DNA of 64,000 nt. Origin: Falsirhodobacter xinxiangensis. Lineage in GTDB: Bacteria; Pseudomonadota; Alphaproteobacteria; Rhodobacterales; Rhodobacteraceae. The notes under the pieces are model-generated. The model was not told the origin of the DNA. It worked only from the letters and a program-made list of their open reading frames with translations, and did not search any database. Positions 1-64,000 of this stretch are shown piece by piece. Position 1 is the stretch's first letter. Every line of letters starts with the position of its first letter. Both the position numbers and the translations under genes were made by a program. The stretch spans positions 1 to 64,000 of the forward strand of contig NZ_SMYN01000011.1 in NCBI RefSeq assembly GCF_004959935.1. Direction: 5' to 3'.

Positions 1-35
1 GGTTTACTGACGGCGCGCAACATCGAGGGATCGCT

Positions 36-1073
36 ATGCGAACGACAAAGGTCATCCACGTCGTCTCCTGCCACGCCGAGGGCGAGGTGGGGGATGTCAT
101 CGTCGGGGGCGTTGCCCCACCGCCTGGCGATACGGTCTGGGACCAGCGCCGCTGGATCGAGCAGGACGAGACGCTGCGGAATTTCGTGTTGAACGAACCC
201 CGCGGCGGCGTCTTCCGGCACGTCAACCTTCTGGTTCCGCCCAAGCATCCCGAGGCGCAGGCCGCGTGGATCATCATGGAGCCCGAGGATACGCCGCCCA
301 TGTCGGGCTCGAACTCGATCTGCGTCTCGACCGTTCTGCTGGACACCGGCATCATCCCGATGACCGAGCCGGTGACGGAGATGGTGCTTGAAGCGCCCGG
401 CGGGCTGGTGCGCGTGCGTGCCGACTGCTCGGGCGGCAAGGCGCAGCGCATCACGGTGCGCAACGTGCCGTCCTTCGCCAGCAAGCTTGGCGTGCCGCTG
501 GAGGTGGAGGGGCTGGGGACGATCACCATCGATACGGCCTATGGCGGCGACAGTTTCGTGGTCGTCGATGCGCCCGCGCTGAACCTTGCCCTTCGCACGG
601 ACGAGGCGCGCGACCTTGCCGTTCTGGGCGTCCGGATCACCGACGCCGCGAACGAGCAGCTGGCCTTCCTGCATCCCGACCGCCCCGATTGGAAACACCA
701 TTCCTTCTGCCTGTTCGCAGGTGCGCTGAACCGGATCGAGAACGGGTTTTCGGCAAAGTCGGTCGTGTCGATCCAGCCGGGTAAATTGGATCGCTCGCCG
801 ACCGGCACGGCGGTATCCGCCCGCATGGCGCTGCTTCATGCCAAGGGGCAGATGCGCGTCGGCGACCGCTTTACCGGCATATCGATCATCGGGTCGGAGT
901 TCCACGGCGAGATCATGGAGGAGACAACCGTGGGCGGAAGCCCCGCGATCATCCCGCAGATCAGCGGCCGCGCCTGGGTTACCGGCACGCATCAGCACAT
1001 GCTCGACCCCAGCGATCCCTGGCCCGGCGGATACCGGATCGCGGACACATGGCCCATGAAGAAGGAAAGATGA
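36..1073 (+). CDS. Proline racemase family protein, probably a hydroxyproline dehydratase
   Basis: A 345-residue protein of the proline racemase / 4-hydroxyproline epimerase / trans-3-hydroxy-L-proline dehydratase superfamily, full length for the family. The first catalytic motif reads [11 protein letters not shown], with Ser90 where racemases have Cys. The second reads DRSPTGT, with Thr256 where racemases have the second Cys. Two catalytic cysteines are needed for racemisation or epimerisation. A Thr at the second position is typical of the dehydratases, so I infer a dehydratase acting on a 3-hydroxyproline-like substrate in the cytoplasm. A GAGGGATCG ribosome site precedes the ATG. The next gene starts on the last base of this stop codon, so the two are probably translationally coupled. 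The family is certain and the exact substrate is not. Confidence 0.9.
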
Positions 1074-1258
1074 TGCCAATCGTAAAGATCGAACTGCTGG
1101 AAGGTCGCAGCGACGAGGTGAAGGACAGGCTCGCGCAGGCGGTGACGGAGGCGTTCACCGAAATCGCCGGCACACCGCCCGACGCGACGACCGTCGTCTT
1201 CGTGGATGTCAGCCCGGCCAACTGGTTCGTTGCGGGAAAGAGCATGCGAAAGACCTGA
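1073..1258 (+). CDS. 4-oxalocrotonate tautomerase family protein
   Basis: A 61-residue protein beginning [12 protein letters not shown]. After Met removal the second residue becomes the N-terminal proline, which is the general base of 4-oxalocrotonate tautomerases. That is why I start at the second of two adjacent ATG codons (1070 and 1073) rather than at the in-frame ATG at 1049. The length matches the roughly 62-residue hexameric subfamily. The start overlaps the stop of the proline-racemase-family gene, which suggests the pair act in one pathway. I infer that it handles the enol/imine product of the neighbouring dehydratase, but nothing in the sequence proves that. Confidence 0.85.
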   Translation: MPIVKIELLEGRSDEVKDRLAQAVTEAFTEIAGTPPDATTVVFVDVSPANWFVAGKSMRKT

Positions 1259-1284
1259 CGGCGGGTCGGTCGTTCCCGCGCAGA

Positions 1285-1763
1285 TCAGGCCGAGTGCAGC
1301 GAGGGATCGCGGATCAGAATGTTTAGGAATGCCTCCTCGGCATCGTCGAGGTATTCCATCGACACCACCTCGACCTGCGCAAGATCGCCCGACTGGAGCA
1401 GCATTGCCAGCGTGCGGTGCTGGTTGATCGTGATCGGGGGGGCGCGATTGACGGTTGCCGCATTTTTGACCACGGCTGTCGTGGACAGCGTGTCGGCACG
1501 GGCAAATCCGGCTTGGTCGCGCCGGGCATGGGCACGTTCTATATCCACGAGCGCAAGCTCTTTCGCATAGCGATAGCTCAACTTTGCTGCCTAGGGCCCC
1601 AGCCCCCGGCGGAACTGACACAACTCTCGCATGTCTTCGACGCTGGGGCTGAACATGAAGCTTCCGACTCGGGGATGACGACCAGCCGCCCGCGGACCGG
1701 GGCGGCTTACTTCGCCGAGCCATTCGCCCGGGTCGTCGAACTCGCTCACATGCGCCAAGCCGC
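1285..1763 (-). pseudogene. Decayed GntR-family (FCD-type) regulator fragment
   Basis: On the minus strand three frames together give the remains of a FadR-like GntR regulator. There is a winged-helix end resembling RGRLVVIPESEAS (about 1670-1710), then in another frame FSPSVEDMRELCQFRR (about 1600-1655), then LSYRYAKELALVDIERA and an FCD-like tail with QHRTLAMLLQSGD running to the stop at 1285. At least two frameshifts separate these pieces, and the N-terminal DNA-binding part is missing where the IS element begins. It was probably the regulator of the adjacent hydroxyproline-type genes. This is inference from fragmentary similarity. Confidence 0.55.
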
Positions 1764-1765
1764 TA

Positions 1766-2606
1766 GGCTCAGGGCTCATAGCCAGACGAGCACGGTGGCG
1801 GCCCAGGCGACGGCGGATAGGAAGACCGTCGGGCATCTGTCGTAGCGGGTCGCGACGCGTCACCAGTCCTTCAGGTGCCCGAACGTGATCTCGATCCGGT
1901 TACGTCGTTTGTATGACGCTTGTCGTATTTGACGGGGACCTTTCGCGCCTTGCGACCAGGGATGCAAGCTCTTATCCCCTCGTCCTGCAGGGTTCCCGGA
2001 ACAAGTCGGCATCGTAACTCCGATCAGCGAGGAGCCACTTTGCGGCGGGCAGGTCACCCAGAGGAGCCGCCGCGCCGGTGTAGTCGCTGACCTGACCCGC
2101 AGACATGAAGAACCGGATCGGCGACCGGATGTGTCGGTCACAGCATGCAGCTTGGGTTTTCATCCCGCCCTTGTTTCGACCAATCAGGCGCCCGCATCCC
2201 CATTTCTACTTCGCAGGCTTGAGGCCGTGCGGTGCGCTTTCAGGTAGGTCGCATCGATCATGATCGTGGCCGGCTCCACCGCATCGGTTGCCAGTCTCTC
2301 GACTATTCGGGCGAATACCCCCATTTCGCTCCAAACGCTTCCAGCGGTTGTCAAGTGTTTTGGGTGGTCCGTATTTCTTCGGTGGATCGCGCCAGCGTGA
2401 CCCATTACGGTTGATGGAGACTATCCCGCTCAGAACACGACGGCATCAACCCGTGGGCGGCCATGGCTCTTCGGAAAGAATGGCTCGAGTCGCGCCATCC
2501 GCTCGTCGCTCAACCCGAGAAGATTGCTTACCCACACCCTCCTATAGTTGGAGCGCATGTATCACGCCGGCAGTGAAGCCGCACGCCGATGAATGGGTCC
2601 TGAGCC
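1766..2606 (-). mobile_element. Degenerate IS5-family (IS427/IS1031-like) insertion sequence
   Basis: An 841-bp element bounded by imperfect terminal inverted repeats. The left end starts GGCTCAGGGCTCAT and the right end, read inward on the other strand, starts GGCTCAGGACCCAT (12 of 14 identical). It is flanked by TA (1764-1765 and 2607-2608), consistent with a 2-bp target duplication inside CTAG-like sequence. The length is typical of the IS427 group. It carries one transposase gene on the minus strand that is broken by an in-frame stop and several frameshifts, so the element cannot move by itself. Confidence 0.85.
1776..2558 (-). pseudogene. IS5-family transposase, inactivated
   Basis: The reading starts intact at 2558 with MRSNYRRVWVSNLLGLSDER and continues to an in-frame TGA at 2430-2432. 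It then resumes in shifted frames with GVFARIVERL, TIMIDATYLKAHRTASSLR (the first catalytic Asp region), IRFFMSAGQVSDYTGAA, WLLADRSYDAD, and YKRRNRIEITFGHLKDW (the catalytic Glu region). It ends at a TGA at 1776-1778 after RVATRYDRCPTVFLSA. All catalytic landmarks of an IS427-group DDE transposase are recognisable, but no single frame spans them. The remnant is clearly dead. Confidence 0.88.
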
Positions 2607-2831
2607 TAGCCGCTCGCTTCTCTTTTCACCGCAGACCAGCCGCGTATGGAGCACGTCTGTTTTGAGGCTGGCCCTGATGTTTCGGCATGACGAACTCTGC
2701 GGGCGCAAGCGCTCGACCACGAGCCGTGCAAGCTATCCCGAAGGCGCGCCGAAGCTTCGCTGTAATACACGATTGGCTGGCGCGCCGCGTGCCAAGGGGC
2801 CCTTCGCGCGGCAGGGTGACCGCGTCGGCGC

Positions 2832-2860
2832 CTTGAAACGGTATCGGGCTTTTCCCATAT
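2832..2860 (+). promoter_or_regulatory. Heat-shock (RpoH, sigma-32) promoter of hsp20
   Basis: CTTGAAA at 2832-2838 and CCCATAT at 2854-2860 are separated by 15 bp. This matches the sigma-32 consensus (CTTGAAA, about 13-15 bp, CCCATNT) almost exactly. It sits about 90 bp upstream of the small heat-shock gene, with transcription expected near 2867. Confidence 0.8.
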
Positions 2861-2867
2861 CGGACTT

Positions 2868-2952
2868 GCTTCGGTGCCATGACGGGCCGAAGCACAACTC
2901 AGGCCCTTGCCCCTTGCGGGAAGGGCGAATGACATCGCTTTCGGAGGATGAC
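2868..2952 (+). promoter_or_regulatory. ROSE-like RNA thermometer in the hsp20 leader
   Basis: The leader folds into consecutive hairpins. GCTTCGG (2868-2874) pairs with CCGAAGC (2887-2893), and GCCCTT (2903-2908) pairs with AAGGGC (2921-2926) with three further C-G pairs inside. A final element holds the ribosome site: TCGCT (2935-2939) lies just before GGAGGA, with CATC (2933-2936) able to pair with GATG (2947-2950). ROSE thermometers of alphaproteobacterial hsp20 genes are defined by several hairpins plus a U(U/C)GCU motif facing the ribosome site, and this leader has both. The last hairpin is shorter than classic ROSE, so I call it ROSE-like. Confidence 0.6.
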
Positions 2953-3402
2953 ATGCGCAGCTATGACTTCGCACCGCTTTACCGTGCAACCGTCGGTTTC
3001 GACCGGATTGCCGATCTGATGGACCGGGTTATGACCGCAGACGTGGCTCAGCCCAGCTATCCCCCCTACAACATCGAAAAGACCGACGAGAATGCCTATC
3101 GCATCTCGATCGCCGTTGCCGGGTTCACCCCCGAGGAACTGAGCGTCGAGGTGAAGGAAGGCGCTTTGCACGTGTCCGCCCGCAAGGCCGAGGACAAGAC
3201 CGAACGCCGCTATCTGCACCGCGGAATCGCCACCCGCGCGTTCGAGCGCCGCTTCGCGCTGGCCGATCATGTTCGCGTAACGGGTGCCACCCATGAACAT
3301 GGGATGCTGCATCTGGATCTGGTGCGCGAGATGCCCGAGGCGCTGAAGCCGCGGCGGATCGAGATCGCATCCGCGCCCAAGGCGCTGGAAGCCACGGCCT
3401 GA
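2953..3402 (+). CDS. Small heat-shock protein, Hsp20/IbpA family
   Basis: A 149-residue cytoplasmic holdase chaperone with an alpha-crystallin domain from about residue 37 (YPPYNIEKTDENAYRISIAV) to about residue 130. It includes the conserved AFERRFALADHV strand and a short C-terminal tail. It belongs to the IbpA-like class A group of proteobacteria. I chose the ATG at 2953 because GGAGGA lies 5-6 bases upstream and the protein then begins MRSYDFAPLYRATVGFDRI as in the family. The open frame extends far upstream, but that part is the non-coding leader. It is monocistronic between its own heat-shock promoter and a strong terminator. Confidence 0.93.
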   Translation: MRSYDFAPLYRATVGFDRIADLMDRVMTADVAQPSYPPYNIEKTDENAYRISIAVAGFTPEELSVEVKEGALHVSARKAEDKTERRYLHRGIATRAFERRFALADHVRVTGATHEHGMLHLDLVREMPEALKPRRIEIASAPKALEATA

Positions 3403-3410
3403 ACGGGAAA

Positions 3411-3437
3411 GGGCGCGCCGTAAAGGCGCGCCCTTTT
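3411..3437 (+). terminator. Intrinsic terminator after hsp20
   Basis: A 9-bp perfect stem, GGGCGCGCC (3411-3419) with GGCGCGCCC (3425-3433), a TAAA-containing loop, and TTTT at 3434-3437. Confidence 0.9.
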
Positions 3438-3465
3438 CACGAAGGTTCCTGCATTATCAGGAAGA

Positions 3466-3549
3466 TGGTGGGCGACCCTGGAATCGAACCAGGCACGAGT
3501 CGCCTCGGCGGAGTTACAGTCCGCTGCCGCACCTTGCAGCACGTCGCCC
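3466..3549 (-). tRNA. tRNA-Tyr (GTA)
   Basis: The minus strand gives a complete class II tRNA with acceptor GGGCGAC/GTCGCCC, anticodon loop CTGTAAC (GTA, tyrosine), a long variable arm, T-loop GGTTCGATTCC and an encoded CCA end (TGG at 3466-3468 on the plus strand). Confidence 0.95.
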
Positions 3550-3658
3550 ACTGGGGGCGGGGAATACCCAAGGTGCCGGGGGGCGTCAAGCAGGAAAGTT
3601 CCGCTTGCGGAAAGATGTGCGACGCGCGATTGTCCGCCCCCTGCGAATGGAGACTGTT

Positions 3659-4441
3659 ATGAGCAAGAAGCCTTCCTGGGTGATCGACAAGGAACGCGCG
3701 CGCCGCGCCTCGGCGGCGGAAACGGTCTGGCTGTTCGGCATCCATGCGGTGCGGGATGCCTTGCTGAATCCGTCGCGCAAGAAGTTGCGGCTGGTGCTGA
3801 CGAAGAACGCCGCCGACCGTCTGGCCGATGCGATCCCGGCGGGCGGGCTGCAGCCGGAAATCGTCGATCCGCGCAAGTTCGACGTGCCGATCGACCCGGA
3901 ATCGGTGCATCAGGGTGCCGCGCTGGAGGTGAAGCCGCTGGAATGGGGCAGCCTTGCCGATGTCTGCGCCGGGGGCGAGGGGCTGCCGCTGGTCGTTCTG
4001 CTGGACCGGGTGACGGACCCGCACAACGTCGGCGCGGTGCTGCGTTCGGCCGAAGTGTTCGGCGCACGGGCGGTGATCGCGCCGCATCGCCACTCCGCGC
4101 CGGAAACTGGCGCGCTGGCGAAGACCGCCTCGGGCGCGCTGGAACGTCAGCCCTATCTGCGGGTCACGAATCTGTCCGACGCGATGGAGGAACTTCGCGC
4201 GATGGGTTACGTTCTGCTGGGGCTGGACGGCGAGGCGGAAACGCAGATCGGCACGGCCTTGTCGAAAACCGAGGGGCGTCCGGTGGCGCTGGTGCTGGGC
4301 GCCGAAGGGCCGGGGCTGCGCGAAAAGACGCGCGAGACTTGCGACCATCTGGTGCGGATTCCGTTCGGTGGCGCGTTCGGATCGCTGAACGTATCGAACG
4401 CAGCAGCGGTGGCGCTTTATGCGGCGGCGACCCGGGGTTGA
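3659..4441 (+). CDS. rlmB: 23S rRNA (guanosine-2'-O)-methyltransferase RlmB, SpoU family
   Basis: A 260-residue SPOUT-fold RNA 2'-O-methyltransferase, expected to methylate G2251 of 23S rRNA using S-adenosylmethionine. An N-terminal substrate-binding domain (WLFGIHAVRDALLNPSRK, about residues 22-40) precedes the three SpoU motifs: LDRVTDPHNVGAVLRSAEVF, ALVLGAEGPGLREKT, and IPFGGAFGSLNVSNAAAVAL near the C-terminus. I start at ATG 3659 (MSKKPSW) because GGAG lies 7 bases upstream. The in-frame ATGs at 3605 and 3647 lack this. It stands alone between tRNA-Tyr on the other strand and a possible sRNA gene. Confidence 0.92.
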   Translation: MSKKPSWVIDKERARRASAAETVWLFGIHAVRDALLNPSRKKLRLVLTKNAADRLADAIPAGGLQPEIVDPRKFDVPIDPESVHQGAALEVKPLEWGSLADVCAGGEGLPLVVLLDRVTDPHNVGAVLRSAEVFGARAVIAPHRHSAPETGALAKTASGALERQPYLRVTNLSDAMEELRAMGYVLLGLDGEAETQIGTALSKTEGRPVALVLGAEGPGLREKTRETCDHLVRIPFGGAFGSLNVSNAAAVALYAAATRG

Positions 4442-4570
4442 ATTTACGTGTCCTTTTCGCCACAGTTCCTGGTGTGGCGCGGGGACCTGTGTTGACTTCT
4501 TGTTTCAATCGTCACCCGAAAATTCACAGAATCGCGAACAGGGGTTTCAATGCGCCATAGGCGTATTATG

Positions 4571-4666
4571 TTGATGATCAGGATGGGGACGGAACCCCCA
4601 TTCCCTGACTTCACTGTCCCTCGTTCCGTAACTTAGCGCCCGTTCCCCAAGGACGGGCGCTTTTTT
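4571..4666 (+). ncRNA. Possible small RNA gene upstream of the CoA-binding protein
   Basis: The 237-bp gap after rlmB ends in a strong terminator with structured sequence before it. AGGATGGGG (4580-4588) pairs with CCCCATTCCCT (one bulge), while ACGGAAC (4589-4595) is exactly complementary to GTTCCGT (4623-4629). This would allow a pseudoknot or an alternative fold. A TATTAT box (4564-4569) would place a 5' end near 4576, but no good -35 is visible. It could equally be an unusually long rlmB 3' end. I recognise no Rfam family. Confidence 0.4.
4636..4666 (+). terminator. Intrinsic terminator
   Basis: GCGCCCGT (4636-4643) pairs with ACGGGCGC (4653-4660), followed by six T residues (4661-4666). 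It ends either the rlmB transcript or the possible sRNA. Confidence 0.9.
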
Positions 4667-4678
4667 CTGGGAGCCAGC

Positions 4679-5092
4679 ATGACCGTCGACAGCACCATCC
4701 GCGACATCCTTCAGACGAACCGGACCATCGCCCTTGTCGGATGGTCGCCGAACCCCTCGCGCGCCAGCCATCAGGTCGCGGCCTATCTGGTGTCGAAGGG
4801 TTACCGCGTGATCCCGGTCAATCCGGGCCATGCGGGAACGCAGGCCTTGGGCGAGACGGTGGCGGCCGATCTGGCCTCGTTGCCCGTTCAGGTGGATATG
4901 GTGGACATCTTCCGGCGGTCCGAGGACGTGCCACCCGTGGTGGAACAGGCCGTGAAGCTGCCGGGGCTGAAGACGGTCTGGATGCAGCTTGGCATCCGCA
5001 ACCCCGAAGCGCGGGCGTTGGCCGAAAGCCACGGGATCACGGTGATCGAGGACCGCTGCCCCGCCATCGAATATCCGCGCCTTATCGGCTAG
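4679..5092 (+). CDS. CoA-binding domain protein (YccU-like)
   Basis: A 137-residue single-domain Rossmann protein of the CoA_binding family. It has [22 protein letters not shown] at the N-terminus (nucleotide-loop region), [12 protein letters not shown] (about residues 41-52), [20 protein letters not shown] (about 70-90) and a C-terminal [14 protein letters not shown]. These proteins resemble the CoA-binding half of succinyl-CoA synthetase alpha and are widespread, but they have no firmly assigned reaction. It lies directly after an intrinsic terminator, so it should have its own promoter or depend on read-through. Its 3' end overlaps hisE by 11 bp in convergent orientation. Confidence 0.88.
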
Positions 5093-5390
5093 CTTTCTCG
5101 GCAATCCCGGACGTGCCCTCGCGCCGTTCCAGTTCGGCCAGCACATCGGCCAGGGTCACGTCGCGGGCGGCGAGCATCACCAAGAGGTGGTAGAGCACAT
5201 CGGCAGCCTCGGACGTGAGGCGCGCGGGGTCGCCCTTGACCGCCTCGATGATCGCCTCGACGGCTTCCTCGCCGAACTTCTCGGCGCATTTTTCCGGGCC
5301 CTTGGCCAGCAGCTTTGCCGTCCATGATGTGTCGGGGTCCGCGCCTTTGCGGGTCGCGATGGTGGCGGCCAGCCGCTCCAGCGCGCTCAT
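5082..5390 (-). CDS. hisE: Phosphoribosyl-ATP diphosphatase
   Basis: A 102-residue HisE of the all-alpha MazG-like fold. It hydrolyses phosphoribosyl-ATP to phosphoribosyl-AMP and diphosphate, the second step of histidine synthesis. The metal-binding helices are visible in [19 protein letters not shown] and [16 protein letters not shown]. Its ATG overlaps the hisF stop by four bases (ATGA, 5387-5390), so it is the last gene of a coupled hisA-hisF-hisE unit. HisE is separate from HisI here, as in other Rhodobacterales. Confidence 0.95.
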
Positions 5391-6145
5391 GGCCGCACCG
5401 CGATTCCGGCGGCGGCCATATGGGCCTTCGCCTCGGCGATGGTATAGGTGCCGAAGTGGAAGATCGACGCAGCCAGCACCGCCGACGCGCCGCCCTCGGT
5501 CACGCCCTCGACCAGATGGTCCAGCGTGCCGACCCCGCCCGAGGCGATGACCGGGATGCCGACCGCGTCCGAGATCGCGCGGGTCAGGGGGATGTTGAAC
5601 CCCGCCCGCGTGCCGTCGCGGTCCATCGAGGTCAGCAGGATTTCCCCCGCACCCTTGGCCGCCACGGTGCGGGCAAATTCGACCGCGTCGATGCCGGTGG
5701 GCTTGCGGCCCCCGTGGGTGAAGATCTCCCACCGGCCCGGCTCGACCGTCTTTGCATCGATGGCGACGACGATGCACTGACTGCCGAAACGGTCCGCCGA
5801 CCGCGCGACCACGTCCGGATCGGCCACGGCGGCCGAGTTGAACGAGACCTTGTCCGCCCCCGCCAGCAGCAGCGCCCGCACATCGTCGGGCGTGCGGACC
5901 CCGCCACCCACCGTCAGCGGCATGAAGCACTGTTCGGCCGTCCGCGTCACCAGATCGAACATCGTGCCGCGGTTTTCATGCGTGGCATGGATGTCGAGGA
6001 AGCACAGCTCGTCCGCACCCGCCGCGTCATAGGCGCGGGCAGCCTCCACCGGGTCGCCCGCGTCGATCAGGTCCACGAAATTGACGCCTTTGACCACGCG
6101 GCCATCGGCGACATCGAGGCAGGGGATGATGCGGGTCTTCAGCAT
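5387..6145 (-). CDS. hisF: Imidazole glycerol phosphate synthase, cyclase subunit
   Basis: A 252-residue (beta/alpha)8 barrel that uses ammonia delivered by HisH to convert PRFAR into imidazole glycerol phosphate and AICAR. The two catalytic aspartates are visible: Asp11 in [16 protein letters not shown] and the second in VVAIDAK (about residue 130). The phosphate-binding loops [11 protein letters not shown] and [12 protein letters not shown] are intact. The ATG lies inside the 3' end of hisA (7-bp overlap). The partner hisH is not adjacent: it lies beyond the oppositely oriented DUF2147 gene. Confidence 0.96.
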
Positions 6146-6858
6146 TTCAGCGCCTTCAGGGCTTCGGCCAGATCGATCGCACCATCGTAAAGCGCGCGGC
6201 CCGAAATTGCGCCCGCGATGACGCCGGTATCGCGCAGCGCGGTCAGATCGGCCATCGACGACACGCCGCCCGAGGCGATGACCGGGATCGACACGGCACG
6301 GGCCAGCGCCTCGGTCGCTTCGATGTTCGGGCCGCCCATCGCGCCGTCGCGGTCGATGTCGGTATAGATGATCGCGGCGACGCCCGCATCCTCGAACGAA
6401 CGCGCAAGGTCGGTGACCATCACGTCGGTTTCCTCGGCCCAGCCCTTGGTCGCGACGCGGCCCTTGCGGGCGTCGATGCCGACCGCGATCTTGCCGGGGA
6501 AGTTCAGCGCCGCCTCGCGCACCAGCGCGGGGTTTTCGACAGCAACCGTGCCAAGGATCACGCGGGCCAGACCCTTTTCGATCCAGCGGGCGATGGTCGC
6601 CATGTCGCGGATGCCGCCGCCAAGCTGGCAGGGGACGTTTACGCGGGCAAGGATCGCCTCGACCGCGTCGCCATTCACGGGCTGACCCGCGAAGGCACCG
6701 TTCAGGTCCACCAGATGCACCCATTCGCAGCCCGCATCGACGAACTTGGCCGCCTGCGCCGCCGGATTGTCGCCGAAGACGGTCGCCGCCTCCATCTCGC
6801 CGCGCAAGAGGCGCACGCATTTGCCGTCCTTCAGGTCGATGGCGGGATAGAGGATCAT
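6139..6858 (-). CDS. hisA: Phosphoribosylformimino-AICAR-phosphate isomerase
   Basis: A 239-residue (beta/alpha)8 barrel homologous to HisF. It performs the Amadori rearrangement of ProFAR to PRFAR. It starts [20 protein letters not shown], with catalytic Asp8, and has the second Asp in [14 protein letters not shown] plus the phosphate loops QLGGGIRDM and [14 protein letters not shown] start at 6858 because the protein then begins exactly as the family does. The longer frame upstream adds an unrelated basic stretch. First gene of hisA-hisF-hisE. Confidence 0.96.
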
Positions 6859-6968
6859 TGCGCGGCTCCTGTGGTTTGGATGTTTCCTAGCGCGCAAGGA
6901 GCAGGGGCGCAACGTCACGCTTGCTCCGGCCCGCGCCGCATGGCTGGATGCGCAAAATGGAGGCCCCT

Positions 6969-7349
6969 ATGCGATACCTGATGATTGCGCTTCTGGCGGC
7001 GACGCCCGCACTGGCCGACCCGATCGAGGGCACGTGGCAGACGCAAAAGGACGACAACGGCAATTCCGGCTACGTCCGGATCGCGCCCTGCGACGGCGGG
7101 CTGTGCGGCACGCTGGTGCGGTCCTTCGATCCGCAGGGAAACGAGATTTCCTCGCAGCATACCGGGCGCGCGATCATCTGGGACATGCAGCCCGCGGGCG
7201 GCGGGCTTTATGAGGGCGGCAAGGTCTGGGCCCCCGACCGCGACAAGACCTATAACGGCAAGCTGACGCTTTCGGGCGACAGTCTGGACGTGTCGGGCTG
7301 CATCCTGATGGTCTGCCGCAGCGGGGGCGTCTGGCGGCGCGTGGATTAG
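6969..7349 (+). CDS. Secreted DUF2147-family protein
   Basis: A 126-residue protein with a signal peptide (MRYLMIALLAATPALA, cleavage near residue 16) and a DUF2147 domain starting DPIEGTWQTQ. Features include GYVRIAPCDGGLCGTLV, IIWDMQPAGGGLYEGGKVWAPDRDKTYNGKL and a C-terminal VSGCILMVCRSGGVWRRV. Members form a small lipocalin-like beta barrel. The function is unknown, and the cysteine pairs suggest disulfides in the periplasm. GGAGG sits 8 bases before ATG 6969, which decides the start. It lies head-on inside the his region: its stop overlaps the hisH stop by four bases and its start faces hisA. Confidence 0.85.
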   Translation: MRYLMIALLAATPALADPIEGTWQTQKDDNGNSGYVRIAPCDGGLCGTLVRSFDPQGNEISSQHTGRAIIWDMQPAGGGLYEGGKVWAPDRDKTYNGKLTLSGDSLDVSGCILMVCRSGGVWRRVD

Positions 7350-7975
7350 GGCCGCCAGGTCAGGAAGTTGCGGATGATGCGCAGCCCGGTCGCCTGGCTT
7401 TTCTCGGGGTGGAACTGGGCACCGACCATGTTGTCCCGCCCGATGATCGCGGTGATCTCGGTCCCGTAATCGACATGGGCCAGACGCTGCGCCGGGTCGG
7501 CGACGCGGAAGTGATAGCTGTGGACGAAATAGGCGTGATCGCCCGTCGCGACGCCCTCCAGCACCGGATGCGGATTGTCGATGACCAGATCGTTCCAGCC
7601 CATATGCGGCACTTTCAGATCGCCCGCGTCGATGCGCACCACCTCGCCGCCGACCCAGTCGAAGCCGTGCACATCTTCGTATTCGCGGCCCCATGTGGCC
7701 ATCATCTGCATCCCGACGCAGATGCCGAGGAAGGGGCGGGCGTTGCGGACCACCGCCTCCTCGATCGCCTCGAACAGCCCGCCATGGGCGCCCAGTGCAC
7801 GGCGGCAGGCGGGAAAGGCCCCGTCGCCCGGCAGCACGATACGGTCGGCGCGGGCGACATCCTCGGGCTTGTCGGTGACGATCACCTCGCCCCCGACCTC
7901 CGCCGCCATCTTCTGGAACGCCTTTTCCGCCGAATGCAGGTTGCCGCTGTCGTAATCGACCAGAACCGTCAGCAT
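7346..7975 (-). CDS. hisH: Imidazole glycerol phosphate synthase, glutamine amidotransferase subunit
   Basis: A 209-residue class I glutamine amidotransferase that releases ammonia for HisF. The nucleophile is Cys86 in FLGICVGMQMM, and the His/Glu pair is in QFHPEKS (about residue 192). The oxyanion-strand sequence IVLPGDGAF is present. I use ATG 7975, which overlaps the hisB stop as TGATG. An in-frame GTG at 7978 would add one residue. The stop overlaps the convergent DUF2147 gene by four bases, so no terminator can fit there. Confidence 0.95.
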   Translation of the reverse strand: MLTVLVDYDSGNLHSAEKAFQKMAAEVGGEVIVTDKPEDVARADRIVLPGDGAFPACRRALGAHGGLFEAIEEAVVRNARPFLGICVGMQMMATWGREYEDVHGFDWVGGEVVRIDAGDLKVPHMGWNDLVIDNPHPVLEGVATGDHAYFVHSYHFRVADPAQRLAHVDYGTEITAIIGRDNMVGAQFHPEKSQATGLRIIRNFLTWRP

Positions 7976-8559
7976 CACAGCATCCCCTTGGTCGAGGGCA
8001 GGCCCGTGCTGCGCGGGTCCGGCTCCACCGCTTCGCGCAGCGCGCGGGCGACGGATTTGAACGCGGCTTCGGCGATGTGGTGGCTGTTGACGCCGTGGAT
8101 CAGGTCCACATGCAGGGTGATCCCTCCATGCGTGGACAGCGCCTGAAAGAATTCGCGCACCAGTTCGGTGTCGAAGCTGCCGATCTTCTGCGTCGGGAAG
8201 GGCACGTTCCAGATCAGGAAGGGCCGCGCCGAAAGGTCCAGCGCGGTCCGCACCAGCGCGTCATCCATCGCAAGGTGGAAGCTGCCGTAACGGCGGATGC
8301 CCTTCTTGTCGCCCAACGCACGGGTCAGCGCCTGACCGATGGCGATGCCGCAATCCTCGACCGTGTGGTGATCGTCAATATGCGTATCGCCCGAGGCCCG
8401 CAGCGTCAGGTCGATCAGCGAATGGCGCGAAAGCTGGTCCAGCATGTGGTCGAAGAAGCCGACGCCCGTCTTCACGTCATAGACGCCGGTGCCGTCCAGA
8501 TCGAGGTTCAGCGAGATGTCGGTCTCTGCCGTCTTGCGGGTGATGTCAGCCTTGCGCAT
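7975..8559 (-). CDS. hisB: Imidazoleglycerol-phosphate dehydratase
   Basis: A 194-residue monofunctional HisB dehydratase with no phosphatase domain. It converts imidazole glycerol phosphate to imidazole acetol phosphate. The di-metal histidine motifs [17 protein letters not shown] (about residue 70) and [18 protein letters not shown] (about residue 165) are intact, as is the [15 protein letters not shown] stretch. It starts [15 protein letters not shown] with AAGGA upstream. It is the first gene of hisB-hisH, behind its own sigma-70-like promoter and downstream of the tRNA-Gly genes on the same strand. Confidence 0.96.
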
Positions 8560-8582
8560 CGCAAAATCCTTCTGTTCCGCGC

Positions 8583-8611
8583 CTTATAGGCGTGGTCCGA
8601 AGGTCCTGCAA
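8583..8611 (-). promoter_or_regulatory. Sigma-70-type promoter of hisB
   Basis: On the minus strand TTGCAG (8606-8611) and TATAAG (8583-8588) are separated by exactly 17 bp. The start of transcription should be near 8576, leaving a short leader that contains AAGGA before the hisB ATG at 8559. Confidence 0.6.
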
Positions 8612-8625
8612 TGTCCTGTTTTTGT

Positions 8626-8700
8626 TGGAGCGGGCGAGGCGATGCGAACGCCCGACCCTAACCTTGGCAAGGTTATGCTCTACCCCTGAGCTACGCCCGC
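8626..8700 (-). tRNA. tRNA-Gly (GCC), copy with altered T-loop
   Basis: The sequence equals the two upstream copies except at 8644. There the T-loop reads TTCGCAT instead of TTCGAAT, changing the universally conserved A58 to C. The anticodon GCC, acceptor stem and encoded CCA are intact. It is the last of three in transcription order. Function is doubtful because A58 forms the reverse-Hoogsteen pair with T54. Confidence 0.9.
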
Positions 8701-8714
8701 ACTCCAAATCCAGA

Positions 8715-8789
8715 TGGAGCGGGCGAGGCGATTCGAACGCCCGACCCTAACCTTGGCAAGGTTATGCTCTACCCCTGAGCTACGCCCGC
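8715..8789 (-). tRNA. tRNA-Gly (GCC)
   Basis: A complete 75-nt tRNA with acceptor GCGGGCG/CGCCCGC, anticodon loop CTTGCCAAG (GCC), canonical T-loop TTCGAAT and encoded CCA. Second of three tandem genes with an 89-bp period and identical spacers. Confidence 0.97.
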
Positions 8790-8803
8790 ACTCCAAATCC
8801 AGA

Positions 8804-8878
8804 TGGAGCGGGCGAGGCGATTCGAACGCCCGACCCTAACCTTGGCAAGGTTATGCTCTACCCCTGAGCTACGCCCGC
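8804..8878 (-). tRNA. tRNA-Gly (GCC)
   Basis: Identical to the copy at 8715-8789 and the first in transcription order. The spacer after it is identical to the next one, showing recent tandem duplication. Confidence 0.97.
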
Positions 8879-8967
8879 ACCGTCTGGATGCGGCGGATTT
8901 ATCGGGCGGCGCTGCGGGGCGCAAGGGCAAAAATCAGGATCACGAAAAATTCGTGACGCGGGATGCG

Positions 8968-8997
8968 AAAAGGGCGGCGCATCGCTGCACCGCCCTT
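8968..8997 (-). terminator. Intrinsic terminator of the small cysteine protein gene
   Basis: On the minus strand AGGGCGG (8990-8996) pairs with CCGCCCT (8971-8977) across a GC-rich loop and is followed by TTT and C. The rest of 8879-9041 holds only a short CACGAA/TTCGTG hairpin near 8941-8955. Confidence 0.65.
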
Positions 8998-9041
8998 CGG
9001 GTTCCTGGCTGGGTAGCTTGTGGCTGCCTGGCTTGGAAATA

Positions 9042-9242
9042 TCACTCGGCCGCGAATTGGGTCGAGAAGTGGCCGCACCAGTCTTTCGACGTCACGACCG
9101 GCCACAGGCCACGCGCGTCGGCTTCGGGCTGGGTCACGGGCGGGTTGAAGCGGCAGAGACCCGCATCGGCCAGTTGGGCGGCGGAGTTTGCTGCGTGATC
9201 TTCATAGAAGGCGCAGGCGGAGCAGGTGCTTCCCTTGGTCAT
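9042..9242 (-). CDS. Small four-cysteine hypothetical protein
   Basis: A 66-residue protein starting [15 protein letters not shown]. Its cysteines sit at about residues 7, 10, 30 and 56: a CSAC pair, GLCRFNPP, and [12 protein letters not shown] at the end. The CxxC plus two spaced Cys suggests binding of a zinc ion or an iron-sulfur centre, but I recognise no named family. The start at 9242 has AAGGAAG upstream. The longer frame would add an arginine-rich unrelated stretch. It is a single-gene unit between the tRNA-Gly cluster and pyc, with its own terminator. Confidence 0.7.
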
Positions 9243-9353
9243 CTTTGTCTTCCTTCTTGCGTTGAGCGGTAGAGGGCGAGTCGCCTTCCTTGGAATCTTT
9301 CTAAAACAAGATTTCCGTCGTCGCAAGAAAAAAGTGAATGATTACATATAGTT

Positions 9354-9393
9354 GAGTGTTTCACTTTGCTATTGGGTGCAGAGTGAAACGCTC
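9354..9393. repeat. Inverted repeat downstream of pyc
   Basis: GAGTGTTTCACT (9354-9365) and AGTGAAACGCTC (9382-9393) form a 12-bp stem with one G-U pair if transcribed on the plus strand or one mismatch on the minus strand. No T-tract follows on either side. It could act as a weak pyc 3' end or as a protein site. Confidence 0.45.
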
Positions 9394-9421
9394 GGGAATG
9401 AAAGCAAAACGGTCGGAAAAA

Positions 9422-12400
9422 CTACTCCAGCTCGACCAGCAGGTCCTTTGCGTCGATCTGTGCGCCCTGGGTGACGTGGACGGCTTTCACGGTTGCGGCC
9501 CGGTCGGCGTGGATCGCGGTTTCCATCTTCATGGCTTCGATGGTCAGCAGCAGATCGCCCGCGTTGACCTTCGCGCCGGGGGTGACTGCGACCGAGGCGA
9601 CCGATCCGGGCATGGGCGCGCCGATATGGTTCGCGTTGCCCGCATCCGCCTTGGCGCGGGCGGCGGTCTTGGCCTTCACCGCACGGTTGGGGATGCGGAT
9701 GGTGCGGGGCTGGCCGTTCAATTCGAAGAAGACGCGGACCTCGCCTTCGTCGCTGGTCTCACCCACGGTGGCGAGGCGGATTTCCAGCGTCTTGCCGGGG
9801 TCGATCTCGGCCTCGATCTCCTCGCCCGGTTCCATGCCATAGAAGAAGGTGCGCGTCGGCAGGGTGCGGACGGGGCCATAGGTGCGGTGGCGCTGGAAGT
9901 AGTCGGTGAAGACCTTGGGATACATCAGGTAGCCGTTCAGATCCTCGTCGTCGATCTGGGCGGGGTCTTCATCGGTGGACAGATCCGCGACCAGTTGCGC
10001 GCGCATCGCCTCCAGATCCACCGGCGGCAGATGCGCGCCGGGGCGGTCGGCCTGTGGGGTTTCGCCCTTCAGCACCTTTTGCAGGATCGGCGCGGGCCAG
10101 CCGCCATGGGGTTGGCCAAGGTTGCCCTTCAGCATGTCCACCACCGAGTCGGGGAAGCTGACATCGACGCCCGGGTCCTCGACCTGCGCGCGGGTCAGGT
10201 TCTGCGCGACCATCATCAGCGCCATGTCACCAACGACCTTGGACGAGGGCGTGACCTTGACGATATCGCCGAACATCTGGTTCACGTCGGCATAGGTCTG
10301 GGCGACCTCGTGCCAGCGATCCTCCAGCCCCAAAGACCGCGCCTGCGCCTTGAGGTTGGTGAACTGGCCCCCCGGCATCTCGTGCAGCCAGACTTCGGAC
10401 GCGGGCGAGGCGAGGCCGCTTTCGAATGCCGCATATTGCCCGCGCACCGCGCCCCAGTAATCCGAGATCTCGCGGATCGCGGTTCCGTCCAGCCCGGTGT
10501 CGCGCTCGGTGCCGCGCAGCGCCTCGACGATGGAGCCGAGGCAGGGCTGGGACGTGCCGCCGGAAAAGGCGTCCATCGCCGCATCGACCGCGTCCACCCC
10601 GGCCTCGGCCGCGGCAAGGATTGTCGCGCCGCCAAGCCCGCCGGTGTCATGGGTGTGGAAGTGGATCGGCAGGCCCACTTCCTCCTTCAGCGCACGGATC
10701 AGCACGCGGGCGGCGGCGGGCTTCAGCACCCCCGCCATGTCCTTCACGCCCAGCACATGCGCGCCCGCATCCTGCAGATCGCGGGCCAGCGCGACGTAAT
10801 AGTTCAGGTCATATTTCGCCCGCTTCGGGTCCAGAATGTCGCCGGTATAGCACAGCGTGCCCTCGCAGACCTTGCCCGCCTCGATCACCGCATCCATGGC
10901 GACGCGCATGTTCGGAACCCAGTTCAGGCTGTCGAACACGCGGAACAGATCGACGCCCGAGCCTGCGGCCTGCGCCACGAAGCTTTGCACCACGTTGTCC
11001 GGGTAGTTGGTGTAGCCCACCCCGTTCGAGGCGCGCAGCAGCATCTGCGTCATCACGTTCGGCAGGCGCGCGCGGATGTCGCGCAGGCGTTGCCACGGGC
11101 ATTCCTGCAGGAAACGGTAGGCGACGTCGAAGGTCGCGCCGCCCCAGCATTCGACCGACAAAAGCCCGCCCATGTTCGCGGCATAGGCCGGGGCGGCGGC
11201 GATCATGTCGACCGACCGCATCCGGGTCGCCAGCAGCGACTGGTGCCCGTCGCGCATGGTGGTGTCGGTGATCAGCAGCCGCTTTTGTGCCAGCATCCAA
11301 TCGGCCACCGCCTTCGGCCCTTCGGCCTCCAGCAAGGTGCGGGTGCCGGGTTGCGGGCTGCCATGCGGCGCGGGCGGGCGGGGGGCTTTCGCCTGCGCCG
11401 GGCGCGCGCGGCCCGCGGTTTCCGGATGCCCGTTCACGGTGATGTCGGCGATATAGGTCAGGATCTTGGTCGCGCGGTCCTGCCGCCGTTCGAACTGGAA
11501 CAGGTCCGGCGTCGTGTCGATGAACTTGGTCGTGTATTCGTTCGACAGGAAGGTCGGGTGCTTCAGCAGGTTGATGACGAAGTCGATGTTGGTGGACACG
11601 CCGCGGATGCGGAACTCGCGCAATGCGCGGTCCATGCGGGCGATGGCGGCCTCGGGCGTCTGGGCCCATGCGGTGACCTTGACCAGCAGCGAATCGTAGT
11701 GGCGCGTGACGACCGACCCGGCATAGGCGGTGCCGCCGTCCAGCCGGATGCCGTTGCCGGTGGCGCTGCGATAGGCGGTGATGCGGCCATAGTCCGGGAT
11801 GAAGTTGTTCTGCGGGTCCTCGGTCGTGACGCGGCACTGCACCGCATGGCCCGACAGGGTGATGTCCTGCTGCGAGGCCGCGCCGGTCGCCTCGGCCAGC
11901 GTCGCGCCTTCGGCGATCAGGATCTGCGCCTGCACGATGTCGATGCCGGTCACTTCCTCGGTGACGGTGTGTTCGACCTGAACGCGCGGGTTCACCTCGA
12001 TGAAGTAGAAGGCCCCGCTGTCCATATCCATCAGGAACTCGACCGTGCCGGCGCATTCATAGCCGACATGGGCACAGATGCGGCGGCCCAACTCGCAAAC
12101 CTCGGCCCGTTGTTCGGCGGTCAGATAGGGCGCAGGAGCACGCTCGACGACCTTCTGGTTGCGGCGCTGGACGGTGCAGTCGCGTTCATACAGGTGATAG
12201 ATGTCGCCGTGGCTGTCGCCAAGGATCTGCACCTCCACATGCCGGGCGCGCAGGATCATCTTTTCCAGATACCCCTCGCCGTTGCCGAAGGCGGCCTCGG
12301 CCTCGCGCCGCCCCTCGCGCACCTTCTCCACCAGTTCGGCTTCCGAGTTCACCGGACGCATCCCGCGCCCGCCGCCACCCCAGCTGGCCTTCAGCATCAG

Positions 12401-12871
12401 CGGATAGCCGATCTCGGCCGCCTCGCGCTTGATCGCGTCCCAGTCGTCATCCAGTACGCCCGTCGCGGGTATCACCGGAACGCCAGCCTCCACCGCCACC
12501 TTCCGCGCCGAGGCCTTGTCGCCCAGGGCCCGCATCGTCGCCGCCTTCGGGCCGATGAAGGCGATCCCCGCCGCCGTGCAAGCCTCGACGAAATCGGGGT
12601 TCTCGGACAGAAGGCCATAGCCCGGATGGATCGCATCCGCGCCCGACATCTTCGCCACACGGATGATCTCGGGGATGCTCAGATAGGCGCCGACCGGGCT
12701 AAGCCCCTCGCCGATGCGATACGCCTCGTCCGCCTTGAAACGGTGAAGGCTCAGCTTGTCTTCCTCGGCATAGACCGCGACCGTCCGCTTCCCCATCTCG
12801 TTCGCCGCACGCAACACGCGGATCGCGATCTCGCCACGGTTGGCAATAAGAATCTTCTGGAAAACGGACAT
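9422..12871 (-). CDS. pyc: Pyruvate carboxylase
   Basis: A 1149-residue single-chain, biotin-dependent enzyme making oxaloacetate from pyruvate, bicarbonate and ATP. This is the main anaplerotic step. Its three parts appear in order. The biotin carboxylase/ATP-grasp domain runs from the N-terminus (KILIANRGEIAIRVLRAANE) to about residue 450. The carboxyltransferase TIM barrel covers about 535-810 (LLITDTTMRDGHQSLLATRM, MAGVLKPAAARVLI). The biotin carrier domain at the C-terminus has the biotinylated Lys in EAMKMETAIHADR. GGAGG lies five bases before the second of two adjacent ATGs, so I start at 12871. It is transcribed alone, divergently from uvrD. Confidence 0.97.
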   Translation of the reverse strand: MSVFQKILIANRGEIAIRVLRAANEMGKRTVAVYAEEDKLSLHRFKADEAYRIGEGLSPVGAYLSIPEIIRVAKMSGADAIHPGYGLLSENPDFVEACTAAGIAFIGPKAATMRALGDKASARKVAVEAGVPVIPATGVLDDDWDAIKREAAEIGYPLMLKASWGGGGRGMRPVNSEAELVEKVREGRREAEAAFGNGEGYLEKMILRARHVEVQILGDSHGDIYHLYERDCTVQRRNQKVVERAPAPYLTAEQRAEVCELGRRICAHVGYECAGTVEFLMDMDSGAFYFIEVNPRVQVEHTVTEEVTGIDIVQAQILIAEGATLAEATGAASQQDITLSGHAVQCRVTTEDPQNNFIPDYGRITAYRSATGNGIRLDGGTAYAGSVVTRHYDSLLVKVTAWAQTPEAAIARMDRALREFRIRGVSTNIDFVINLLKHPTFLSNEYTTKFIDTTPDLFQFERRQDRATKILTYIADITVNGHPETAGRARPAQAKAPRPPAPHGSPQPGTRTLLEAEGPKAVADWMLAQKRLLITDTTMRDGHQSLLATRMRSVDMIAAAPAYAANMGGLLSVECWGGATFDVAYRFLQECPWQRLRDIRARLPNVMTQMLLRASNGVGYTNYPDNVVQSFVAQAAGSGVDLFRVFDSLNWVPNMRVAMDAVIEAGKVCEGTLCYTGDILDPKRAKYDLNYYVALARDLQDAGAHVLGVKDMAGVLKPAAARVLIRALKEEVGLPIHFHTHDTGGLGGATILAAAEAGVDAVDAAMDAFSGGTSQPCLGSIVEALRGTERDTGLDGTAIREISDYWGAVRGQYAAFESGLASPASEVWLHEMPGGQFTNLKAQARSLGLEDRWHEVAQTYADVNQMFGDIVKVTPSSKVVGDMALMMVAQNLTRAQVEDPGVDVSFPDSVVDMLKGNLGQPHGGWPAPILQKVLKGETPQADRPGAHLPPVDLEAMRAQLVADLSTDEDPAQIDDEDLNGYLMYPKVFTDYFQRHRTYGPVRTLPTRTFFYGMEPGEEIEAEIDPGKTLEIRLATVGETSDEGEVRVFFELNGQPRTIRIPNRAVKAKTAARAKADAGNANHIGAPMPGSVASVAVTPGAKVNAGDLLLTIEAMKMETAIHADRAATVKAVHVTQGAQIDAKDLLVELE

Positions 12872-12918
12872 CATGGCCTCCTCGCCGTGCTGACATATTT
12901 CTGACACTAGCGATGCCG

Positions 12919-12952
12919 CATTGCAGCGCAAATTAAATCGCGACATTGCAGC
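12919..12952. repeat. Direct repeat CATTGCAGC in the pyc-uvrD promoter region
   Basis: CATTGCAGC occurs at 12919-12927 and again at 12944-12952, 25 bp apart. The first copy is part of TTGCAGCGCAA, an inverted repeat with TTGC/GCAA arms. It lies 48-81 bp upstream of the pyc start and could be an operator, but I cannot assign a regulator. Confidence 0.4.
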
Positions 12953-12967
12953 CGCAGGATCGCGACA

Positions 12968-12982
12968 GAACATTAAGCGAAC
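12968..12982. promoter_or_regulatory. LexA (SOS) box upstream of uvrD
   Basis: GAAC at 12968-12971, seven bases, then GAAC at 12979-12982. This exactly fits the alphaproteobacterial LexA operator (GTTC-N7-GTTC read on the other strand). It lies 38 bp before the uvrD start, where LexA would block transcription. Confidence 0.75.
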
Positions 12983-13019
12983 GCTTTTCAAAGCCGCCGA
13001 AGGCGACTAGATTGGCGGG

Positions 13020-15362
13020 ATGAACCGTTTCGATGAAGATGACGCCTTCGAGGCCGCAGTTCCGCTGAGCCAGCGCGCCATGGCCGCGCGGCCGATGCCC
13101 TATATGGACGATCTGAACCCGGCGCAGCGCGCGGCAGTAGAGACGCTGGATGGCCCGGTGCTGATGCTGGCCGGGGCGGGAACGGGCAAGACCAAGGCGC
13201 TGACGGCGCGAATCGTGCATCTTTTGCAGACCGGCAAGGCGCGCCCGAACGAGATTCTGGCCGTGACCTTCACCAACAAGGCCGCGCGAGAGATGAAGGA
13301 CCGCGTGGGTAGGATGCTGGGCGGCATCGAGGCGCTGCCGTGGATGGGCACCTTCCATTCGATCAGCGTGAAGATCCTGCGCCGTCATGCGGAACTGGTC
13401 GGGCTGAAATCGAACTTCACGATTCTGGACACGGACGACCAGATCCGGCTTTTGAAGCAACTGATCGTCGCCGCCAATATCGACGAGAAACGCTGGCCCG
13501 CGCGGATGATGGCGGGAATCATCGACGGCTGGAAGAACCGCGCATGGACGCCGCGCCATGTGCCGTCATCCGAAGCCGCGGCCTTCAATCACCGCGGGAC
13601 CGAGATTTACGAGCAGTATCAGGACCGGCTGAAGGAGTTGAACGCCGTCGATTTCGGCGATCTGCTGCTGCATGTGCTGATGATTTTCCAGACATGGCCG
13701 GACGTGCTGGACCAGTATCAGCGGTGGCTGCCCTATATCCTCGTGGACGAATATCAGGACACCAACGCGGCGCAATATCTGTGGCTGCGGCTGCTGGCGC
13801 AGGCGAGAAAGAACATCTGCTGCGTGGGCGACGACGACCAGTCGATCTATGGCTGGCGCGGGGCCGAGGTGGGCAACATCCTGCGGTTCGAAAAGGACTT
13901 TCCGGGCGCGAAGGTGATCCGGCTGGAACAGAACTACCGTTCGACCGAACATATCCTTGCCGCTGCATCGGGGGTGATCGCGGCGAATGCGGGACGGCTG
14001 GGCAAGACGCTTTGGACCGATGCGACGGGCGGCGAGAAGGTGCGCCTGATCGGCCATTGGGACGGCGAGGAGGAGGCCCGCTGGATCGGCGACGAGATCG
14101 AATCGTTGTCCCGCGGCGCACGGGGGATGGAGCCGATCGGGCTGGACCGAATGGCGATTCTGGTCCGCGCCTCGCACCAGATGCGCGCGTTCGAGGATCG
14201 ATTCCTGACCATCGGCTTGCCCTATCGCGTGATTGGCGGGCCGCGATTCTATGAGCGGTTGGAGATCCGCGACGCGATGGCCTATTTCCGGCTGGCCGTG
14301 TCGCCCGACGACGATCTGGCGTTCGAGCGGGTGGTGAACACGCCCAAGCGCGGCCTTGGCGACAAGGCGCAGCAATCGATCCAGCGCGCGGCGCGAGATG
14401 CCGGCGTGGGGCTTTTGCAAGGTGCGCAGGCTTTGCTGGCGCAGGGCGGAATCGGTGGCAAGGGCACGGGGCAGCTTCGGCAATTCGTCGAAGGGGTCGG
14501 GCGCTGGCACGGTGCGGTGCTGTCGGGGGATGACCACGTCCGGCTGGCGGAGACGATCCTGGACGAATCCGGCTATACCGCCATGTGGCAGAACGACAAG
14601 ACGCCCGAAGCGCCGGGGCGGCTCGAGAACCTGAAGGAACTGATCAAGGCGCTGGAGCAGTTCGAGAACCTGCAAGGATTCCTCGAACATGTTGCGCTGA
14701 TCATGGAAAACGAAAGCGGCGAGGCGGGCGAGAAGGTCAGCATCATGACGCTGCACGCGGCCAAGGGGCTGGAATTTCCGGCGGTGTTCCTGCCGGGATG
14801 GGAAGACGGGCTGTTCCCGTCGCAGCGATCCATGGACGAGTCGGGATTGAAGGGGCTGGAGGAGGAGCGGCGGCTGGCCTATGTCGGCATCACCCGCGCC
14901 GAGGAGCTTTGCACGATTTCCTTTGCGGCGAATCGGCGGGTCTATGGCCAGTGGCAATCGGCGCTGCCGTCGCGGTTCATCGACGAATTGCCCGAAACGC
15001 ATGTCGAAGTGCTGACCCCGCCGGGGCTGTATGGCGGCGGATACGGTGCGGCTTCGGGTGCGATGGAGCATCGGGTGGCCGGCGCCGACGTCTACAACTC
15101 GCCGGGATGGAAGCGGATGCAGGACCGGGCTGCGACGCGGTCGGTGAACCAACCGCGCGAGGGCGGGGGCATCGTGATCGACCTGAAGGCGGTATCGCCC
15201 TTCAGCGAAGGCGACCGGGTGTTCAGTCAGAAGTTCGGCTATGGCACTGTGCAGGGGGTCGAAGGCGACAAGCTGGACGTCGCCTTCGACAAGGCCGGGA
15301 CGAAGAAGATCGTGGCGAGCTTCGTTGTCTCTGCAGCTGCTGCGGATGACGTGCCGTTCTGA
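13020..15362 (+). CDS. uvrD: ATP-dependent DNA helicase UvrD/PcrA
   Basis: A 780-residue superfamily 1A 3'-5' helicase for nucleotide-excision and mismatch repair. Motifs in order: Walker A AGAGTGKTKA (residues 51-60), VTFTNKAAREMKDR, Walker B LVDEYQDTNAAQY (about 240), VGDDDQSIYGWRGAE, LEQNYRST (about 300), TLHAAKGLEFPAVFLPGWEDG (about 580) and YVGITRAEELCTIS. A C-terminal Tudor-like region contains GDRVFSQKFGYGTVQ, which in PcrA/UvrD contacts RNA polymerase. Monocistronic, preceded by a LexA box and followed by a bidirectional terminator, so it is likely SOS-inducible. Confidence 0.96.
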   Translation: MNRFDEDDAFEAAVPLSQRAMAARPMPYMDDLNPAQRAAVETLDGPVLMLAGAGTGKTKALTARIVHLLQTGKARPNEILAVTFTNKAAREMKDRVGRMLGGIEALPWMGTFHSISVKILRRHAELVGLKSNFTILDTDDQIRLLKQLIVAANIDEKRWPARMMAGIIDGWKNRAWTPRHVPSSEAAAFNHRGTEIYEQYQDRLKELNAVDFGDLLLHVLMIFQTWPDVLDQYQRWLPYILVDEYQDTNAAQYLWLRLLAQARKNICCVGDDDQSIYGWRGAEVGNILRFEKDFPGAKVIRLEQNYRSTEHILAAASGVIAANAGRLGKTLWTDATGGEKVRLIGHWDGEEEARWIGDEIESLSRGARGMEPIGLDRMAILVRASHQMRAFEDRFLTIGLPYRVIGGPRFYERLEIRDAMAYFRLAVSPDDDLAFERVVNTPKRGLGDKAQQSIQRAARDAGVGLLQGAQALLAQGGIGGKGTGQLRQFVEGVGRWHGAVLSGDDHVRLAETILDESGYTAMWQNDKTPEAPGRLENLKELIKALEQFENLQGFLEHVALIMENESGEAGEKVSIMTLHAAKGLEFPAVFLPGWEDGLFPSQRSMDESGLKGLEEERRLAYVGITRAEELCTISFAANRRVYGQWQSALPSRFIDELPETHVEVLTPPGLYGGGYGAASGAMEHRVAGADVYNSPGWKRMQDRAATRSVNQPREGGGIVIDLKAVSPFSEGDRVFSQKFGYGTVQGVEGDKLDVAFDKAGTKKIVASFVVSAAAADDVPF

Positions 15363-15412
15363 TCGTCGCCTTCTTCGCGTAGCTGCCGCCCTTATCCAAA
15401 ACCGCCAAACGG

Positions 15413-15435
15413 AAAAACTCCCCATGGGGAGTTTT
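15413..15435. terminator. Bidirectional terminator between uvrD and the cuckoo RNA array
   Basis: A nearly perfect palindrome, AAAAACTCCCC then ATGGGGAGTTTT, giving a GC stem flanked by A and T runs on both strands. It can end uvrD transcription on the plus strand and the sRNA array on the minus strand. Confidence 0.75.
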
Positions 15436-15462
15436 GCTGCATGCATTGACGCTGAAATGGAA

Positions 15463-15981
15463 AACGGCGGCACCCAGGGAGGAGGAGGGGTGCCGCCGTT
15501 CCGAACGTCCGGCCCAGGGAGGAGGAGGGGCCGTCGTTGCTACGAAACACCGCCCAGGGAGGAGGAGGGGCGATGCTTCAGTCCGCGGTCCCCTGGGAGG
15601 AGGTAGGAGACCGAAGAGGGTTGCGGCAAGCCCAGGGAGGAGGAGGGGCCGCCGCATCGACGGTTCCCAGGGAGGAGGAGGGGAACCGCAGACCGTGCAG
15701 GAACCGAAGTTCCCGTATTTTTCGGCGACGCTCCAGGGAGGAGGAGGGAGCGTCGCCTGGACTATGATGGCCAGGGAGGAGGAGGGCCATCGCAGCGTTC
15801 TATCTGTTGCGGCGACCCCAGGTAGGAGGAGGGGGTCGCCGCGGGTCCGATCGGCCCAGGGAGGAGGAGGGGCCGTCCAAACATCGGTCGAGGCTTTTGC
15901 CTCATATAGGGTGCGACGACGTCAGGGAGGAGGAGGACATCGTCGCTTTTTCTGAAAGGCCCAGGGAGGAGGAGGGGCCTT
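15463..15981 (-). ncRNA. Tandem cuckoo (CcsR-type) sRNA array: twelve hairpins with CCTCCTCCC-type loops
   Basis: Twelve inverted repeats, each with its own stem but a common loop, lie directly downstream of a DUF1127 gene on the same strand. In transcription order they are 15956-15981, 15913-15946, 15852-15875, 15809-15842, 15766-15791, 15724-15757, 15661-15688, 15622-15656, 15586-15613, 15551-15572, 15510-15533 and 15463-15500. Ten loops contain CCTCCTCCCTG. Those at 15586 (CTCCTACCTCCTCCCA) and 15809 (CCTCCTCCTACCT) are variants. Stems mostly alternate short (5-8 bp) and long (11-12 bp), and gaps within pairs are 4-13 nt, so the natural reading is six two-hairpin sRNAs. In the 15913 hairpin one position is a G-U pair only if the minus strand is the RNA. 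Rhodobacter sphaeroides CcsR1-4 follow a DUF1127 gene (ccaF1) in the same way and are cut from a common transcript. Confidence 0.85.
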
Positions 15982-15989
15982 GCAGGAAA

Positions 15990-16199
15990 TCAGTTGCCGT
16001 AGGCGGCTTCGCGTGCCACGCTGCGGATCGACGAGCGGGTGATGCCAAGATCGCCCAGTTCGCGCACCGTCAGCAGGTTCAGTTCAGCGACGGTCTGGTT
16101 GAAGACCCGGCGGCGTTCGATTGCGGCCTTGATCGAACGAACGATGGCTGCGAAGCCGTCGAGTTGCAGTTCGTTGCCGCGGGTAATTGCCTGTGCCAT
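15990..16199 (-). CDS. DUF1127 small basic protein, host gene of the cuckoo sRNAs
   Basis: A 69-residue protein starting MAQAITRGNELQLDGFAAIV and ending in the DUF1127 signature FNQTVAELNLLTVRELGDLG then ITRSSIRSVAREAAYGN. In Rhodobacter sphaeroides the DUF1127 protein CcaF1 is an RNA-binding protein made from the transcript that also yields the CcsR sRNAs, and it affects their maturation. Only eight bases separate this stop from the first hairpin here, so co-transcription is very likely. AGAGG lies upstream of the ATG. I looked for a heat-shock promoter above 16200: a TTGACC and a CTTGG are present, but neither has a convincing -10. Confidence 0.88.
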   Translation of the reverse strand: MAQAITRGNELQLDGFAAIVRSIKAAIERRRVFNQTVAELNLLTVRELGDLGITRSSIRSVAREAAYGN

Positions 16200-16459
16200 C
16201 TGGGCGCCTCTTTCATCCGTATCGCGGTCCGTCCATCCGGTCCCGCTCTGTTGAAGCCAAGATGCGTGTTTTGCTGCGTCTGCACAATCCCGCGCTTGGT
16301 CAATTCCGCCATGCAGCATCCGCATGGCTGTCCACGGCGGTGATCCGTGGCGGGCAGGTTTGCCGGAAACTTGGGCGGTATGAGGACGGTCTGGCCCTCT
16401 CCCCTTGCGTCTGGCGCAGTTCTGCACAAGTTGAGCGCAAGACAGTAAGGGAGCCAGCC

Positions 16460-17521
16460 ATGTCCGTGACGCGCGAATCCGTTCTTGCCGCCCTGTCGGG
16501 AATCGCGGTTCCCGGCGGAACCCTGACGTCGCGCGATCTTGTGCGCGCGCTGGTGGTCGATGGCGGGCAGGTCCGTTTCGTGGTCGAGACGTCATCGGCG
16601 GAGGAAGCGCGCGCGATGGAGCCGGTGGTCAAGGCGGCAGAGGTGGCGCTGCGGGCGGTGCCCGGCGTCACCGACGTCTCGGTCGTTCTGACGGCGCATG
16701 GTCCGGCGAAGAAGGCGCCCAGTCTGAAGATCGGCGGGCATCCCACGCCGCAGCAGGGACCGCAGAAGGTCAGTGGGGTGGACCGCATCATCGCCGTGGG
16801 TTCGGGCAAGGGCGGGGTGGGCAAGTCCACCGTCGCTTCGAACCTTGCCGTGGCCCTGGCCCGGCAGGGGCGCCGTGTCGGGCTTCTGGATGCGGATATA
16901 TATGGTCCGTCGCAACCGCGCATGATGGGCGTGTCGAAGCGTCCGGCCTCGCCCGATGGCAAGACGATCATCCCGCTGCAGGCGCATGGCGTGACCATCA
17001 TGTCCATCGGCCTGATGGTGAAGGAGGAGGAAGCCATCGTCTGGCGCGGTCCGATGCTAATGGGCGCCCTGCAACAGATGCTGGGCCAGGTGGCCTGGGG
17101 CGAGTTGGACGTGCTGATCGTGGACCTGCCGCCGGGCACGGGCGATGTGGCGATGACCCTGTGCCAGCGCACGCATCTGACGGGGGCGATCGTGGTGTCC
17201 ACGCCGCAGGACGTCGCGCTGCTGGATGCGCGCAAGGCGCTGGATATGTTCAGCCGGCTGAAGACGCCGGTGCTGGGGCTGATCGAGAACATGTCCTCCT
17301 ATGTCTGTCCCAACTGCGGGCATGAGGCGCATATCTTCGGTCATGGTGGCGTGGCGGCCGAGGCGCAGGCGCATGGCATCCCGTTCCTTGGCGAGCTGCC
17401 ACTGGACCTTTCCGTGCGGATCGCGGGTGACTCCGGTGCCCCCATCGCGGCGGGCGAGGGGCCGATCGCGGACGCCTATGCCCGCCTTGCCGATCGTCTG
17501 GTGAAGGGCGGTATGGCCTGA
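16460..17521 (+). CDS. Mrp/ApbC-type iron-sulfur cluster carrier ATPase
   Basis: A 353-residue P-loop protein. It has an N-terminal MIP18-like (DUF59) domain of about 90 residues, then a ParA/MinD-type ATPase with the deviant Walker A GSGKGGVGKST (about residue 115) and DADIYGPSQPRMMGV. The CPNCGHEAHIFG segment (about residue 283) carries the CxxC thought to bridge a 4Fe-4S cluster between two subunits. It transfers Fe-S clusters to apoproteins. I start at ATG 16460, which has AAGGGAG upstream. The longer frame has no family similarity before it. It is followed by the regulatory region of the division cluster. Confidence 0.93.
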   Translation: MSVTRESVLAALSGIAVPGGTLTSRDLVRALVVDGGQVRFVVETSSAEEARAMEPVVKAAEVALRAVPGVTDVSVVLTAHGPAKKAPSLKIGGHPTPQQGPQKVSGVDRIIAVGSGKGGVGKSTVASNLAVALARQGRRVGLLDADIYGPSQPRMMGVSKRPASPDGKTIIPLQAHGVTIMSIGLMVKEEEAIVWRGPMLMGALQQMLGQVAWGELDVLIVDLPPGTGDVAMTLCQRTHLTGAIVVSTPQDVALLDARKALDMFSRLKTPVLGLIENMSSYVCPNCGHEAHIFGHGGVAAEAQAHGIPFLGELPLDLSVRIAGDSGAPIAAGEGPIADAYARLADRLVKGGMA

Positions 17522-17523
17522 TC

Positions 17524-17681
17524 CGGGATCGGGTGGGACGGTCGGGAAAATCTGGGAAACCACCACCACACGCTCGAATCACGATGGCGGGATCACGACC
17601 AAACGGGGCGTGATCCGAGGTGCATACAATTTTAGCGATAGTTTCTCGCCCTGATCCTGCCGAAATTGGGCGAAAGTGGGA
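17524..17681 (+). promoter_or_regulatory. Candidate MraZ boxes, upstream set
   Basis: Five-base boxes of the form (T/C)GGGA start at 17524, 17534, 17543 and 17553, spaced 10, 9 and 10 bp. A second pair (TGGGC, TGGGA) starts at 17667 and 17677, also 10 bp apart. MraZ of E. coli binds TGGGN repeats with a 10-bp period, so these are plausible MraZ sites, though they are far from mraZ itself. Several CCACA motifs (17688-17732) follow without clear phasing. Confidence 0.4.
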
Positions 17682-17787
17682 AACTTGCCACAGCACCACA
17701 AATTGGGTGTGGAACCACAAAATACAACCACATCTTGTTTCACCCCTTGGAGCTCGACGGGGGATTCCTGCCGATAGACTGCCATGG

Positions 17788-17853
17788 TCCCGGAATGTTC
17801 CAAATCCATCCCAACTTTTTCCTTTGCGTCCCAGTCAATCCCATGTCATTCCT
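17788..17853 (-). promoter_or_regulatory. Candidate MraZ operator: seven helically phased boxes
   Basis: Boxes TYCCN (plus-strand reading) start at 17788 TCCCG, 17798 TTCCA, 17809 TCCCA, 17819 TTCCT, 17829 TCCCA, 17839 TCCCA and 17849 TTCCT. The spacings are 10, 11, 10, 10, 10 and 10 bp. Read on the minus strand they are GGGA-type boxes with a one-turn period, the pattern bound by the MraZ ring. They end just before the expected 5' end of the mraZ leader RNA, so MraZ could repress its own cluster. Confidence 0.55.
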
Positions 17854-17859
17854 ACCTCA

Positions 17860-18071
17860 CGACGACGAGGGCGGCAGTTGAACAGGGGCGACAAAGACCC
17901 CGAAACGGCAAAAAACCTTTAGGTTTCATACAGGCAACCGCTTTCGTCCACACAAGAGATCCGGCGCGCAGGCGAGCAGACATCCCCCAGATGGCTTTGC
18001 GCAGCAGGACGCACCCAGCGATGGGACAGACCGGCGGATCGAGCAGTGGCAGCCGCTCGATCCGCCGTTTT
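17860..18071 (+). ncRNA. UpsM-like sRNA from the mraZ 5' leader
   Basis: Between the phased boxes and mraZ lies a leader of roughly 260 nt with a strong terminator 47 bp before the mraZ start. In Rhodobacter sphaeroides the dcw cluster has such an extended leader. Most transcription stops at the terminator and yields the abundant, roughly 206-nt sRNA UpsM. Position, terminator and length agree here. The 5' end is approximate, as I see no clear -10/-35 pair. An internal AAACCT/AGGTTT hairpin lies near 17914-17930. Confidence 0.65.
18032..18071 (+). terminator. Leader terminator (attenuator) before mraZ
   Basis: A perfect 13-bp stem, CGGCGGATCGAGC (18032-18044) with GCTCGATCCGCCG (18055-18067), then TTTT. 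It should end most transcripts as the UpsM-like RNA. Read-through is needed to express the division cluster. Confidence 0.9.
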
Positions 18072-18118
18072 CCGTTCAGGGATACCCCTTGGGCGGCGGG
18101 CAGTCGGGAAACGGAACG

Positions 18119-18625
18119 GTGGCAGAGGCGTTCAGAGGCGAGTTCAACCAGAGGGTTGATGCGAAGGCGCGGGTGCTTATCCCCGTGACTTTCCGCCGCG
18201 TGCTGGAAGCCGGAGATCCCGGATCGCAGCGCCCCCGCATCGTGATGGTCTATGGCGACCCGCGCCGCCAATTCGTCGAATGCTATACGGTCGAGGAGAT
18301 GACGGCGCTTGAGGCCCGCATCCTCCAGCTTCCCGCTGGCACGCCGCAGCGCCGCCTGCTGGAGCGGAACTACATCACCCTTTCGACCACCATCGAGGTG
18401 GATGAGGATGGCCGCATCGTGCTGCCGCCCAAGGTCCGGGAAAAGCTGGGATTGGCGCAGGGCGACATCGGCGCGGTGGAGTCGATCTTTGCCGGAACGC
18501 TGAACACCTTCCAGATCTGGAAGCGCGACGCTTTCGAGGCTGATCTGGCCGAGAAGGAGGCCGAGGAGGCCGCGTTGCTGGAGGGCGGCATCGACATGCT
18601 GACCCTTCTGCCGCCGCAGGTGTGA
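18119..18625 (+). CDS. mraZ: Transcriptional regulator MraZ
   Basis: A 168-residue protein with two MraZ/AbrB-like domains. The first is [20 protein letters not shown] and the second, near residue 85, is [20 protein letters not shown] followed by a KVREKLGL segment. Each carries the conserved D-x-x-(G/A)-R core. MraZ forms a ring that binds phased repeats and controls the dcw cluster. It is longer than E. coli MraZ by a C-terminal acidic tail ([14 protein letters not shown]). I prefer GTG 18119, which puts the first domain at the N-terminus. A TTG at 18089 is possible and would add ten Gly-rich residues. Confidence 0.9.
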
Positions 18626-18627
18626 CC

Positions 18628-19599
18628 ATGAGCGATGCCCCGCATATCCCCGTCCTGCTGCGCCCGCTGCTGGAGGCTGTCGCCCCCGTGCGCGGCGTTT
18701 GGCTGGACGGCACCTTTGGTGCGGGCGGCTATACCCGCGGGCTCCTGGAGGCTGGCGCTGACCGCGTGATCGGCATCGACCGCGACCCGCTGGCGCTGGA
18801 GATGGCGGCCAAACAGGAATGGGGCGGTCGCGTCGATCTGGTGCAGGGAACGTTTTCCGAACTGGACCAACATGCCGACGTGCCGCTGGACGGCGTGGTG
18901 CTGGACCTTGGTGTGTCGTCCATGCAGCTGGATCTGGCCGAACGCGGCTTTTCCTTCATGAAGGACGGCCCGCTGGACATGCGGATGAGCCAGGACGGCC
19001 CCTCGGCCGCCGATCTGGTCAATACCGCACCCGAGGAGCAGCTGGCCAACATCCTTTACCACTACGGCGAAGAACGCGCCTCGCGCCGCATTGCCGGGGC
19101 CATCGTCCGCGCGCGCACGACACCGATCACGACCACGCTGCAACTGGCCGAGATCGTGGCGAAATGCCTGCCGCGCCCGAAGCCGGGGCAGAGCCATCCC
19201 GCCACCCGCAGCTTTCAGGCGCTCCGCATCGCGGTGAATGCCGAGTTCGACCAGCTGATCGAAGGGCTGTCGGCGGCGGAACGCGCGTTGCAGCCCGGCG
19301 GCAAGCTGGCGGTCGTCACCTTCCATTCGCTGGAGGATCGGATCGTGAAGCGGTTCTTCCAGAACCGGGCAGGGCAGGAGGCGCAGGCCAACCGCTATGC
19401 TCCCGCCGTGGCCGAACGCGAGCCGCCGCAGTTCACGCTGGCGACCAAACGCGCCATCGGCCCCGACGATGACGAGCTGGAGGCGAACCCGCGCGCCCGT
19501 TCCGCCAAGCTGCGCGTCGCGATCCGCACCAATGCGCCCGCCGGTTCCGTCGATGCGGCGGCGATGGCGGTCCCGCAGCTTCCCGTGCGGAGGAAGTAG
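18628..19599 (+). CDS. rsmH: 16S rRNA (cytosine-1402-N4)-methyltransferase
   Basis: A 323-residue RsmH (MraW). It starts [20 protein letters not shown], has the SAM-binding loop [19 protein letters not shown] (about residue 30) and [12 protein letters not shown], then [18 protein letters not shown], an insert domain and [13 protein letters not shown] near the C-terminus. It N4-methylates C1402 in the ribosomal P-site. An in-frame GTG at 18622 overlaps the mraZ stop. ATG 18628 gives the usual N-terminus. Confidence 0.95.
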
Positions 19600-19944
19600 A
19601 TGCGCCCGGTCCTTTACGTCGCAAGCTTCCTTGCCGTCATGGCACTGGCCTTCTGGGCATATCGCGAGAATTACGCGACGCAGCAGCTTTTGAAGGATGT
19701 GTCGGCCCTGAACCGCCAGATCGGCGGTCTGCGGGAATCGCTGGCGATCCAGCGGGCGGAATGGGCCTATCTGAACCGTCCGGACCGGCTGCGGGAACTG
19801 GTGAACGTGAACTTCGACCGTCTTGGCCTTTTGGCGATGACACCCGAACAATTCGGCACGCCCGAGCAAGTGACTTATCCGCCGGACCCGTTGTTCGGCA
19901 TGATGATCGACCCCAACGCCGCTCAGGATGAGCTGATTCCATGA
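19600..19944 (+). CDS. ftsL: Cell division protein FtsL
   Basis: A 114-residue bitopic membrane protein starting directly after the rsmH stop. A single transmembrane segment at the N-terminus (VLYVASFLAVMALAFWAY, about residues 3-20) is followed by a periplasmic coiled coil (NYATQQLLKDVSALNRQIGG to about residue 60). FtsL joins FtsB and FtsQ to activate FtsWI at the septum. Sequence conservation is low in this family, so the call rests mainly on topology, size and position. Its end overlaps ftsI by four bases (ATGA). Confidence 0.9.
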   Translation: MRPVLYVASFLAVMALAFWAYRENYATQQLLKDVSALNRQIGGLRESLAIQRAEWAYLNRPDRLRELVNVNFDRLGLLAMTPEQFGTPEQVTYPPDPLFGMMIDPNAAQDELIP

Positions 19945-21722
19945 TCCGCACGCCGCTTCGCCCCCTTGCCCGCATCCTCGAAGCCCGCCGCCGGGGCGAG
20001 AACCCGGACAGCATCGAGCGCGAGAACCTGCGCCTGCGGCACGAGGCGATGCGTGACAAATCCCGCGCGCGGGCAGAAACGCGTCTGCTGTGCCTTGGGC
20101 TGGCGTTCTTCACCGCCTTCACCGTGATCGGCGCGCGGATGGGCACGCTGGCGTCCGGCCAGCCGATGGAGCCGCGTTCGGCGCTGGCGGGGACCGAGAT
20201 TTCGGCAAACCGGGCGGACATCGTAGACCGCAACGGGCGCATTCTTGCGACCAACCTGCGGACCTATGCGCTTTATGCCCATCCCAAGGACATGATCGAC
20301 CCGGCCCGCGTCGCGGTGGAGCTGGAAAAGCTGTTCCCTGAACTGGATGCCGAAACGCTGGAACGCCGTTTCACCGACGGGCGCAGCTTCATGTGGATCA
20401 GGCGCAAGCTGTCACCGGAGCAGATGCAGGCGGTGCATGACATCGGCGATCCGGGCCTGCTGTTCGGCCCGCGCGAGATGCGGCTCTATCCCAACGGCCA
20501 TCTGGCGGCGCATATCCTTGGCGGGTCCACCTTCGGGGCCGAGGGCGTCCATTCGGCCGAGGTGATCGGCATGGCGGGCATCGAAAAGGCGCAGGACGAC
20601 CGCCTGCGCGATCCCGGCCACCCTGAGCCGCTGGCCCTGTCCATCGACATGACGCTGCAATCCACCGTGACCGAGGTTCTGGCCACGGGCATGCAGATGA
20701 TGAACGCCAAGGGGGCCGCCGCGGTCCTGATGGACGTCAAGACGGGCGAAGTGCTGTCGATGGCGTCCTTGCCGGATTTCGACCCGAACGACCGCCCGCA
20801 GCCGCTTCTGACCGGCGATCCGGGTGACAGCCCATTGTTCAACCGCGCGGTGCAGGGGGTTTACGAGCTTGGCTCGACCTTCAAGATCTTCACCGTCGCG
20901 GCGGCGATGGATCTGGGTCTGGTGACGCCCGACACGATCATCGATGGCAAGACGCCGCTGGTCTGGGGCCGCTTCCGCATCAAGGAATTCCAGAACAAGA
21001 ACTACGGCATGCAGACCGTGGCCGAGGTGATCGAGCATTCGTCAAACGTCGGCACGGCGCGGATCGCGCTTCAAATCGGGGCGCTGCGGCAGCAGGCGTT
21101 CCTGCGCTCGCTTGGCCTGTTCGACCCGACGCCGGTGGAACTGGTCGAAGCGCCGGGCGCGCGCCCGCTGGTGCCGACCAAATGGCCGGAAATCGTGACG
21201 ATCACCACGTCCTATGGTCACGGCATGTCGGCCAGCCCGATGCACCTTGCCGCCGCCTATGCCACCATCGCCAATGGCGGGGTGAAGGTCGAACCCACGC
21301 TGCTGCGTCGCGACGTGCCGGTGAACGGCCCACGCGTCATGTCCGAGGAAACCGCCCGCAATTCGGTGGACATGCTGCGGTCGGTCGTGACCAAGGGCAC
21401 CGCGTCGCTGGCCGAGGTTCCGGGATACGAGGTTGCGGGCAAGACCGGCACCGCCGACAAGCCGAACCCGCAGGGCGGCTATTACCCCGACAAGGTGGTG
21501 AACACCTTCGCCTCGGTCTTCCCCGCGTCGGACCCGCAATATGTGCTGATCGTCACGCTGGACGAGCCGGTGGAGACGACGCTGCCCACCCCGCGCCGCA
21601 CGGCGGGCTGGACGGCGGTTCCCGTCTCGGCGGAGATCATCCGCCGAACCGCCCCGCTTCTGGGCCTGCGCCCCATTGCGCCCGAACCGGAACCGGATCA
21701 TCTGCTGGCCGTCAGGAACTGA
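19941..21722 (+). CDS. ftsI: Septal peptidoglycan transpeptidase FtsI (PBP3)
   Basis: A 593-residue class B penicillin-binding protein. A cytoplasmic arginine-rich start, one membrane segment (LCLGLAFFTAFTVIGARMG, about residues 50-70) and a dimerisation domain precede the transpeptidase domain. Catalytic motifs are STFK with Ser312, SSN at about residues 367-369 and KTGT at about 501-504. It crosslinks septal peptidoglycan together with FtsW, which is encoded about 8 kb downstream in the same cluster. Overlaps ftsL by four bases. Confidence 0.96.
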   Translation: MIRTPLRPLARILEARRRGENPDSIERENLRLRHEAMRDKSRARAETRLLCLGLAFFTAFTVIGARMGTLASGQPMEPRSALAGTEISANRADIVDRNGRILATNLRTYALYAHPKDMIDPARVAVELEKLFPELDAETLERRFTDGRSFMWIRRKLSPEQMQAVHDIGDPGLLFGPREMRLYPNGHLAAHILGGSTFGAEGVHSAEVIGMAGIEKAQDDRLRDPGHPEPLALSIDMTLQSTVTEVLATGMQMMNAKGAAAVLMDVKTGEVLSMASLPDFDPNDRPQPLLTGDPGDSPLFNRAVQGVYELGSTFKIFTVAAAMDLGLVTPDTIIDGKTPLVWGRFRIKEFQNKNYGMQTVAEVIEHSSNVGTARIALQIGALRQQAFLRSLGLFDPTPVELVEAPGARPLVPTKWPEIVTITTSYGHGMSASPMHLAAAYATIANGGVKVEPTLLRRDVPVNGPRVMSEETARNSVDMLRSVVTKGTASLAEVPGYEVAGKTGTADKPNPQGGYYPDKVVNTFASVFPASDPQYVLIVTLDEPVETTLPTPRRTAGWTAVPVSAEIIRRTAPLLGLRPIAPEPEPDHLLAVRN

Positions 21723-21732
21723 TGGAGGCCGC

Positions 21733-23193
21733 ATGGAACGGACAAGGACACTCGCGGCGCTTGGGCTGACAGCCCGCGGCGGGCGCGAGGCGCAGGTCAC
21801 CGGGCTGGCCGTGGACAGCCGGCAGGTGAAGGACGGATACCTGTTCGCCGCGCTGCCGGGGGCAAGCGTCCATGGCTCGGAATTCATTCCATATGCCTTG
21901 CGGATGGGGGCGGGCGCGATCCTGACCGATGCGGCGGGGGCCGTGCATGTGCCCAAGGAGGTGCCCCTGGTCGTCTCCGAAGATCCCCGTGCCGCGCTGG
22001 CCGGGGCGGCGGCGCTGTGGTTCGGCGCCCAGCCGCGCGTGATGGCGGCGGTGACAGGCACCAACGGCAAGACCTCGGTTTCGACATTCCTGCGCCAGAT
22101 CTGGCAGCTTCTGGGCCATGCCGCGATCAATATCGGCACGACGGGGGTCGAGGGGGCATGGACCGCGCCATCCCCCCATACGACGCCGGAGCCGATCACG
22201 CTGCACCGCCTGCTGGCGGCTGCGGCCGAGGCGGGCGTGACCCATGCCGCGATGGAGGCTTCCAGCCACGGCCTTGACCAGCGGCGGCTGGACGGTGTGC
22301 ATCTGAAGGCGGCGGGGTTCACCAACTTCACGCAGGACCATCTGGACTACCATCGGACCTTCGACGCCTATTTCGACGCCAAGGCGGGGCTGTTCACGCG
22401 GCTTCTGCCCGAGGATGGCGTGGCGGTCGTCAACACGAACGATCCGCGCGGGGCCGACATCGCCCGGCTGACGGCGGGACGCGGCATCGCGACGATGGGC
22501 GTCGGGCGGGCCGGCGATCTGCGCATCGTCGGCCAGCGGTTCGACGCGACCGGGCAGGACCTGCGACTGGAATGGAAGGGCGTCGCGCATCAGGTGCGAT
22601 TGAACCTGATCGGTGGCTTTCAGGCGGAAAACGTCGCGTTGGCGGCGGGACTGGCCATCGGCTGCGGCGCGAGTGCCCGCGACGTGTTCGACGTGCTGCC
22701 GGACCTGTCAGGCGTGCGCGGGCGGATGCAGCTTGCGGCGACGCGGCGGAACGGGGCTGCGGTCTATGTCGATTACGCCCATACGCCGGATGCCATCGCG
22801 ACGGCGCTGCGGGCGCTGCGCCCGCATGTGATGGGGCGCATCGTCATCGTCTTTGGCGCTGGCGGTGATCGGGATACGAGCAAACGTCCGTTGATGGGGG
22901 CCGCGGCGGCGGCGAATGCGGACGTGCTGTATGTGACCGACGACAATCCCCGGTCCGAAGATCCGGCCAGCATCCGCGCGGCGATCATGGCATCCTGCCC
23001 CGACGCGAACGAGGTGGGTGACCGGGCCGAGGCGATCCTGCGCGGGGTCGATGCGCTTCAGGCGGGCGATGCGCTGTTGATCGCGGGCAAGGGGCATGAA
23101 AGCGGGCAGGTCATCAAGGGCGATGTCTTTCCCTTCGATGATGTGGAACAGGCCTCGGTCGCGGTGGCGGCTCTGGATGGGATGATACGATGA
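21733..23193 (+). CDS. murE: UDP-MurNAc-L-Ala-D-Glu:meso-diaminopimelate ligase
   Basis: A 486-residue Mur ligase adding the third stem residue. The ATP loop is VTGTNGKTSVSTFL (about residue 108), with HAAMEASSHGLDQRRLDG and NFTQDHLDYH. The DDNPRSEDP motif in the C-terminal domain is the DNPR signature of meso-diaminopimelate-specific enzymes, as expected for a Gram-negative. ATG 21733 has GGAGG five bases upstream. Its 3' end overlaps murF by four bases. Confidence 0.96.
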   Translation: MERTRTLAALGLTARGGREAQVTGLAVDSRQVKDGYLFAALPGASVHGSEFIPYALRMGAGAILTDAAGAVHVPKEVPLVVSEDPRAALAGAAALWFGAQPRVMAAVTGTNGKTSVSTFLRQIWQLLGHAAINIGTTGVEGAWTAPSPHTTPEPITLHRLLAAAAEAGVTHAAMEASSHGLDQRRLDGVHLKAAGFTNFTQDHLDYHRTFDAYFDAKAGLFTRLLPEDGVAVVNTNDPRGADIARLTAGRGIATMGVGRAGDLRIVGQRFDATGQDLRLEWKGVAHQVRLNLIGGFQAENVALAAGLAIGCGASARDVFDVLPDLSGVRGRMQLAATRRNGAAVYVDYAHTPDAIATALRALRPHVMGRIVIVFGAGGDRDTSKRPLMGAAAAANADVLYVTDDNPRSEDPASIRAAIMASCPDANEVGDRAEAILRGVDALQAGDALLIAGKGHESGQVIKGDVFPFDDVEQASVAVAALDGMIR

Positions 23194-24626
23194 CGGATAC
23201 GCCTCTTTGGACCTCGGCCGAGGCTGCCGCCGCGACGGGCGGCGTGACGGGGGCGTGGGATGCGACGGGCGTGTCGATCGACACCCGCACCCTGCGACCC
23301 GGCGATCTGTTCGTCGCGCTGAAGGCCGAACGCGACGGGCATGACTTCGTCCGGCAGGCGCTGGAAAAGGGCGCGGCGGCGGCGCTGGTTTCGCGCCCGG
23401 TTGCCGGCGTGCCCGAAGGTGCGCTGCTGCTGGTGCCGGACGTGCTGGCCGCGCTGGAGGCACTGGGCGCCGCCGCCCGTGCGCGCACGCGGGCCAAGGT
23501 GGTCGCGATCACCGGATCGGTCGGCAAGACATCCACCAAAGAGATGCTGCGCGCCTTGCTGGGCGGGCAGGGTCGCGTCCATGCCGCCGAGGCAAGCTAC
23601 AACAACCACTGGGGCGTGCCGCTGACCCTGGCGCGGATGCCCGAGGACACCGATTTCGCTGTGATCGAGATCGGTATGAACCACCCCGGAGAGATCGCGC
23701 CGCTGGCCAAGCTGGCCGCGCCAGACGTCGCGATGATCACCACCGTCGCCCCCGCCCATCTGGAGGCGTTCGAGAATGTCGAAGGCATCGCGCATGAGAA
23801 GGCCAGCATCCTCGACGGGCTTCGCCCCGGCGGCGTGGCGGTTCTGCCCGCCGACCTGGACGTGACGCCGATCCTTCTGGCCAAGGCGGGCGCGCGGCAT
23901 GTGCTGACCTTCGGCACCGCCCCGAACGCCGATTACCGGATCGAGGATATTCAGCCGACCCCCGACGCCACCGTGGTCCGCGCCCTGCGGTCCGGCAAAC
24001 GGCTGCTCTACAAGGTGCTGACGCCGGGCCGCCATTTCGCGATGAACGCCCTTGGCGCGCTGGCCGTGGCCGAGGCGCTGGAACTGGACCCGGCGATCTC
24101 CGCCGCCGATCTGGGTCGCTGGACCCCGCCCGCGGGGCGCGGCACACGGGAAAAGATCATGCTGGACCCGATCGAGGATGTGTCCTTCGACCTGATCGAC
24201 GATGCGTTCAACGCCAACCCTGCATCCGTGGCGGCCAGCCTCGATCTGGTCGCCTGCATGAAGCCGGTGGACGGGATGGGCCGCGTCGGCGCGGGTCGCC
24301 GCATCGCCGTTCTGGGCGACATGCTGGAGCTTGGGCCGCAGGAACAGGCGCTTCACGTCGCCATCGCCAGCCACCCCACCATCGCGGCCTTCGACCTGAT
24401 CCATTGCGTCGGCCCCCGGATGCGCGCGCTGCACGAGGCGCTGCCGCGCCGCCAGCGCGGCGAATGGGTGGAGACGGCCAAAGAACTCGCGGACCGCGCC
24501 CGCGCGCTGGCCGATGCCGGCGACATCGTGCTGGTCAAGGGGTCCAAGGGAATCAAGGTCAGCCTCGTGGTTGACGCGCTGCGCAAACTTGGTAAAGCGG
24601 GCGGCTTCAATCAGGGGACGGTGTGA
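23190..24626 (+). CDS. murF: UDP-MurNAc-tripeptide:D-Ala-D-Ala ligase
   Basis: A 478-residue Mur ligase that adds D-Ala-D-Ala, completing the UDP-MurNAc-pentapeptide. The N-terminal substrate domain has TGVSIDTRTLRPGDLFVALK, the ATP loop is AITGSVGKTSTKEML (about residue 112), and NNHWGVPLTLARMP, EIGMNHPGEI and DDAFNANPASVAASL follow. The latter is characteristic of MurF. The stop is followed at once by the mraY ATG. Confidence 0.96.
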   Translation: MTDTPLWTSAEAAAATGGVTGAWDATGVSIDTRTLRPGDLFVALKAERDGHDFVRQALEKGAAAALVSRPVAGVPEGALLLVPDVLAALEALGAAARARTRAKVVAITGSVGKTSTKEMLRALLGGQGRVHAAEASYNNHWGVPLTLARMPEDTDFAVIEIGMNHPGEIAPLAKLAAPDVAMITTVAPAHLEAFENVEGIAHEKASILDGLRPGGVAVLPADLDVTPILLAKAGARHVLTFGTAPNADYRIEDIQPTPDATVVRALRSGKRLLYKVLTPGRHFAMNALGALAVAEALELDPAISAADLGRWTPPAGRGTREKIMLDPIEDVSFDLIDDAFNANPASVAASLDLVACMKPVDGMGRVGAGRRIAVLGDMLELGPQEQALHVAIASHPTIAAFDLIHCVGPRMRALHEALPRRQRGEWVETAKELADRARALADAGDIVLVKGSKGIKVSLVVDALRKLGKAGGFNQGTV

Positions 24627-25709
<1,083 letters not shown>

Positions 25710-25711
25710 AC

Positions 25712-25739
25712 AAAAACCCCCGGCACTGCCGGGGGTTTT
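25712..25739. terminator. Bidirectional intrinsic terminator between mraY and the VPLPA gene
   Basis: CCCCCGGC (25717-25724) pairs with GCCGGGGG (25728-25735). An A run precedes and a T run follows, so it works on both strands for the converging genes. Confidence 0.92.
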
Positions 25740-25757
25740 CGTTTGGGTCGGAAGCTA

Positions 25758-26255
25758 TCAGGCTTCGGCAGCCTTGCGGCGGCGTTTCGCGGCAACGCCG
25801 CCCATGCCCAGCAGGGCAGCGCCCAGCAGCAGGCCGGCAGCCGGCAGCGGAACCGGAGCGGGCGACTCGGTGGTCCAGCTGACGGTGAAGCCGATCGGCT
25901 GTTTCGTTTCGCCGGTGGTGACGAAGAACGAGAACATGTCTTCGACCGAAGCGAAGTCGATCTCGCCAGCGCCATAGGCCAGTCTCGGCGTCGTCCAGGT
26001 CCACAGGTCCTTTTCGACCGAGTAGGACGTGCCGAATTTGACGGTGCCCAGATCGCCGGTGGTCTTACCGGTGGCGGCGATCACGAATTCGACCGAAAGC
26101 GGAGCCGTCGGCGTGAAGTCGAGGGTCTTGGTTTGATTGGCACCCAGCGTGAAGGTTTCGACGCCGTAGCTGTCGGGCTCCAGGGTGATTGCCGAAGCGG
26201 CAAAGGGGGCAAGCGCAAATGCGCCGGCGGCGACGATGGCCTTCATCATGGACAT
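25758..26255 (-). CDS. VPLPA-CTERM sorted surface protein
   Basis: A 165-residue secreted protein with an N-terminal signal peptide (MKAIVAAGAFALAPFAASA), a beta-rich domain of about 110 residues without recognised homology, and a C-terminal sorting tail. The tail is the VPLPAAG motif, a hydrophobic helix (LLLGAALLGMGGVAA) and a basic end (KRRRKAAEA). This is the VPLPA variant of PEP-CTERM signals, processed by an exosortase. GGAGG lies 8 bases before ATG 26255. It sits on the opposite strand inside the dcw cluster, with its own terminator, so it is probably an insertion into an older operon. No exosortase gene is visible here. Confidence 0.85.
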   Translation of the reverse strand: MSMMKAIVAAGAFALAPFAASAITLEPDSYGVETFTLGANQTKTLDFTPTAPLSVEFVIAATGKTTGDLGTVKFGTSYSVEKDLWTWTTPRLAYGAGEIDFASVEDMFSFFVTTGETKQPIGFTVSWTTESPAPVPLPAAGLLLGAALLGMGGVAAKRRRKAAEA

Positions 26256-26614
26256 GGGTGGTACCTCCTACTAAAAAAACAATCCCCGGTCGCGACGCGA
26301 TGGCGTCCCAACCGATAATGCAGGCGCGATAGCGGGGACGACACAATGGTTAGTGCGGGATTAACCGAGGGCCAAAGACAATCACGCATCTGCAGCAATA
26401 TCGCTCTCGCGATGCGCGAGGGATCGTGCGGCGCACATGCAAGGCGCGAATAATGCAACAATGGGTAGAACGTTCTTTGTCGAAGGGATGAAATTTTGTG
26501 CAGCGTCATCGCGGCGGATCGCGCGGGCGCACGCGGGGGTGACTCACGCGTGTTCGCCTTGCGCCGAACGGGAGGCCGTCGCATCTTCCGCGCGAACAAA
26601 GCAGGGGACAGCCG
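26256..26614. other. Intergenic region upstream of the VPLPA gene and murD
   Basis: 359 bp between divergent genes. It holds the ribosome site of the VPLPA gene, a CTCGCG/CGCGAG palindrome near 26404-26420, a GAACGTTC palindrome near 26470 that lacks LexA spacing, and a CtrA-like site. Because mraY is followed by a terminator, the promoter for the murD-to-ftsA half of the cluster should lie here, but I see no clear -10/-35 pair. Confidence 0.5.
26350..26364. promoter_or_regulatory. CtrA-like site
   Basis: TTAG (26350-26353), seven bases, TTAA (26361-26364) followed by CC. This is one base from the CtrA consensus TTAA-N7-TTAA. The same bases also form an inverted repeat, GGTTA/TTAACC, so another regulator is possible. 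Confidence 0.3.
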
Positions 26615-28018
26615 ATGATTCCGGTGCAGGGGTATGAAGGGCGCCGCGTCGCGGTGCTGGGTCTGGGCCGTTCGGGGCTGGCCACCGCGGCGGCGCTGCG
26701 GGCAGGCGGGGCCGAGCCGCTGGTTTGGGACGACAGCCCCGAAGCGCGCGAGAAGGCCGAGGCGGCGGGTTTCGCGCCGCATGATCTGACGCGCCAGAAT
26801 GCTTTCGACGATGTGGCGCTGCTGGTCGTCAGCCCCGGCATCCCGCATCTCTATCCCAGCCCCAATCCGGTGATTGCCCGCGCGATGGAACTGGGCGTTC
26901 CGGTGGACAACGACATCGGCCTGTTCTTCCGGTCCTTTGCCACAAAGGATTGGGATGCGTTCGACCAGATGCCGCGCGTGATCTGCGTGACTGGATCGAA
27001 CGGGAAGTCCACGACGACCGCGCTGATCCATCACATCATCGAAGACTCTGGCCGCCCCACCCAGATGGCCGGGAACATCGGCCGCGGCGTTCTGGACATC
27101 GACCCTGCGCAGGATGGCGAGGTGGTGGTGCTGGAGCTGTCCAGCTATCAGACCGACCTTGCGCGGGCGCTGACGCCGGATGTTGCGGTGTTCACCAACC
27201 TGTCGCCCGATCATCTGGATCGTCACGGCGGCATGGGCGGCTATTTCGCGGCCAAGCGGCGGCTGTTCACCGAAGGCGGCCCCGACCGTGCCGTGATCGG
27301 CGTGGACGAGGCCGAGGGGCGCTATCTGGCCAACCAGCTTGGCATGGGCGCGGCGGATGACCGGGTTATCCGCATCTCGTCGGGGCAGAAGCTGGAGGGG
27401 TTCGGCTGGGCGGTATTCGCGCGCAAGGGGTTCCTGTCGGAATGGCGGCGCGGGAAACAGGTGGCGTCGATCGACCTGCGCGCGATTTCGGGCCTGCCGG
27501 GGGCGCATAACCACCAGAACGCCTGCGCCGCCTATGCCGCCTGCCGCACGCTGGGCCTGTCGCCGAAGCAGATCGAGGGGGCGCTGTCCTCCTTCGCCGG
27601 GCTTCCGCATCGCAGCCAGCTGGTGGGCGAACGAGGCGGGGTGCGCTTCGTGAACGATTCCAAGGCGACGAATGTGGACAGCGCGGCCAAGGCGCTTCAG
27701 GCGTTCCCGCGCATCCGCTGGATCGCAGGGGGGCTGGGCAAGGATGGCGGCATCGCCGCGCTGGCTCCGCATCTGGGATCGGTGGCGAAGGCCTATTTCA
27801 TCGGCCATTCCGCCCGCGATTTCGCGCTTCAGGTCGGCACCACCCCGCATGAGATCTGCGAGACGATGGACCGCGCCGTGGCCCGCGCCGCCGAGGAAGC
27901 CGAAGCCGGAGAGGTCGTGCTTCTGGCCCCCGCCGCGGCCAGTTTCGACCAGTATCCGAACTTCGAAAAACGGGGCGAGGATTTCGCCGCCAAGGTCGCC
28001 GCGATTCTGGCGGGGTGA
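26615..28018 (+). CDS. murD: UDP-N-acetylmuramoylalanine:D-glutamate ligase
   Basis: A 467-residue Mur ligase adding D-Glu, the second stem residue. It has an N-terminal Rossmann loop, [20 protein letters not shown], the ATP loop [20 protein letters not shown] (about residue 125), [27 protein letters not shown] and the late motif [17 protein letters not shown]. First gene of the second half of the dcw cluster, after the VPLPA gene. It is followed by about 100 bp before ftsW. Confidence 0.96.
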
Positions 28019-28118
28019 TGCCGAAACAAGCATTTGCACTGGTCAGACAAGGGGCCTTGCGCTAGGCTTTGCGGCAGACCCGGATAACCGGGCATGAGCA
28101 GCAGACAGGCACATTCCC

Positions 28119-29285
28119 ATGACTGAAATGGTCCATGGCGCGATTCCCGTTCGCGCGTCCGATCCGGTTCTTCCCCGCTGGTGGCGCACGATCGACAAGT
28201 GGTCGATGACCTCGATCCTCGTGCTGTTCGGGATCGGCCTTCTGCTGGGGCTTGCAGCCTCGGTTCCGCTGGCGACGCGCAACGGGCTGGACCCGTTCTA
28301 TTACGTCCAGCGGCAGGCGTTCTTCGGCGTCATGGCGATGCTGGCGATGGTCGGCTGTTCGATGCTGACGCCCAACGGGGTGCGGCGTCTGGGCGTGCTG
28401 GGCTTTCTGGCGGCCTTTGCCGCGCTGGCGGTGTTGCCCTTCGCGGGCACCGACTTCGGCAAGGGCGCGGTGCGCTGGTTCTCGCTTGGTTTCGCGTCGT
28501 TCCAGCCGTCGGAATTCCTGAAGCCCGGTTTCGTCATCCTGACCGGCTGGCTGATGGCGGCGAGCCAGGAGCTGAACGGCCCGCCGGGCAAGCGCATCTC
28601 GTTTGCCGTGACCATGGTGATCGTGGCCTTCCTGTCGATGCAGCCCGACTTCGGTCAGGCCGCGCTGATCCTGTTCGGGTGGAGCGTGGTCTATTTCGTC
28701 GCCGGGGCGCCGATGGTGCTGATCGGCGGGTTCATGGGCGCGGTCGTCTTTGCGGGAACGCTGTTCTACGAATCGTCCGAACACTTTGCGCGGCGGATCG
28801 ACGGGTTCCTGAACCCCGACCTCGACCCGCGCACCCAGCTTGGATACGCCACCAACGCCATCATGGAGGGTGGGTTCTTCGGTGTCGGCGTGGGCGAGGG
28901 GCAGGTGAAATGGTCGCTGCCCGACGCGCATACCGACTTCATCATCGCGGTGGCGGCGGAAGAATACGGCCTGATCCTCGTGCTGTGCATCATCGCGCTT
29001 TACGGCGTGGTCGTGGTGCGCAGCCTGTTCCGTCTGATGCGGGAACGTGATCCGTTCATCCGGCTTGCGGGAACGGGTCTGGCCTGCATCTTCGGCGTTC
29101 AGGCGATGATCAACATGGGCGTCGCCGTGCGTCTGCTGCCCGCCAAGGGGATGACGCTGCCCTTCGTCAGCTATGGCGGATCGTCGGTGATCGCGGCGGG
29201 CATCACGGTCGGGATGCTGCTGGCGCTGACCCGCACGCGGCCGCAGGGCCAGATCGGGGACATCCTGTTCAAGCGGGGCCGCTGA
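28119..29285 (+). CDS. ftsW: Septal peptidoglycan glycosyltransferase FtsW (SEDS)
   Basis: A 388-residue polytopic SEDS protein with about ten transmembrane helices. It polymerises lipid II at the septum as partner of FtsI. Family landmarks include [20 protein letters not shown] (about residues 115-134, including the essential region), [11 protein letters not shown] with the conserved Asp, [19 protein letters not shown] and [19 protein letters not shown] near the C-terminus. The stop overlaps murG as TGATG. Confidence 0.96.
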
Positions 29286-30352
29286 TGGCACCGCTGCTGC
29301 TGATCGCCGCCGGGGGAACCGGGGGCCACATGTTCCCCGCGCAGGCCTTGGCCGAGGCGATGGTGGCGCGCGGCTGGCGGGTGAAGCTTTCGACCGACGC
29401 GCGGGGTGCGCGATACGCGGGTGGCTTCCCGGATGCGGTGAAGATCGAGGAGGTGGCTTCGGCCACCTTTGCCCGTGGCGGGTTGGCCGCGAAGGCGCTG
29501 GTGCCGCTTCGGATCGGGGGGGGCGTTCTGTCGGCCATGGCTGCGATGCGGCGTGACCGGCCAGCGGTGGTGGTGGGCTTCGGAGGATACCCCTCGATCC
29601 CGGCGCTGGCGGCGGCGACGATCCTGCGATTGCCGCGCGCGATCCATGAACAGAACGGCGTGCTGGGCAAGGTGAACAGGATCTTCGCCCCTCGCGTCGA
29701 TGTCGTTGCCTGTGGCGTGCCGCTCGACGGCGCGCTGCATACCGGCAACCCGGTGCGCGCGTCGGTGCTGGAACGCGCGGGGGCGCCCTATATCCCGCCG
29801 GGGGATCATCCGATGAACGTGCTGGTGATCGGCGGCAGCCAAGGGGCGCGCATCCTGTCGGATGTGGTGCCCGCTGCCATCGCGGCGCTGCCGGGCGACC
29901 TGCGCCGGAACGTCCGCGTGGCGCATCAGGCACGGGCCGAGGACGGCGCGCGCGTGACCGAAGCCTATGCCAATGCCGGCATCGTGGCCGAGGTGCAGCC
30001 CTTCTTTGCCGACGTGCCTGCGCGGCTGGCGGAGGCGCAGCTTGTGATCTCGCGGTCGGGCGCGTCTTCGGTGGCCGACATCTCGATCATCGGGCGTCCG
30101 TCCATCCTGATCCCCTTTGCCGCCGCCGCGGGCGATCACCAGACCGCCAATGCGCGCGGGCTGGTCGCGGGCAATGCGGCGGTTCTGATCCCCGAGGCCC
30201 AGCTTGACGTTCCGGCGCTTGTGGGCCAGATGACCGCCATCCTGACGCAGCCTGATGCCGCCACGCAGATGGCTCGCAACGCGCTGGCCCTTGGCCGGCC
30301 CGACGCCACCGACCGTCTGGTCGCCGTGGTCGAAGAATTGAGGAAGACATGA
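29285..30352 (+). CDS. murG: Lipid II synthase (N-acetylglucosaminyltransferase MurG)
   Basis: A 355-residue peripheral membrane GT-B glycosyltransferase that adds GlcNAc to lipid I. It starts [20 protein letters not shown] with the glycine-rich G loop. It also has [37 protein letters not shown] and the second glycine loop [18 protein letters not shown]. The UDP-GlcNAc site [20 protein letters not shown] and [11 protein letters not shown] are intact. Overlaps both neighbours. Confidence 0.97.
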
Positions 30353-31746
30353 ACGCCGCAACCAAACTGCCGGGCGAACTCGGCCCGATCCATTTCGTCG
30401 GCATCGGGGGGATCGGCATGTCCGGCATCGCCGAGGTGCTGATGACCTTGGGTTACAGCGTGCAGGGATCGGACGCCAAGGCATCGAAGATCACCGAACG
30501 GCTGGTTGGACTTGGGGCGAGTTTCTTCGAAGGGCAGCGGGCCGAGAATATCGGCGATGCGGCGGTGGTGGTGATCTCCAGCGCGATCAAGAAGGGCAAT
30601 CCGGAGCTGGAGGAGGCGCGCCGCCGCCAGCTTCCCGTGGTGCGGCGAGCCGAGATGCTGGCCGAGTTGATGCGCCTGCGGTCGAACATCGCGGTGGCCG
30701 GAACGCATGGCAAGACGACCACGACCACGATGGTTGCGACGCTGCTGGACAAGGGCGGTTTCGATCCCACGGTCATCAATGGCGGGGTGATCCACGCTTA
30801 CGGCTCGAACGCGCGGGCCGGGGCAGGGGAGTGGATGGTGGTCGAAGCGGACGAAAGCGACGGTTCTTTCAACCGTCTGCCCGCGACCATCGCCATCGTG
30901 ACCAACATCGATCCCGAGCATATGGAGCACTGGGGCAGCTTCGACGCGCTGCGCAAGGGGTTCCAGGATTTCGTCACCAACATCCCGTTCTATGGGCTGG
31001 CCGTCTGCTGCACCGACCATGCCGAGGTTCAGGCGCTGGTGGGCCGCGTGACCGACCGCCGCATCGCGACCTTCGGCTTCAACGCGCAGGCGGACGTGCG
31101 GGCGGTGAACCTGCGATACGAGAACGGCATCGCGCATTTCGATGTGGCCTTGCAACAAGAGGGCACCGTGATCGAGGGCTGCACCCTGCCGATGCCGGGC
31201 GATCACAACGTGTCGAACGCGCTGGCCGCGGTGGCCGTGGCGCGGCACCTTGGCATGAAACGCGCCCAGATCCGCGAGGCGCTGGCGGCGTTCGGCGGCG
31301 TGAACCGCCGCTTTACCAAGGTGGGCGAGGTCTTGGGCGGCGTCACCATCATCGACGACTACGGCCACCATCCGGTTGAAATCGCGGCCGTCCTGAAGGC
31401 CGCGCGTCAGGCGACCAAGGGCCGCGTCATCGCCGTTCACCAGCCGCACCGCTTCACCCGCCTTGCCAGCCTGTTCGAGGATTTCTGCACCTGCTTCAAC
31501 GAGGCGGACGTCGTCGCGATTTCTGACATCTATGCGGCGGGCGAGGAGCCGATCCCCGGCGCGGGGCGCGACGATCTGGTGGCAGGGCTGATCGCCCACG
31601 GCCACCGCCACGCCCGCGCGATCTTGTCCGAGGAGGATCTGGAGCGGTTGGTGCGCGAACAGGCGCGTCCGGGCGACATGGTGGTCTGCCTCGGGGCGGG
31701 CACGATCTCGGCCTGGGCGAATGCGCTGCCGGGACGGCTGGGATGA
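30349..31746 (+). CDS. murC: UDP-N-acetylmuramate:L-alanine ligase
   Basis: A 465-residue Mur ligase adding L-Ala, the first stem residue. It starts with a Rossmann segment, [19 protein letters not shown], then the ATP loop [18 protein letters not shown] (about residue 122), [25 protein letters not shown] and the C-terminal [20 protein letters not shown]. Overlaps murG by four bases and the next small gene by four bases. Confidence 0.97.
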
Positions 31747-31967
31747 GCGTCGGGCTGATCCTTGGCCTTGGCTGGCTGGCGGCGGCGCTGCTGGTGCTGC
31801 GGCGGCGCGGTCATGCGGTGGCGGGCTGGGCGCTGGCGGGGGCGGGCATTCCGATCCTCGGGCTGATCACCCTGCATCACGGGCCGTATTGGGGTCTTCT
31901 GGCGCTGGCGGTCGGCGTTCTGCCGCTGCGAACGGTGCTGCGGCGTGGGCGCGGGGTGATGCCATGA
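31743..31967 (+). CDS. DUF2484 small membrane protein
   Basis: A 74-residue protein with two to three predicted membrane helices ([45 protein letters not shown]) and arginine-rich loops. It matches the DUF2484 family found between murC and murB in Rhodobacterales. The function is unknown. ATGA overlaps with both neighbours mean it is translated with them, so a role in envelope synthesis is likely but unproven. Confidence 0.75.
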
Positions 31968-32884
31968 CGATGCCTGCGGTGCGCGGCACCCTGACCGAAG
32001 GGCGGGCGCTGGCCGATCTGACATGGCTGCGCGTGGGCGGGCCTGCCGATTGGTTCTTCCAGCCCGCGGACGAGGAGGATCTGGTGCAGTTCCTTGCCGC
32101 GCTGGACCCTGCGGTGCCGGTGTTCCCGATGGGCGTCGGGTCGAACCTGATCGTGCGCGATGGGGGGATTCGGGCCGTGGTGATCCGTCTGGGGCGCGGC
32201 TTCAATGGCATCCGCATCGAAGGGGATCGTGTGATCGCCGGGGCGGCGGCGCTGGACGCGCATGTGGCGCGACGGGCGGCCGAGGCGGGGCGCAATCTGA
32301 CCTTCCTGCGGACGATTCCCGGCAGCATCGGCGGTGCGGTTCGGATGAATGCGGGCTGCTATGGCAGCTATGTCGCGGACCATCTGGTCGAGGTGCGGAT
32401 CGTCACCCGAGATGGCGCGCGGGTGATTTCTGCGGCGGATCTGAACCTTGCCTATCGCCAGTCCGACCTGCCCGAAGGCGCCATCATCACCGAAGCGGTG
32501 TTCCGCGCCGAGGGCGGCGTTCCGCAGGACCTCGCCCTGCAGATGGAGGGGCAGCTGGCCAAGCGCGACGCGACGCAGCCGGTCAAGGACCGCAGCGCCG
32601 GATCGACCTTCCGCAATCCGGTCGGGCATTCGTCCACCGGCCGCGACGACGACACGCACGAGATGAAGGCGTGGAAGGTCATCGACGACGCCGGAATGCG
32701 CGGTGCGACCATTGGCGGCGCGCAGATGAGCGAGAAACATTCGAATTTTATGATCAATGCCGGGGGCGCAACCGCCGCCGACCTGGAAAATCTGGGCGAG
32801 GCCGTCAGAAAGAGGGTTTTCGAGACGGCGGGGATCAGGCTAGAATGGGAAATCATGCGGGTCGGCGAACCTGCTGACAAATAA
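31964..32884 (+). CDS. murB: UDP-N-acetylenolpyruvoylglucosamine reductase
   Basis: A 306-residue FAD enzyme that reduces UDP-GlcNAc-enolpyruvate to UDP-MurNAc with NADPH. The FAD domain shows [36 protein letters not shown] and [20 protein letters not shown]. The substrate domain has [12 protein letters not shown] with the catalytic Ser and [16 protein letters not shown]. It is a type I/II-like short form. ATG 31964 overlaps the DUF2484 stop. Confidence 0.96.
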
Positions 32885-32924
32885 CAAGATGTGACCCGGA
32901 AAACCGGGCGCTTTGAGGCAGTAG

Positions 32925-33848
32925 ATGGCGGGATTGTCTGGCAGGACGTTCCGCAAGGTTGCAGTTCTGATGGGCGGCCCCTCGGCAGAGCGCGAGGTGT
33001 CGCTGTCCAGTGGGCGCGAATGCGCGGCAGCCCTGCGGATCGCAGGATACGATGTGGTCGAGGTCGATGCCGGCCCCGATCTGGCATTGCGTCTGGCCGA
33101 AATTGCCCCCGATGGCTGTTTCAATGCCCTGCATGGCCGCTGGGGCGAGGATGGCTGCGTGCAGGGCATCCTCGAATGGCTGCGGATTCCCTATACGCAT
33201 TCCGGGGTGTTGGCCTCGGCGCTGGCGATGGACAAGGCGCGGGCCAAGGACGTTTTCGCCGTCGCGGGCCTGCCGGTCGCGCAGAGCGTGATCGCGGATC
33301 GTGACGCGGTGGAGGCGGGGCATGTCCTGCCGCCGCCCTATGTGGTCAAGCCGAACAACGAAGGCTCCTCGGTCGGCGTCTATATCGTCCACGAGGCCGC
33401 GAATGCGCCGCCGAAGCTGTCGGCGCAGATGCCGGCGAGCGTGATGGTCGAAACCTATGCGCCGGGGCGGGAGCTGACCGTGACGGTCATGGGCGACCGT
33501 GCCCTGTGCGTGACCGATATCGTGACCGAGGGCTGGTATGACTATGACGCGAAATACCGCCCCGGCGGATCGCGCCATGTCGTGCCCGCCGACCTGCCGG
33601 AAGCCATCACGCAGACCTTGATGGACTATGCCATCCGCGCCCATGCCGCGCTGGGCTGCCGTGGTGTCAGCCGCAGCGACTTCCGCTGGGACGAGGCGCG
33701 GGGGCTGGACGGGGTCGTGCTGCTGGAGGTGAACACCCAGCCGGGCATGACGCCGACCTCGCTTTCGCCCGAACAGGCCGCGCAGTGCGGCATTTCGTTT
33801 CCGGACCTGTGCGACTGGATCGTGAGGGACGCCTCATGCGACAGGTAG
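32925..33848 (+). CDS. ddl: D-alanine:D-alanine ligase
   Basis: A 307-residue ATP-grasp enzyme that makes D-Ala-D-Ala for MurF. It has the N-terminal [40 protein letters not shown], the ATP-grasp stretch [16 protein letters not shown], and the Mg/active-site tail [13 protein letters not shown] and [17 protein letters not shown] precedes the ATG. Its last 13 bases overlap ftsQ. Confidence 0.95.
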
Positions 33849-34711
33849 GGCCGCGCCGCGATCCCGCGCCGACGCGGGCGCAATACCGGTTGCAGCGGCT
33901 GCTGCTGACGCCGATCTATCGCAAGCTGATCCGCGTGGGCCTTCCGGTTTTCCTGATGACCATGGCGGTCGGGCTTTACCTGTCTTCCGAGGATCGGCGG
34001 AATGCGCTGACCGGTGGCTTTGCCGCGATGCGGGAAAAGCTGGAACAGCGCCCGGAATTCATGGTCGGAACGTTGGCCGTGAAAGGCGCGTCGCCGCAAC
34101 TGACCGAGACGATCGAGCGCTATCTGGCGCTGCCGCTGCCGCAAAGTTCGTTCGCGATAGATCTGGAAGCCGTGCGCCAGAAGATCGAGACGCTGGACGC
34201 CGTTGCCCGCGTCGATGTGCGCGTGCAGCCGGGCGGGGTGCTTCAGGCCGTCGTGACCGAACGGGTGCCTGCGCTGGTCTGGCGGTCGGCGGCGAATGTC
34301 GAACTGCTGGATGCGACCGGCCACCGCGTGACGCTGGTGCATGACCGCGCCGACCGGAACGATCTGCCGCTGGTGGCGGGCAAGGGCGCGAACGTCGCCG
34401 CCCCCGAGGCGCTGGCCATCATCGCCGCGGCCGAGCCGATTATGCCCCGCGTGCGCGGCCTGATCCGGATGGGCGAGCGGCGGTGGGACATCGTGCTGGA
34501 CCGCAACCAGCGCATCCTTTTGCCGGTGGAGAACCCCGTCGCCGCGCTGGAGCGGATCATCGCGCTGGATCAGGCGCAGGATCTGCTGGCCCGCGACGTG
34601 ATCGCCATCGACCTGAGATTGAAGGACCGACCCGTGCTGCGACTTGCGCCATATGCGCAGGCCGAACTTCGCCGTGCACGCGGGATGAAATTGAGCGGGA
34701 GCGCATTATGA
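33836..34711 (+). CDS. ftsQ: Cell division protein FtsQ
   Basis: A 291-residue bitopic membrane protein. It has a short basic cytoplasmic tail ([20 protein letters not shown]), one membrane segment ([16 protein letters not shown], about residues 38-53), a POTRA domain (from about residue 75, [20 protein letters not shown]) and the FtsQ beta domain with [19 protein letters not shown]. It links FtsL/FtsB to FtsW/FtsI. ATG 33836 has GAGGGA upstream. Overlaps ftsA by four bases. Confidence 0.94.
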
Positions 34712-36039
34712 CCGACCTCTATCAGTCGCAGCGGGCGATGCGGAACATGCGCCGCGCGGCGATCCAGCGCGGTGTCGTCGCGGTTCTGGACGTGGGCACG
34801 TCCAAGATCGCCTGCCTCGTGCTGCGGTTCGACGGGCCGGAGCGGTTGGAGGACGAGGGCATCGGCTCAATGGCCGGCCAAAGCCAGTTCCGCATCATCG
34901 GCGCGGCGCTGACCCGGTCGCGCGGGGTCCGCTTTGGCGAGATCAGCGTGATGAACGAGACCGAACGCGCGATCCGCACCGCGGTGCAGGCCGCGCAGAA
35001 GGAAGCGAACGTGCGCGTCGATCACGTCATCGCCACCTTCTCGGGTGGGGAGCCGCGCAGCTATGGCCTTGCCGGATCGTGGGAGCTTCAGGATTCGGTC
35101 GTGACCGAACAGGACGTGGCGCGGGTGCTGTCGGCCTGCGACGTGCCCGACATCGGGTTCGGGCGCGAGGTGATGCACGCCCAGCCGGTGAACTTCGCGC
35201 TGGACCACCGTTCGGGTCTGGGCGATCCGCGCGGACAGATCGGCAACCGCCTGGCCTGCGACATGCACATGCTGTCGGTCGATGCTTCGACCATCCAGAA
35301 CCTGCTTTACTGCATCAAGCGCTGCGATCTGGAACTGGCTGGGATCGCGTCGTCATCCTACGTCTCGGGCGTTTCCTCGCTGGTGGAGGACGAGCAGGAG
35401 TTGGGCGCCGCCTGCATCGACATGGGCGGCGGATCGACGGGCCTGTCGATCTTCATCAAGAAACACATGATCTATGCCGACACGGTCCGGATGGGCGGCG
35501 ATCACGTCACCTCCGACATCTCCAAGGGTCTGCAGGTGCCGCTGGCGACGGCGGAAAAGATCAAGACCAAGTTTGGCGGCGTTCACGCGACCGGCATGGA
35601 CGACCGCGAGATGATCCAGATCGGCGGCGATTCCGGTGACTGGGACAAGGACACCCGCACCGTCAGCCGGGCCGAGCTGATCGGCATCATGCGCCCGCGC
35701 GTGGAGGAGATTCTGGAGGAGGCCCGCGCCCGTCTGGATGCGGCGGGATTCGATCACCTGCCCAGCCGCCAGATCGTGCTGACGGGCGGGGCGAGCCAGA
35801 TCCCCGGCCTCGATGGGTTGGCCGCGCGCATCCTTGGCCAGCGCGTGCGTCTGGGCCGTCCGTTGCGGGTGCAGGGGTTGCCGAAACAGACGACGGGTCC
35901 GGCATTTTCCTCTGCCGTCGGCTTGTGTCTTTTCGCCGCACATCCGCAGGACGAATGGTGGGATTTCGAGATTCCCGCCGAACGCTATCCCGCGCGGTCG
36001 CTCAAGAAAGCCTTCCGCTGGTTCAAAGACAACTGGTGA
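34708..36039 (+). CDS. ftsA: Cell division protein FtsA
   Basis: A 443-residue actin-fold ATPase that anchors FtsZ to the membrane. It has phosphate 1 VVAVLDVGTSKIACLVLRFD (about residue 24), the 1C domain (RGVRFGEISVMNETERAIRT), phosphate 2 ACIDMGGGSTGLSIFI, and adenosine motif IVLTGGASQIPGL. The C-terminal end ARSLKKAFRWFKDNW is an amphipathic membrane helix. Followed by about 180 bp of regulatory sequence before ftsZ. Confidence 0.96.
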   Translation: MTDLYQSQRAMRNMRRAAIQRGVVAVLDVGTSKIACLVLRFDGPERLEDEGIGSMAGQSQFRIIGAALTRSRGVRFGEISVMNETERAIRTAVQAAQKEANVRVDHVIATFSGGEPRSYGLAGSWELQDSVVTEQDVARVLSACDVPDIGFGREVMHAQPVNFALDHRSGLGDPRGQIGNRLACDMHMLSVDASTIQNLLYCIKRCDLELAGIASSSYVSGVSSLVEDEQELGAACIDMGGGSTGLSIFIKKHMIYADTVRMGGDHVTSDISKGLQVPLATAEKIKTKFGGVHATGMDDREMIQIGGDSGDWDKDTRTVSRAELIGIMRPRVEEILEEARARLDAAGFDHLPSRQIVLTGGASQIPGLDGLAARILGQRVRLGRPLRVQGLPKQTTGPAFSSAVGLCLFAAHPQDEWWDFEIPAERYPARSLKKAFRWFKDNW

Positions 36040-36059
36040 CAACCATATCCGGTAAGTCC

Positions 36060-36118
36060 AAGCGAAATGCCGCCGAAAATGGCGGCGATCCAACCATATT
36101 TTGTGGGCGATTTCGCTT
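36060..36118 (+). promoter_or_regulatory. Structured RNA element between ftsA and ftsZ
   Basis: A 9-bp outer stem, AAGCGAAAT (36060-36068) with ATTTCGCTT (36110-36118), encloses a perfect hairpin GCCGCC-GAAAAT-GGCGGC (36069-36086) and a small CCA/TGG hairpin. TT follows. It may be a partial terminator or an RNA processing site that sets the FtsA/FtsZ ratio. Confidence 0.45.
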
Positions 36119-36124
36119 TTGCGC

Positions 36125-36153
36125 GTGACCTGTGGCGCGCTTGCGTCTAAAAT
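36125..36153 (+). promoter_or_regulatory. Candidate ftsZ promoter
   Basis: GTGACC (36125-36130), a 17-bp spacer and TAAAAT (36148-36153) form a reasonable sigma-70 promoter about 70 bp before the ftsZ ATG. It allows FtsZ to be made apart from the long upstream transcript. Confidence 0.5.
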
Positions 36154-36220
36154 CGGAAATCAACGCGGGAAAAAGGTGCCCTTGAACGGTGCCGCATACA
36201 CGAACACAGGCGGATAGCTG

Positions 36221-37804
36221 ATGGCCCTAAATCTGATGAATGCGAACCGTGAGGAATTGAAGCCCCGGATCACGGTCTTCGGTGTCGGCGGTGCCGGCGG
36301 CAACGCCGTCAACAACATGATCGAGCAGCAGCTTGAGGGTGTGGAGTTCGTCGTCGCGAACACCGACGCGCAGGCGCTTCAGCAAAGCAACGCCGTCGCC
36401 AAGATTCAGATGGGCCTGAAGGTCACCGAAGGTCTGGGTGCTGGCGCGCGTCCGTCCGTGGGTGCCGCAGCTGCCGAGGAGACGATCGAGGAGATCGTGG
36501 ATCACCTTGCCGGCGCGCATATGTGCTTCATCACCGCCGGCATGGGCGGCGGCACCGGCACCGGCGCGGCCCCGATCATCGCACAAGCCGCGCGCGAGCT
36601 GGGCGTTCTGACCGTCGGCGTCGTGACCAAGCCCTTCCAGTTCGAGGGCAACAAGCGCATGAAACAGGCCGAGGACGGGATCGAAGCCCTCCAGAAGGTC
36701 GTGGACACGCTGATCATCATTCCGAACCAGAACCTGTTCCGTCTGGCCAACGAACGCACGACCTTCACCGAGGCGTTCTCGATGGCCGACGACGTTCTGT
36801 ATCAGGGCGTCAAGGGCGTGACCGACCTGATGGTGCGTCCGGGCCTCATCAACCTCGACTTCGCCGACGTCCGCGCGGTGATGGATGAGATGGGCAAGGC
36901 CATGATGGGCACGGGCGAGGCCGAGGGCGAGGATCGCGCCGTCCATGCCGCCGAGAAAGCCATTGCCAACCCGCTGCTGGACGAGATCAGCCTGAACGGC
37001 GCCAAGGGCGTTCTGATCAACATCACCGGCGGCTACGATCTGACCCTGTTCGAACTGGACGAGGCTGCAAACATCATCCGCGACAAGGTCGATCCGGACG
37101 CGAACATCATCGTCGGCTCGACGCTGGACACTACGATGGAAGGGCGCATCCGCGTGTCGGTCGTCGCGACCGGCATCGACGCGTCGAAATCCGCAGCGGA
37201 AGCCCCGGTCCAGCGCCGCCCGATGGCTGCGCCCCTGCCGACCCCGGCCCCCGAGCGTCAGGCACCGGTTGCCGCCGCGCCCGCACCGCGTCCGCAGCCG
37301 GCACCGCAGCCCAGCTTCGAGCCGCAGCGCGAGGTGTTCGAGGAGGAAGCGTCGGACATCCCGCCGCCCGCCTATCGTCCGCAGGCCGCACCGCAACCGG
37401 CCGCCCCCGCGCCGCGCCCCGCGATGCAGGCACGCCCGACCGCGCCGATGAACCAGGATGCCGGAGCCTTCGTCGCACCGCGTCCGCGTCAGGCTGGCAC
37501 CCCGTCGCCCGAGGCGATGGCCCGTCTGGCCGCCGCCGTCAGCAAAGCCCCGCCGCGCCCGTCGCCCGCACAGGCTCCGGTGCAGCAGCGCCAGCAGCCG
37601 CAGGCGGAAAAGCCGCGCTTCGGCATCGGCTCGCTGATCAACCGGATGGCAGGTCACGCCGAACCCGCGCCGGAACGCCCGCAGCCGATGCGGTCGCAGC
37701 AGCAGCCGCAACCGCAGGCGTCGTCCTATGACGACGAACAGGACCAGAACCCGGATCAAGAGCGGATCGAGATCCCGGCCTTCCTGCGTCGTCAGGCGAA
37801 CTGA
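36221..37804 (+). CDS. ftsZ: Cell division protein FtsZ
   Basis: A 527-residue tubulin-like GTPase forming the Z ring. The GTPase core (to about residue 330) has [18 protein letters not shown], the tubulin signature [18 protein letters not shown] (about residues 108-125) and [11 protein letters not shown] with the T7 loop. A long disordered linker rich in Pro, Gln, Ala and Arg (about residues 340-510) separates it from the C-terminal peptide [14 protein letters not shown], which binds FtsA. The long linker is typical of Rhodobacterales. Ends in a strong terminator. Confidence 0.97.
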
Positions 37805-37823
37805 GCGAAAATCCACATTTGCG

Positions 37824-37850
37824 AAAGCCCGGCTTCGTGCCGGGCTTTTT
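37824..37850 (+). terminator. Intrinsic terminator after ftsZ
   Basis: AGCCCGGC (37826-37833) pairs with GCCGGGCT (37839-37846), followed by a run of T. It ends the dcw cluster. Confidence 0.92.
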
Positions 37851-37912
37851 ACGTGTCTGCAATGGGTTGCGGGTTTGTGTCACCTCTGTCACATGGCGAC
37901 ATAAAGAGTGAA

Positions 37913-37941
37913 TTGAGATGCTCTCCGCCCTTTCCTAATTA
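37913..37941 (+). promoter_or_regulatory. Possible lpxC promoter
   Basis: TTGAGA (37913-37918), a 17-bp spacer and the AT-rich TAATTA (37936-37941). The -10 is a poor match. Two TGTCAC repeats lie upstream near 37878 and 37887. This is the only promoter-like sequence between the ftsZ terminator and lpxC. Confidence 0.3.
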
Positions 37942-37994
37942 ATCCTTGCGCCCTTCCCATCGGGACGCAGGAAATAAGATCAAGGTCGATACCC

Positions 37995-38915
37995 GTGCAG
38001 AGCACTCTGAAATCCGCTGTCAGCTTTACCGGACTGGGTCTCCATTCCGGGCAGCCCGTGCGTATGATCGTGCGTCCCGCCTCGGCCGATTACGGCATTT
38101 GGTTCCGTCGCACCGATCTGACATCGGGCGATGTGATGATCCCCGCCCGCTGGGATGCCGTGGTGCCGTCGAAGCTTTGCACGCTGCTGGCCAACCCGTC
38201 GGGCGTCACGGTGTCGACCGTCGAACATATCATGGCGGCGCTGGCCGGCTGCGGCATCCACAACGCACTGGTCGAGATCGACGGGCCAGAGGTTCCGATC
38301 CTCGACGGCTCGGCCGCGCCGTTCGTTGCGCGTTTCATCGCCGTGGGGCAGCGCGAACAGGCCGCCCCGGTTCGTGCGATCCGCGTGCTGGAAACGATCG
38401 AGGTTCAGGACGGCGAGGCGATCGCCCGTCTGGAGCCGTCCGAGATGCTGGAAATCGATTTTCGAATCGATTTCGCCGAAGGGGCCATCGGGCGTCAGGA
38501 AAAGCGCCTGAACATGTCCAACGGCGCCTTCGTGCGCGAGCTGAGCGACAGCCGCACCTTCTGCCGCCAGTCCGACGTCGATGCGATGCGCGCGAACGGT
38601 CTGGCGCTGGGCGGCACGGTGGAAAACGCGGTGGTCTTCGATGGCGACCGTGTGCTGACCCCCGGCGGTCTGCGCCACCGGGACGAGCCTGTGCGCCACA
38701 AGATGCTGGATGCGCTCGGCGACCTTTCGCTGGCGGGAGGGCCGATCCTCGGGCGCTATACCGGCATCCGCGCTGGCCATGCGATGACCAACCGCCTGCT
38801 GCGCGCACTGTTCGCCCGCCGCGATGCTTGGCGGATGGTGGAATGCGGCCTGTCGCAAGGGCTGAAGCTGCCCGGTGTCGGCGTGGTTCGCGCCGACCTT
38901 CCTGCGGTCGCATAA
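37995..38915 (+). CDS. lpxC: UDP-3-O-acyl-N-acetylglucosamine deacetylase
   Basis: A 306-residue zinc amidase catalysing the committed step of lipid A synthesis. It starts at GTG 37995 as MQSTLKSAVSFTGLGLHSGQ, the family N-terminus. Zinc ligands are His in VSTVEHIMAALAGCGI (about residue 77), and His and Asp in PVRHKMLDALGDLSLAGGPI (about residue 235). The general base/acid His lies in GHAMTNRLL. LpxC after ftsZ is the standard order in proteobacteria. Confidence 0.96.
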   Translation: MQSTLKSAVSFTGLGLHSGQPVRMIVRPASADYGIWFRRTDLTSGDVMIPARWDAVVPSKLCTLLANPSGVTVSTVEHIMAALAGCGIHNALVEIDGPEVPILDGSAAPFVARFIAVGQREQAAPVRAIRVLETIEVQDGEAIARLEPSEMLEIDFRIDFAEGAIGRQEKRLNMSNGAFVRELSDSRTFCRQSDVDAMRANGLALGGTVENAVVFDGDRVLTPGGLRHRDEPVRHKMLDALGDLSLAGGPILGRYTGIRAGHAMTNRLLRALFARRDAWRMVECGLSQGLKLPGVGVVRADLPAVA

Positions 38916-39010
38916 GGCGTTTTGCGCCTCGGATTTTTCTGTGCTACGACAGCCCGAACACCCCGCGCGCGGACCCCGTGCGCAGGGCAAAGCACGAAGG
39001 TAGGCGGAAT

Positions 39011-39850
39011 ATGACAGGCGGTAAGTCGGGGCGGATTCTCTGTGCTGCTCTGCTGGCGGCGCTGCTCGCAGGTTGCGGTGCCAGAGAGAGCGAGGTCGAG
39101 AATCTGGAAGGCATGACCGCCGAACAGATCTACCGCAAGGGCGAGTATTCGCTGGAAACCGACAACAAGCCCGACGCCGCGATTCGCTACTTCTCGGAGG
39201 TCGAGCGGCTTTATCCCTATACGGAATACGCCAAGCGGTCGCTGATCATGCAGGCGTTTTCCTATCACAAGGCGCGGGAATATGAGAGCGCGCGCGGTGC
39301 GGCGCAGCGTTTCCTCGACTTCTATCCCGGCGACAAGGATGCGGCCTATGCGCAGTATCTTCTGGCGCTGTCCTATTACGACCAGATCGACGAGGTTGGC
39401 CGCGACCAGGGCCTGACCTTCCAGGCGCTGCAATCGCTGCGCACGGTGATCGAGCAATATCCGGACAGCGAATATGCCCGCCCCGCGATGCTTGAATTCG
39501 ACCTCGCCTTCGACCATCTGGCCGCCAAGGAAATGGAGATCGGACGTTTCTATCTGAAACGCGGCAATTACGCGGCGGCGGCGAACCGTTTCCGCGTGGT
39601 GGTCGAACAGTTCCAGACCACGTCCCACACGCCCGAGGCGCTGCACCGGCTGGTCGAAAGCTATCTTGCGCTGGGCCTGAATGCCGAAGCGCAGACTGCG
39701 GCGGCGATCCTTGGATACAACTACCAGTCCTCGCCCTTCTATGACGACAGCTTCCGCCTGCTCAAAGGCAAGGGGCTGGCACCCGAGGCGCAGGAGACGG
39801 GCTGGCTGGGTCAGGTCTATCGCCAGATGATCCGGGGTGAGTGGCTGTAA
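39011..39850 (+). CDS. bamD: Outer membrane assembly lipoprotein BamD
   Basis: A 279-residue lipoprotein of the BAM complex that folds outer-membrane beta barrels. Signal peptide and lipobox: ILCAALLAALLAGC, with the acylated Cys at about residue 22. TPR-like repeats follow (GMTAEQIYRKGEYSLETDNK, IRYFSEVERLYPYTEYAKRS, RGAAQRFLDFYPGDKDAAYA). I start at ATG 39011. The long open frame upstream runs through lpxC in another frame and is not coding. The next gene begins right after its stop. Confidence 0.95.
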   Translation: MTGGKSGRILCAALLAALLAGCGARESEVENLEGMTAEQIYRKGEYSLETDNKPDAAIRYFSEVERLYPYTEYAKRSLIMQAFSYHKAREYESARGAAQRFLDFYPGDKDAAYAQYLLALSYYDQIDEVGRDQGLTFQALQSLRTVIEQYPDSEYARPAMLEFDLAFDHLAAKEMEIGRFYLKRGNYAAAANRFRVVVEQFQTTSHTPEALHRLVESYLALGLNAEAQTAAAILGYNYQSSPFYDDSFRLLKGKGLAPEAQETGWLGQVYRQMIRGEWL

Positions 39851-41485
39851 GTGCTTCGCACGCTCGACATCCGCGACATGCTTATCATCGACCGGCTGTC
39901 GCTGTCGTTCCAGCCCGGTTTGAACGTCCTGACCGGGGAAACCGGGGCGGGGAAGTCGATCCTGCTGGATTCGCTCGGCTTCGTGCTGGGCTGGCGGGGA
40001 CGGGCGGAACTGGTCCGGGCCGGGGCGGAAAAGGGCGAGGTGACGGCGGTTTTCGATCTGACGCCCGCCGCCCGCGCCGTGCTGGAAGATGCGGGGATCG
40101 AGGCCGAGGATGATCTGATCCTGCGCCGCGTGAACCATGCCGACGGGCGCAAGACCGCTTGGGTGAACGACCGCCGCGTCTCGGGCGAGGTGCTGCGATC
40201 GCTGTCGGATCTGTTGGTGGAACTGCATGGCCAGCATGACGACCGCGGCCTTCTGAACCCGCGCGGGCATCGGCAGATGCTGGACAGCTTCGCGGGTGCC
40301 GATCTTGGCCCGGTGCGTCGCGCGTGGTCGGGCGTGTCCTCCGCGCGCCGCGCGCTGGCCGAGGCGGAGGCCGCGCTGGCCGCGATCCGGGCCGAGGAGG
40401 AATTTCTGCGCCACGCCGTCGCGGAGATGGACAAGCTGGACCCGCAACCCGGCGAGGAAGCCACGCTCGATACCCGCCGCCGCGCGATGCAGGGGGCGGA
40501 GCGTATCCGCGCCGACATCGTCCGCGCGCATCAGGCCCTGTCCGAAGGGGCCGAGGGCATGCTGATCGACGCGAACCGCTGGCTGGAGGGCGCGTCCGAG
40601 AAAGCCGAGGGGCGGCTGGAAGGCGCGCTGGCGGCTTTGGGCCGGGCGATGGCGGAACTGTCCGACGCGCAGGCCGGGGTCGAGGAGTGCCTGAGCGCGC
40701 TGGACTTCAACCCGGCAGAGCTTGAGGCGCTGGAGGAGCGGCTGTTCGCGATCCGCGCCTTGGCCCGCAAGCATGGCGTGCTGCCCGACGAATTGGGCGG
40801 CTTTGCCGAAGACCTTCGCGCCCGGCTGGCGGCGCTGGATGGCGGCGCAAAGAACGTGGCCGATCTGCACCGCGCAGTGACCGAGGCGGAGGCCGGTTAT
40901 GACGCCGCCGCCAAGGCGCTGACGGCGCAGCGGGCCGACGCGGCTGGGCGGCTGGATGCGGCGATGGCGGCGGAACTTGCGCCGCTGAAGATGGAGCGGG
41001 CGGTGTTCAGCACCGTGATGGAACCCGCCGATCCGGGGCCGGAGGGGCGCGATGCCGTGGCCTTCACCGTTGCGACCAACCCCGGCGCGCCTGCGGGGCC
41101 GCTGAACAAGATCGCCTCGGGCGGGGAGTTGTCGCGGTTTTTGCTGGCGCTGAAGGTCTGCCTGACCGGCGACAATCCCGAAGCGACGATGATCTTCGAC
41201 GAGATCGACCGCGGCGTTGGCGGGTCCACCGCCAATGCCGTCGGGCGGCGTCTGCGCGCGCTGGCCGAGGGCGGTCAGGTGCTGGTCGTGACGCACTCGC
41301 CGCAGGTCGCGGCCTTGGGCGCACATCACTGGCGCGTGCAAAAACAGGTGAAGGACGGGATGACCACATCGACCGTCGTGCCGCTGAACCCCGATCAACG
41401 GGTCGAGGAAGTCGGCCGGATGCTGGCCGGCGATACGATCACCGAGGCCGCGCGCGAGGCTGCGCGCGACCTGCTGGCGGGTTAG
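39851..41485 (+). CDS. recN: DNA repair protein RecN
   Basis: A 544-residue SMC-like ATPase for double-strand break repair. It starts at GTG 39851, MLRTLDIRDMLIIDRLSLSF, with Walker A TGETGAGKSILLDSLGF (about residues 28-44). A coiled-coil arm rich in Ala, Glu and Arg covers about 150-350. The ABC signature is ASGGELSRFLLALK, Walker B is TMIFDEIDRGVGGST, and the end is VLVVTHSPQVAALG. It abuts bamD and is probably co-transcribed. The 3' end overlaps the convergent aminotransferase gene by four bases. Confidence 0.95.
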   Translation: MLRTLDIRDMLIIDRLSLSFQPGLNVLTGETGAGKSILLDSLGFVLGWRGRAELVRAGAEKGEVTAVFDLTPAARAVLEDAGIEAEDDLILRRVNHADGRKTAWVNDRRVSGEVLRSLSDLLVELHGQHDDRGLLNPRGHRQMLDSFAGADLGPVRRAWSGVSSARRALAEAEAALAAIRAEEEFLRHAVAEMDKLDPQPGEEATLDTRRRAMQGAERIRADIVRAHQALSEGAEGMLIDANRWLEGASEKAEGRLEGALAALGRAMAELSDAQAGVEECLSALDFNPAELEALEERLFAIRALARKHGVLPDELGGFAEDLRARLAALDGGAKNVADLHRAVTEAEAGYDAAAKALTAQRADAAGRLDAAMAAELAPLKMERAVFSTVMEPADPGPEGRDAVAFTVATNPGAPAGPLNKIASGGELSRFLLALKVCLTGDNPEATMIFDEIDRGVGGSTANAVGRRLRALAEGGQVLVVTHSPQVAALGAHHWRVQKQVKDGMTTSTVVPLNPDQRVEEVGRMLAGDTITEAAREAARDLLAG

Positions 41486-42834
41486 GCGACTTCGGCGAAG
41501 ACCTTCTTCAGCGCCTCTTCAAGCTTGCCGAACATCTCGTCCAGATGCGCCTCGGTGCAGATGAAGGGCGGGCAGAGGACGATGCTTTGCCCCAGCGGGC
41601 GGCAGATCAGCCCGTGATCGGTGCAGGTATTGGCGATGCGTTCGGACACCGAGAGATTGCCGGGGAAGGGGGTCTTCGTCGCCTTGTCCTGCACAGCCTC
41701 CAACGCCCCCATCAGGCCCTTGCCGCGCCATTCGCCGATGTTCGGGTTCTGCGACAGGTATTCCAGCCCCGCCTCGAATTTCGGGGTCAGGCGGCGGACG
41801 TTTTCCAGCAGCCCTTCGTTCACCACCAGATCGATCGCCTTCAGCGCGATGGCGCAGCCGACCGGATGGCCCGAGGCGGTGAAGCCGTGCGGAAACTCCT
41901 CGATCGCTTCGGCGGCGGCTTGCAGACGGTCGGTCAGGTCAGGGCCAAGGATCACCGCCCCCATCGGGAAATAGCCCGCCGTCAGCGCCTTGGACGAGAT
42001 GATCGCATCCGGCACGAATTCATAGGTCTGGCAGCCCCAGAGGTTGCCGGTGCGGCCAAAACCGGTGATGACCTCGTCCGCGACCAGTGGGATGCCATAG
42101 CGTTGCAGCACCGCCTGAACGGCCTGAAAATACCCTTTGGGGGCCGGGATCACGCCGCCCGCACCGATGACGGGTTCGGCGAAGAACCCGGCGATGGTGT
42201 CCGGGCCCTCCTTGATGATGGTCGCCTCCAACTCGCGGGCAAGGCGCTGGACGAACTGTTCCTCGCTCTCGCCCTCGTGGCCCATGCGCCAGTAATGCGG
42301 GCTGCCGACTTGGATGAACCCGGGCAGCGGCAGGCCGAAGACGGAGTTGTAGGGCTTGCCCGTCATGGACGCCGAGACGGCCGTGACGCCGTGATAGCTG
42401 TTCCACCGCGTGATGATCTTGCGGCGCTGCGGCTGGCCTTCGGAACCCGCAAGGAACCACAGCATCTTGACCAGCGTGTCGTTCGCCTCGGACCCCGAAT
42501 TGGTGTAGAAGACTTTGCCGCGTTCGAAAGGCGAAACCTCGATCAGCTTTTCCGACAGCATCACGGTCTGGTCGGACATGCGCCCGAAAAAGGCGTGATA
42601 GCCGGGAAAGCGGTCGTATTGCGCCTTGGCCGCCTCGGTCAGACCGGGGTGATCGAAGCCCGCGACCATGTTCCAAAGGCCGGAATTGCCATCCAGATAC
42701 TGCCGCCCGTGGGTGTCGAAGATATACGGCCCCTCGCCATGCGTCAGAACCACGGCGCCCCGTTGTGCGACCGAGGGCAGGTCGGTGAAGCCATAGAACG
42801 AATATTCGTCAGCCCGCGATTCCCAGGAATTCAT
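41482..42834 (-). CDS. Class III aminotransferase, putrescine/polyamine type
   Basis: A 450-residue PLP enzyme of the omega-amino acid:pyruvate / putrescine:pyruvate transaminase group (SpuC-like). It has a PLP phosphate-binding segment, YTNSGSEANDTLVKMLWFLA, WNSYHGVTAVSASMTG, IAGFFAEPVIGAGGVIPAP, VADEVITGFGRTGN with the cofactor Asp, and the Schiff-base Lys in ISSKALTAGYFPMGAV (about residue 287). It is last in the minus-strand cluster. Its neighbours (FAD oxidase, PuuA-like ligases) suggest it deaminates a diamine or an amino-aldehyde product. The exact donor is not readable from sequence. Confidence 0.88.
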   Translation of the reverse strand: MNSWESRADEYSFYGFTDLPSVAQRGAVVLTHGEGPYIFDTHGRQYLDGNSGLWNMVAGFDHPGLTEAAKAQYDRFPGYHAFFGRMSDQTVMLSEKLIEVSPFERGKVFYTNSGSEANDTLVKMLWFLAGSEGQPQRRKIITRWNSYHGVTAVSASMTGKPYNSVFGLPLPGFIQVGSPHYWRMGHEGESEEQFVQRLARELEATIIKEGPDTIAGFFAEPVIGAGGVIPAPKGYFQAVQAVLQRYGIPLVADEVITGFGRTGNLWGCQTYEFVPDAIISSKALTAGYFPMGAVILGPDLTDRLQAAAEAIEEFPHGFTASGHPVGCAIALKAIDLVVNEGLLENVRRLTPKFEAGLEYLSQNPNIGEWRGKGLMGALEAVQDKATKTPFPGNLSVSERIANTCTDHGLICRPLGQSIVLCPPFICTEAHLDEMFGKLEEALKKVFAEVA

Positions 42835-42887
42835 GGCATATCCTCTGCTGTTTCCAACAGGCTATCCGCGCGGCCTTGCGGGGGCAA

Positions 42888-44165
42888 TCACAGACCCAGA
42901 CGGTCGCGCATCGAATACCACGTCATCGCCAGCACCAGCAGCGGCCAGCGCAGCGCCGCGCCGCCGGGGAAACGGTGCTGCGGCAGGCGGGCCATCAGAT
43001 CGAACCGTTCGGCATTGCCTGCCACGGCTTCGGCGATCACGCGGCCCGCCATCGTCGCCATCGCCACCCCATGCCCGGAATAGCCGGAGGCGGAGAAGAC
43101 GTTCGCATCCGGCCGGGTGAAGCAGGGCATCCGGTTCATCGTGATCCCCAGCGTGCCGCCCCATGCGTAGTCGATCCGGGCGTCCTTCAGCTGCGGGTAG
43201 ACCTCCAGCAGCGGTTTGCGGACCGTCTTGGCGATGTCGGGGAAACGGTAGCCATAGCTCTCGCCGCCCCCGAACAGCAGCCGCCCGTCATCCGACATGC
43301 GCCAGTAATTCACCACGAACTTGGTATCGGCAACCGCCACCGGCTGCATCAGCCCCGGCAGCGGCTCGGTCGCGATGATGAAATTGTTGATCGGCATGAC
43401 CTTGGCCGCGACCTGTCGCTCAAGATCGCCAAGATAGGCGTTGCAGGCGAGGATGACGTGATCGGCGCGGATGGTCGCCCGGTCGGTGGCGACGGTCGTC
43501 CCCGTCCGCGCGGTCACGGTGCTGCGCTCGTGGATGCGGACGCCTGCATCCGCTGCCGCCCGGGCAAGGCCCAGCGCGAAGTTCAGCGGGTGGATATGCC
43601 CCGCCCCCCGGTCGATATCGCCGCCCTTGTAGATGCCGGTGCCGATCATCGCGGCCAGTTCGACCTGGTCCAGCGGCTGCACCTGATCGTAGCCATAATC
43701 GCGCGACAGCTTTTCGGCATAGGCGCGCGCATGGGCGACTTCGCTGTCATGGCGGCAGGCATGGGCGATGCCGGGGCGGAAGGTGACCGGCATCGCGTGA
43801 TCGGCGATCAGGCGGCGGACCAGCGCCTTGGCATCCTCTCCCATCGTCCACAGCTTGCGGGCATCGTCGAGGCCCACCATCTTTTCCAGCGCGTCCTGTT
43901 CCAGACGCTGGCCCGAACCGACCTGACCGCCATTTCGCCCCGATGCGCCGAAGCCGACGCGATGCGCCTCCAGCAACACCACGTCGTAGCCGCGCTGCGC
44001 CAGATGCAGCGCCGCCGACAGGCCGGTATAGCCGCCGCCGATCACGCAGACATCGGCGCGCATATCACCCTCTGCCCGCTCGAACGGGGCAAGGGGCGTG
44101 GCCGTCGCCGCATAATAGGACGGCGGGTATTGCCCCGGACGGTCGTTGGCGGTCAGCAGGTTCAT
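42888..44165 (-). CDS. FAD-dependent oxidoreductase, PuuB-like
   Basis: A 425-residue DAO-family flavoprotein. It has the FAD Rossmann motif VCVIGGGYTGLSAALHLAQR (about residues 39-58), GFGASGRNGGQVGSG, the conserved GHIHPLNFALGLARAA and a C-terminal SASGYSGHGVAMATMAGRVI. It resembles gamma-glutamylputrescine oxidase, which oxidises the free amine end of gamma-glutamylputrescine. ATG 44165 overlaps the stop of the upstream glutamine-synthetase-like gene, as expected if ligase and oxidase act in sequence. Confidence 0.87.
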   Translation of the reverse strand: MNLLTANDRPGQYPPSYYAATATPLAPFERAEGDMRADVCVIGGGYTGLSAALHLAQRGYDVVLLEAHRVGFGASGRNGGQVGSGQRLEQDALEKMVGLDDARKLWTMGEDAKALVRRLIADHAMPVTFRPGIAHACRHDSEVAHARAYAEKLSRDYGYDQVQPLDQVELAAMIGTGIYKGGDIDRGAGHIHPLNFALGLARAAADAGVRIHERSTVTARTGTTVATDRATIRADHVILACNAYLGDLERQVAAKVMPINNFIIATEPLPGLMQPVAVADTKFVVNYWRMSDDGRLLFGGGESYGYRFPDIAKTVRKPLLEVYPQLKDARIDYAWGGTLGITMNRMPCFTRPDANVFSASGYSGHGVAMATMAGRVIAEAVAGNAERFDLMARLPQHRFPGGAALRWPLLVLAMTWYSMRDRLGL

Positions 44166-45517
44166 ACGTTCAGCAGCAGGTGTTCGCGTTCCCACGGGCT
44201 GATGACCTGAAGGAACTCTTTGTATTCGTTGCGTTTGACGCTGTCGTAATAGGCGCAGAACTCTGGCCCCAGCACCTCGCGCAGGGCCTCGTTCTCCTCC
44301 AGAAGGTCCAGCGCGTCGCCAAGGTTGTAGGGCAGGTCGGTTTCCACGTTATACGCGTCGCCGATACATTCGGGGCGCGGCAGCAGCCCGTTCTTCAGCC
44401 CCAGATAGCCGCAGGCCAGCGAGGCCGCGATCCCGAGATAGGGGTTGCAATCCATCCCCGCCAGACGGTTTTCCAGCCGCCGCGCGTCGGGGCCGGAAAT
44501 CGGGATGCGCAGCCCGGTCGTGCGGTTGTCGCGCCCCCATTCCAGGTTGATCGGCGCGGCGAAGTCGGGAACGTAGCGGCGGTAGCTGTTGACGTAAGGG
44601 GCCAGCAGCGCGACGGCGGCGGGCAGGTGGGTCTGCATCCCGGCGATGAAATGCAGGAAGGCCTCGGTCTCGGCCCCCTTGGCGTCGGAAAAGATGTTCT
44701 GCCCGGTGGCGCTGTCCACGACCGAATGGTGGATATGCATGGCCGACCCCGGCTCGCCCTCGATCGGTTTGGCCATGAAGGTGGCGAAACAGTCGTGGCG
44801 CAGGGCGGCCTCGCGGATCAGGCGTTTGAAGAAGAAGATCTCGTCCGCCAGCTTCACCGGGTCGCCATGGGCAAGATTGATCTCGATCTGGCCCGCGCCG
44901 CCTTCCTGAAGGATGCCGTCGATCTCGAACCCTTGCAGTTCGGCGAAATCGTAGATGTCGTCGATGACCTTGCCGTATTCGTCCACCGCCGACATGGAAT
45001 AGGCCTGCTTGCCCGCGGCACGGCGGCCCGAACGGCCCATGGGCGGGATGATCGGCATGTTCGGGTCGATGTTGCGCGCGACAAGGAAGAATTCCATCTC
45101 GGGCGCGACGATGGGGGTCCAGCCTTCGGCGTTGTAAAGCTCCACCACCCGTTTCAGCACGTTGCGCGGGGCGGTGGGGACGGGGTTGCCGGATTGGTCA
45201 TGCGCATCGTGGATGACCTGAATTGTCACGTCCGCGGTCCAGGGCGCGGCGGTGGCGGTCGAAAAATCCGGCGTCAGGATCATGTCGGGTTCAGTGAAGG
45301 CGCCCGAGGGATTGTCCGCCCATTCGCCGGTGATGGTTTGCAGAAAGATCGAGTTCGGCAGGAAGAAACTGGCCTGCCGCGCGAATTTGGACGCGGGCAT
45401 CGCCTTGCCGCGCGCGACCCCGGCGATGTCCGACACGATGCATTCGACCTCGTCCAATCGGCGGCCCGAGATGAAGTTGCGCGCCGCCTGCGGAAGCTGT
45501 TCGGTCCAGTCGGCCAT
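44162..45517 (-). CDS. Glutamine synthetase family protein, PuuA-like (copy 1)
   Basis: A 451-residue type I GS-fold ligase. It contains VAPEMEFFLVAR, QIEINLAHGDPVKLADEIFF (metal-binding Glu), ATFMAKPIEGEPGSAMHIHH (His of the GS core), ETDLPYNLGDAL and NPYLGIAASLACGYLG. The adenylylation-site loop of housekeeping GlnA is not evident. With the PuuB-like oxidase it is best read as a gamma-glutamylamine (putrescine) ligase that couples Glu to an amine using ATP. A second, more divergent copy lies upstream in the same operon. Confidence 0.87.
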   Translation of the reverse strand: MADWTEQLPQAARNFISGRRLDEVECIVSDIAGVARGKAMPASKFARQASFFLPNSIFLQTITGEWADNPSGAFTEPDMILTPDFSTATAAPWTADVTIQVIHDAHDQSGNPVPTAPRNVLKRVVELYNAEGWTPIVAPEMEFFLVARNIDPNMPIIPPMGRSGRRAAGKQAYSMSAVDEYGKVIDDIYDFAELQGFEIDGILQEGGAGQIEINLAHGDPVKLADEIFFFKRLIREAALRHDCFATFMAKPIEGEPGSAMHIHHSVVDSATGQNIFSDAKGAETEAFLHFIAGMQTHLPAAVALLAPYVNSYRRYVPDFAAPINLEWGRDNRTTGLRIPISGPDARRLENRLAGMDCNPYLGIAASLACGYLGLKNGLLPRPECIGDAYNVETDLPYNLGDALDLLEENEALREVLGPEFCAYYDSVKRNEYKEFLQVISPWEREHLLLNV

Positions 45518-45520
45518 GGC

Positions 45521-46198
45521 TCACCTCGGCTGTTTGAAGAAATCTGCGATGCGGGCCGCGATGGTGCCCGCACCATTCGGCTGGCCCAGCCGCCCTTCGG
45601 CGCGGTCGATCAGCGCATCCGGCACCGTGCCGCGTCCGCGTTTTTCGATCAGCCCGTGCAGGAAACGGTCGTCGAATTCCGGATGGGCCTGCACCGTCAG
45701 CGCGCGGTCATCATAGACCAGCGCCGCGTTCTCGCAAAAGCCGGAGCTTCCCAGAACCTCGGCCCCTTCGGGACGCTGGACCACCTGATCCTGATGCCAT
45801 GCGTTCAACGTAACGGTGTCGCCGCCGAAATCATAATCGGACGGGCCGACCGACCAGCCGCCCGCGAATTTCTCGACCCGCCCGCCCAGCGCCTGCGCGA
45901 TGATCTGGTGGCCGAAGCAGATGCCGACCAGCGGCACATGCGCGGCATAGATGTCGCGGATGAACGCCTCCAGCGGCGGGATGAAGGCGTGATCCTCGTA
46001 GGCACCGTGGCGCGAGCCGGTGATCAGCCAGCCCTCCGCGTCCTGAACCGAGGCGGGAAACTCCATGTCCACCACCTTCCATGTGCGGAAGGTGAAGCCG
46101 TAACCCGCCAGCATCCGCGCGAACATGTCGGGATAGTCGCCGCTTGCGGTCTGGAGGTCTTCGGGGGCGTAGCCGGTCTGGAGGATGCCGATAAGCAT
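45521..46198 (-). CDS. Class I glutamine amidotransferase-like protein
   Basis: A 225-residue GATase domain protein with the nucleophile motif VGICFGHQIIAQALGG (Cys at about residue 96) and the His/Glu motif LTVQAHPEFDD. It resembles GMP-synthase-type free amidotransferases (COG0518) more than the C26 hydrolase PuuD, whose motif would be GICRG. By position it may perform the PuuD role, cleaving gamma-glutamyl-GABA or a related gamma-glutamyl product. I use ATG 46198. A TTG at 46210 is an alternative. Confidence 0.78.
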   Translation of the reverse strand: MLIGILQTGYAPEDLQTASGDYPDMFARMLAGYGFTFRTWKVVDMEFPASVQDAEGWLITGSRHGAYEDHAFIPPLEAFIRDIYAAHVPLVGICFGHQIIAQALGGRVEKFAGGWSVGPSDYDFGGDTVTLNAWHQDQVVQRPEGAEVLGSSGFCENAALVYDDRALTVQAHPEFDDRFLHGLIEKRGRGTVPDALIDRAEGRLGQPNGAGTIAARIADFFKQPR

Positions 46199-46240
46199 GT
46201 GATTGTCCAAAGGTTGTTCGCCGCCAACCTATTGGCAAGC

Positions 46241-47578
46241 TCAGACCGTGTCGAGGTAAAGCTCCACCCGCTCCTCGGGCGAGAGTTCGGCGATGTAGTG
46301 AAGCTCTTGCCGCTTGGTCAGGGTATAGTTGCGGATCAATTCGCGCGGCAGGATGCGGGGCATGACGGCGCTGGTTTCGAACGCCTGCATCGCGCCTTCC
46401 CATGTGGTCGGGATCTGGGCCAGATCCTCCAGCGCATAGGCGTTGCCGGTCACGGGGGCGGGCGGTTCCTCGGCATCCTCGATCCCCGTCAGCGCGGCAC
46501 CGAGGATCGCGGCCAGCAGCAGATAGGGGTTCACGTCGCCCCCCGCGACCCGGTGTTCGATCCGCCGCGCGGCGGGGCTGCCCGAGGGGATGCGAATGGC
46601 GACGGTGCGGTTCTCGTATCCCCATGCGATCGCGGTCGGTGCATGTGCGCCCGGCACCAGCCGGTCATAGCTGTTGGAATGCGGCGCGAAGATCAGCGCA
46701 GAATCGTGCATCGCGTTCAGGCAGCCCGCAACGGCGTGGCGCAGCGTATCCGTGCCCTTCGCCCCGCCATCATCGAAGATGTTGCGCCCCTGCGCGTCCA
46801 GCACGGAAAAATGCACATGCAGCCCGGACCCGGAATATTCGGGATAGGGTTTCGCCATGAAGCTGGCGGCAAAGCCGTGGCGGCGGGCCAGCCCCTTGAC
46901 CAGTTGCTTGAACAGCCACGCATCGTCGGCGGCGCGCAGGGCGTCGTCGCAATGCATCAGGTTCACCTCGAACTGGCCGAGGCCCGTTTCGGAGGTGGCG
47001 GTGTCGGCGGGAATGTCCATCGCCTCGCACGCGTCGTAAAGGTCGGTGAAGAAGGTGTCGAACGCATCCAGCGCGCGGATCGACAGCGTTTCCGCCGCCT
47101 TGCGCCGCTTGCCCGAACGCGGGGAGGGCGGCACCTGAAGCGTCTTGCCGGAATCGTCGATCAGGAAAAATTCCAGCTCCACCGCGCAGACCGGGGTCAG
47201 GCCGCGCGCCTTGTAACGGTCCAGCACGGCGCGCAGGGCGTGGCGCGGATCGCCGTCATAGGGGCGGCCATCCTCTCGGAACATCCAGATGGGCAGCAGG
47301 GCGGTCGGCGCCTCCAGCCACGGCATCGGCATGAAGCCGCGTTCGGTAGGGCGCAGGATGCCGTCGGCATCGCCCTGTTCGAATACCAGCGGGCTGTCGT
47401 CGATATCCTCGCCCCAGATATCGAGGTTCAGCGCGGAATAGGGAAAGCGCGTGCCGTCCTTCACCACCTTGTCGGCAAAGCGGGCGGGAACGCGCTTGCC
47501 CCGCGCCTGTCCGTTCAGATCGACTGCTGCCACGCGGATGGTCCGAACTTCGGGGTGTTTGCGCAGCCAGTCTTTCAT
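46241..47578 (-). CDS. Glutamine synthetase family protein, PuuA-like (copy 2)
   Basis: A 445-residue GS-fold ligase. It has VAAVDLNGQARGKRVPARF at the N-terminus, PVCAVELEFFLIDD, LGQFEVNLMHCDDALRAADD, AASFMAKPYPEYSGSGLHVH, IRIPSGSPAARRIEHRVAGG and NPYLLLAAILGAALTG. It is only distantly similar to the copy at 44162-45517, so the two probably act on different amines. It lies directly after the ABC permease genes: GTGATG at the permease stop gives near-coupled translation, and I take the ATG at 47578. Confidence 0.85.
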   Translation of the reverse strand: MKDWLRKHPEVRTIRVAAVDLNGQARGKRVPARFADKVVKDGTRFPYSALNLDIWGEDIDDSPLVFEQGDADGILRPTERGFMPMPWLEAPTALLPIWMFREDGRPYDGDPRHALRAVLDRYKARGLTPVCAVELEFFLIDDSGKTLQVPPSPRSGKRRKAAETLSIRALDAFDTFFTDLYDACEAMDIPADTATSETGLGQFEVNLMHCDDALRAADDAWLFKQLVKGLARRHGFAASFMAKPYPEYSGSGLHVHFSVLDAQGRNIFDDGGAKGTDTLRHAVAGCLNAMHDSALIFAPHSNSYDRLVPGAHAPTAIAWGYENRTVAIRIPSGSPAARRIEHRVAGGDVNPYLLLAAILGAALTGIEDAEEPPAPVTGNAYALEDLAQIPTTWEGAMQAFETSAVMPRILPRELIRNYTLTKRQELHYIAELSPEERVELYLDTV

Positions 47579-47581
47579 CAC

Positions 47582-48424
47582 TCACCTTACGATCTGGGGC
47601 AGAAGCCTTGCGCGGCGGACCCGCGCGTTGGACGGCACATGCCGGTTCAGCCGCGCATTTACCCGCCCGAACAGCCAGATCAGGATCAGCGTCAGGCAGA
47701 TGAAATAGAAGGCGACGATGGGATAGGAGACGAACGGGTTGAACGTCTTGCCCGCGAAGAAGCTGGCGTAATAAAGCGCGTCCCCCCGCTGCTGGAACGC
47801 CGGGAAGCCCGAGAAGAACACCAGCGTCGTGGCATGGAACAGAAAGATCGCCTCGTTGGTATAGGCGGGCCAGGCGAGGCGCAGCATGGTCGGCCACTGG
47901 ATGCGGCGGAACTTCTTCCACCCGGTCAGGCCATAGGCATCCGCGGCCTCCAGATCTCCCTTGGGGATCGACCGCAGCGCGCCGAGGAAGATTTCCGCAC
48001 TATAGGCGGCGGTGTTCAGGAACAGCACCAGCAGCGCCCCGGCCCATGCCTTCGTCACCCAGTCGGTGCCGATGGTCAGCGTGAACAGGCCCAAGGGAAG
48101 CTGGATGCCATCGCGCGGCAGCAGCACCAGAAGCTGGTAGGCAAGGAAGAACTGAATGAACAGGGGCGATCCGCGGAAGACGAAGACGAACCAGTCCGCC
48201 GGTTTGCGCAGCCAGAGCCGGGACGAACCCTTCGCCAGCGCCAGCCCGATGGCAAGAAAGAACCCCGCCGCCAGCGCCAGCACCCCGAAATAGATGTTCC
48301 AGATCAGGCCCGAGCCGATCAGCGTGAATTGCTGGCACAGGTCATACCCCTCGCGCGGGAGAAGCCTTTCGCCATAGCCGAGCGAGCGGAGGCCGTAAGC
48401 CTGAACGGTTTCCCAGCAGGTCAT
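47582..48424 (-). CDS. Amino-acid-type ABC transporter permease (HisM/GlnP family)
   Basis: A 280-residue inner-membrane permease with five to six helices. The polar amino acid permease signature is visible in WFVFVFRGSPLFIQFFLAYQ and in the EAA loop AEIFLGALRSIPKGDLEAAD followed by AYGLTGWKKFRRIQWP. It has a sizeable insertion (VLLPRDGIQLPLGLFTLTIG) before the EAA region. Its start overlaps the stop of the partner permease by four bases. I infer a heterodimer with that permease. Confidence 0.9.
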   Translation of the reverse strand: MTCWETVQAYGLRSLGYGERLLPREGYDLCQQFTLIGSGLIWNIYFGVLALAAGFFLAIGLALAKGSSRLWLRKPADWFVFVFRGSPLFIQFFLAYQLLVLLPRDGIQLPLGLFTLTIGTDWVTKAWAGALLVLFLNTAAYSAEIFLGALRSIPKGDLEAADAYGLTGWKKFRRIQWPTMLRLAWPAYTNEAIFLFHATTLVFFSGFPAFQQRGDALYYASFFAGKTFNPFVSYPIVAFYFICLTLILIWLFGRVNARLNRHVPSNARVRRARLLPQIVR

Positions 48425-49305
48425 GCCAGCGCCCCCTTGCGCTGCGCCTCGCCCGCCGCCGTGGCCTGACCGTGGGTCAGGCGGCGCGTGATGCGGCCCA
48501 GCACGATTTCCGAAACGCGGGTCATCAGCAGATAGAAGATCAGCAGCCCAAGGAAATACCAAAGCCGCCAGTCGGGATGGGGATAGCTGTAGGTCTGCGA
48601 CTTGAACCCGCCCAGCTCGCGCGCCCAATAGACGGCGTCCTGAATCCCAAGGATGAACAAGAGCGGCGTCGCCTTGATCAGGATCAGCCACAGGTTCGAC
48701 AGGCCCGGCAGCGCATAGATCCACATCTGCGGCACCATGATGCGGCGGAAGACCTGGCCTTGGGTCATGCCGTAGGCCTCGCCGGTCTCCAACTGCGCGC
48801 GGGGAACGGCGGACATCGCACCCGCCAGCACATTCGCGGCGAATGCGCCGAAGACGATGGCGAAGGTCACAACCGCCAGTCCGAAGTTGTAGATCTGGTG
48901 GATCATCTGCGGCGCGGCGTTGGGCGGGATCTTGGCCTGCGGGCAGACGCGGAACTCAAGCCCCTGACGGATCGGATCGGTCCAGTCGGGGCAGCGCACC
49001 TGATGCATCAGCCATTCGAACCCCTGATCCAGCGCGATGATGAAGAAAAGAAAGAACACGATGTCCGGCACGCCCCGGACCATGGCCATATAGCCCTTGC
49101 CCAGCCAGCGCAGCGGGGCGGCGGGCGAACGTGCCGCCATCGCCCCGCCGAACCCGAAGGCCAGCGCCACGGGTGCCGTGACGAACAGCAGCACCAGCAC
49201 GACCAGGAACGATCCATAGAACGAGAAATGCGTTCCCGTCGTCAGATAGCATGACAGCCACTGAAACCCTTCGAGGGTCTTTGGATCGGCGCAATAGGCG
49301 AACAT
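48421..49305 (-). CDS. Amino-acid-type ABC transporter permease (HisQ family)
   Basis: A 294-residue permease. Landmarks are YMAMVRGVPDIVFFLFFIIA and the EAA loop AGAMSAVPRAQLETGEAYGM. An unusual insert of about 40 residues with two cysteines (CPDWTDPIRQGLEFRVCPQA) lies between the second and third helices. The insert is expected to face the periplasm and may contact the binding protein. It overlaps the other permease and follows the binding-protein gene by 13 bases. Confidence 0.9.
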   Translation of the reverse strand: MFAYCADPKTLEGFQWLSCYLTTGTHFSFYGSFLVVLVLLFVTAPVALAFGFGGAMAARSPAAPLRWLGKGYMAMVRGVPDIVFFLFFIIALDQGFEWLMHQVRCPDWTDPIRQGLEFRVCPQAKIPPNAAPQMIHQIYNFGLAVVTFAIVFGAFAANVLAGAMSAVPRAQLETGEAYGMTQGQVFRRIMVPQMWIYALPGLSNLWLILIKATPLLFILGIQDAVYWARELGGFKSQTYSYPHPDWRLWYFLGLLIFYLLMTRVSEIVLGRITRRLTHGQATAAGEAQRKGALA

Positions 49306-49318
49306 CGTGTTCCTTGGA

Positions 49319-50041
49319 TCAGAAGGTCACGCTGTCGGCGCCGAACCACTTCTTCAGCAGCTCGTTCAGCGTGCCGTCATCCTTGACCGTCTGGATGGCG
49401 GCATCGAACTTGGCCTTCAGTTCGGTGTCGGATTTGCGGATGCCGAGGCCGATGCCCTCGCCAAGCTGGATCTGTTCGCCCGCCCAGACGAATTCGCCGT
49501 TCGATTCGTCCACCACCGGCTTCAGGAAGTCGTTGTCGGCAAAGACGGCATCCGCCTCGCCGTTGCGGACGGCGGCGACGGCTTCGTCCGGGGTCGCGAA
49601 TTCCAGCAGCGTCGCGTCGGTCTCGGCCACATGGGCGGCCTGGATCGTGTTCACCTGCGCGGCGACGACGCCCGACAGGTCCGCATCCGCCGACGGCGCG
49701 GCATAGGCCGAGAAGGTCGCCGGGTAATAGGCCTGCGTGAAGTCGATGACGGCCTTGCGCTCTTCGGTGATGCTCATGCCCGCGGCGATGGCGTCATAGT
49801 TGCCCGATTGCAGGTTGGGGATAATGCTGTCCCAATCGGTCGTGACCCATTCACAGGTCAGCTCGGCCGCTTCGCACAGCGAGGTGAACAGCTCCACCTC
49901 GAACCCGTCGGGCTTGCCCGCGTCGTTGATGAAGTTGAAGGGAGGGTAGGCCCCCTCGGTCGCGATGCGCACGGTGTCCTGTGCAAGGGCACCGCCGGCA
50001 GCCAGAGCGGCAAAGGCGGCGGAAAGGATCAGTTTCTTCAT
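49319..50041 (-). CDS. Periplasmic solute-binding protein, family 3
   Basis: A 240-residue family 3 binding protein with signal peptide MKKLILSAAFAALAAGGALA. The mature start is QDTVRIATEGAYPPFNFIND, followed by GFEVELFTSLCEAAELTCEW, DAIAAGMSITEERKAVIDFT (the classic SBP_bac_3 motif) and ending NELLKKWFGADSVTF. Such proteins bind polar amino acids, opines or related amines. Given the PuuA-like genes downstream, a charged amine or basic amino acid is likely. No lipobox. Confidence 0.92.
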   Translation of the reverse strand: MKKLILSAAFAALAAGGALAQDTVRIATEGAYPPFNFINDAGKPDGFEVELFTSLCEAAELTCEWVTTDWDSIIPNLQSGNYDAIAAGMSITEERKAVIDFTQAYYPATFSAYAAPSADADLSGVVAAQVNTIQAAHVAETDATLLEFATPDEAVAAVRNGEADAVFADNDFLKPVVDESNGEFVWAGEQIQLGEGIGLGIRKSDTELKAKFDAAIQTVKDDGTLNELLKKWFGADSVTF

Positions 50042-50060
50042 TTTTAGCTCCCTGTAGAGA

Positions 50061-50843
50061 TCAGTGGCCGCCGGCGGAGAGGAAACCGCGCAGGCGGGTG
50101 GATTGCGGATTGCCGAAGACGGCCTCGGGGGCGCCCTCCTCCTCGATCCGGCCTTGGTGAAGGAAGATCGTATGGTCGGACACGTCGGCGGCAAGTTTCA
50201 TGTCATGGGTGACGATGACCATCGTGCGCCCTTCGTCGGCCAGCGCCTTGATGACGCGGATCACCTCCTGCTCCAATTCCGGGTCCAGTGCGGAGGTCGG
50301 TTCATCGAACAGAAGCGCACGGGGTTCCATGCACAGGGCGCGGGCGATGGCGGCGCGCTGTTGCTGGCCGCCCGAAAGCTGGGCGGGCCATGCATCGGCC
50401 TTATCGCCAATGCCCACCTTCGCCAGATACATGCGCGCCTTTTCCTCCACCTCCGCCTTCGGGCGGCCAAGGACGGTGACGGGCGCTTCCATCACGTTCT
50501 GAAGGATGGTCATATGGGACCACAGGTTGAATTGCTGGAACACCATCGACAGGTTCGTGCGGATGCGCATGACCTGCGCCCGGTCGGCGGGCTGGCGCAA
50601 AGCGCCGTCTCCGCGCCAGCGGACTGGCTCGCCCTCGAACCGGATCTCGCCCTGCTGGCTGTCTTCCAAGAGGTTGCAGCAGCGCAGAAGCGTCGATTTC
50701 CCCGACCCGGACGATCCGATGAGCGAGATGACATGCCCGCGCGGGGCCGTCAGATCGACGCCCTTCAGCACCTCCAGATTGCCGTAGGATTTGTGCAGGT
50801 TCCGGATTTCGATAACCGGGGCAGGGGCGTTGGTCACGTTCAC
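50061..50843 (-). CDS. Amino-acid-type ABC transporter ATPase
   Basis: A 260-residue ATP-binding subunit. Walker A is LIGSSGSGKSTLLRCCNLLE (about residues 41-60), then VFQQFNLWSHMTILQNVMEA with the Q loop, signature LSGGQQQRAAIARAL, Walker B ALLFDEPTSALDPELEQEVI and VIVTHDMKLAADVSDHTIFL. Start at GTG 50843 with no clear ribosome site. First gene of the uptake and catabolic cluster that runs to 41482, so its promoter should lie in 50844-50944. Confidence 0.93.
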   Translation of the reverse strand: MNVTNAPAPVIEIRNLHKSYGNLEVLKGVDLTAPRGHVISLIGSSGSGKSTLLRCCNLLEDSQQGEIRFEGEPVRWRGDGALRQPADRAQVMRIRTNLSMVFQQFNLWSHMTILQNVMEAPVTVLGRPKAEVEEKARMYLAKVGIGDKADAWPAQLSGGQQQRAAIARALCMEPRALLFDEPTSALDPELEQEVIRVIKALADEGRTMVIVTHDMKLAADVSDHTIFLHQGRIEEEGAPEAVFGNPQSTRLRGFLSAGGH

Positions 50844-50944
50844 TCGCTCGTCGCGCTGGGCTTATGGGGAAAGTAGGGCGCAGAATTGGCCACAATGCAA
50901 CGCGTAAGGCATTGCCGTCGGGTCAAATCCGCGAAGGGCTGCGT

Positions 50945-51379
50945 TTATTGCCCTTCGGCGCGGCGTCTGGCGATGGCGCTGTCCTGATCGCTGATCCCCA
51001 GAAGCGACGAGACGAGGCGCAGCAACTGATCCTCGTTGTCGTCGCGCCCATCGGCCAGCGCGACCGCCCACAGCGCCTGCATCAGGCTGTCGCGATCCTC
51101 GACCGCGACGGCATCCTTCAGCGCGCGGGTGAAGCGGACGGTGTCGGGGGCCTCGGCCTCCAGCGCCTCGGCCTGGCTGCGCAGGGCCTGCGCGTCCGTG
51201 GGCGTCAGCCCGTGGCGGTGGGCCAGCACCCTGTCGATCCGCGCAACTTCGGCCTGCGAGTAGTTTCCGTCGGCACGGGCGATGCGCACCAGAAGGGCAG
51301 CCAGCGCAAGGCGGCTGTCAGGTTCCGGCAGACGGCGCGGCGACGGGGCGGTAAGGCTGCGGATCAGGGCTTCGAACAT
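50945..51379 (-). CDS. TerB-family protein
   Basis: A 144-residue all-helical protein of the TerB / tellurite-resistance domain family, also found at the N-terminus of DjlA. It has RLALAALLVRIARADGNYSQAEVARIDRVL (residues about 23-52) and the second acidic metal-binding half, LMQALWAVALADGRDDNEDQ (about 99-118). The paired acidic loops suggest divalent-metal binding. Its cellular role is unknown outside tellurite operons, and there is no other ter gene here. Confidence 0.85.
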   Translation of the reverse strand: MFEALIRSLTAPSPRRLPEPDSRLALAALLVRIARADGNYSQAEVARIDRVLAHRHGLTPTDAQALRSQAEALEAEAPDTVRFTRALKDAVAVEDRDSLMQALWAVALADGRDDNEDQLLRLVSSLLGISDQDSAIARRRAEGQ

Positions 51380-51412
51380 GGCAGCGTATGTGGCGCAAAC
51401 CGCCCCGGAAAT

Positions 51413-52183
51413 CTAGGCAAAAAGGCGTGAGAGGCGTTTTGCCTCATCCGCCGTGCCATAGGGCGGATTGATGACGAACATGCCCGATCCGATCATCTTG
51501 TGTCCCTCGCGCACGGGGGGGAAACGGACCTCGTGCCGCAGGGCGTCGGGGAAGCGTTCGGACAGTTCCGCCAGCATTCCGATATGGGCGGCATTGGCCA
51601 GCAGCGGATACCAAAGAGCGATGGTGCCCACGTTCCATTTCCTTGCCACGGCGGCGATGTGCTTCGGGATTGCGTCGTAATCGGCCTTCACCTCATACGA
51701 GGGGTCGATCAGCATGAACCCCCGGCGCGGGGTCGGGGGCGTCGCCGCGATGGCGAATTCATAGCCGTCGCGCTTGTGGATATTCGCGCCCCAACGTCCC
51801 ATCACATCGGTCAGCGCGGCATGTTCCTGCGGGTGCAGTTCCGCCAGATGCAGCGCGTCGCCGTCGCGCAGGCACAGCGCGGCCAGCAGCGGCGATCCGG
51901 GATAGGCGGTCTTGCCATGCAGCTCGCGCACCGTTGCAAGATGCCGGATATAGGGGTGATCCTTGGGGAATGCCTTGGCCAGCGCCGCGATCCCCTTTTC
52001 AGCCTCGCCGGTCTTCACGGCCTCGGCAGCGTCGAGGTGATAGAGCGCGCGGCCAGAATGCGTCTCGATATAGCTGATCGGCTTGTCCTTCTGCGCCATG
52101 TAATCCAGCATGAAGCAAAGCAGTGCATGTTTCTGCACGTCTGCAAGATTTCCGGCGTGATAGATGTGTTGATAGGACAGCAT
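51413..52183 (-). CDS. rlmJ: 23S rRNA (adenine-2030-N6)-methyltransferase
   Basis: A 256-residue SAM-dependent RlmJ. The N-terminus MLSYQHIYHAGNLADVQKHA is the RNA-binding subdomain typical of the family. THSGRALYHLDAAEA and LSYQHIYHAGN bracket the SAM site, and the catalytic motif is MLIDPSYEVKADY (about residue 160; DPSY in place of the general DPPY). Divergent from the downstream MHS transporter gene. Confidence 0.94.
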   Translation of the reverse strand: MLSYQHIYHAGNLADVQKHALLCFMLDYMAQKDKPISYIETHSGRALYHLDAAEAVKTGEAEKGIAALAKAFPKDHPYIRHLATVRELHGKTAYPGSPLLAALCLRDGDALHLAELHPQEHAALTDVMGRWGANIHKRDGYEFAIAATPPTPRRGFMLIDPSYEVKADYDAIPKHIAAVARKWNVGTIALWYPLLANAAHIGMLAELSERFPDALRHEVRFPPVREGHKMIGSGMFVINPPYGTADEAKRLSRLFA

Positions 52184-52300
52184 GAGCCGTGCCTACCGGC
52201 TGGCGCGCGCAAAGGAAAGTAACAATCGTAATGCGATTGGGGTTGGAATCGGTGCAAGATTGCGCTAACGCGGCCTGTCTAACAACACCGGATCAATCCT

Positions 52301-53605
52301 ATGACCGATATCACCTCGCCGGGGCCGACGGCCACGCAGCCGCTGAACAAGCCTTCGCGCGTGCTGGCGGCAAGCCTGATCGGCACGACCATCGAATTCT
52401 ATGACTTCTACATCTATGCCATTGCGGCGGTGCTGGTGTTCCCGGCGCTGTTCTTCCCCGGCACGGATGACATGACGGCGCTGCTGGCATCCTTTGCCAC
52501 CTTCTCCATCGCGTTCTTTGCGCGGCCCTTCGGCGCGATCGTGTTCGGCCATTTCGGCGACCGGATCGGACGCAAGGCGACGCTGGTGGCGGCGCTTCTG
52601 ACGATGGGTATTTCCACCGTCATCATCGGGCTGCTGCCGACCCACGCCACCATCGGCGTCTGGGCACCGCTGTTCCTGGCGCTGTGCCGGTTCGGTCAGG
52701 GCTTCGGCCTTGGCGGTGAATGGGGCGGGGCGGTGCTGATGGCGACGGAGAACGCACCTCCGGGCAAGAAAAGCTGGTATGGCATGTTCCCGCAACTGGG
52801 TGCGCCGGTCGGGCTGTTCCTGGCCTCGTTGGTGTTCCTGTTCATCCTGTATTTCGCGCCGAACGAGGGTGCGAACGAATGGATCGCCCAAAGCGGCGTG
52901 TGGCGTGCGCCGTTCCTCGCCTCGTCGCTGTTGATCTTCATCGGGCTTTGGGTGCGTCTGTCGATCACCGAAACGCCGGACTTCCAGAAGGCGATCGAGC
53001 GGGACGAACGCGTCGCCGTTCCGGTGGCCGAGGTGTTCAAGAGCCACAAGCGCAGTCTGATCCTCGGCACCTTCGTCGCGCTGGCGACCTTCGTGCTGTT
53101 CTACATCGGCTCGGCTTATCTTCTGTCCTACAACACGCGCATCGTCGGGATGCCGCTGGTTCGCGCGCTGGAGATCCAGGTGCTGGGTTCGGTCGTGTTC
53201 GGTCTGACCATCCCGGTTTCGGCGCTGCTGGCCGACCGCTATGGTCGGCGCGAGGTTCTGACGGTGACGACGATCCTGATCGCCGTGTTCTCGTTCGCGC
53301 TTGCGCCGCTGTTGCAGGCGGGTCTGGGCGGAACGCTGGTCTTCGTGGTGATCGGTCTGGCGCTGATGGGGATGACCTATGGCGTGATCGGCGCTGCGCT
53401 GGCGGCTCCCTTCCCCACGCGGGTCCGCTATACCGGGTCGTCTCTGACCTTCAACTTCGCGGGCATCTTCGGCGCGTCGCTGGCGCCCTATGCCGCGACC
53501 TATCTGAACGCGAATTATGGGTTGCACGCGGTCGGGTATTACCTCTGTGCCGCGGCGTTGATCACGCTGCTGTGCATCTGGGGGTCCCGGAAGGGCGAAG
53601 TCTGA
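52301..53605 (+). CDS. MFS transporter, metabolite:proton symporter (MHS) family
   Basis: A 434-residue, 12-helix transporter. MHS features are SLIGTTIEFYDFYIYAIAAV (helix 1), ARPFGAIVFGHFGDRIGRKA (the family GHFGDRIGRK loop after helix 2), RFGQGFGLGGEWGGAVLMAT and PLLADRYGRRE-like repeats (SALLADRYGRREVL) in the second half. Relatives carry alpha-ketoglutarate, shikimate, proline or betaine. The substrate here is not readable. It stands alone and ends in a shared bidirectional terminator. Confidence 0.92.
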   Translation: MTDITSPGPTATQPLNKPSRVLAASLIGTTIEFYDFYIYAIAAVLVFPALFFPGTDDMTALLASFATFSIAFFARPFGAIVFGHFGDRIGRKATLVAALLTMGISTVIIGLLPTHATIGVWAPLFLALCRFGQGFGLGGEWGGAVLMATENAPPGKKSWYGMFPQLGAPVGLFLASLVFLFILYFAPNEGANEWIAQSGVWRAPFLASSLLIFIGLWVRLSITETPDFQKAIERDERVAVPVAEVFKSHKRSLILGTFVALATFVLFYIGSAYLLSYNTRIVGMPLVRALEIQVLGSVVFGLTIPVSALLADRYGRREVLTVTTILIAVFSFALAPLLQAGLGGTLVFVVIGLALMGMTYGVIGAALAAPFPTRVRYTGSSLTFNFAGIFGASLAPYAATYLNANYGLHAVGYYLCAAALITLLCIWGSRKGEV

Positions 53606-53609
53606 AAAC

Positions 53610-53637
53610 GAAGGCCGCCCCTCGGGGCGGCCTTTTT
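53610..53637. terminator. Bidirectional terminator
   Basis: AGGCCGCCCC (53612-53621) pairs with GGGGCGGCCT (53624-53633) with A residues before and TTTTT after. It serves the converging MHS transporter gene and the glycosyltransferase-like gene, whose stop codon starts at its edge. Confidence 0.9.
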
Positions 53638-54443
53638 CATTCGCGCCAGGCGTCGCCGACCCATGGTGTCGGCTTCATCCAGTGCCGCAGATAGCGCCAC
53701 GTGGACCCGTCGTGATGCGGCCCTTTGAACGTATGCGACAGGTGCTTGCCAAGGCTCCACCCCTCGCGCTCCAGCCAGCCGCCCTTGATCGCCTGTTCGG
53801 GAAAGACGCCGCCGGGAAAGATCACGATCCGCGCATCCTTCGGCAGCCGCGGCGTCAGGGCGAAGTTCAGCGGGAAGGGCGGGATGCACTGATACCGGAA
53901 GTGCCGCACCCATGCCTTGGGGAACAGGTCCACCCCGCCCGGCGCGTTGCGGGTGACGAAGCGCTGCTCCCAGACATATTCCTCGGCGATGGCTTGGGCG
54001 TTCGCGGCGAATTTCGCCTGCATCGGGGCCAGCTTGCCGACAGGAAAGCGGAAGACGGATGTCTGGCCCAGCCGCTCGAACGGTTTGGCGGGGTTGCGCG
54101 ACAGGATCACCTGATCGGGATCGCCATAGGTGAAGAAATCGTCAAGGCTGCCGGTGATGACCAGATCCAGATCCATGAACAGGACCGGACCTTCCAGCGT
54201 GCCGAGGCGTTCCCCCCACAGCCGCGACTTCGGCCAGATGCCCTTTTTCGTGACCGGCAGTTTATAGTCGATTTCCGGCAAAGGCTGGCAATCGACCTCG
54301 GGGCGGATGCCGGTCGGATCATCGCAGAAACAGGTGAAGCTGAAGGGCGGCGTGATGTTGCGCGCCACCATCGCATAAAGGCGGTTGATGAAGGGGGGGC
54401 CGTATTTGGTGCCCCAGTTGATGCAGATGATCTGTTTCTTCAT
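53637..54443 (-). CDS. Glycosyltransferase-like protein
   Basis: A 268-residue protein starting MKKQIICINWGTKYGPPFIN. It has FTCFCDDPTGIRPEVDCQPL, then GPVLFMDLDLVITGSLDDFF (about residues 83-102). The DLD in a hydrophobic strand followed by a small acidic loop is the DXD metal site of GT-A glycosyltransferases. ISRNPAKPFERLGQ and HHDGSTWRYLRHWMKPTPW follow. Probably adds a sugar to an envelope or secreted polymer. Donor and acceptor are unknown. The start at 54443 is chosen because the family-like sequence begins there. Confidence 0.72.
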   Translation of the reverse strand: MKKQIICINWGTKYGPPFINRLYAMVARNITPPFSFTCFCDDPTGIRPEVDCQPLPEIDYKLPVTKKGIWPKSRLWGERLGTLEGPVLFMDLDLVITGSLDDFFTYGDPDQVILSRNPAKPFERLGQTSVFRFPVGKLAPMQAKFAANAQAIAEEYVWEQRFVTRNAPGGVDLFPKAWVRHFRYQCIPPFPLNFALTPRLPKDARIVIFPGGVFPEQAIKGGWLEREGWSLGKHLSHTFKGPHHDGSTWRYLRHWMKPTPWVGDAWRE

Positions 54444-54490
54444 CGTGGTCTCCTTGCCATCACCCGAAATGACGGCAAGGAGCGCGGAAG

Positions 54491-56134
54491 TCAAACAAGG
54501 CGGCTTGCGTCCATCGCAGCGCGCACGAAGCCCGAGAACAGCGGGTGCGGCGCGAAGGGCTTGGATTTCAGCTCCGGATGGAATTGCACGCCGATGAACC
54601 ACGGGTGGTCCTTCAGTTCCACGATCTCGGGCAGGCGGCCATCAGGCGACATCCCCGAGAAGGTCAGACCGCAAGCCTCGAGCTGGTCGCGATAGGCGAT
54701 GTCCACCTCGTAGCGGTGGCGATGACGCTCCTCGATCTCGGTCGCGCCATAGACCTTGGACACCAGCGAGCCTTCCTTCAGCGCGGCGGTATAGGCGCCC
54801 AGACGCATGGTGCCGCCCTTGTCATCGCCGACCTTGCGTGCAACGACGTGGTTGCCCTGCACCCATTCCTTCAGGTGATAGACGACCGGGGTGAAACGCT
54901 TCTTGCCGTGTTCATGGTCGAACTCCTCCGACCCTGCATCCGTCACCTTGGCAAGGTTGCGCGCCGCTTCGATCACGGCCATCTGCATGCCCAGACAGAT
55001 GCCAAGATAGGGGATGTTCTTTTCGCGGGCGAATTGCGCCGCCTTGATCTTGCCCTCAGTCCCACGCTCGCCAAAGCCGCCGGGGACGAGGATCGCGTTG
55101 AAATTGGACAGGAACGGCGTGGGATCGTCATTCTCGAACAGTTCGGCGTCGATCCATTCGGCCTTCACGCGGGTGCGGTTGGCCATGCCGCCATGAGTCA
55201 GCGCCTCGGCGATCGACTTATACGCATCCTCAAGCTGGGTGTATTTGCCGACGATGGCGACGCGGACCTCGCCCTCGGCATTCTCCAGCCGGTCCATCAC
55301 GTCGGTCCAGCGGTCGAGGTTGGGTTTCGGCGCGGGGGAAATCCCGAACGCGTCCAGCACAGCCTGATCGAAGCCTTCGCGGTGATAGGCGAGTGGGGCC
55401 TCATAGATCGTCTTCAGATCCGGCGCGGCGATCACGGCTTCCTTGCGGACGTTGCAGAACAGCGCGATCTTCTCGCGCTCCTTCTCCGGGATCGGATGTT
55501 CGGACCGCAGCAGCAGCACGTCGGGCGCGATGCCGATCGACCGCAGTTCCTTGACCGAGTGCTGGGTCGGTTTCGTCTTCAACTCGCCCGAGGCGGTGAC
55601 ATAAGGCAGCAGCGTCAGGTGGGCGAAGATGCACTGGCCGCGCGGCTTGTCCTGCGCGAACTGGCGGATCGCCTCGAAGAAGGGCAGCCCTTCGATGTCG
55701 CCGACAGTGCCGCCGATCTCGCACAGCATGAAATCGACCTCATCCTCGCCCACGGCAAGGAAGTCCTTGATCTCGTTCGTGACGTGGGGAATCACCTGAA
55801 TCGTCTTGCCAAGGTAATCGCCGCGGCGTTCCTTCTCCAGCACCGTGGAATAGATGCGGCCCGAGGACACGCTGTCGGTCTTGCGCGCGGCAACGCCGGT
55901 AAAGCGTTCGTAATGGCCAAGGTCGAGGTCGGTCTCCGCCCCGTCATCGGTCACGAAAACCTCGCCATGTTCGAACGGGCTCATCGTGCCGGGATCGACG
56001 TTGAGGTAGGGGTCCAGCTTGCGCAGACGGACGGTATAGCCGCGGGCCTGCAAAAGCGCGCCCAAGGCAGCCGAGGCAAGGCCCTTGCCCAAAGAGGACA
56101 CCACGCCGCCGGTGATGAATACGTATCGCGCCAT
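54491..56134 (-). CDS. pyrG: CTP synthase
   Basis: A 547-residue enzyme converting UTP, ATP and glutamine to CTP. The amidoligase domain ([20 protein letters not shown], with the ATP loop; [40 protein letters not shown]) covers about residues 1-270. The GATase domain (from about 290, [16 protein letters not shown]) has the nucleophile in [19 protein letters not shown] and the His/Glu in [11 protein letters not shown]. Full length with no irregularity. Downstream of secG on the same strand. Confidence 0.97.
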
Positions 56135-56294
56135 GCGTGGTTGCTCCCGTGAGAATGCATTTCAAGGTTGCGATTCGGAACTCCGGAAACGCAACATCAC
56201 GGGAGTCGGGATATAGCCGAGGGTGGACCCCTTCGCAACCCGACACCCGCAAAACGGTGTCTGGCGGGCAGGTCGCCCGCCGATGTGTGGTGGA
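56135..56294 (-). other. secG-pyrG intergenic region
   Basis: 160 bp between secG and pyrG. It has two inverted repeats: GACACC/GGTGTC around 56242-56261, and GGCGGGC/GCCCGCC at 56263-56281. Neither is followed by a T-tract on the minus strand, so they may only slow the polymerase or stabilise secG mRNA. Confidence 0.45.
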
Positions 56295-56690
56295 TCAGTT
56301 GGCCGGAGTTTGCGGAACCGCCGGGGCCGCATCGTCCGCGCGCGGCGGGGTCAACGGCTGTGCGTTCGGCGTGGGGGGCAGCAGGTCGCTGCCTGCCGGG
56401 GCGGTCGTGTCGGGCTGGCCGGGGGCCTGTCCACCGATCTGGTCGATGACCGAACCGCCGCCCGAACCTGCCGCCGCCAGAACCGTCAGCGCGATCGAGG
56501 TGCAGATGAACGCCGCCGCCAGAACCCAGGTCGCGCGGGTCAGCGCGTTCGCCGCCTGCCGCCCGGTCATGGCGCCACCGCCACCGCCGCCGCCCATGCC
56601 AAGCCCGCCGCCTTCCGACCGTTGCAGCAGCACGACCCCCACGAGCAGGAGCGCGAGGATCAGGTGAACGGTGAGGATGACGTTTTCCAT
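56295..56690 (-). CDS. secG: Preprotein translocase subunit SecG
   Basis: A 131-residue inner-membrane protein of the SecYEG channel. Two membrane helices (VILTVHLILALLLVGVVLLQ; ATWVLAAAFICTSIALTVLA) flank the conserved LLQRSEGGGLGMGGG-type cytoplasmic loop and GRQAANALTRATW. A Pro/Ala-rich C-terminal tail of about 45 residues (APGQPDTTAPAGSDLLPPTP) extends beyond the E. coli protein, as in other alphaproteobacteria. Confidence 0.94.
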   Translation of the reverse strand: MENVILTVHLILALLLVGVVLLQRSEGGGLGMGGGGGGGAMTGRQAANALTRATWVLAAAFICTSIALTVLAAAGSGGGSVIDQIGGQAPGQPDTTAPAGSDLLPPTPNAQPLTPPRADDAAPAVPQTPAN

Positions 56691-56761
56691 ACGGAGCCGG
56701 GCCTTCGGATGATGACGCGCCTATCTAGAATCAAGAGGGCGCGCCCGCAACCCTTAATGCC

Positions 56762-56995
56762 CTATCCCCGGCGCAAGGCCGCAGCGATCAGGCGCGAAAG
56801 GCGCGCGCGGGTCGCGTCGCATTCGGTTGCCGAGCGGTCCAGCCCGTCGGCGATCTGAAGCCTGTCCGCCGCGCTTTGTGCTTCGGTCAGGCCAGTGATG
56901 ATCGACACGGCCGCGCGCCGCGTTTCGATCAGTTCCCGTTCAAGGTCGATGATGCGTTGATCTTCCGGCACGGCAGGGCTTCCGCTGGCAGTCAT
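56762..56995 (-). CDS. Small hypothetical helical protein
   Basis: A 77-residue protein from ATG 56995, MTASGSPAVPEDQR, then mostly charged helix (IIDLERELIETRRAAVSIIT, AADRLQIADGLDRSATECDA, ARLSRLIAAALRRG), consistent with a short coiled coil. I recognise no family. The start is uncertain. It may precede secG in the same transcript: a 71-bp gap, same strand, no terminator between them. Confidence 0.5.
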   Translation of the reverse strand: MTASGSPAVPEDQRIIDLERELIETRRAAVSIITGLTEAQSAADRLQIADGLDRSATECDATRARLSRLIAAALRRG

Positions 56996-57158
56996 TAAGA
57001 TGCGACAGAAATACGACGCGCCGATGCGGCCTGCCACTAGGCTTTTCCGGCATGTCCGGAAAGCCGCCGATCGGCCCGTCGATTTCCCTGCGACGCTTGC
57101 GAAATCCGTGGTATGAGAACGGCATTTGAACCCGTGACCTTTTTACCGAGTATAGATC

Positions 57159-57260
57159 ATGACGTTTCCGTTCGCGTCTTTCCTGCGCATCTTCTGGATG
57201 CGCACGACTGCAACCCCCGAGACACAAACCGCCAAGGATGACGAGGTCTGGCCGATCTAG
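57159..57260 (+). CDS. Possible 33-residue small protein
   Basis: An open frame of 33 codons, MTFPFASFLRIFWMRTTATP then ETQTAKDDEVWPI. Its stop overlaps the stop of the convergent gntR by three bases, which is suggestive of a real, packed gene. TTGAAC (57126) and TATAGA (57151) are 19 bp apart, and the ATG is only a few bases from the implied start, so it might be leaderless. No recognised family. It may be chance. Confidence 0.3.
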   Translation: MTFPFASFLRIFWMRTTATPETQTAKDDEVWPI

Positions 57261-57955
57261 GGCCGGCGCTTTTCGAACACCCGCTCTCGCGAGCCGATCA
57301 GATGTTCGCGCATCAGCTGGCGTGCCGTGGCCGAATCCCGGTCGCGGATCGCGGCATGGATCTGCGCGTGTTCGGAAAAGACGGTCGAAAGCCCGCTCTC
57401 GTCACGTTTGATCGAGGCGCCGTGGAACCGCATGCCCGCGGCGATGTGATCCTTCAGCGCCTCCATCGACGTGGCGAAATACGGGTTTTCGGAGCCGAGT
57501 GCGATGGCGAGGTGGAACTGGAAATCGGCATCTTCGCGGTGGGACTGCCGGTTGGTCGCATCGCGCATCAGGTGCAGCGCGGCGGATATGGGCGCAAGCG
57601 TCGCCGCATCGTGGCGTTCGGCGGCAAGGGCGGCTGCCTCCGGCTCCATCGTCACGCGAAATTCATAGCAGTTCATCAGATCGGCCACGTTTTCCAGCGC
57701 GCCGAAACCCAGCGGCTGCTTGACCCCGATGGCGCGCACGAAACTGCCCGCCCCGCGCCGGGAGTAGATCAGCCCCTGATCGCGAAGCTTCTGCAACGCC
57801 TCGCGCACGATGGGGCGCGAAACCTCGAACTCCGCGGCAAGGTCGTGTTCGGTCGGCAGCCGCTCGTCCGGGGCATAGGAGCCGGATTTGATTGCGCGCT
57901 GCATCCGGTCGAACACGATTTCGCCAAGGTTCCTGCGCCCCGCCGTCTGCATCAT
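57257..57955 (-). CDS. GntR-family transcriptional regulator (FadR/FCD type)
   Basis: A 232-residue regulator with an N-terminal winged helix (LGEIVFDRMQRAIKSGSYAP, DERLPTEHDLAAEFEVSRPI, VREALQKLRDQGLIYSRRGA; residues about 10-75) and a C-terminal FCD ligand domain. The FCD metal-binding pattern is visible in EFRVTMEPEAAALAAERHDA, DFQFHLAIALGSENPYF and EHAQIHAAIRDRDSATARQL. ATG 57955 overlaps the kinase stop (ATGA), so the regulator is made from the operon it probably controls. TTGTCAA-containing operator candidates lie at the head of the operon. Confidence 0.92.
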   Translation of the reverse strand: MMQTAGRRNLGEIVFDRMQRAIKSGSYAPDERLPTEHDLAAEFEVSRPIVREALQKLRDQGLIYSRRGAGSFVRAIGVKQPLGFGALENVADLMNCYEFRVTMEPEAAALAAERHDAATLAPISAALHLMRDATNRQSHREDADFQFHLAIALGSENPYFATSMEALKDHIAAGMRFHGASIKRDESGLSTVFSEHAQIHAAIRDRDSATARQLMREHLIGSRERVFEKRRP

Positions 57956-58914
57956 GCGTCCCCGATCATCCTCGCGATCCTTGCCAGAGTGTTCGTGTCG
58001 CCGAAACCGCCGGATTTGGCAACGATGGTCATGCCGCCCGCCCGCGCGACCGGAAGGCCGGGCAGGCATTCGCCCAGAAGCTGCAGTGTGCGGATGCCAA
58101 GGCCGGACAGCACGGCCTCGGCCGTGGCGCCGCCCGTCAGGAACAGGGTGTCGGGGCGGGGCAGCGCCATGATCCCGCGGGCGAGGTTCGCGGCGACGGT
58201 GGCGGGGTCTTCGACCGTCGCGCCGGGGGTCGCCTGAACCAGCAGACCCGCAGTGTCCGGGATCATCCCGTTCGGGGCGGGCGTCGGCGCGATTCCCGTG
58301 GCCGCGATCTGCGCCATGGTGATCGGATCGCGAGAGCCGATCACCAGCAGCCCGCGCGGCCCCGCCAACTTTGGCGTCGAGGCTGCGCGGCCTGTCAGGC
58401 GCATCGCCAGAGCCTCGGCCAACCCGCGCGCGCCGACCAGCAGCGCGTCATCGGTATTCAGCGCGGCCATGTCGGCTTCGGTTTGCGTATCGGGAATCTC
58501 GGCCGCGCGGCCAAGCAACGGCGCGATGGCGATGGGGGTGTCCACGCCGAAGCCTTGCACATGGCCGTTCCGCACCACGCGACTGAAATCCGGGATGGCC
58601 GGGGCGACCAGCATCCGCTTTGCCGGGATCGCGGCCAGTTCGGCGGCGATGTTGCCCTTCATGCGGCTGTCGATCTTCTTGAATATGCGGGTGCCGGGGG
58701 GCAGGGCCGACAGCGCCAGTTCCACTGCCGCCCGCGCCGCATCCGGAGAAATCTCGCGCGAGCGGGTGCTGACGGCCACCACCTCCGCCTCCAACGCCTC
58801 GGGCAAGGCTTCGGGCGACAGGGCGACGCAGGTGCGCAGCCCGCGCCCGGCGAAGGGGGCGGCGGCGTCCAGCGCGCCCGTCAGATCGTCGGCGATGATG
58901 GCAAGGCGGATCAT
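57952..58914 (-). CDS. Four-carbon acid sugar kinase family protein (OtnK/DUF1537-like)
   Basis: A 320-residue kinase. The N-terminal domain begins MIRLAIIADDLTGALDAAAP with the substrate Asp pair. FKKIDSRMKGNIAAEL is the conserved KKIDSTLRGN-like motif. The C-terminal nucleotide-binding domain shows LFLTGGATAEAVLSGLGI and IVAKSGGFGDTNTLARI. Characterised members phosphorylate threonate, erythronate or 3-oxo-tetronates. It is shorter than the usual roughly 420 residues, mainly in the middle. Overlaps both neighbours by four bases. Confidence 0.85.
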   Translation of the reverse strand: MIRLAIIADDLTGALDAAAPFAGRGLRTCVALSPEALPEALEAEVVAVSTRSREISPDAARAAVELALSALPPGTRIFKKIDSRMKGNIAAELAAIPAKRMLVAPAIPDFSRVVRNGHVQGFGVDTPIAIAPLLGRAAEIPDTQTEADMAALNTDDALLVGARGLAEALAMRLTGRAASTPKLAGPRGLLVIGSRDPITMAQIAATGIAPTPAPNGMIPDTAGLLVQATPGATVEDPATVAANLARGIMALPRPDTLFLTGGATAEAVLSGLGIRTLQLLGECLPGLPVARAGGMTIVAKSGGFGDTNTLARIARMIGDA

Positions 58915-59918
58915 CCCTCGGCCAGCAATGCGTCGTAGATGCCGGGGTAGAGATCGACCCCCTGTTCCAGCGCACGGCGCTTGCGGGCCAGCGCAGCCTG
59001 TCCCGGCAAACGCACTGGGCGGGCCGGATCGCGGGGCGGCGAGGCGAGGCAGGCATCCGCCAGCCAGCCCGTCTGGCGCAGGAAGGCCTCGCGCCCGCCG
59101 AACGCCTCGGGGTCGTGGACGGTGATGGTGACGGCGGCGTTGGTGCCCTTGGGCGCATCCGCGCGGCCGTAACCCGCAAGGCCCTGGGTCAGCGCCTCGA
59201 CCGACAGGGCCATGCCATAGCCTTTCTGCCCGTGGTCCAGACCGCCGGTGGGAAGCAGCGATCCGCCATCCATGATCGCCTTGGGATCGCGGGTCAGATC
59301 GCCGTTCCTGTCCATCGCCCAGTCGTGGTCATACTGCCGACCTTCGCGGATCATGCGCTGGGCCATGTTCGCCGTCGTGATCGAGGCCGAGATGTCGATC
59401 AGGATCGGATCGCCCGGCGTCGGAATGCCATAGGCCACCGGGTCCGGCGTGAAGACGCCGCGCGTGCCGCCGAACGGCGCAACCTGCGCCCCCGAGGGCG
59501 AAGACGACGCGATCGACACCATCAGCCCCCGATCCGTCGCCAGCGACAGATAGGCGGCCAGCGCGCCGATATGATGGCTGTCGCCGATGACCAGCGTGCA
59601 GGTGCCGTGTTCCACCGCCCGCTCGCAAGCCAGCAGCAGCCCTTGCTCCACCAGCCATGCCCCCGGCAGACGCTTGCCGTTCCAGCAGACGGCCGCGCCG
59701 CGGTCCGAGACGATTTCCGGCGTGCCATCCTTGGTCATCACTCCGTCGCGGATGGATTGCAGATACCAAGGTGCCAACGCCAGCCCGTGGGTGGTGTGGC
59801 CCATCAGATCGGCCTCGACCAGAAACCGCGCGACGGATGCTGCCTTTTCGGGGGCAAGCCCTGCGCGGTTGAACAGATCCAGCGCCAGATCGCGCAGATG
59901 GTCGGCGGTATGGGTCAT
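58911..59918 (-). CDS. Malate/L-lactate dehydrogenase (Ldh_2) family oxidoreductase
   Basis: A 335-residue NAD(P)-dependent dehydrogenase of the YlbC/ComC/DpkA family, unrelated to classical Rossmann LDH. It has VEADLMGHTTHGLALAPWYL (His of the active site), VIGDSHHIGALAAYLSLATD, GTRGVFTPDPVAYGIPTPGD and GGLDHGQKGYGMALSVEALT. It oxidises 2-hydroxy acids or reduces cyclic imines or ketoacids. In this operon it pairs with a second, unrelated hydroxyacid dehydrogenase. Confidence 0.9.
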   Translation of the reverse strand: MTHTADHLRDLALDLFNRAGLAPEKAASVARFLVEADLMGHTTHGLALAPWYLQSIRDGVMTKDGTPEIVSDRGAAVCWNGKRLPGAWLVEQGLLLACERAVEHGTCTLVIGDSHHIGALAAYLSLATDRGLMVSIASSSPSGAQVAPFGGTRGVFTPDPVAYGIPTPGDPILIDISASITTANMAQRMIREGRQYDHDWAMDRNGDLTRDPKAIMDGGSLLPTGGLDHGQKGYGMALSVEALTQGLAGYGRADAPKGTNAAVTITVHDPEAFGGREAFLRQTGWLADACLASPPRDPARPVRLPGQAALARKRRALEQGVDLYPGIYDALLAEG

Positions 59919-60865
59919 GCGAAAACCTCGGGGTTGAGGGTGCGCGCGGGGCGTCCGCCTGCAAGAATGGTTTCCATGTCGGCGATGTTCATCAGCCCGA
60001 CATTCTCGAACGCCTCCAGCGTGTCGGCACCGGAATGGGGCATGAAGACCGCCTTGGGGTTGGCGAAGACCGGATGGCTGCGGTCCGGCGGTTCGGACGC
60101 ATAGGCGTCGATGGCCGCGCCGCCCAGGTGGCCGGTGGTCAGCGCAAGGTTCACTGCGTCCAGATCCACCACCTCGCCCCGCGCGAGGTTCAAAATCCGC
60201 GCGCCGGGCTTCATCCGCACGATCTGCGGCATCCCGATCAGCGCGGCATTGTCCTTGCCGCCGAAGACATGGATCGACAGGTAATCCGAGGCGACCAGCA
60301 CCCCGTCCAGATCGGTCAGCACGATGCTATGGGCGGCGGCGAAGTCGCGGTCGGCATGGGGATCGGTCGCGATCACCGTCATGCCCAGCCCCCGCGCCTT
60401 GATCGCAAGGCTGCGGCCGATATTGCCCAGACCGACGATGCCCAGAACCTTGCCGCCCACCTCGGTGCCGACGCGCCGGTCCCATCCGCCCGAGGTGACG
60501 GAGACATGGCCTTCGGGAATGCTGCGGGCCATGGCGAAGAGCAGCCCGACGGCCAGTTCCGCCACGGCATCGGCATTCGCGCCCGGCGTGTTTGTCACCG
60601 GAAGCCCGCACGCGGTGCAGGCGGGGATGTCGATATTGTCCACGCCCACGCCATGTTTCAGAACGCCCTTCAGTCGCGTGCCCGCCGAGAGCATTCCCTG
60701 CGTCGTGCCGACCAGCCCCACGACCAGAAAGTCCGCGTCGCCGATCTGGTCCATCACCTCCGCCTCGGTCGCGGCGCGCACGAAGTCCCATCCGGTCGCC
60801 GCCAGCCGTTCCGGCACGCGCCCATGCTTGCCGAAGCCGGGCGAGGTGGTCAGCACCTTGACCAT
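59915..60865 (-). CDS. D-isomer-specific 2-hydroxyacid dehydrogenase
   Basis: A 316-residue NAD(P) dehydrogenase related to phosphoglycerate dehydrogenase. The dinucleotide fold is LGIVGLGNIGRSLAIKARGL (about residue 145). The catalytic triad is Arg in RILNLARGEVVD (about 235), Glu in DAYASEPP and His in VFMPHSGADTLE (about 285). It acts on a 2-hydroxyacid/2-oxoacid pair. ATG 60865 overlaps the DapA-like stop as TGATG. Confidence 0.92.
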   Translation of the reverse strand: MVKVLTTSPGFGKHGRVPERLAATGWDFVRAATEAEVMDQIGDADFLVVGLVGTTQGMLSAGTRLKGVLKHGVGVDNIDIPACTACGLPVTNTPGANADAVAELAVGLLFAMARSIPEGHVSVTSGGWDRRVGTEVGGKVLGIVGLGNIGRSLAIKARGLGMTVIATDPHADRDFAAAHSIVLTDLDGVLVASDYLSIHVFGGKDNAALIGMPQIVRMKPGARILNLARGEVVDLDAVNLALTTGHLGGAAIDAYASEPPDRSHPVFANPKAVFMPHSGADTLEAFENVGLMNIADMETILAGGRPARTLNPEVFA

Positions 60866-61740
60866 CAGAGCAGCGCGTATTTCTTGAGGATCTCGGCGAT
60901 CTTGGCGTCCTGCGCCGGATCGGGAAGCAAAGCGGGCTGGCGGCTGGCACCAACCGAGTTGTCCATCAGGTAAAGCGCGCGCTTCACCAGCGCCGGGGGA
61001 TAACCGAGGCCGTAGAGGTCCTTGCGGAAGTTGCCGAAGATCTCCTGCTGCTTGGCGGCCTCTGCCTGATCCCCCGCGTTGAAGGCGCGGATGATGGCGG
61101 CCAGAACCTCGGGCAGCACGTTGCCAAGCCCCGAGATGCAGCCCTTGGCCCCGTTCTGCAGCGACCAATGCACCAGATGGTCTGGGCCGGAATAGACGGC
61201 GAAATCATCGCTGGCCAGCGCGAGGTATTCCTCCAGCGTGTCCTGCGCGCCGCCCGAATCCTTGATGCCCGCGATGTTGCCATGCGCCGACAGCGTCTTG
61301 GCGGTGGCCGGTTCGATGTGGTTCTGGGTGCGGGCGGGGATGTCGTAAAGATAGACGGGCGTGTTCACCGCATCGGCGACGGCGGTGAAGTGGCGGATCA
61401 TCCCGTCCTGCGTGCAGGCGATGAAGAAGGGGGTGATGACCGCGATGCCGTCCACGCCGATCCGATCGAATTCCTTTGCCAGCAGGACCGTCTCATACGT
61501 CGCGGGCATTCCGGCGTTCACGATGATCTTCGCGCGGCCCGCCACCTCGTCCGCGACGGCTTCGGTCAGGGCGACCTTCTCGTCGAAGGTCAGGGCGGTG
61601 AAATCGCCGTTGGTCCCGGCGCACATGATGTTGTTTCCGGCGGAAACCTGGCGGCGGACCTGCGCGCGGGTGGCGTCGAAATTGATCGTCTCGTCATCGT
61701 TGAAACAGGTGACGAGTGCGACGAAGGCTTCTTTGGTCAT
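60865..61740 (-). CDS. Dihydrodipicolinate synthase/N-acetylneuraminate lyase family protein
   Basis: A 291-residue class I aldolase barrel. Active-site features are the GxxGE-like AGTNGDFTALTFDEKV (Asp in place of the usual Glu), the Tyr in VYLYDIPARTQNHI (about residue 132) and the Schiff-base Lys in NIAGIKDSGG (about residue 160). It makes or breaks a pyruvate-containing C-C bond. The catabolic context argues for an aldolase or dehydratase for a 2-keto-3-deoxy sugar acid rather than lysine synthesis. Confidence 0.9.
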   Translation of the reverse strand: MTKEAFVALVTCFNDDETINFDATRAQVRRQVSAGNNIMCAGTNGDFTALTFDEKVALTEAVADEVAGRAKIIVNAGMPATYETVLLAKEFDRIGVDGIAVITPFFIACTQDGMIRHFTAVADAVNTPVYLYDIPARTQNHIEPATAKTLSAHGNIAGIKDSGGAQDTLEEYLALASDDFAVYSGPDHLVHWSLQNGAKGCISGLGNVLPEVLAAIIRAFNAGDQAEAAKQQEIFGNFRKDLYGLGYPPALVKRALYLMDNSVGASRQPALLPDPAQDAKIAEILKKYALL

Positions 61741-61759
61741 CGGATGCTCCTGAAAGGGT

Positions 61760-61786
61760 CCCGGGCGGGGGAGGCGTCCGCCCGGG
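61760..61786 (-). promoter_or_regulatory. Stem-loop between the binding-protein gene and the DapA-like gene
   Basis: CCCGGGCGG and CCGCCCGGG (plus-strand 61760-61768 and 61778-61786) form a perfect 9-bp stem in the operon RNA without a proper T-tract. Such elements often protect the binding-protein mRNA and lower expression of downstream genes. Confidence 0.6.
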
Positions 61787-61794
61787 AAGGCGGC

Positions 61795-63291
61795 TTACTT
61801 GAAGCCGATCTGCTGGAGTTGCAGTTGCGAGTTCGTCGCAATCGTCGGCTTGAAGTCGAGCCGCGTGCCGACCCGCGTGAAGCCGACCGTGTGGAACAGC
61901 GGGGCATCGGCGGCGATGTCGTCATGCAGATATGCGATCAGGTCGGACCAGAGCTTGGCGCGTTCCTCTCCGGTGGCGGCCTGCGCGGCGGCGATCATCT
62001 GGTCCGCCGTCGGATCGGCGGTTCCGGATTGGCGGCCTTCGGTGTCGTATTTGAAGAACATGGTGAAGACAGGGTCGCCCTTGTCGTTGTCATGCATCGC
62101 CATCAGGATGTAGGGGCCGACGTTTTCGGGGAAGGGCTTGGAGTAATACTTCTCGTGCTCGGCCACTTCGACCATCTGCAACTCGATGTTGAAGCCCGCT
62201 TCGTTCAGCATCTGGCCGATGGCTTCGGCCACTTCGGTCACGCCGGGGAAGTTGCCGGTGCGCACGATCATCTTGACGGGCGTGTCGACGGGAACGCCGT
62301 CGGCCTTGGCTTCCTCCAGCAGCGCCTGCGCGCCTTCGAGGTCATAGGCGGTCGGCACGACATCCGGGTTCCAGCCTGCGGTGGTCGGCGGCACGAGCGC
62401 GGTCGCGATCTCGGTCCCCGGTGCCATGACGGTGCCGACGAATGCCTCGCGGTCGATGGCCATCTTCAACGCGCGGCGCACGCGCACGTCGTTCATCGGC
62501 GCAACGGAATGATCCAGCCGCAGATAGACGGTTTCGGAGTTGAGGTAGCTGAAATCCGTCTCGGGGTTGGTCGCATCTACGTCCGAGATGGAGGGCGCAA
62601 GGTCGGCCTCGCCCGTCTCCACCATCGCGGCACGAACCGAAGGGTCGCTGCGGAACAGGTAGGTGGCCGAGGTGACGGTGGGCTGGTCGCCCCAATACCC
62701 GTCGCGGCGGGTCAGCACGATCTGCTGGCCGGGGGTCCAGTCGGTCAGCTCGTAGGGGCCGGTGCCGATGGGGGTGCGGGTGAATTCGACCGGGGTTTCC
62801 TCGGGAACGATGGTGACCAGCGACAGAAGCAGCGGCAGGATCGGCTGCACCGGATCGGCGGTGAAGTCGATGGTGTGATCGTCCACCACCGTCGCCTCGA
62901 CCGTCATGCCGCCGAAGTAACGCGGCGTCTCGCAGCTGATCTCGCTGCTCATGGCGCGGTCGAAGGAATGCTTCACGTCGCGCGCATCGAAGGTGCTGCC
63001 GTCCGAGAAGGTGACCCCTTCGCGCAGGTGGAAACGCCAGCCGGTGTCTGTCTGCTCCCATTCGGTTGCAAGGCGCGGCAGGATGCCTTTGCCTTCGCGG
63101 GTGTCGTATTCGGTCAACGTCTCGTTCACGTTCTGCAGGATGACGCGGCCGATGTTGGACCGGGTCGCCATGCAAGGTTCGATCAGGTCCAGATCCTCGC
63201 TCAGCACGACGCGGATGTCGGTGTCTGCGGCAAGGGCGGGCGTCAGGCTCGTGGCGAGCATCAGCGCGCCGAGGGCAAGCTTGGTCTTCAT
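61795..63291 (-). CDS. ABC transporter substrate-binding protein, family 5
   Basis: A 498-residue periplasmic binding protein of the oligopeptide/nickel class. Signal peptide MKTKLALGALMLATSLTPALA. The mature part has NVNETLTEYDTREGKGILPR, the family signature YLNSETVYLRLDHSVAPMND (region about 255-275) and VRRALKMAIDREAFVGTVMA. GGGAGG lies six bases before the second of two adjacent ATGs, so I start at 63291. First gene of the GntR-linked operon. The matching permeases and ATPases are not in this operon and may lie beyond 64000. Confidence 0.93.
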   Translation of the reverse strand: MKTKLALGALMLATSLTPALAADTDIRVVLSEDLDLIEPCMATRSNIGRVILQNVNETLTEYDTREGKGILPRLATEWEQTDTGWRFHLREGVTFSDGSTFDARDVKHSFDRAMSSEISCETPRYFGGMTVEATVVDDHTIDFTADPVQPILPLLLSLVTIVPEETPVEFTRTPIGTGPYELTDWTPGQQIVLTRRDGYWGDQPTVTSATYLFRSDPSVRAAMVETGEADLAPSISDVDATNPETDFSYLNSETVYLRLDHSVAPMNDVRVRRALKMAIDREAFVGTVMAPGTEIATALVPPTTAGWNPDVVPTAYDLEGAQALLEEAKADGVPVDTPVKMIVRTGNFPGVTEVAEAIGQMLNEAGFNIELQMVEVAEHEKYYSKPFPENVGPYILMAMHDNDKGDPVFTMFFKYDTEGRQSGTADPTADQMIAAAQAATGEERAKLWSDLIAYLHDDIAADAPLFHTVGFTRVGTRLDFKPTIATNSQLQLQQIGFK

Positions 63292-63370
63292 CATCTACCT
63301 CCCAGAAGATGTTCGGAGCGGCCTCCTCTTGCCGCATGTGAAGCTGTTACAAGTCATGGAAGGATTGAGA

Positions 63371-63388
63371 TATGTTGTCAACAAGTAT
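63371..63388. promoter_or_regulatory. Candidate GntR operator 1
   Basis: TATGTTGTCAACAAGTAT with arms TTGT/ACAA around CA, close to FadR-type operators. It lies 80 bp upstream of the binding-protein gene start, in the divergent promoter region. Confidence 0.5.
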
Positions 63389-63472
63389 GGTTATATGTGA
63401 TCGAAACCTGTAATTAAACACAATATAAACAATGTTGTGGACCGGTTTGCTCTTCGCACATGCAGAAATGGT

Positions 63473-63485
63473 AACTTGACAACTT
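63473..63485. promoter_or_regulatory. Candidate GntR operator 2 overlapping a TTGACA -35
   Basis: AACTTGACAACTT shares TTGTCAA (other strand) with operator 1 and contains a perfect TTGACA (63476-63481), placed to serve the rightward sialidase-like gene. A CACAA/TTGTG inverted repeat (63419-63439) lies between the two operators. Confidence 0.45.
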
Positions 63486-63531
63486 TATGATTTACTCCGA
63501 ATCTCTCCCCGTTGCCGAGAGGGAGGAATCG

Positions 63532-64000
63532 ATGACGCCAGCGCAGATCGAACAGGCGATGACGGGAGTCGTCCGCCCTGTTGCCGAAGGGCGGGCCGAG
63601 GCGTTCCTGCCCTCGCCGATGATCCAGAACCACGCGTCTTTCCTGTCGCTGCTGGAGGATGGCGCCCTGCTTTGCGTCTGGTTCGGCGGCACGCTGGAGG
63701 GAAAATCCGACATCTCGATCCATGCCAGCGTGCTGGAGGCTGGGGCAGGGCGCTGGGGGCCGGTGCGGAAACTGTCGCATGATCCCGACCATTCGGAACA
63801 GAACCCGGTCGTGTTCCATGCGCCGGACGGGCAGATGTGGCTGCTGCACACCTCGCAACCCTCTGGCAATCAGGACGAATGCCGCATCCGCATGGCGCCG
63901 CTGGCCCGCGACGAAGATGGCGTGACGGCGGGCGAGGGGCGGTTTCTGGACCTGCCGCGCGGTTGTTTCGTGCGCGGCAACGTGACGGTGCGGGACGATG
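63532..64000 (+). CDS. Sialidase-like (BNR-type beta-propeller) protein, 5' part
   Basis: 156 codons are visible before the window ends, and no stop is reached. It starts MTPAQIEQAMTGVVRPVAEG with GGGAGG eight bases upstream. FLPSPMIQNHASFLSLLEDG, LCVWFGGTLEGKSDISIHAS and QNPVVFHAPDGQMWLLHTSQ match the first blades of the sialidase superfamily found next to sugar-acid operons. There is no signal peptide, so it is cytoplasmic. It is divergent from the binding-protein operon and shares its regulatory region, so it probably serves the same pathway. The catalytic residues cannot be checked. Confidence 0.7.
   Translation, partial: MTPAQIEQAMTGVVRPVAEGRAEAFLPSPMIQNHASFLSLLEDGALLCVWFGGTLEGKSDISIHASVLEAGAGRWGPVRKLSHDPDHSEQNPVVFHAPDGQMWLLHTSQPSGNQDECRIRMAPLARDEDGVTAGEGRFLDLPRGCFVRGNVTVRDD

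Follow-up and report, generated by a model that had tools for sequence, protein, structure and literature searches.

Behind a small DUF1127 gene of Falsirhodobacter xinxiangensis lies a run of short inverted repeats, and the locus raises the questions of what these repeats encode, how unusual their number is, and what controls their expression. The window analysed is the whole 64,000-nt stretch at the start of contig NZ_SMYN01000011.1, and coordinates refer to it unless another locus is named.

Anatomy of the array

The original prediction of twelve hairpins with differing stems and a near-identical loop on the DUF1127 strand was borne out. The hairpins occupy positions 15461-15989 of the minus strand, and the loop is exactly CCTCCTCCC in 11 of the 12, hairpin 4 being the sole exception. 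The stems are all different and form six weak/strong pairs, with single-hairpin folds, by pair, of -15/-17, -15/-24, -14/-21, -16/-18, -16/-19, and -10/-28 kcal/mol. The features of the locus and its flanks are as follows:

16460-17521: Mrp/ApbC-like P-loop gene, on the other flank of the DUF1127-array locus
15990-16199, minus strand: ccaF1-like DUF1127 gene, 69 aa (Pfam PF06568, E 3.2e-8), its stop codon abutting hairpin 1
15948-15989, minus strand: hairpin 1, unit 1, weak
15913-15946, minus strand: hairpin 2, unit 1; unit 1 matches Rfam CcsR1 at 60.6 bits
15890-15903, minus strand: mini-hairpin GAGGC-AAAA-GCCTC (plus-strand reading GAGGC-TTTT-GCCTC), between units 1 and 2
15845-15882, minus strand: hairpin 3, unit 2, weak
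15809-15842, minus strand: hairpin 4, unit 2, strong, loop CCTCCTACC
15761-15796, minus strand: hairpin 5, unit 3, weak
15724-15757, minus strand: hairpin 6, unit 3, strong
15700-15713, minus strand: mini-hairpin GGAAC-TTCG-GTTCC (plus-strand reading GGAAC-CGAA-GTTCC), between units 3 and 4
15656-15693, minus strand: hairpin 7, unit 4, weak
15622-15656, minus strand: hairpin 8, unit 4
15582-15617, minus strand: hairpin 9, unit 5, weak, 10-nt loop variant, not decaying
15543-15580, minus strand: hairpin 10, unit 5, strong
15510-15533, minus strand: hairpin 11, unit 6, weak, 6 bp
15461-15502, minus strand: hairpin 12, unit 6, strongest, TTTT tail
15414-15435, unstranded: palindrome AAAACTCCCCATGGGGAGTTTT, between the array and the convergent uvrD-type gene
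13020-15362: uvrD-type gene, convergent with the array

Hairpin 12 is likely to be a terminator as well as an sRNA hairpin, and the palindrome AAAACTCCCCATGGGGAGTTTT is possibly a second, two-way terminator. On the minus strand of the window, 28 of 105 CCTCC sites lie in a good stem and 23 of these 28 fall inside the array, a count to be read in the light of most array loops containing two such sites each; on the plus strand a good stem is found at one of 52 sites, and the array is thus beyond chance.

Both mini-hairpins that had been noted between units are present. Among six congeners compared by eye, the one at 15890-15903 has changed yet pairing stems in three and is unchanged in the sibling genome, and the one at 15700-15713 is found outside the window in the sibling genome only. 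The suggestion that the pair at 15551-15613 is decaying fails, as hairpins 9 and 10 have pairing counterparts in at least four of the six congeners (L059, L014, L019, L015; by eye), where the stems are mostly altered and hairpin 9 is again a shorter-loop variant.

Elsewhere in the window, an MraZ-like ORF (18089-18625, by eye) heads a dcw-type cluster with a long leader (17640-18625, plus strand). The sRNA UpsM of R. sphaeroides is reported to derive from the dcw 5'UTR (PMC8625941), so that two sRNA loci may sit within about 2 kb here.

Relationship to known cuckoo RNAs

Identity with the CcsR (cuckoo) RNAs is supported by covariance-model matches and by the DUF1127 linkage. The search that the original prediction had called for gave a divided answer: the minus strand has five matches to Rfam CcsR1 (RF02791), but the best of them (60.6 bits, E 7e-14) lies below the gathering score of 65.3, and the RNAs are therefore termed CcsR-like cuckoo members here and are not filed under RF02791. 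Rfam ar14 (RF02344) gives three matches, the best of which, at 51.8 bits, is below the gathering score of 58.8. At Rfam gathering thresholds the whole window yields three tRNAs only; three tandem tRNA-Gly (GCC) genes lie at 8626-8878 on the minus strand.

In R. sphaeroides, published accounts describe CcsR1-4 as arising from the 3'UTR of ccaF1, a 71-aa DUF1127 gene with an RpoHI/RpoHII promoter, through RNase E processing that involves CcaF1, and give the name CIN1 locus to the combination of DUF1127 and CcsR-like sRNAs (PMC10253847, PMC8625941, PMC8307010). The RNAs are also reported to be shaped by RNase E and PNPase (PMC7866481) and to affect C1 metabolism and pyruvate dehydrogenase (PMC8625941). 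The window locus resembles this system (RSP_6037) in having a DUF1127 gene followed directly by two-hairpin units with CCUCCUCCC loops and a terminator at the 3' end, but differs in having six units, all with different stems, against the four CcsR RNAs counted in the papers. Invariant CCUCCUCCC loops, variable stems, and linkage to a short DUF1127 gene are likewise described for the cuckoo RNA family and CIN1 loci (PMC10253847, PMC10746234). The ar14/NfeR1 RNA of Sinorhizobium has the same loop in three hairpins, reported to be an anti-Shine-Dalgarno seed that acts in trans, with silencing at the ribosome site shown for NfeR1; unlike the window RNAs, it is free-standing and has its own promoter (PMC10746234).

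The two marks of cuckoo RNAs and the CIN1 arrangement are both found in the window, namely adjacent CCUCCUCCC-loop hairpins with variable stems and a short DUF1127 gene adjoining them on the same strand. The locus is very probably a ccaF1-CcsR-type operon (cuckoo RNAs, CIN1 arrangement), which is a known kind of locus. The cuckoo RNAs of Reinkensmeier and Giegerich (2015) reportedly have two to four adjacent hairpins, and it is in array length that the family differs from the window.

Array size, pairing, and RNA strand across the family

For the family survey, a one-hairpin covariance model (R1) was built from 41 of 86 candidate hairpins; these were selected for having stems, and the 95% pairing figure that rests on them is no proof of structure. 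At E 0.1, R1 finds matches in 124 of the 149 family genomes drawn. In a class-wide draw of 240 genomes at E 0.01, seven match, three within the family and four outside it with one weak match each; R1 is tuned to the family, and absence elsewhere (e.g., of rhizobial ar14) does not follow from this draw. The array sample comprised 61 arrays from 60 genomes with a DUF1127 ORF just upstream (G019 contributed two), loci lacking a DUF1127 match and second copies of a locus being left out. The distance from the DUF1127 stop codon to the first hairpin is 20 nt or less in 51 of the 61.

Array size ranges from 2 to 17 hairpins with a median of 9, and is at least 12 in 14 arrays and above 12 in nine. The claim that the window has more units than the described locus is doubtful, although the papers count four CcsR RNAs: comparison of unit number shows a six-unit array whose size is ordinary within the family. 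The arrays of six congeners have 12, 6, 8, 10, 10, and 10 hairpins, with recognisable counterparts whose stems are changed but still pair (by eye). Genome G081, by inference R. sphaeroides or a near relative, has 14 hairpins in seven units (five of them near-identical) compared with the four CcsR RNAs counted in R. sphaeroides papers; its DUF1127 protein is 71 aa long, and it matches CcsR1 at 106 bits. An array expanded beyond anything known was considered and is ruled out by the survey and G081.

The six-pair reading is upheld by a pair grammar that extends throughout the family. Among the 165 pairs of the 38 even-sized arrays (the 23 with odd numbers were not used), the more stable hairpin is the second in 154, mean energies being -13.5 and -22.0 kcal/mol, and median gaps are 6 nt within pairs and 30 nt between them. 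Higher A+T content in between-unit spacers, a possible hint of RNase E, was not found (41% between units, 48% within). Identical hairpins two places apart occur in 11 of the 61 arrays, a sign of fresh pair duplication. A T-run follows 44 of the 61 last hairpins and 14 of 492 inner ones, and the last hairpin usually doubles as a terminator. These observations mark the weak-plus-strong pair as the unit and give a rule for the whole family: units of one weak and one strong hairpin, repeated to make 2-17 hairpins, with the terminal hairpin as terminator.

The strand of the RNA can be read from stem mismatches. The asymmetry first noticed at one stem position amounts in the window to six G-U against one A-C (p 0.13 alone), and across 553 family hairpins to 344 against 39 on the DUF1127 strand. 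The latter count uses Watson-Crick-only geometry; stem-extension scoring gives a biased 571:37. This excess marks the DUF1127 strand as the RNA, and is not expected of DNA palindromes. Together with further observations it makes it very improbable that the array works at the DNA level, whether as REP/BIME-like repeats, as palindromic terminators, or as a recombination array, a notion that the tandem near-identical units in relatives and the position of the palindromes between convergent genes might otherwise encourage; the loop sequence is also conserved on the DUF1127 strand, the place behind DUF1127 is fixed in 61 arrays, and known sRNAs share the same plan.

Promoter architecture

Upstream of the DUF1127 gene, four promoter features are proposed:

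16306-16316, minus strand: palindrome CTGCATGGCGG upstream of the -35, one mismatch to CTGCNNNGCAG, candidate PhaR site
16282-16287, minus strand: proposed -35, TTGTGC
16273-16284, minus strand: TGC-rich element TGCAGACGCAGC at the -35/spacer, candidate PhaR site
16259-16264, minus strand: proposed -10, CATCTT (commonest family form CATGTT)

The proposed window promoter reads TTGTGC-N17-CATCTT, and those of many relatives end in CCCATGTT, which we take to resemble heat-shock -10 boxes. TTGTGC and the -10 region following it are found upstream of 59 of the 61 arrays, in a block with the approximate consensus CTGCATNGCAGCATTG-N12-ATTGTGCANNTGCAGCATTTGCCCCATGTT. A sigma-70 scan of 15350-16480 gave no promoter-like site. 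The conserved promoter is proposed to be of the stress type (RpoH-like).

Association of the palindromes with phaR

The palindrome CTGCNNNGCAG is given as the R. sphaeroides site of PhaR, and the same source describes S. meliloti phasin promoters in which two palindromes flank the -35, a layout similar to that of the array promoters (PMC12542648). Repression of the sRNA MmgR (ar8) by PhaR in S. meliloti is reported there as well, and provides a precedent for PhaR control of an sRNA, although MmgR belongs to a different RNA family, ar8, from the window RNAs (PMC12559287). Among the matches listed in literature searches for CcsR/CcaF1 or DUF1127 together with PhaR, no paper linking them was seen, and PMC10253847 and PMC12501420 mention neither 'PhaR' nor 'polyhydroxybutyrate'.

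The window genome carries phaR (PF07879, E 1.4e-27, at G000:C45), which is found in 57 of the 60 array genomes. In the 58 arrays of phaR-bearing genomes, TGCANNYGCAGC is present in 53 (0 of 503 background blocks), CTGCNNNGCRG in 51 (8 of 503), and one or the other in all 58 (8 of 503); exact CTGCNNNGCAG occurs in 37 (3 of 503) and is missing from 21. The three array genomes lacking phaR, the congeners G002, G003, and G004, keep TTGTGC in their promoters and have neither TGC-rich element. Among 394 family genomes drawn, 15 lack phaR, and a hairpin search in 14 of these (all but G003) matched in nine. Arrays of four, three, and two hairpins are present in G009, G551, and G604, which are near-complete (97% or more), and neither element occurs in any of the three; two further near-complete genomes, G120 (no hairpin match) and G166 (one weak match), could not be scored. 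TGCANNYGCAGC is therefore found in 0 of 6 near-complete phaR-lacking array genomes versus 53 of 58 (Fisher 6e-6; 2e-4 with the three congeners counted once).

The main contrary datum comes from four genomes of lower completeness (71-89%) that gave no phaR match; all four have CTGCNNNGCRG and two have TGCANNYGCAGC. In these, phaR may be absent from the assembly, but the completeness cut-off was set after they had been seen. With no cut-off, TGCANNYGCAGC is present in 2 of 10 genomes without a phaR match versus 53 of 58 (p 7e-6), and either element in 4 of 10 versus 58 of 58 (p 2e-6).

A uvrD-type protein tree built from 30 genomes does not unite the six phaR-lacking genomes in a single clade (AU p 4e-5; the branch of G551 is long). 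Their phaR-lacking state needs five changes on the best tree, with two independent contrasts strongly supported. The site follows phaR in 1.9 of these two contrasts and never goes the opposite way, two being too few for a tree-based sign test to reach significance. G005 has phaR and no PhaC_N match and keeps the site, which indicates that the site goes with the regulator and not with the polymer synthase. In the window genome, exact CTGCNNNGCAG also stands upstream of phaC and of a phasin-like ORF, named by position alone, between phaC and phaR; it was not found in three of the six phaR neighbourhoods read (G005, G006, G016).

The palindromes could instead belong to another regulator or form part of the sigma-factor promoter itself, their loss with phaR reflecting general promoter decay in small-genome lineages. 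The second element does overlap the -35/spacer, five of the six phaR-lacking genomes are only 2.7-3.1 Mb, the well-supported contrasts are few, and the four less complete genomes retain a site. Decay would, however, have to spare TTGTGC in G002-G004 while removing both palindromes, and in two phaR-bearing congeners of similar size, G005 (3.2 Mb) and G006 (3.0 Mb), TGCANNYGCAGC is retained along with an upstream palindrome that is exact or has one mismatch; a different regulator would have to share a site equal to the published PhaR consensus. This explanation is possible but doubtful. Since the sites are present with phaR and, among near-complete genomes, lost without it, the operon is probably gated by PHB status, with PhaR as mediator, in addition to an RpoH-type sigma factor, which is a new link predicted from sequence.

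Copies outside DUF1127 arrays

Ten DUF1127-free two-hairpin loci, with gaps of 1-6 nt, occur in eight genomes: G000, G001, G124 (three loci, two of the same sequence), G122, G155, G146, G127, and G100. The pair of the window genome (L058:2969-3040, equivalent to G000:C4:16968-17039, plus strand) lies between TetR-type and EamA-type genes and is also found in the sibling genome G001 (L016). Such solitary loci support the pair as a functional unit. Loci without DUF1127 can also hold more than two hairpins: L026, L039, and L056 have six, six, and four hairpins, and L340, the array of G551, has three with no DUF1127 match in front. Single-hairpin loci lay mostly outside the survey.

Nine of the ten solitary pairs have CTGCNNNGCRG or TGCANNYGCAGC within 230 nt, two of these being the same sequence and L016 having it only at -228; neither was found within 230 nt of L058. 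No such site was found within 480 nt of L026, the six-hairpin array of phaR-bearing G029. At L155 (Yoonia litorea), a six-hairpin array has PhaR-like sites only 60-91 nt in front of it, which leaves no room for a DUF1127 gene between.

Copies of this kind bear on whether the array acts mainly in cis, as a stabilising 3'UTR or a sponge titrating the DUF1127 protein, rather than as anti-Shine-Dalgarno RNAs acting in trans. The first hairpin adjoins the stop codon, and CcaF1 is reported to bind RNA and to affect CcsR maturation and levels (PMC10253847, PMC8307010), as a sponge might suggest; yet two-hairpin copies exist apart from DUF1127, in the window genome among others, and NfeR1 loops are described as repressing in trans (PMC10746234). 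A mainly cis-acting role is accordingly unlikely.

Related hairpins also occur in viral sequence. Two IMG/VR contigs, L241 (5196-5318; 63.6 kb) and L259 (5113-5233; 65.3 kb), carry ar14/NfeR1-type triple anti-Shine-Dalgarno hairpins scoring 79 and 81 bits with ar14 (cut-off 58.8), within phage replication modules encoding a helicase, a Cas4-type exonuclease, a polymerase clamp, and a methyltransferase. The triple-loop pattern was found in 56 viral stretches, 45 with at least three chained hairpins, and at least one (L275) resembles coding repeats; gene neighbours were read for L241 and L259. The L259 copy had no match in a phage GenBank set, and none of the papers listed in a literature search on these hairpins mentions 'prophage'. 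Cuckoo RNAs may thus be carried by phages.

Proposed mechanism and implications

Returning to trans-acting RNAs, we infer a single minus-strand transcript that would start at the RpoH-like promoter near 16260-16290 and encode the DUF1127 RNA-binding protein followed by a 3'UTR of six two-hairpin units. On the model of R. sphaeroides, RNase E, helped by the DUF1127 protein, would cut it into small RNAs, and the last hairpin would help to terminate transcription. The exposed CCUCCUCCC loops, which copy the anti-Shine-Dalgarno sequence, would repress mRNAs with GGAGG-type ribosome sites; that they pair broadly with such sites, as first suggested, is plausible and has a direct precedent in NfeR1 (PMC10746234), and many units would raise dose and redundancy. 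A perfect 9-nt loop complement precedes ATG at eight places in the genome, one being the array's own plus strand; four of the others open ORFs of at least 30 aa, of which two are long (394 and 326 aa), and these places are too few for a regulon to be named.

PhaR, a PHB-granule-binding regulator, would also control the promoter through the two TGC-rich palindromes, tying the RNAs to the carbon-storage state. With a sign guessed from phasin genes, PhaR would lower the operon when PHB is scarce, and granules would titrate PhaR as PHB accumulates. We lean towards the view that across the Rhodobacteraceae the anti-Shine-Dalgarno (cuckoo) operon belongs to the PhaR regulon, such that titration of PhaR by PHB granules frees the ccaF1-array promoter, carbon storage and RpoH stress jointly set the dose of ribosome-site-masking RNAs, and duplication or loss of units tunes that dose between species. 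If true, control by a PHB sensor would explain the presence of a carbon-flux regulator inside a stress operon, and would provide a directly testable link between stress-induced anti-Shine-Dalgarno RNAs and carbon storage.
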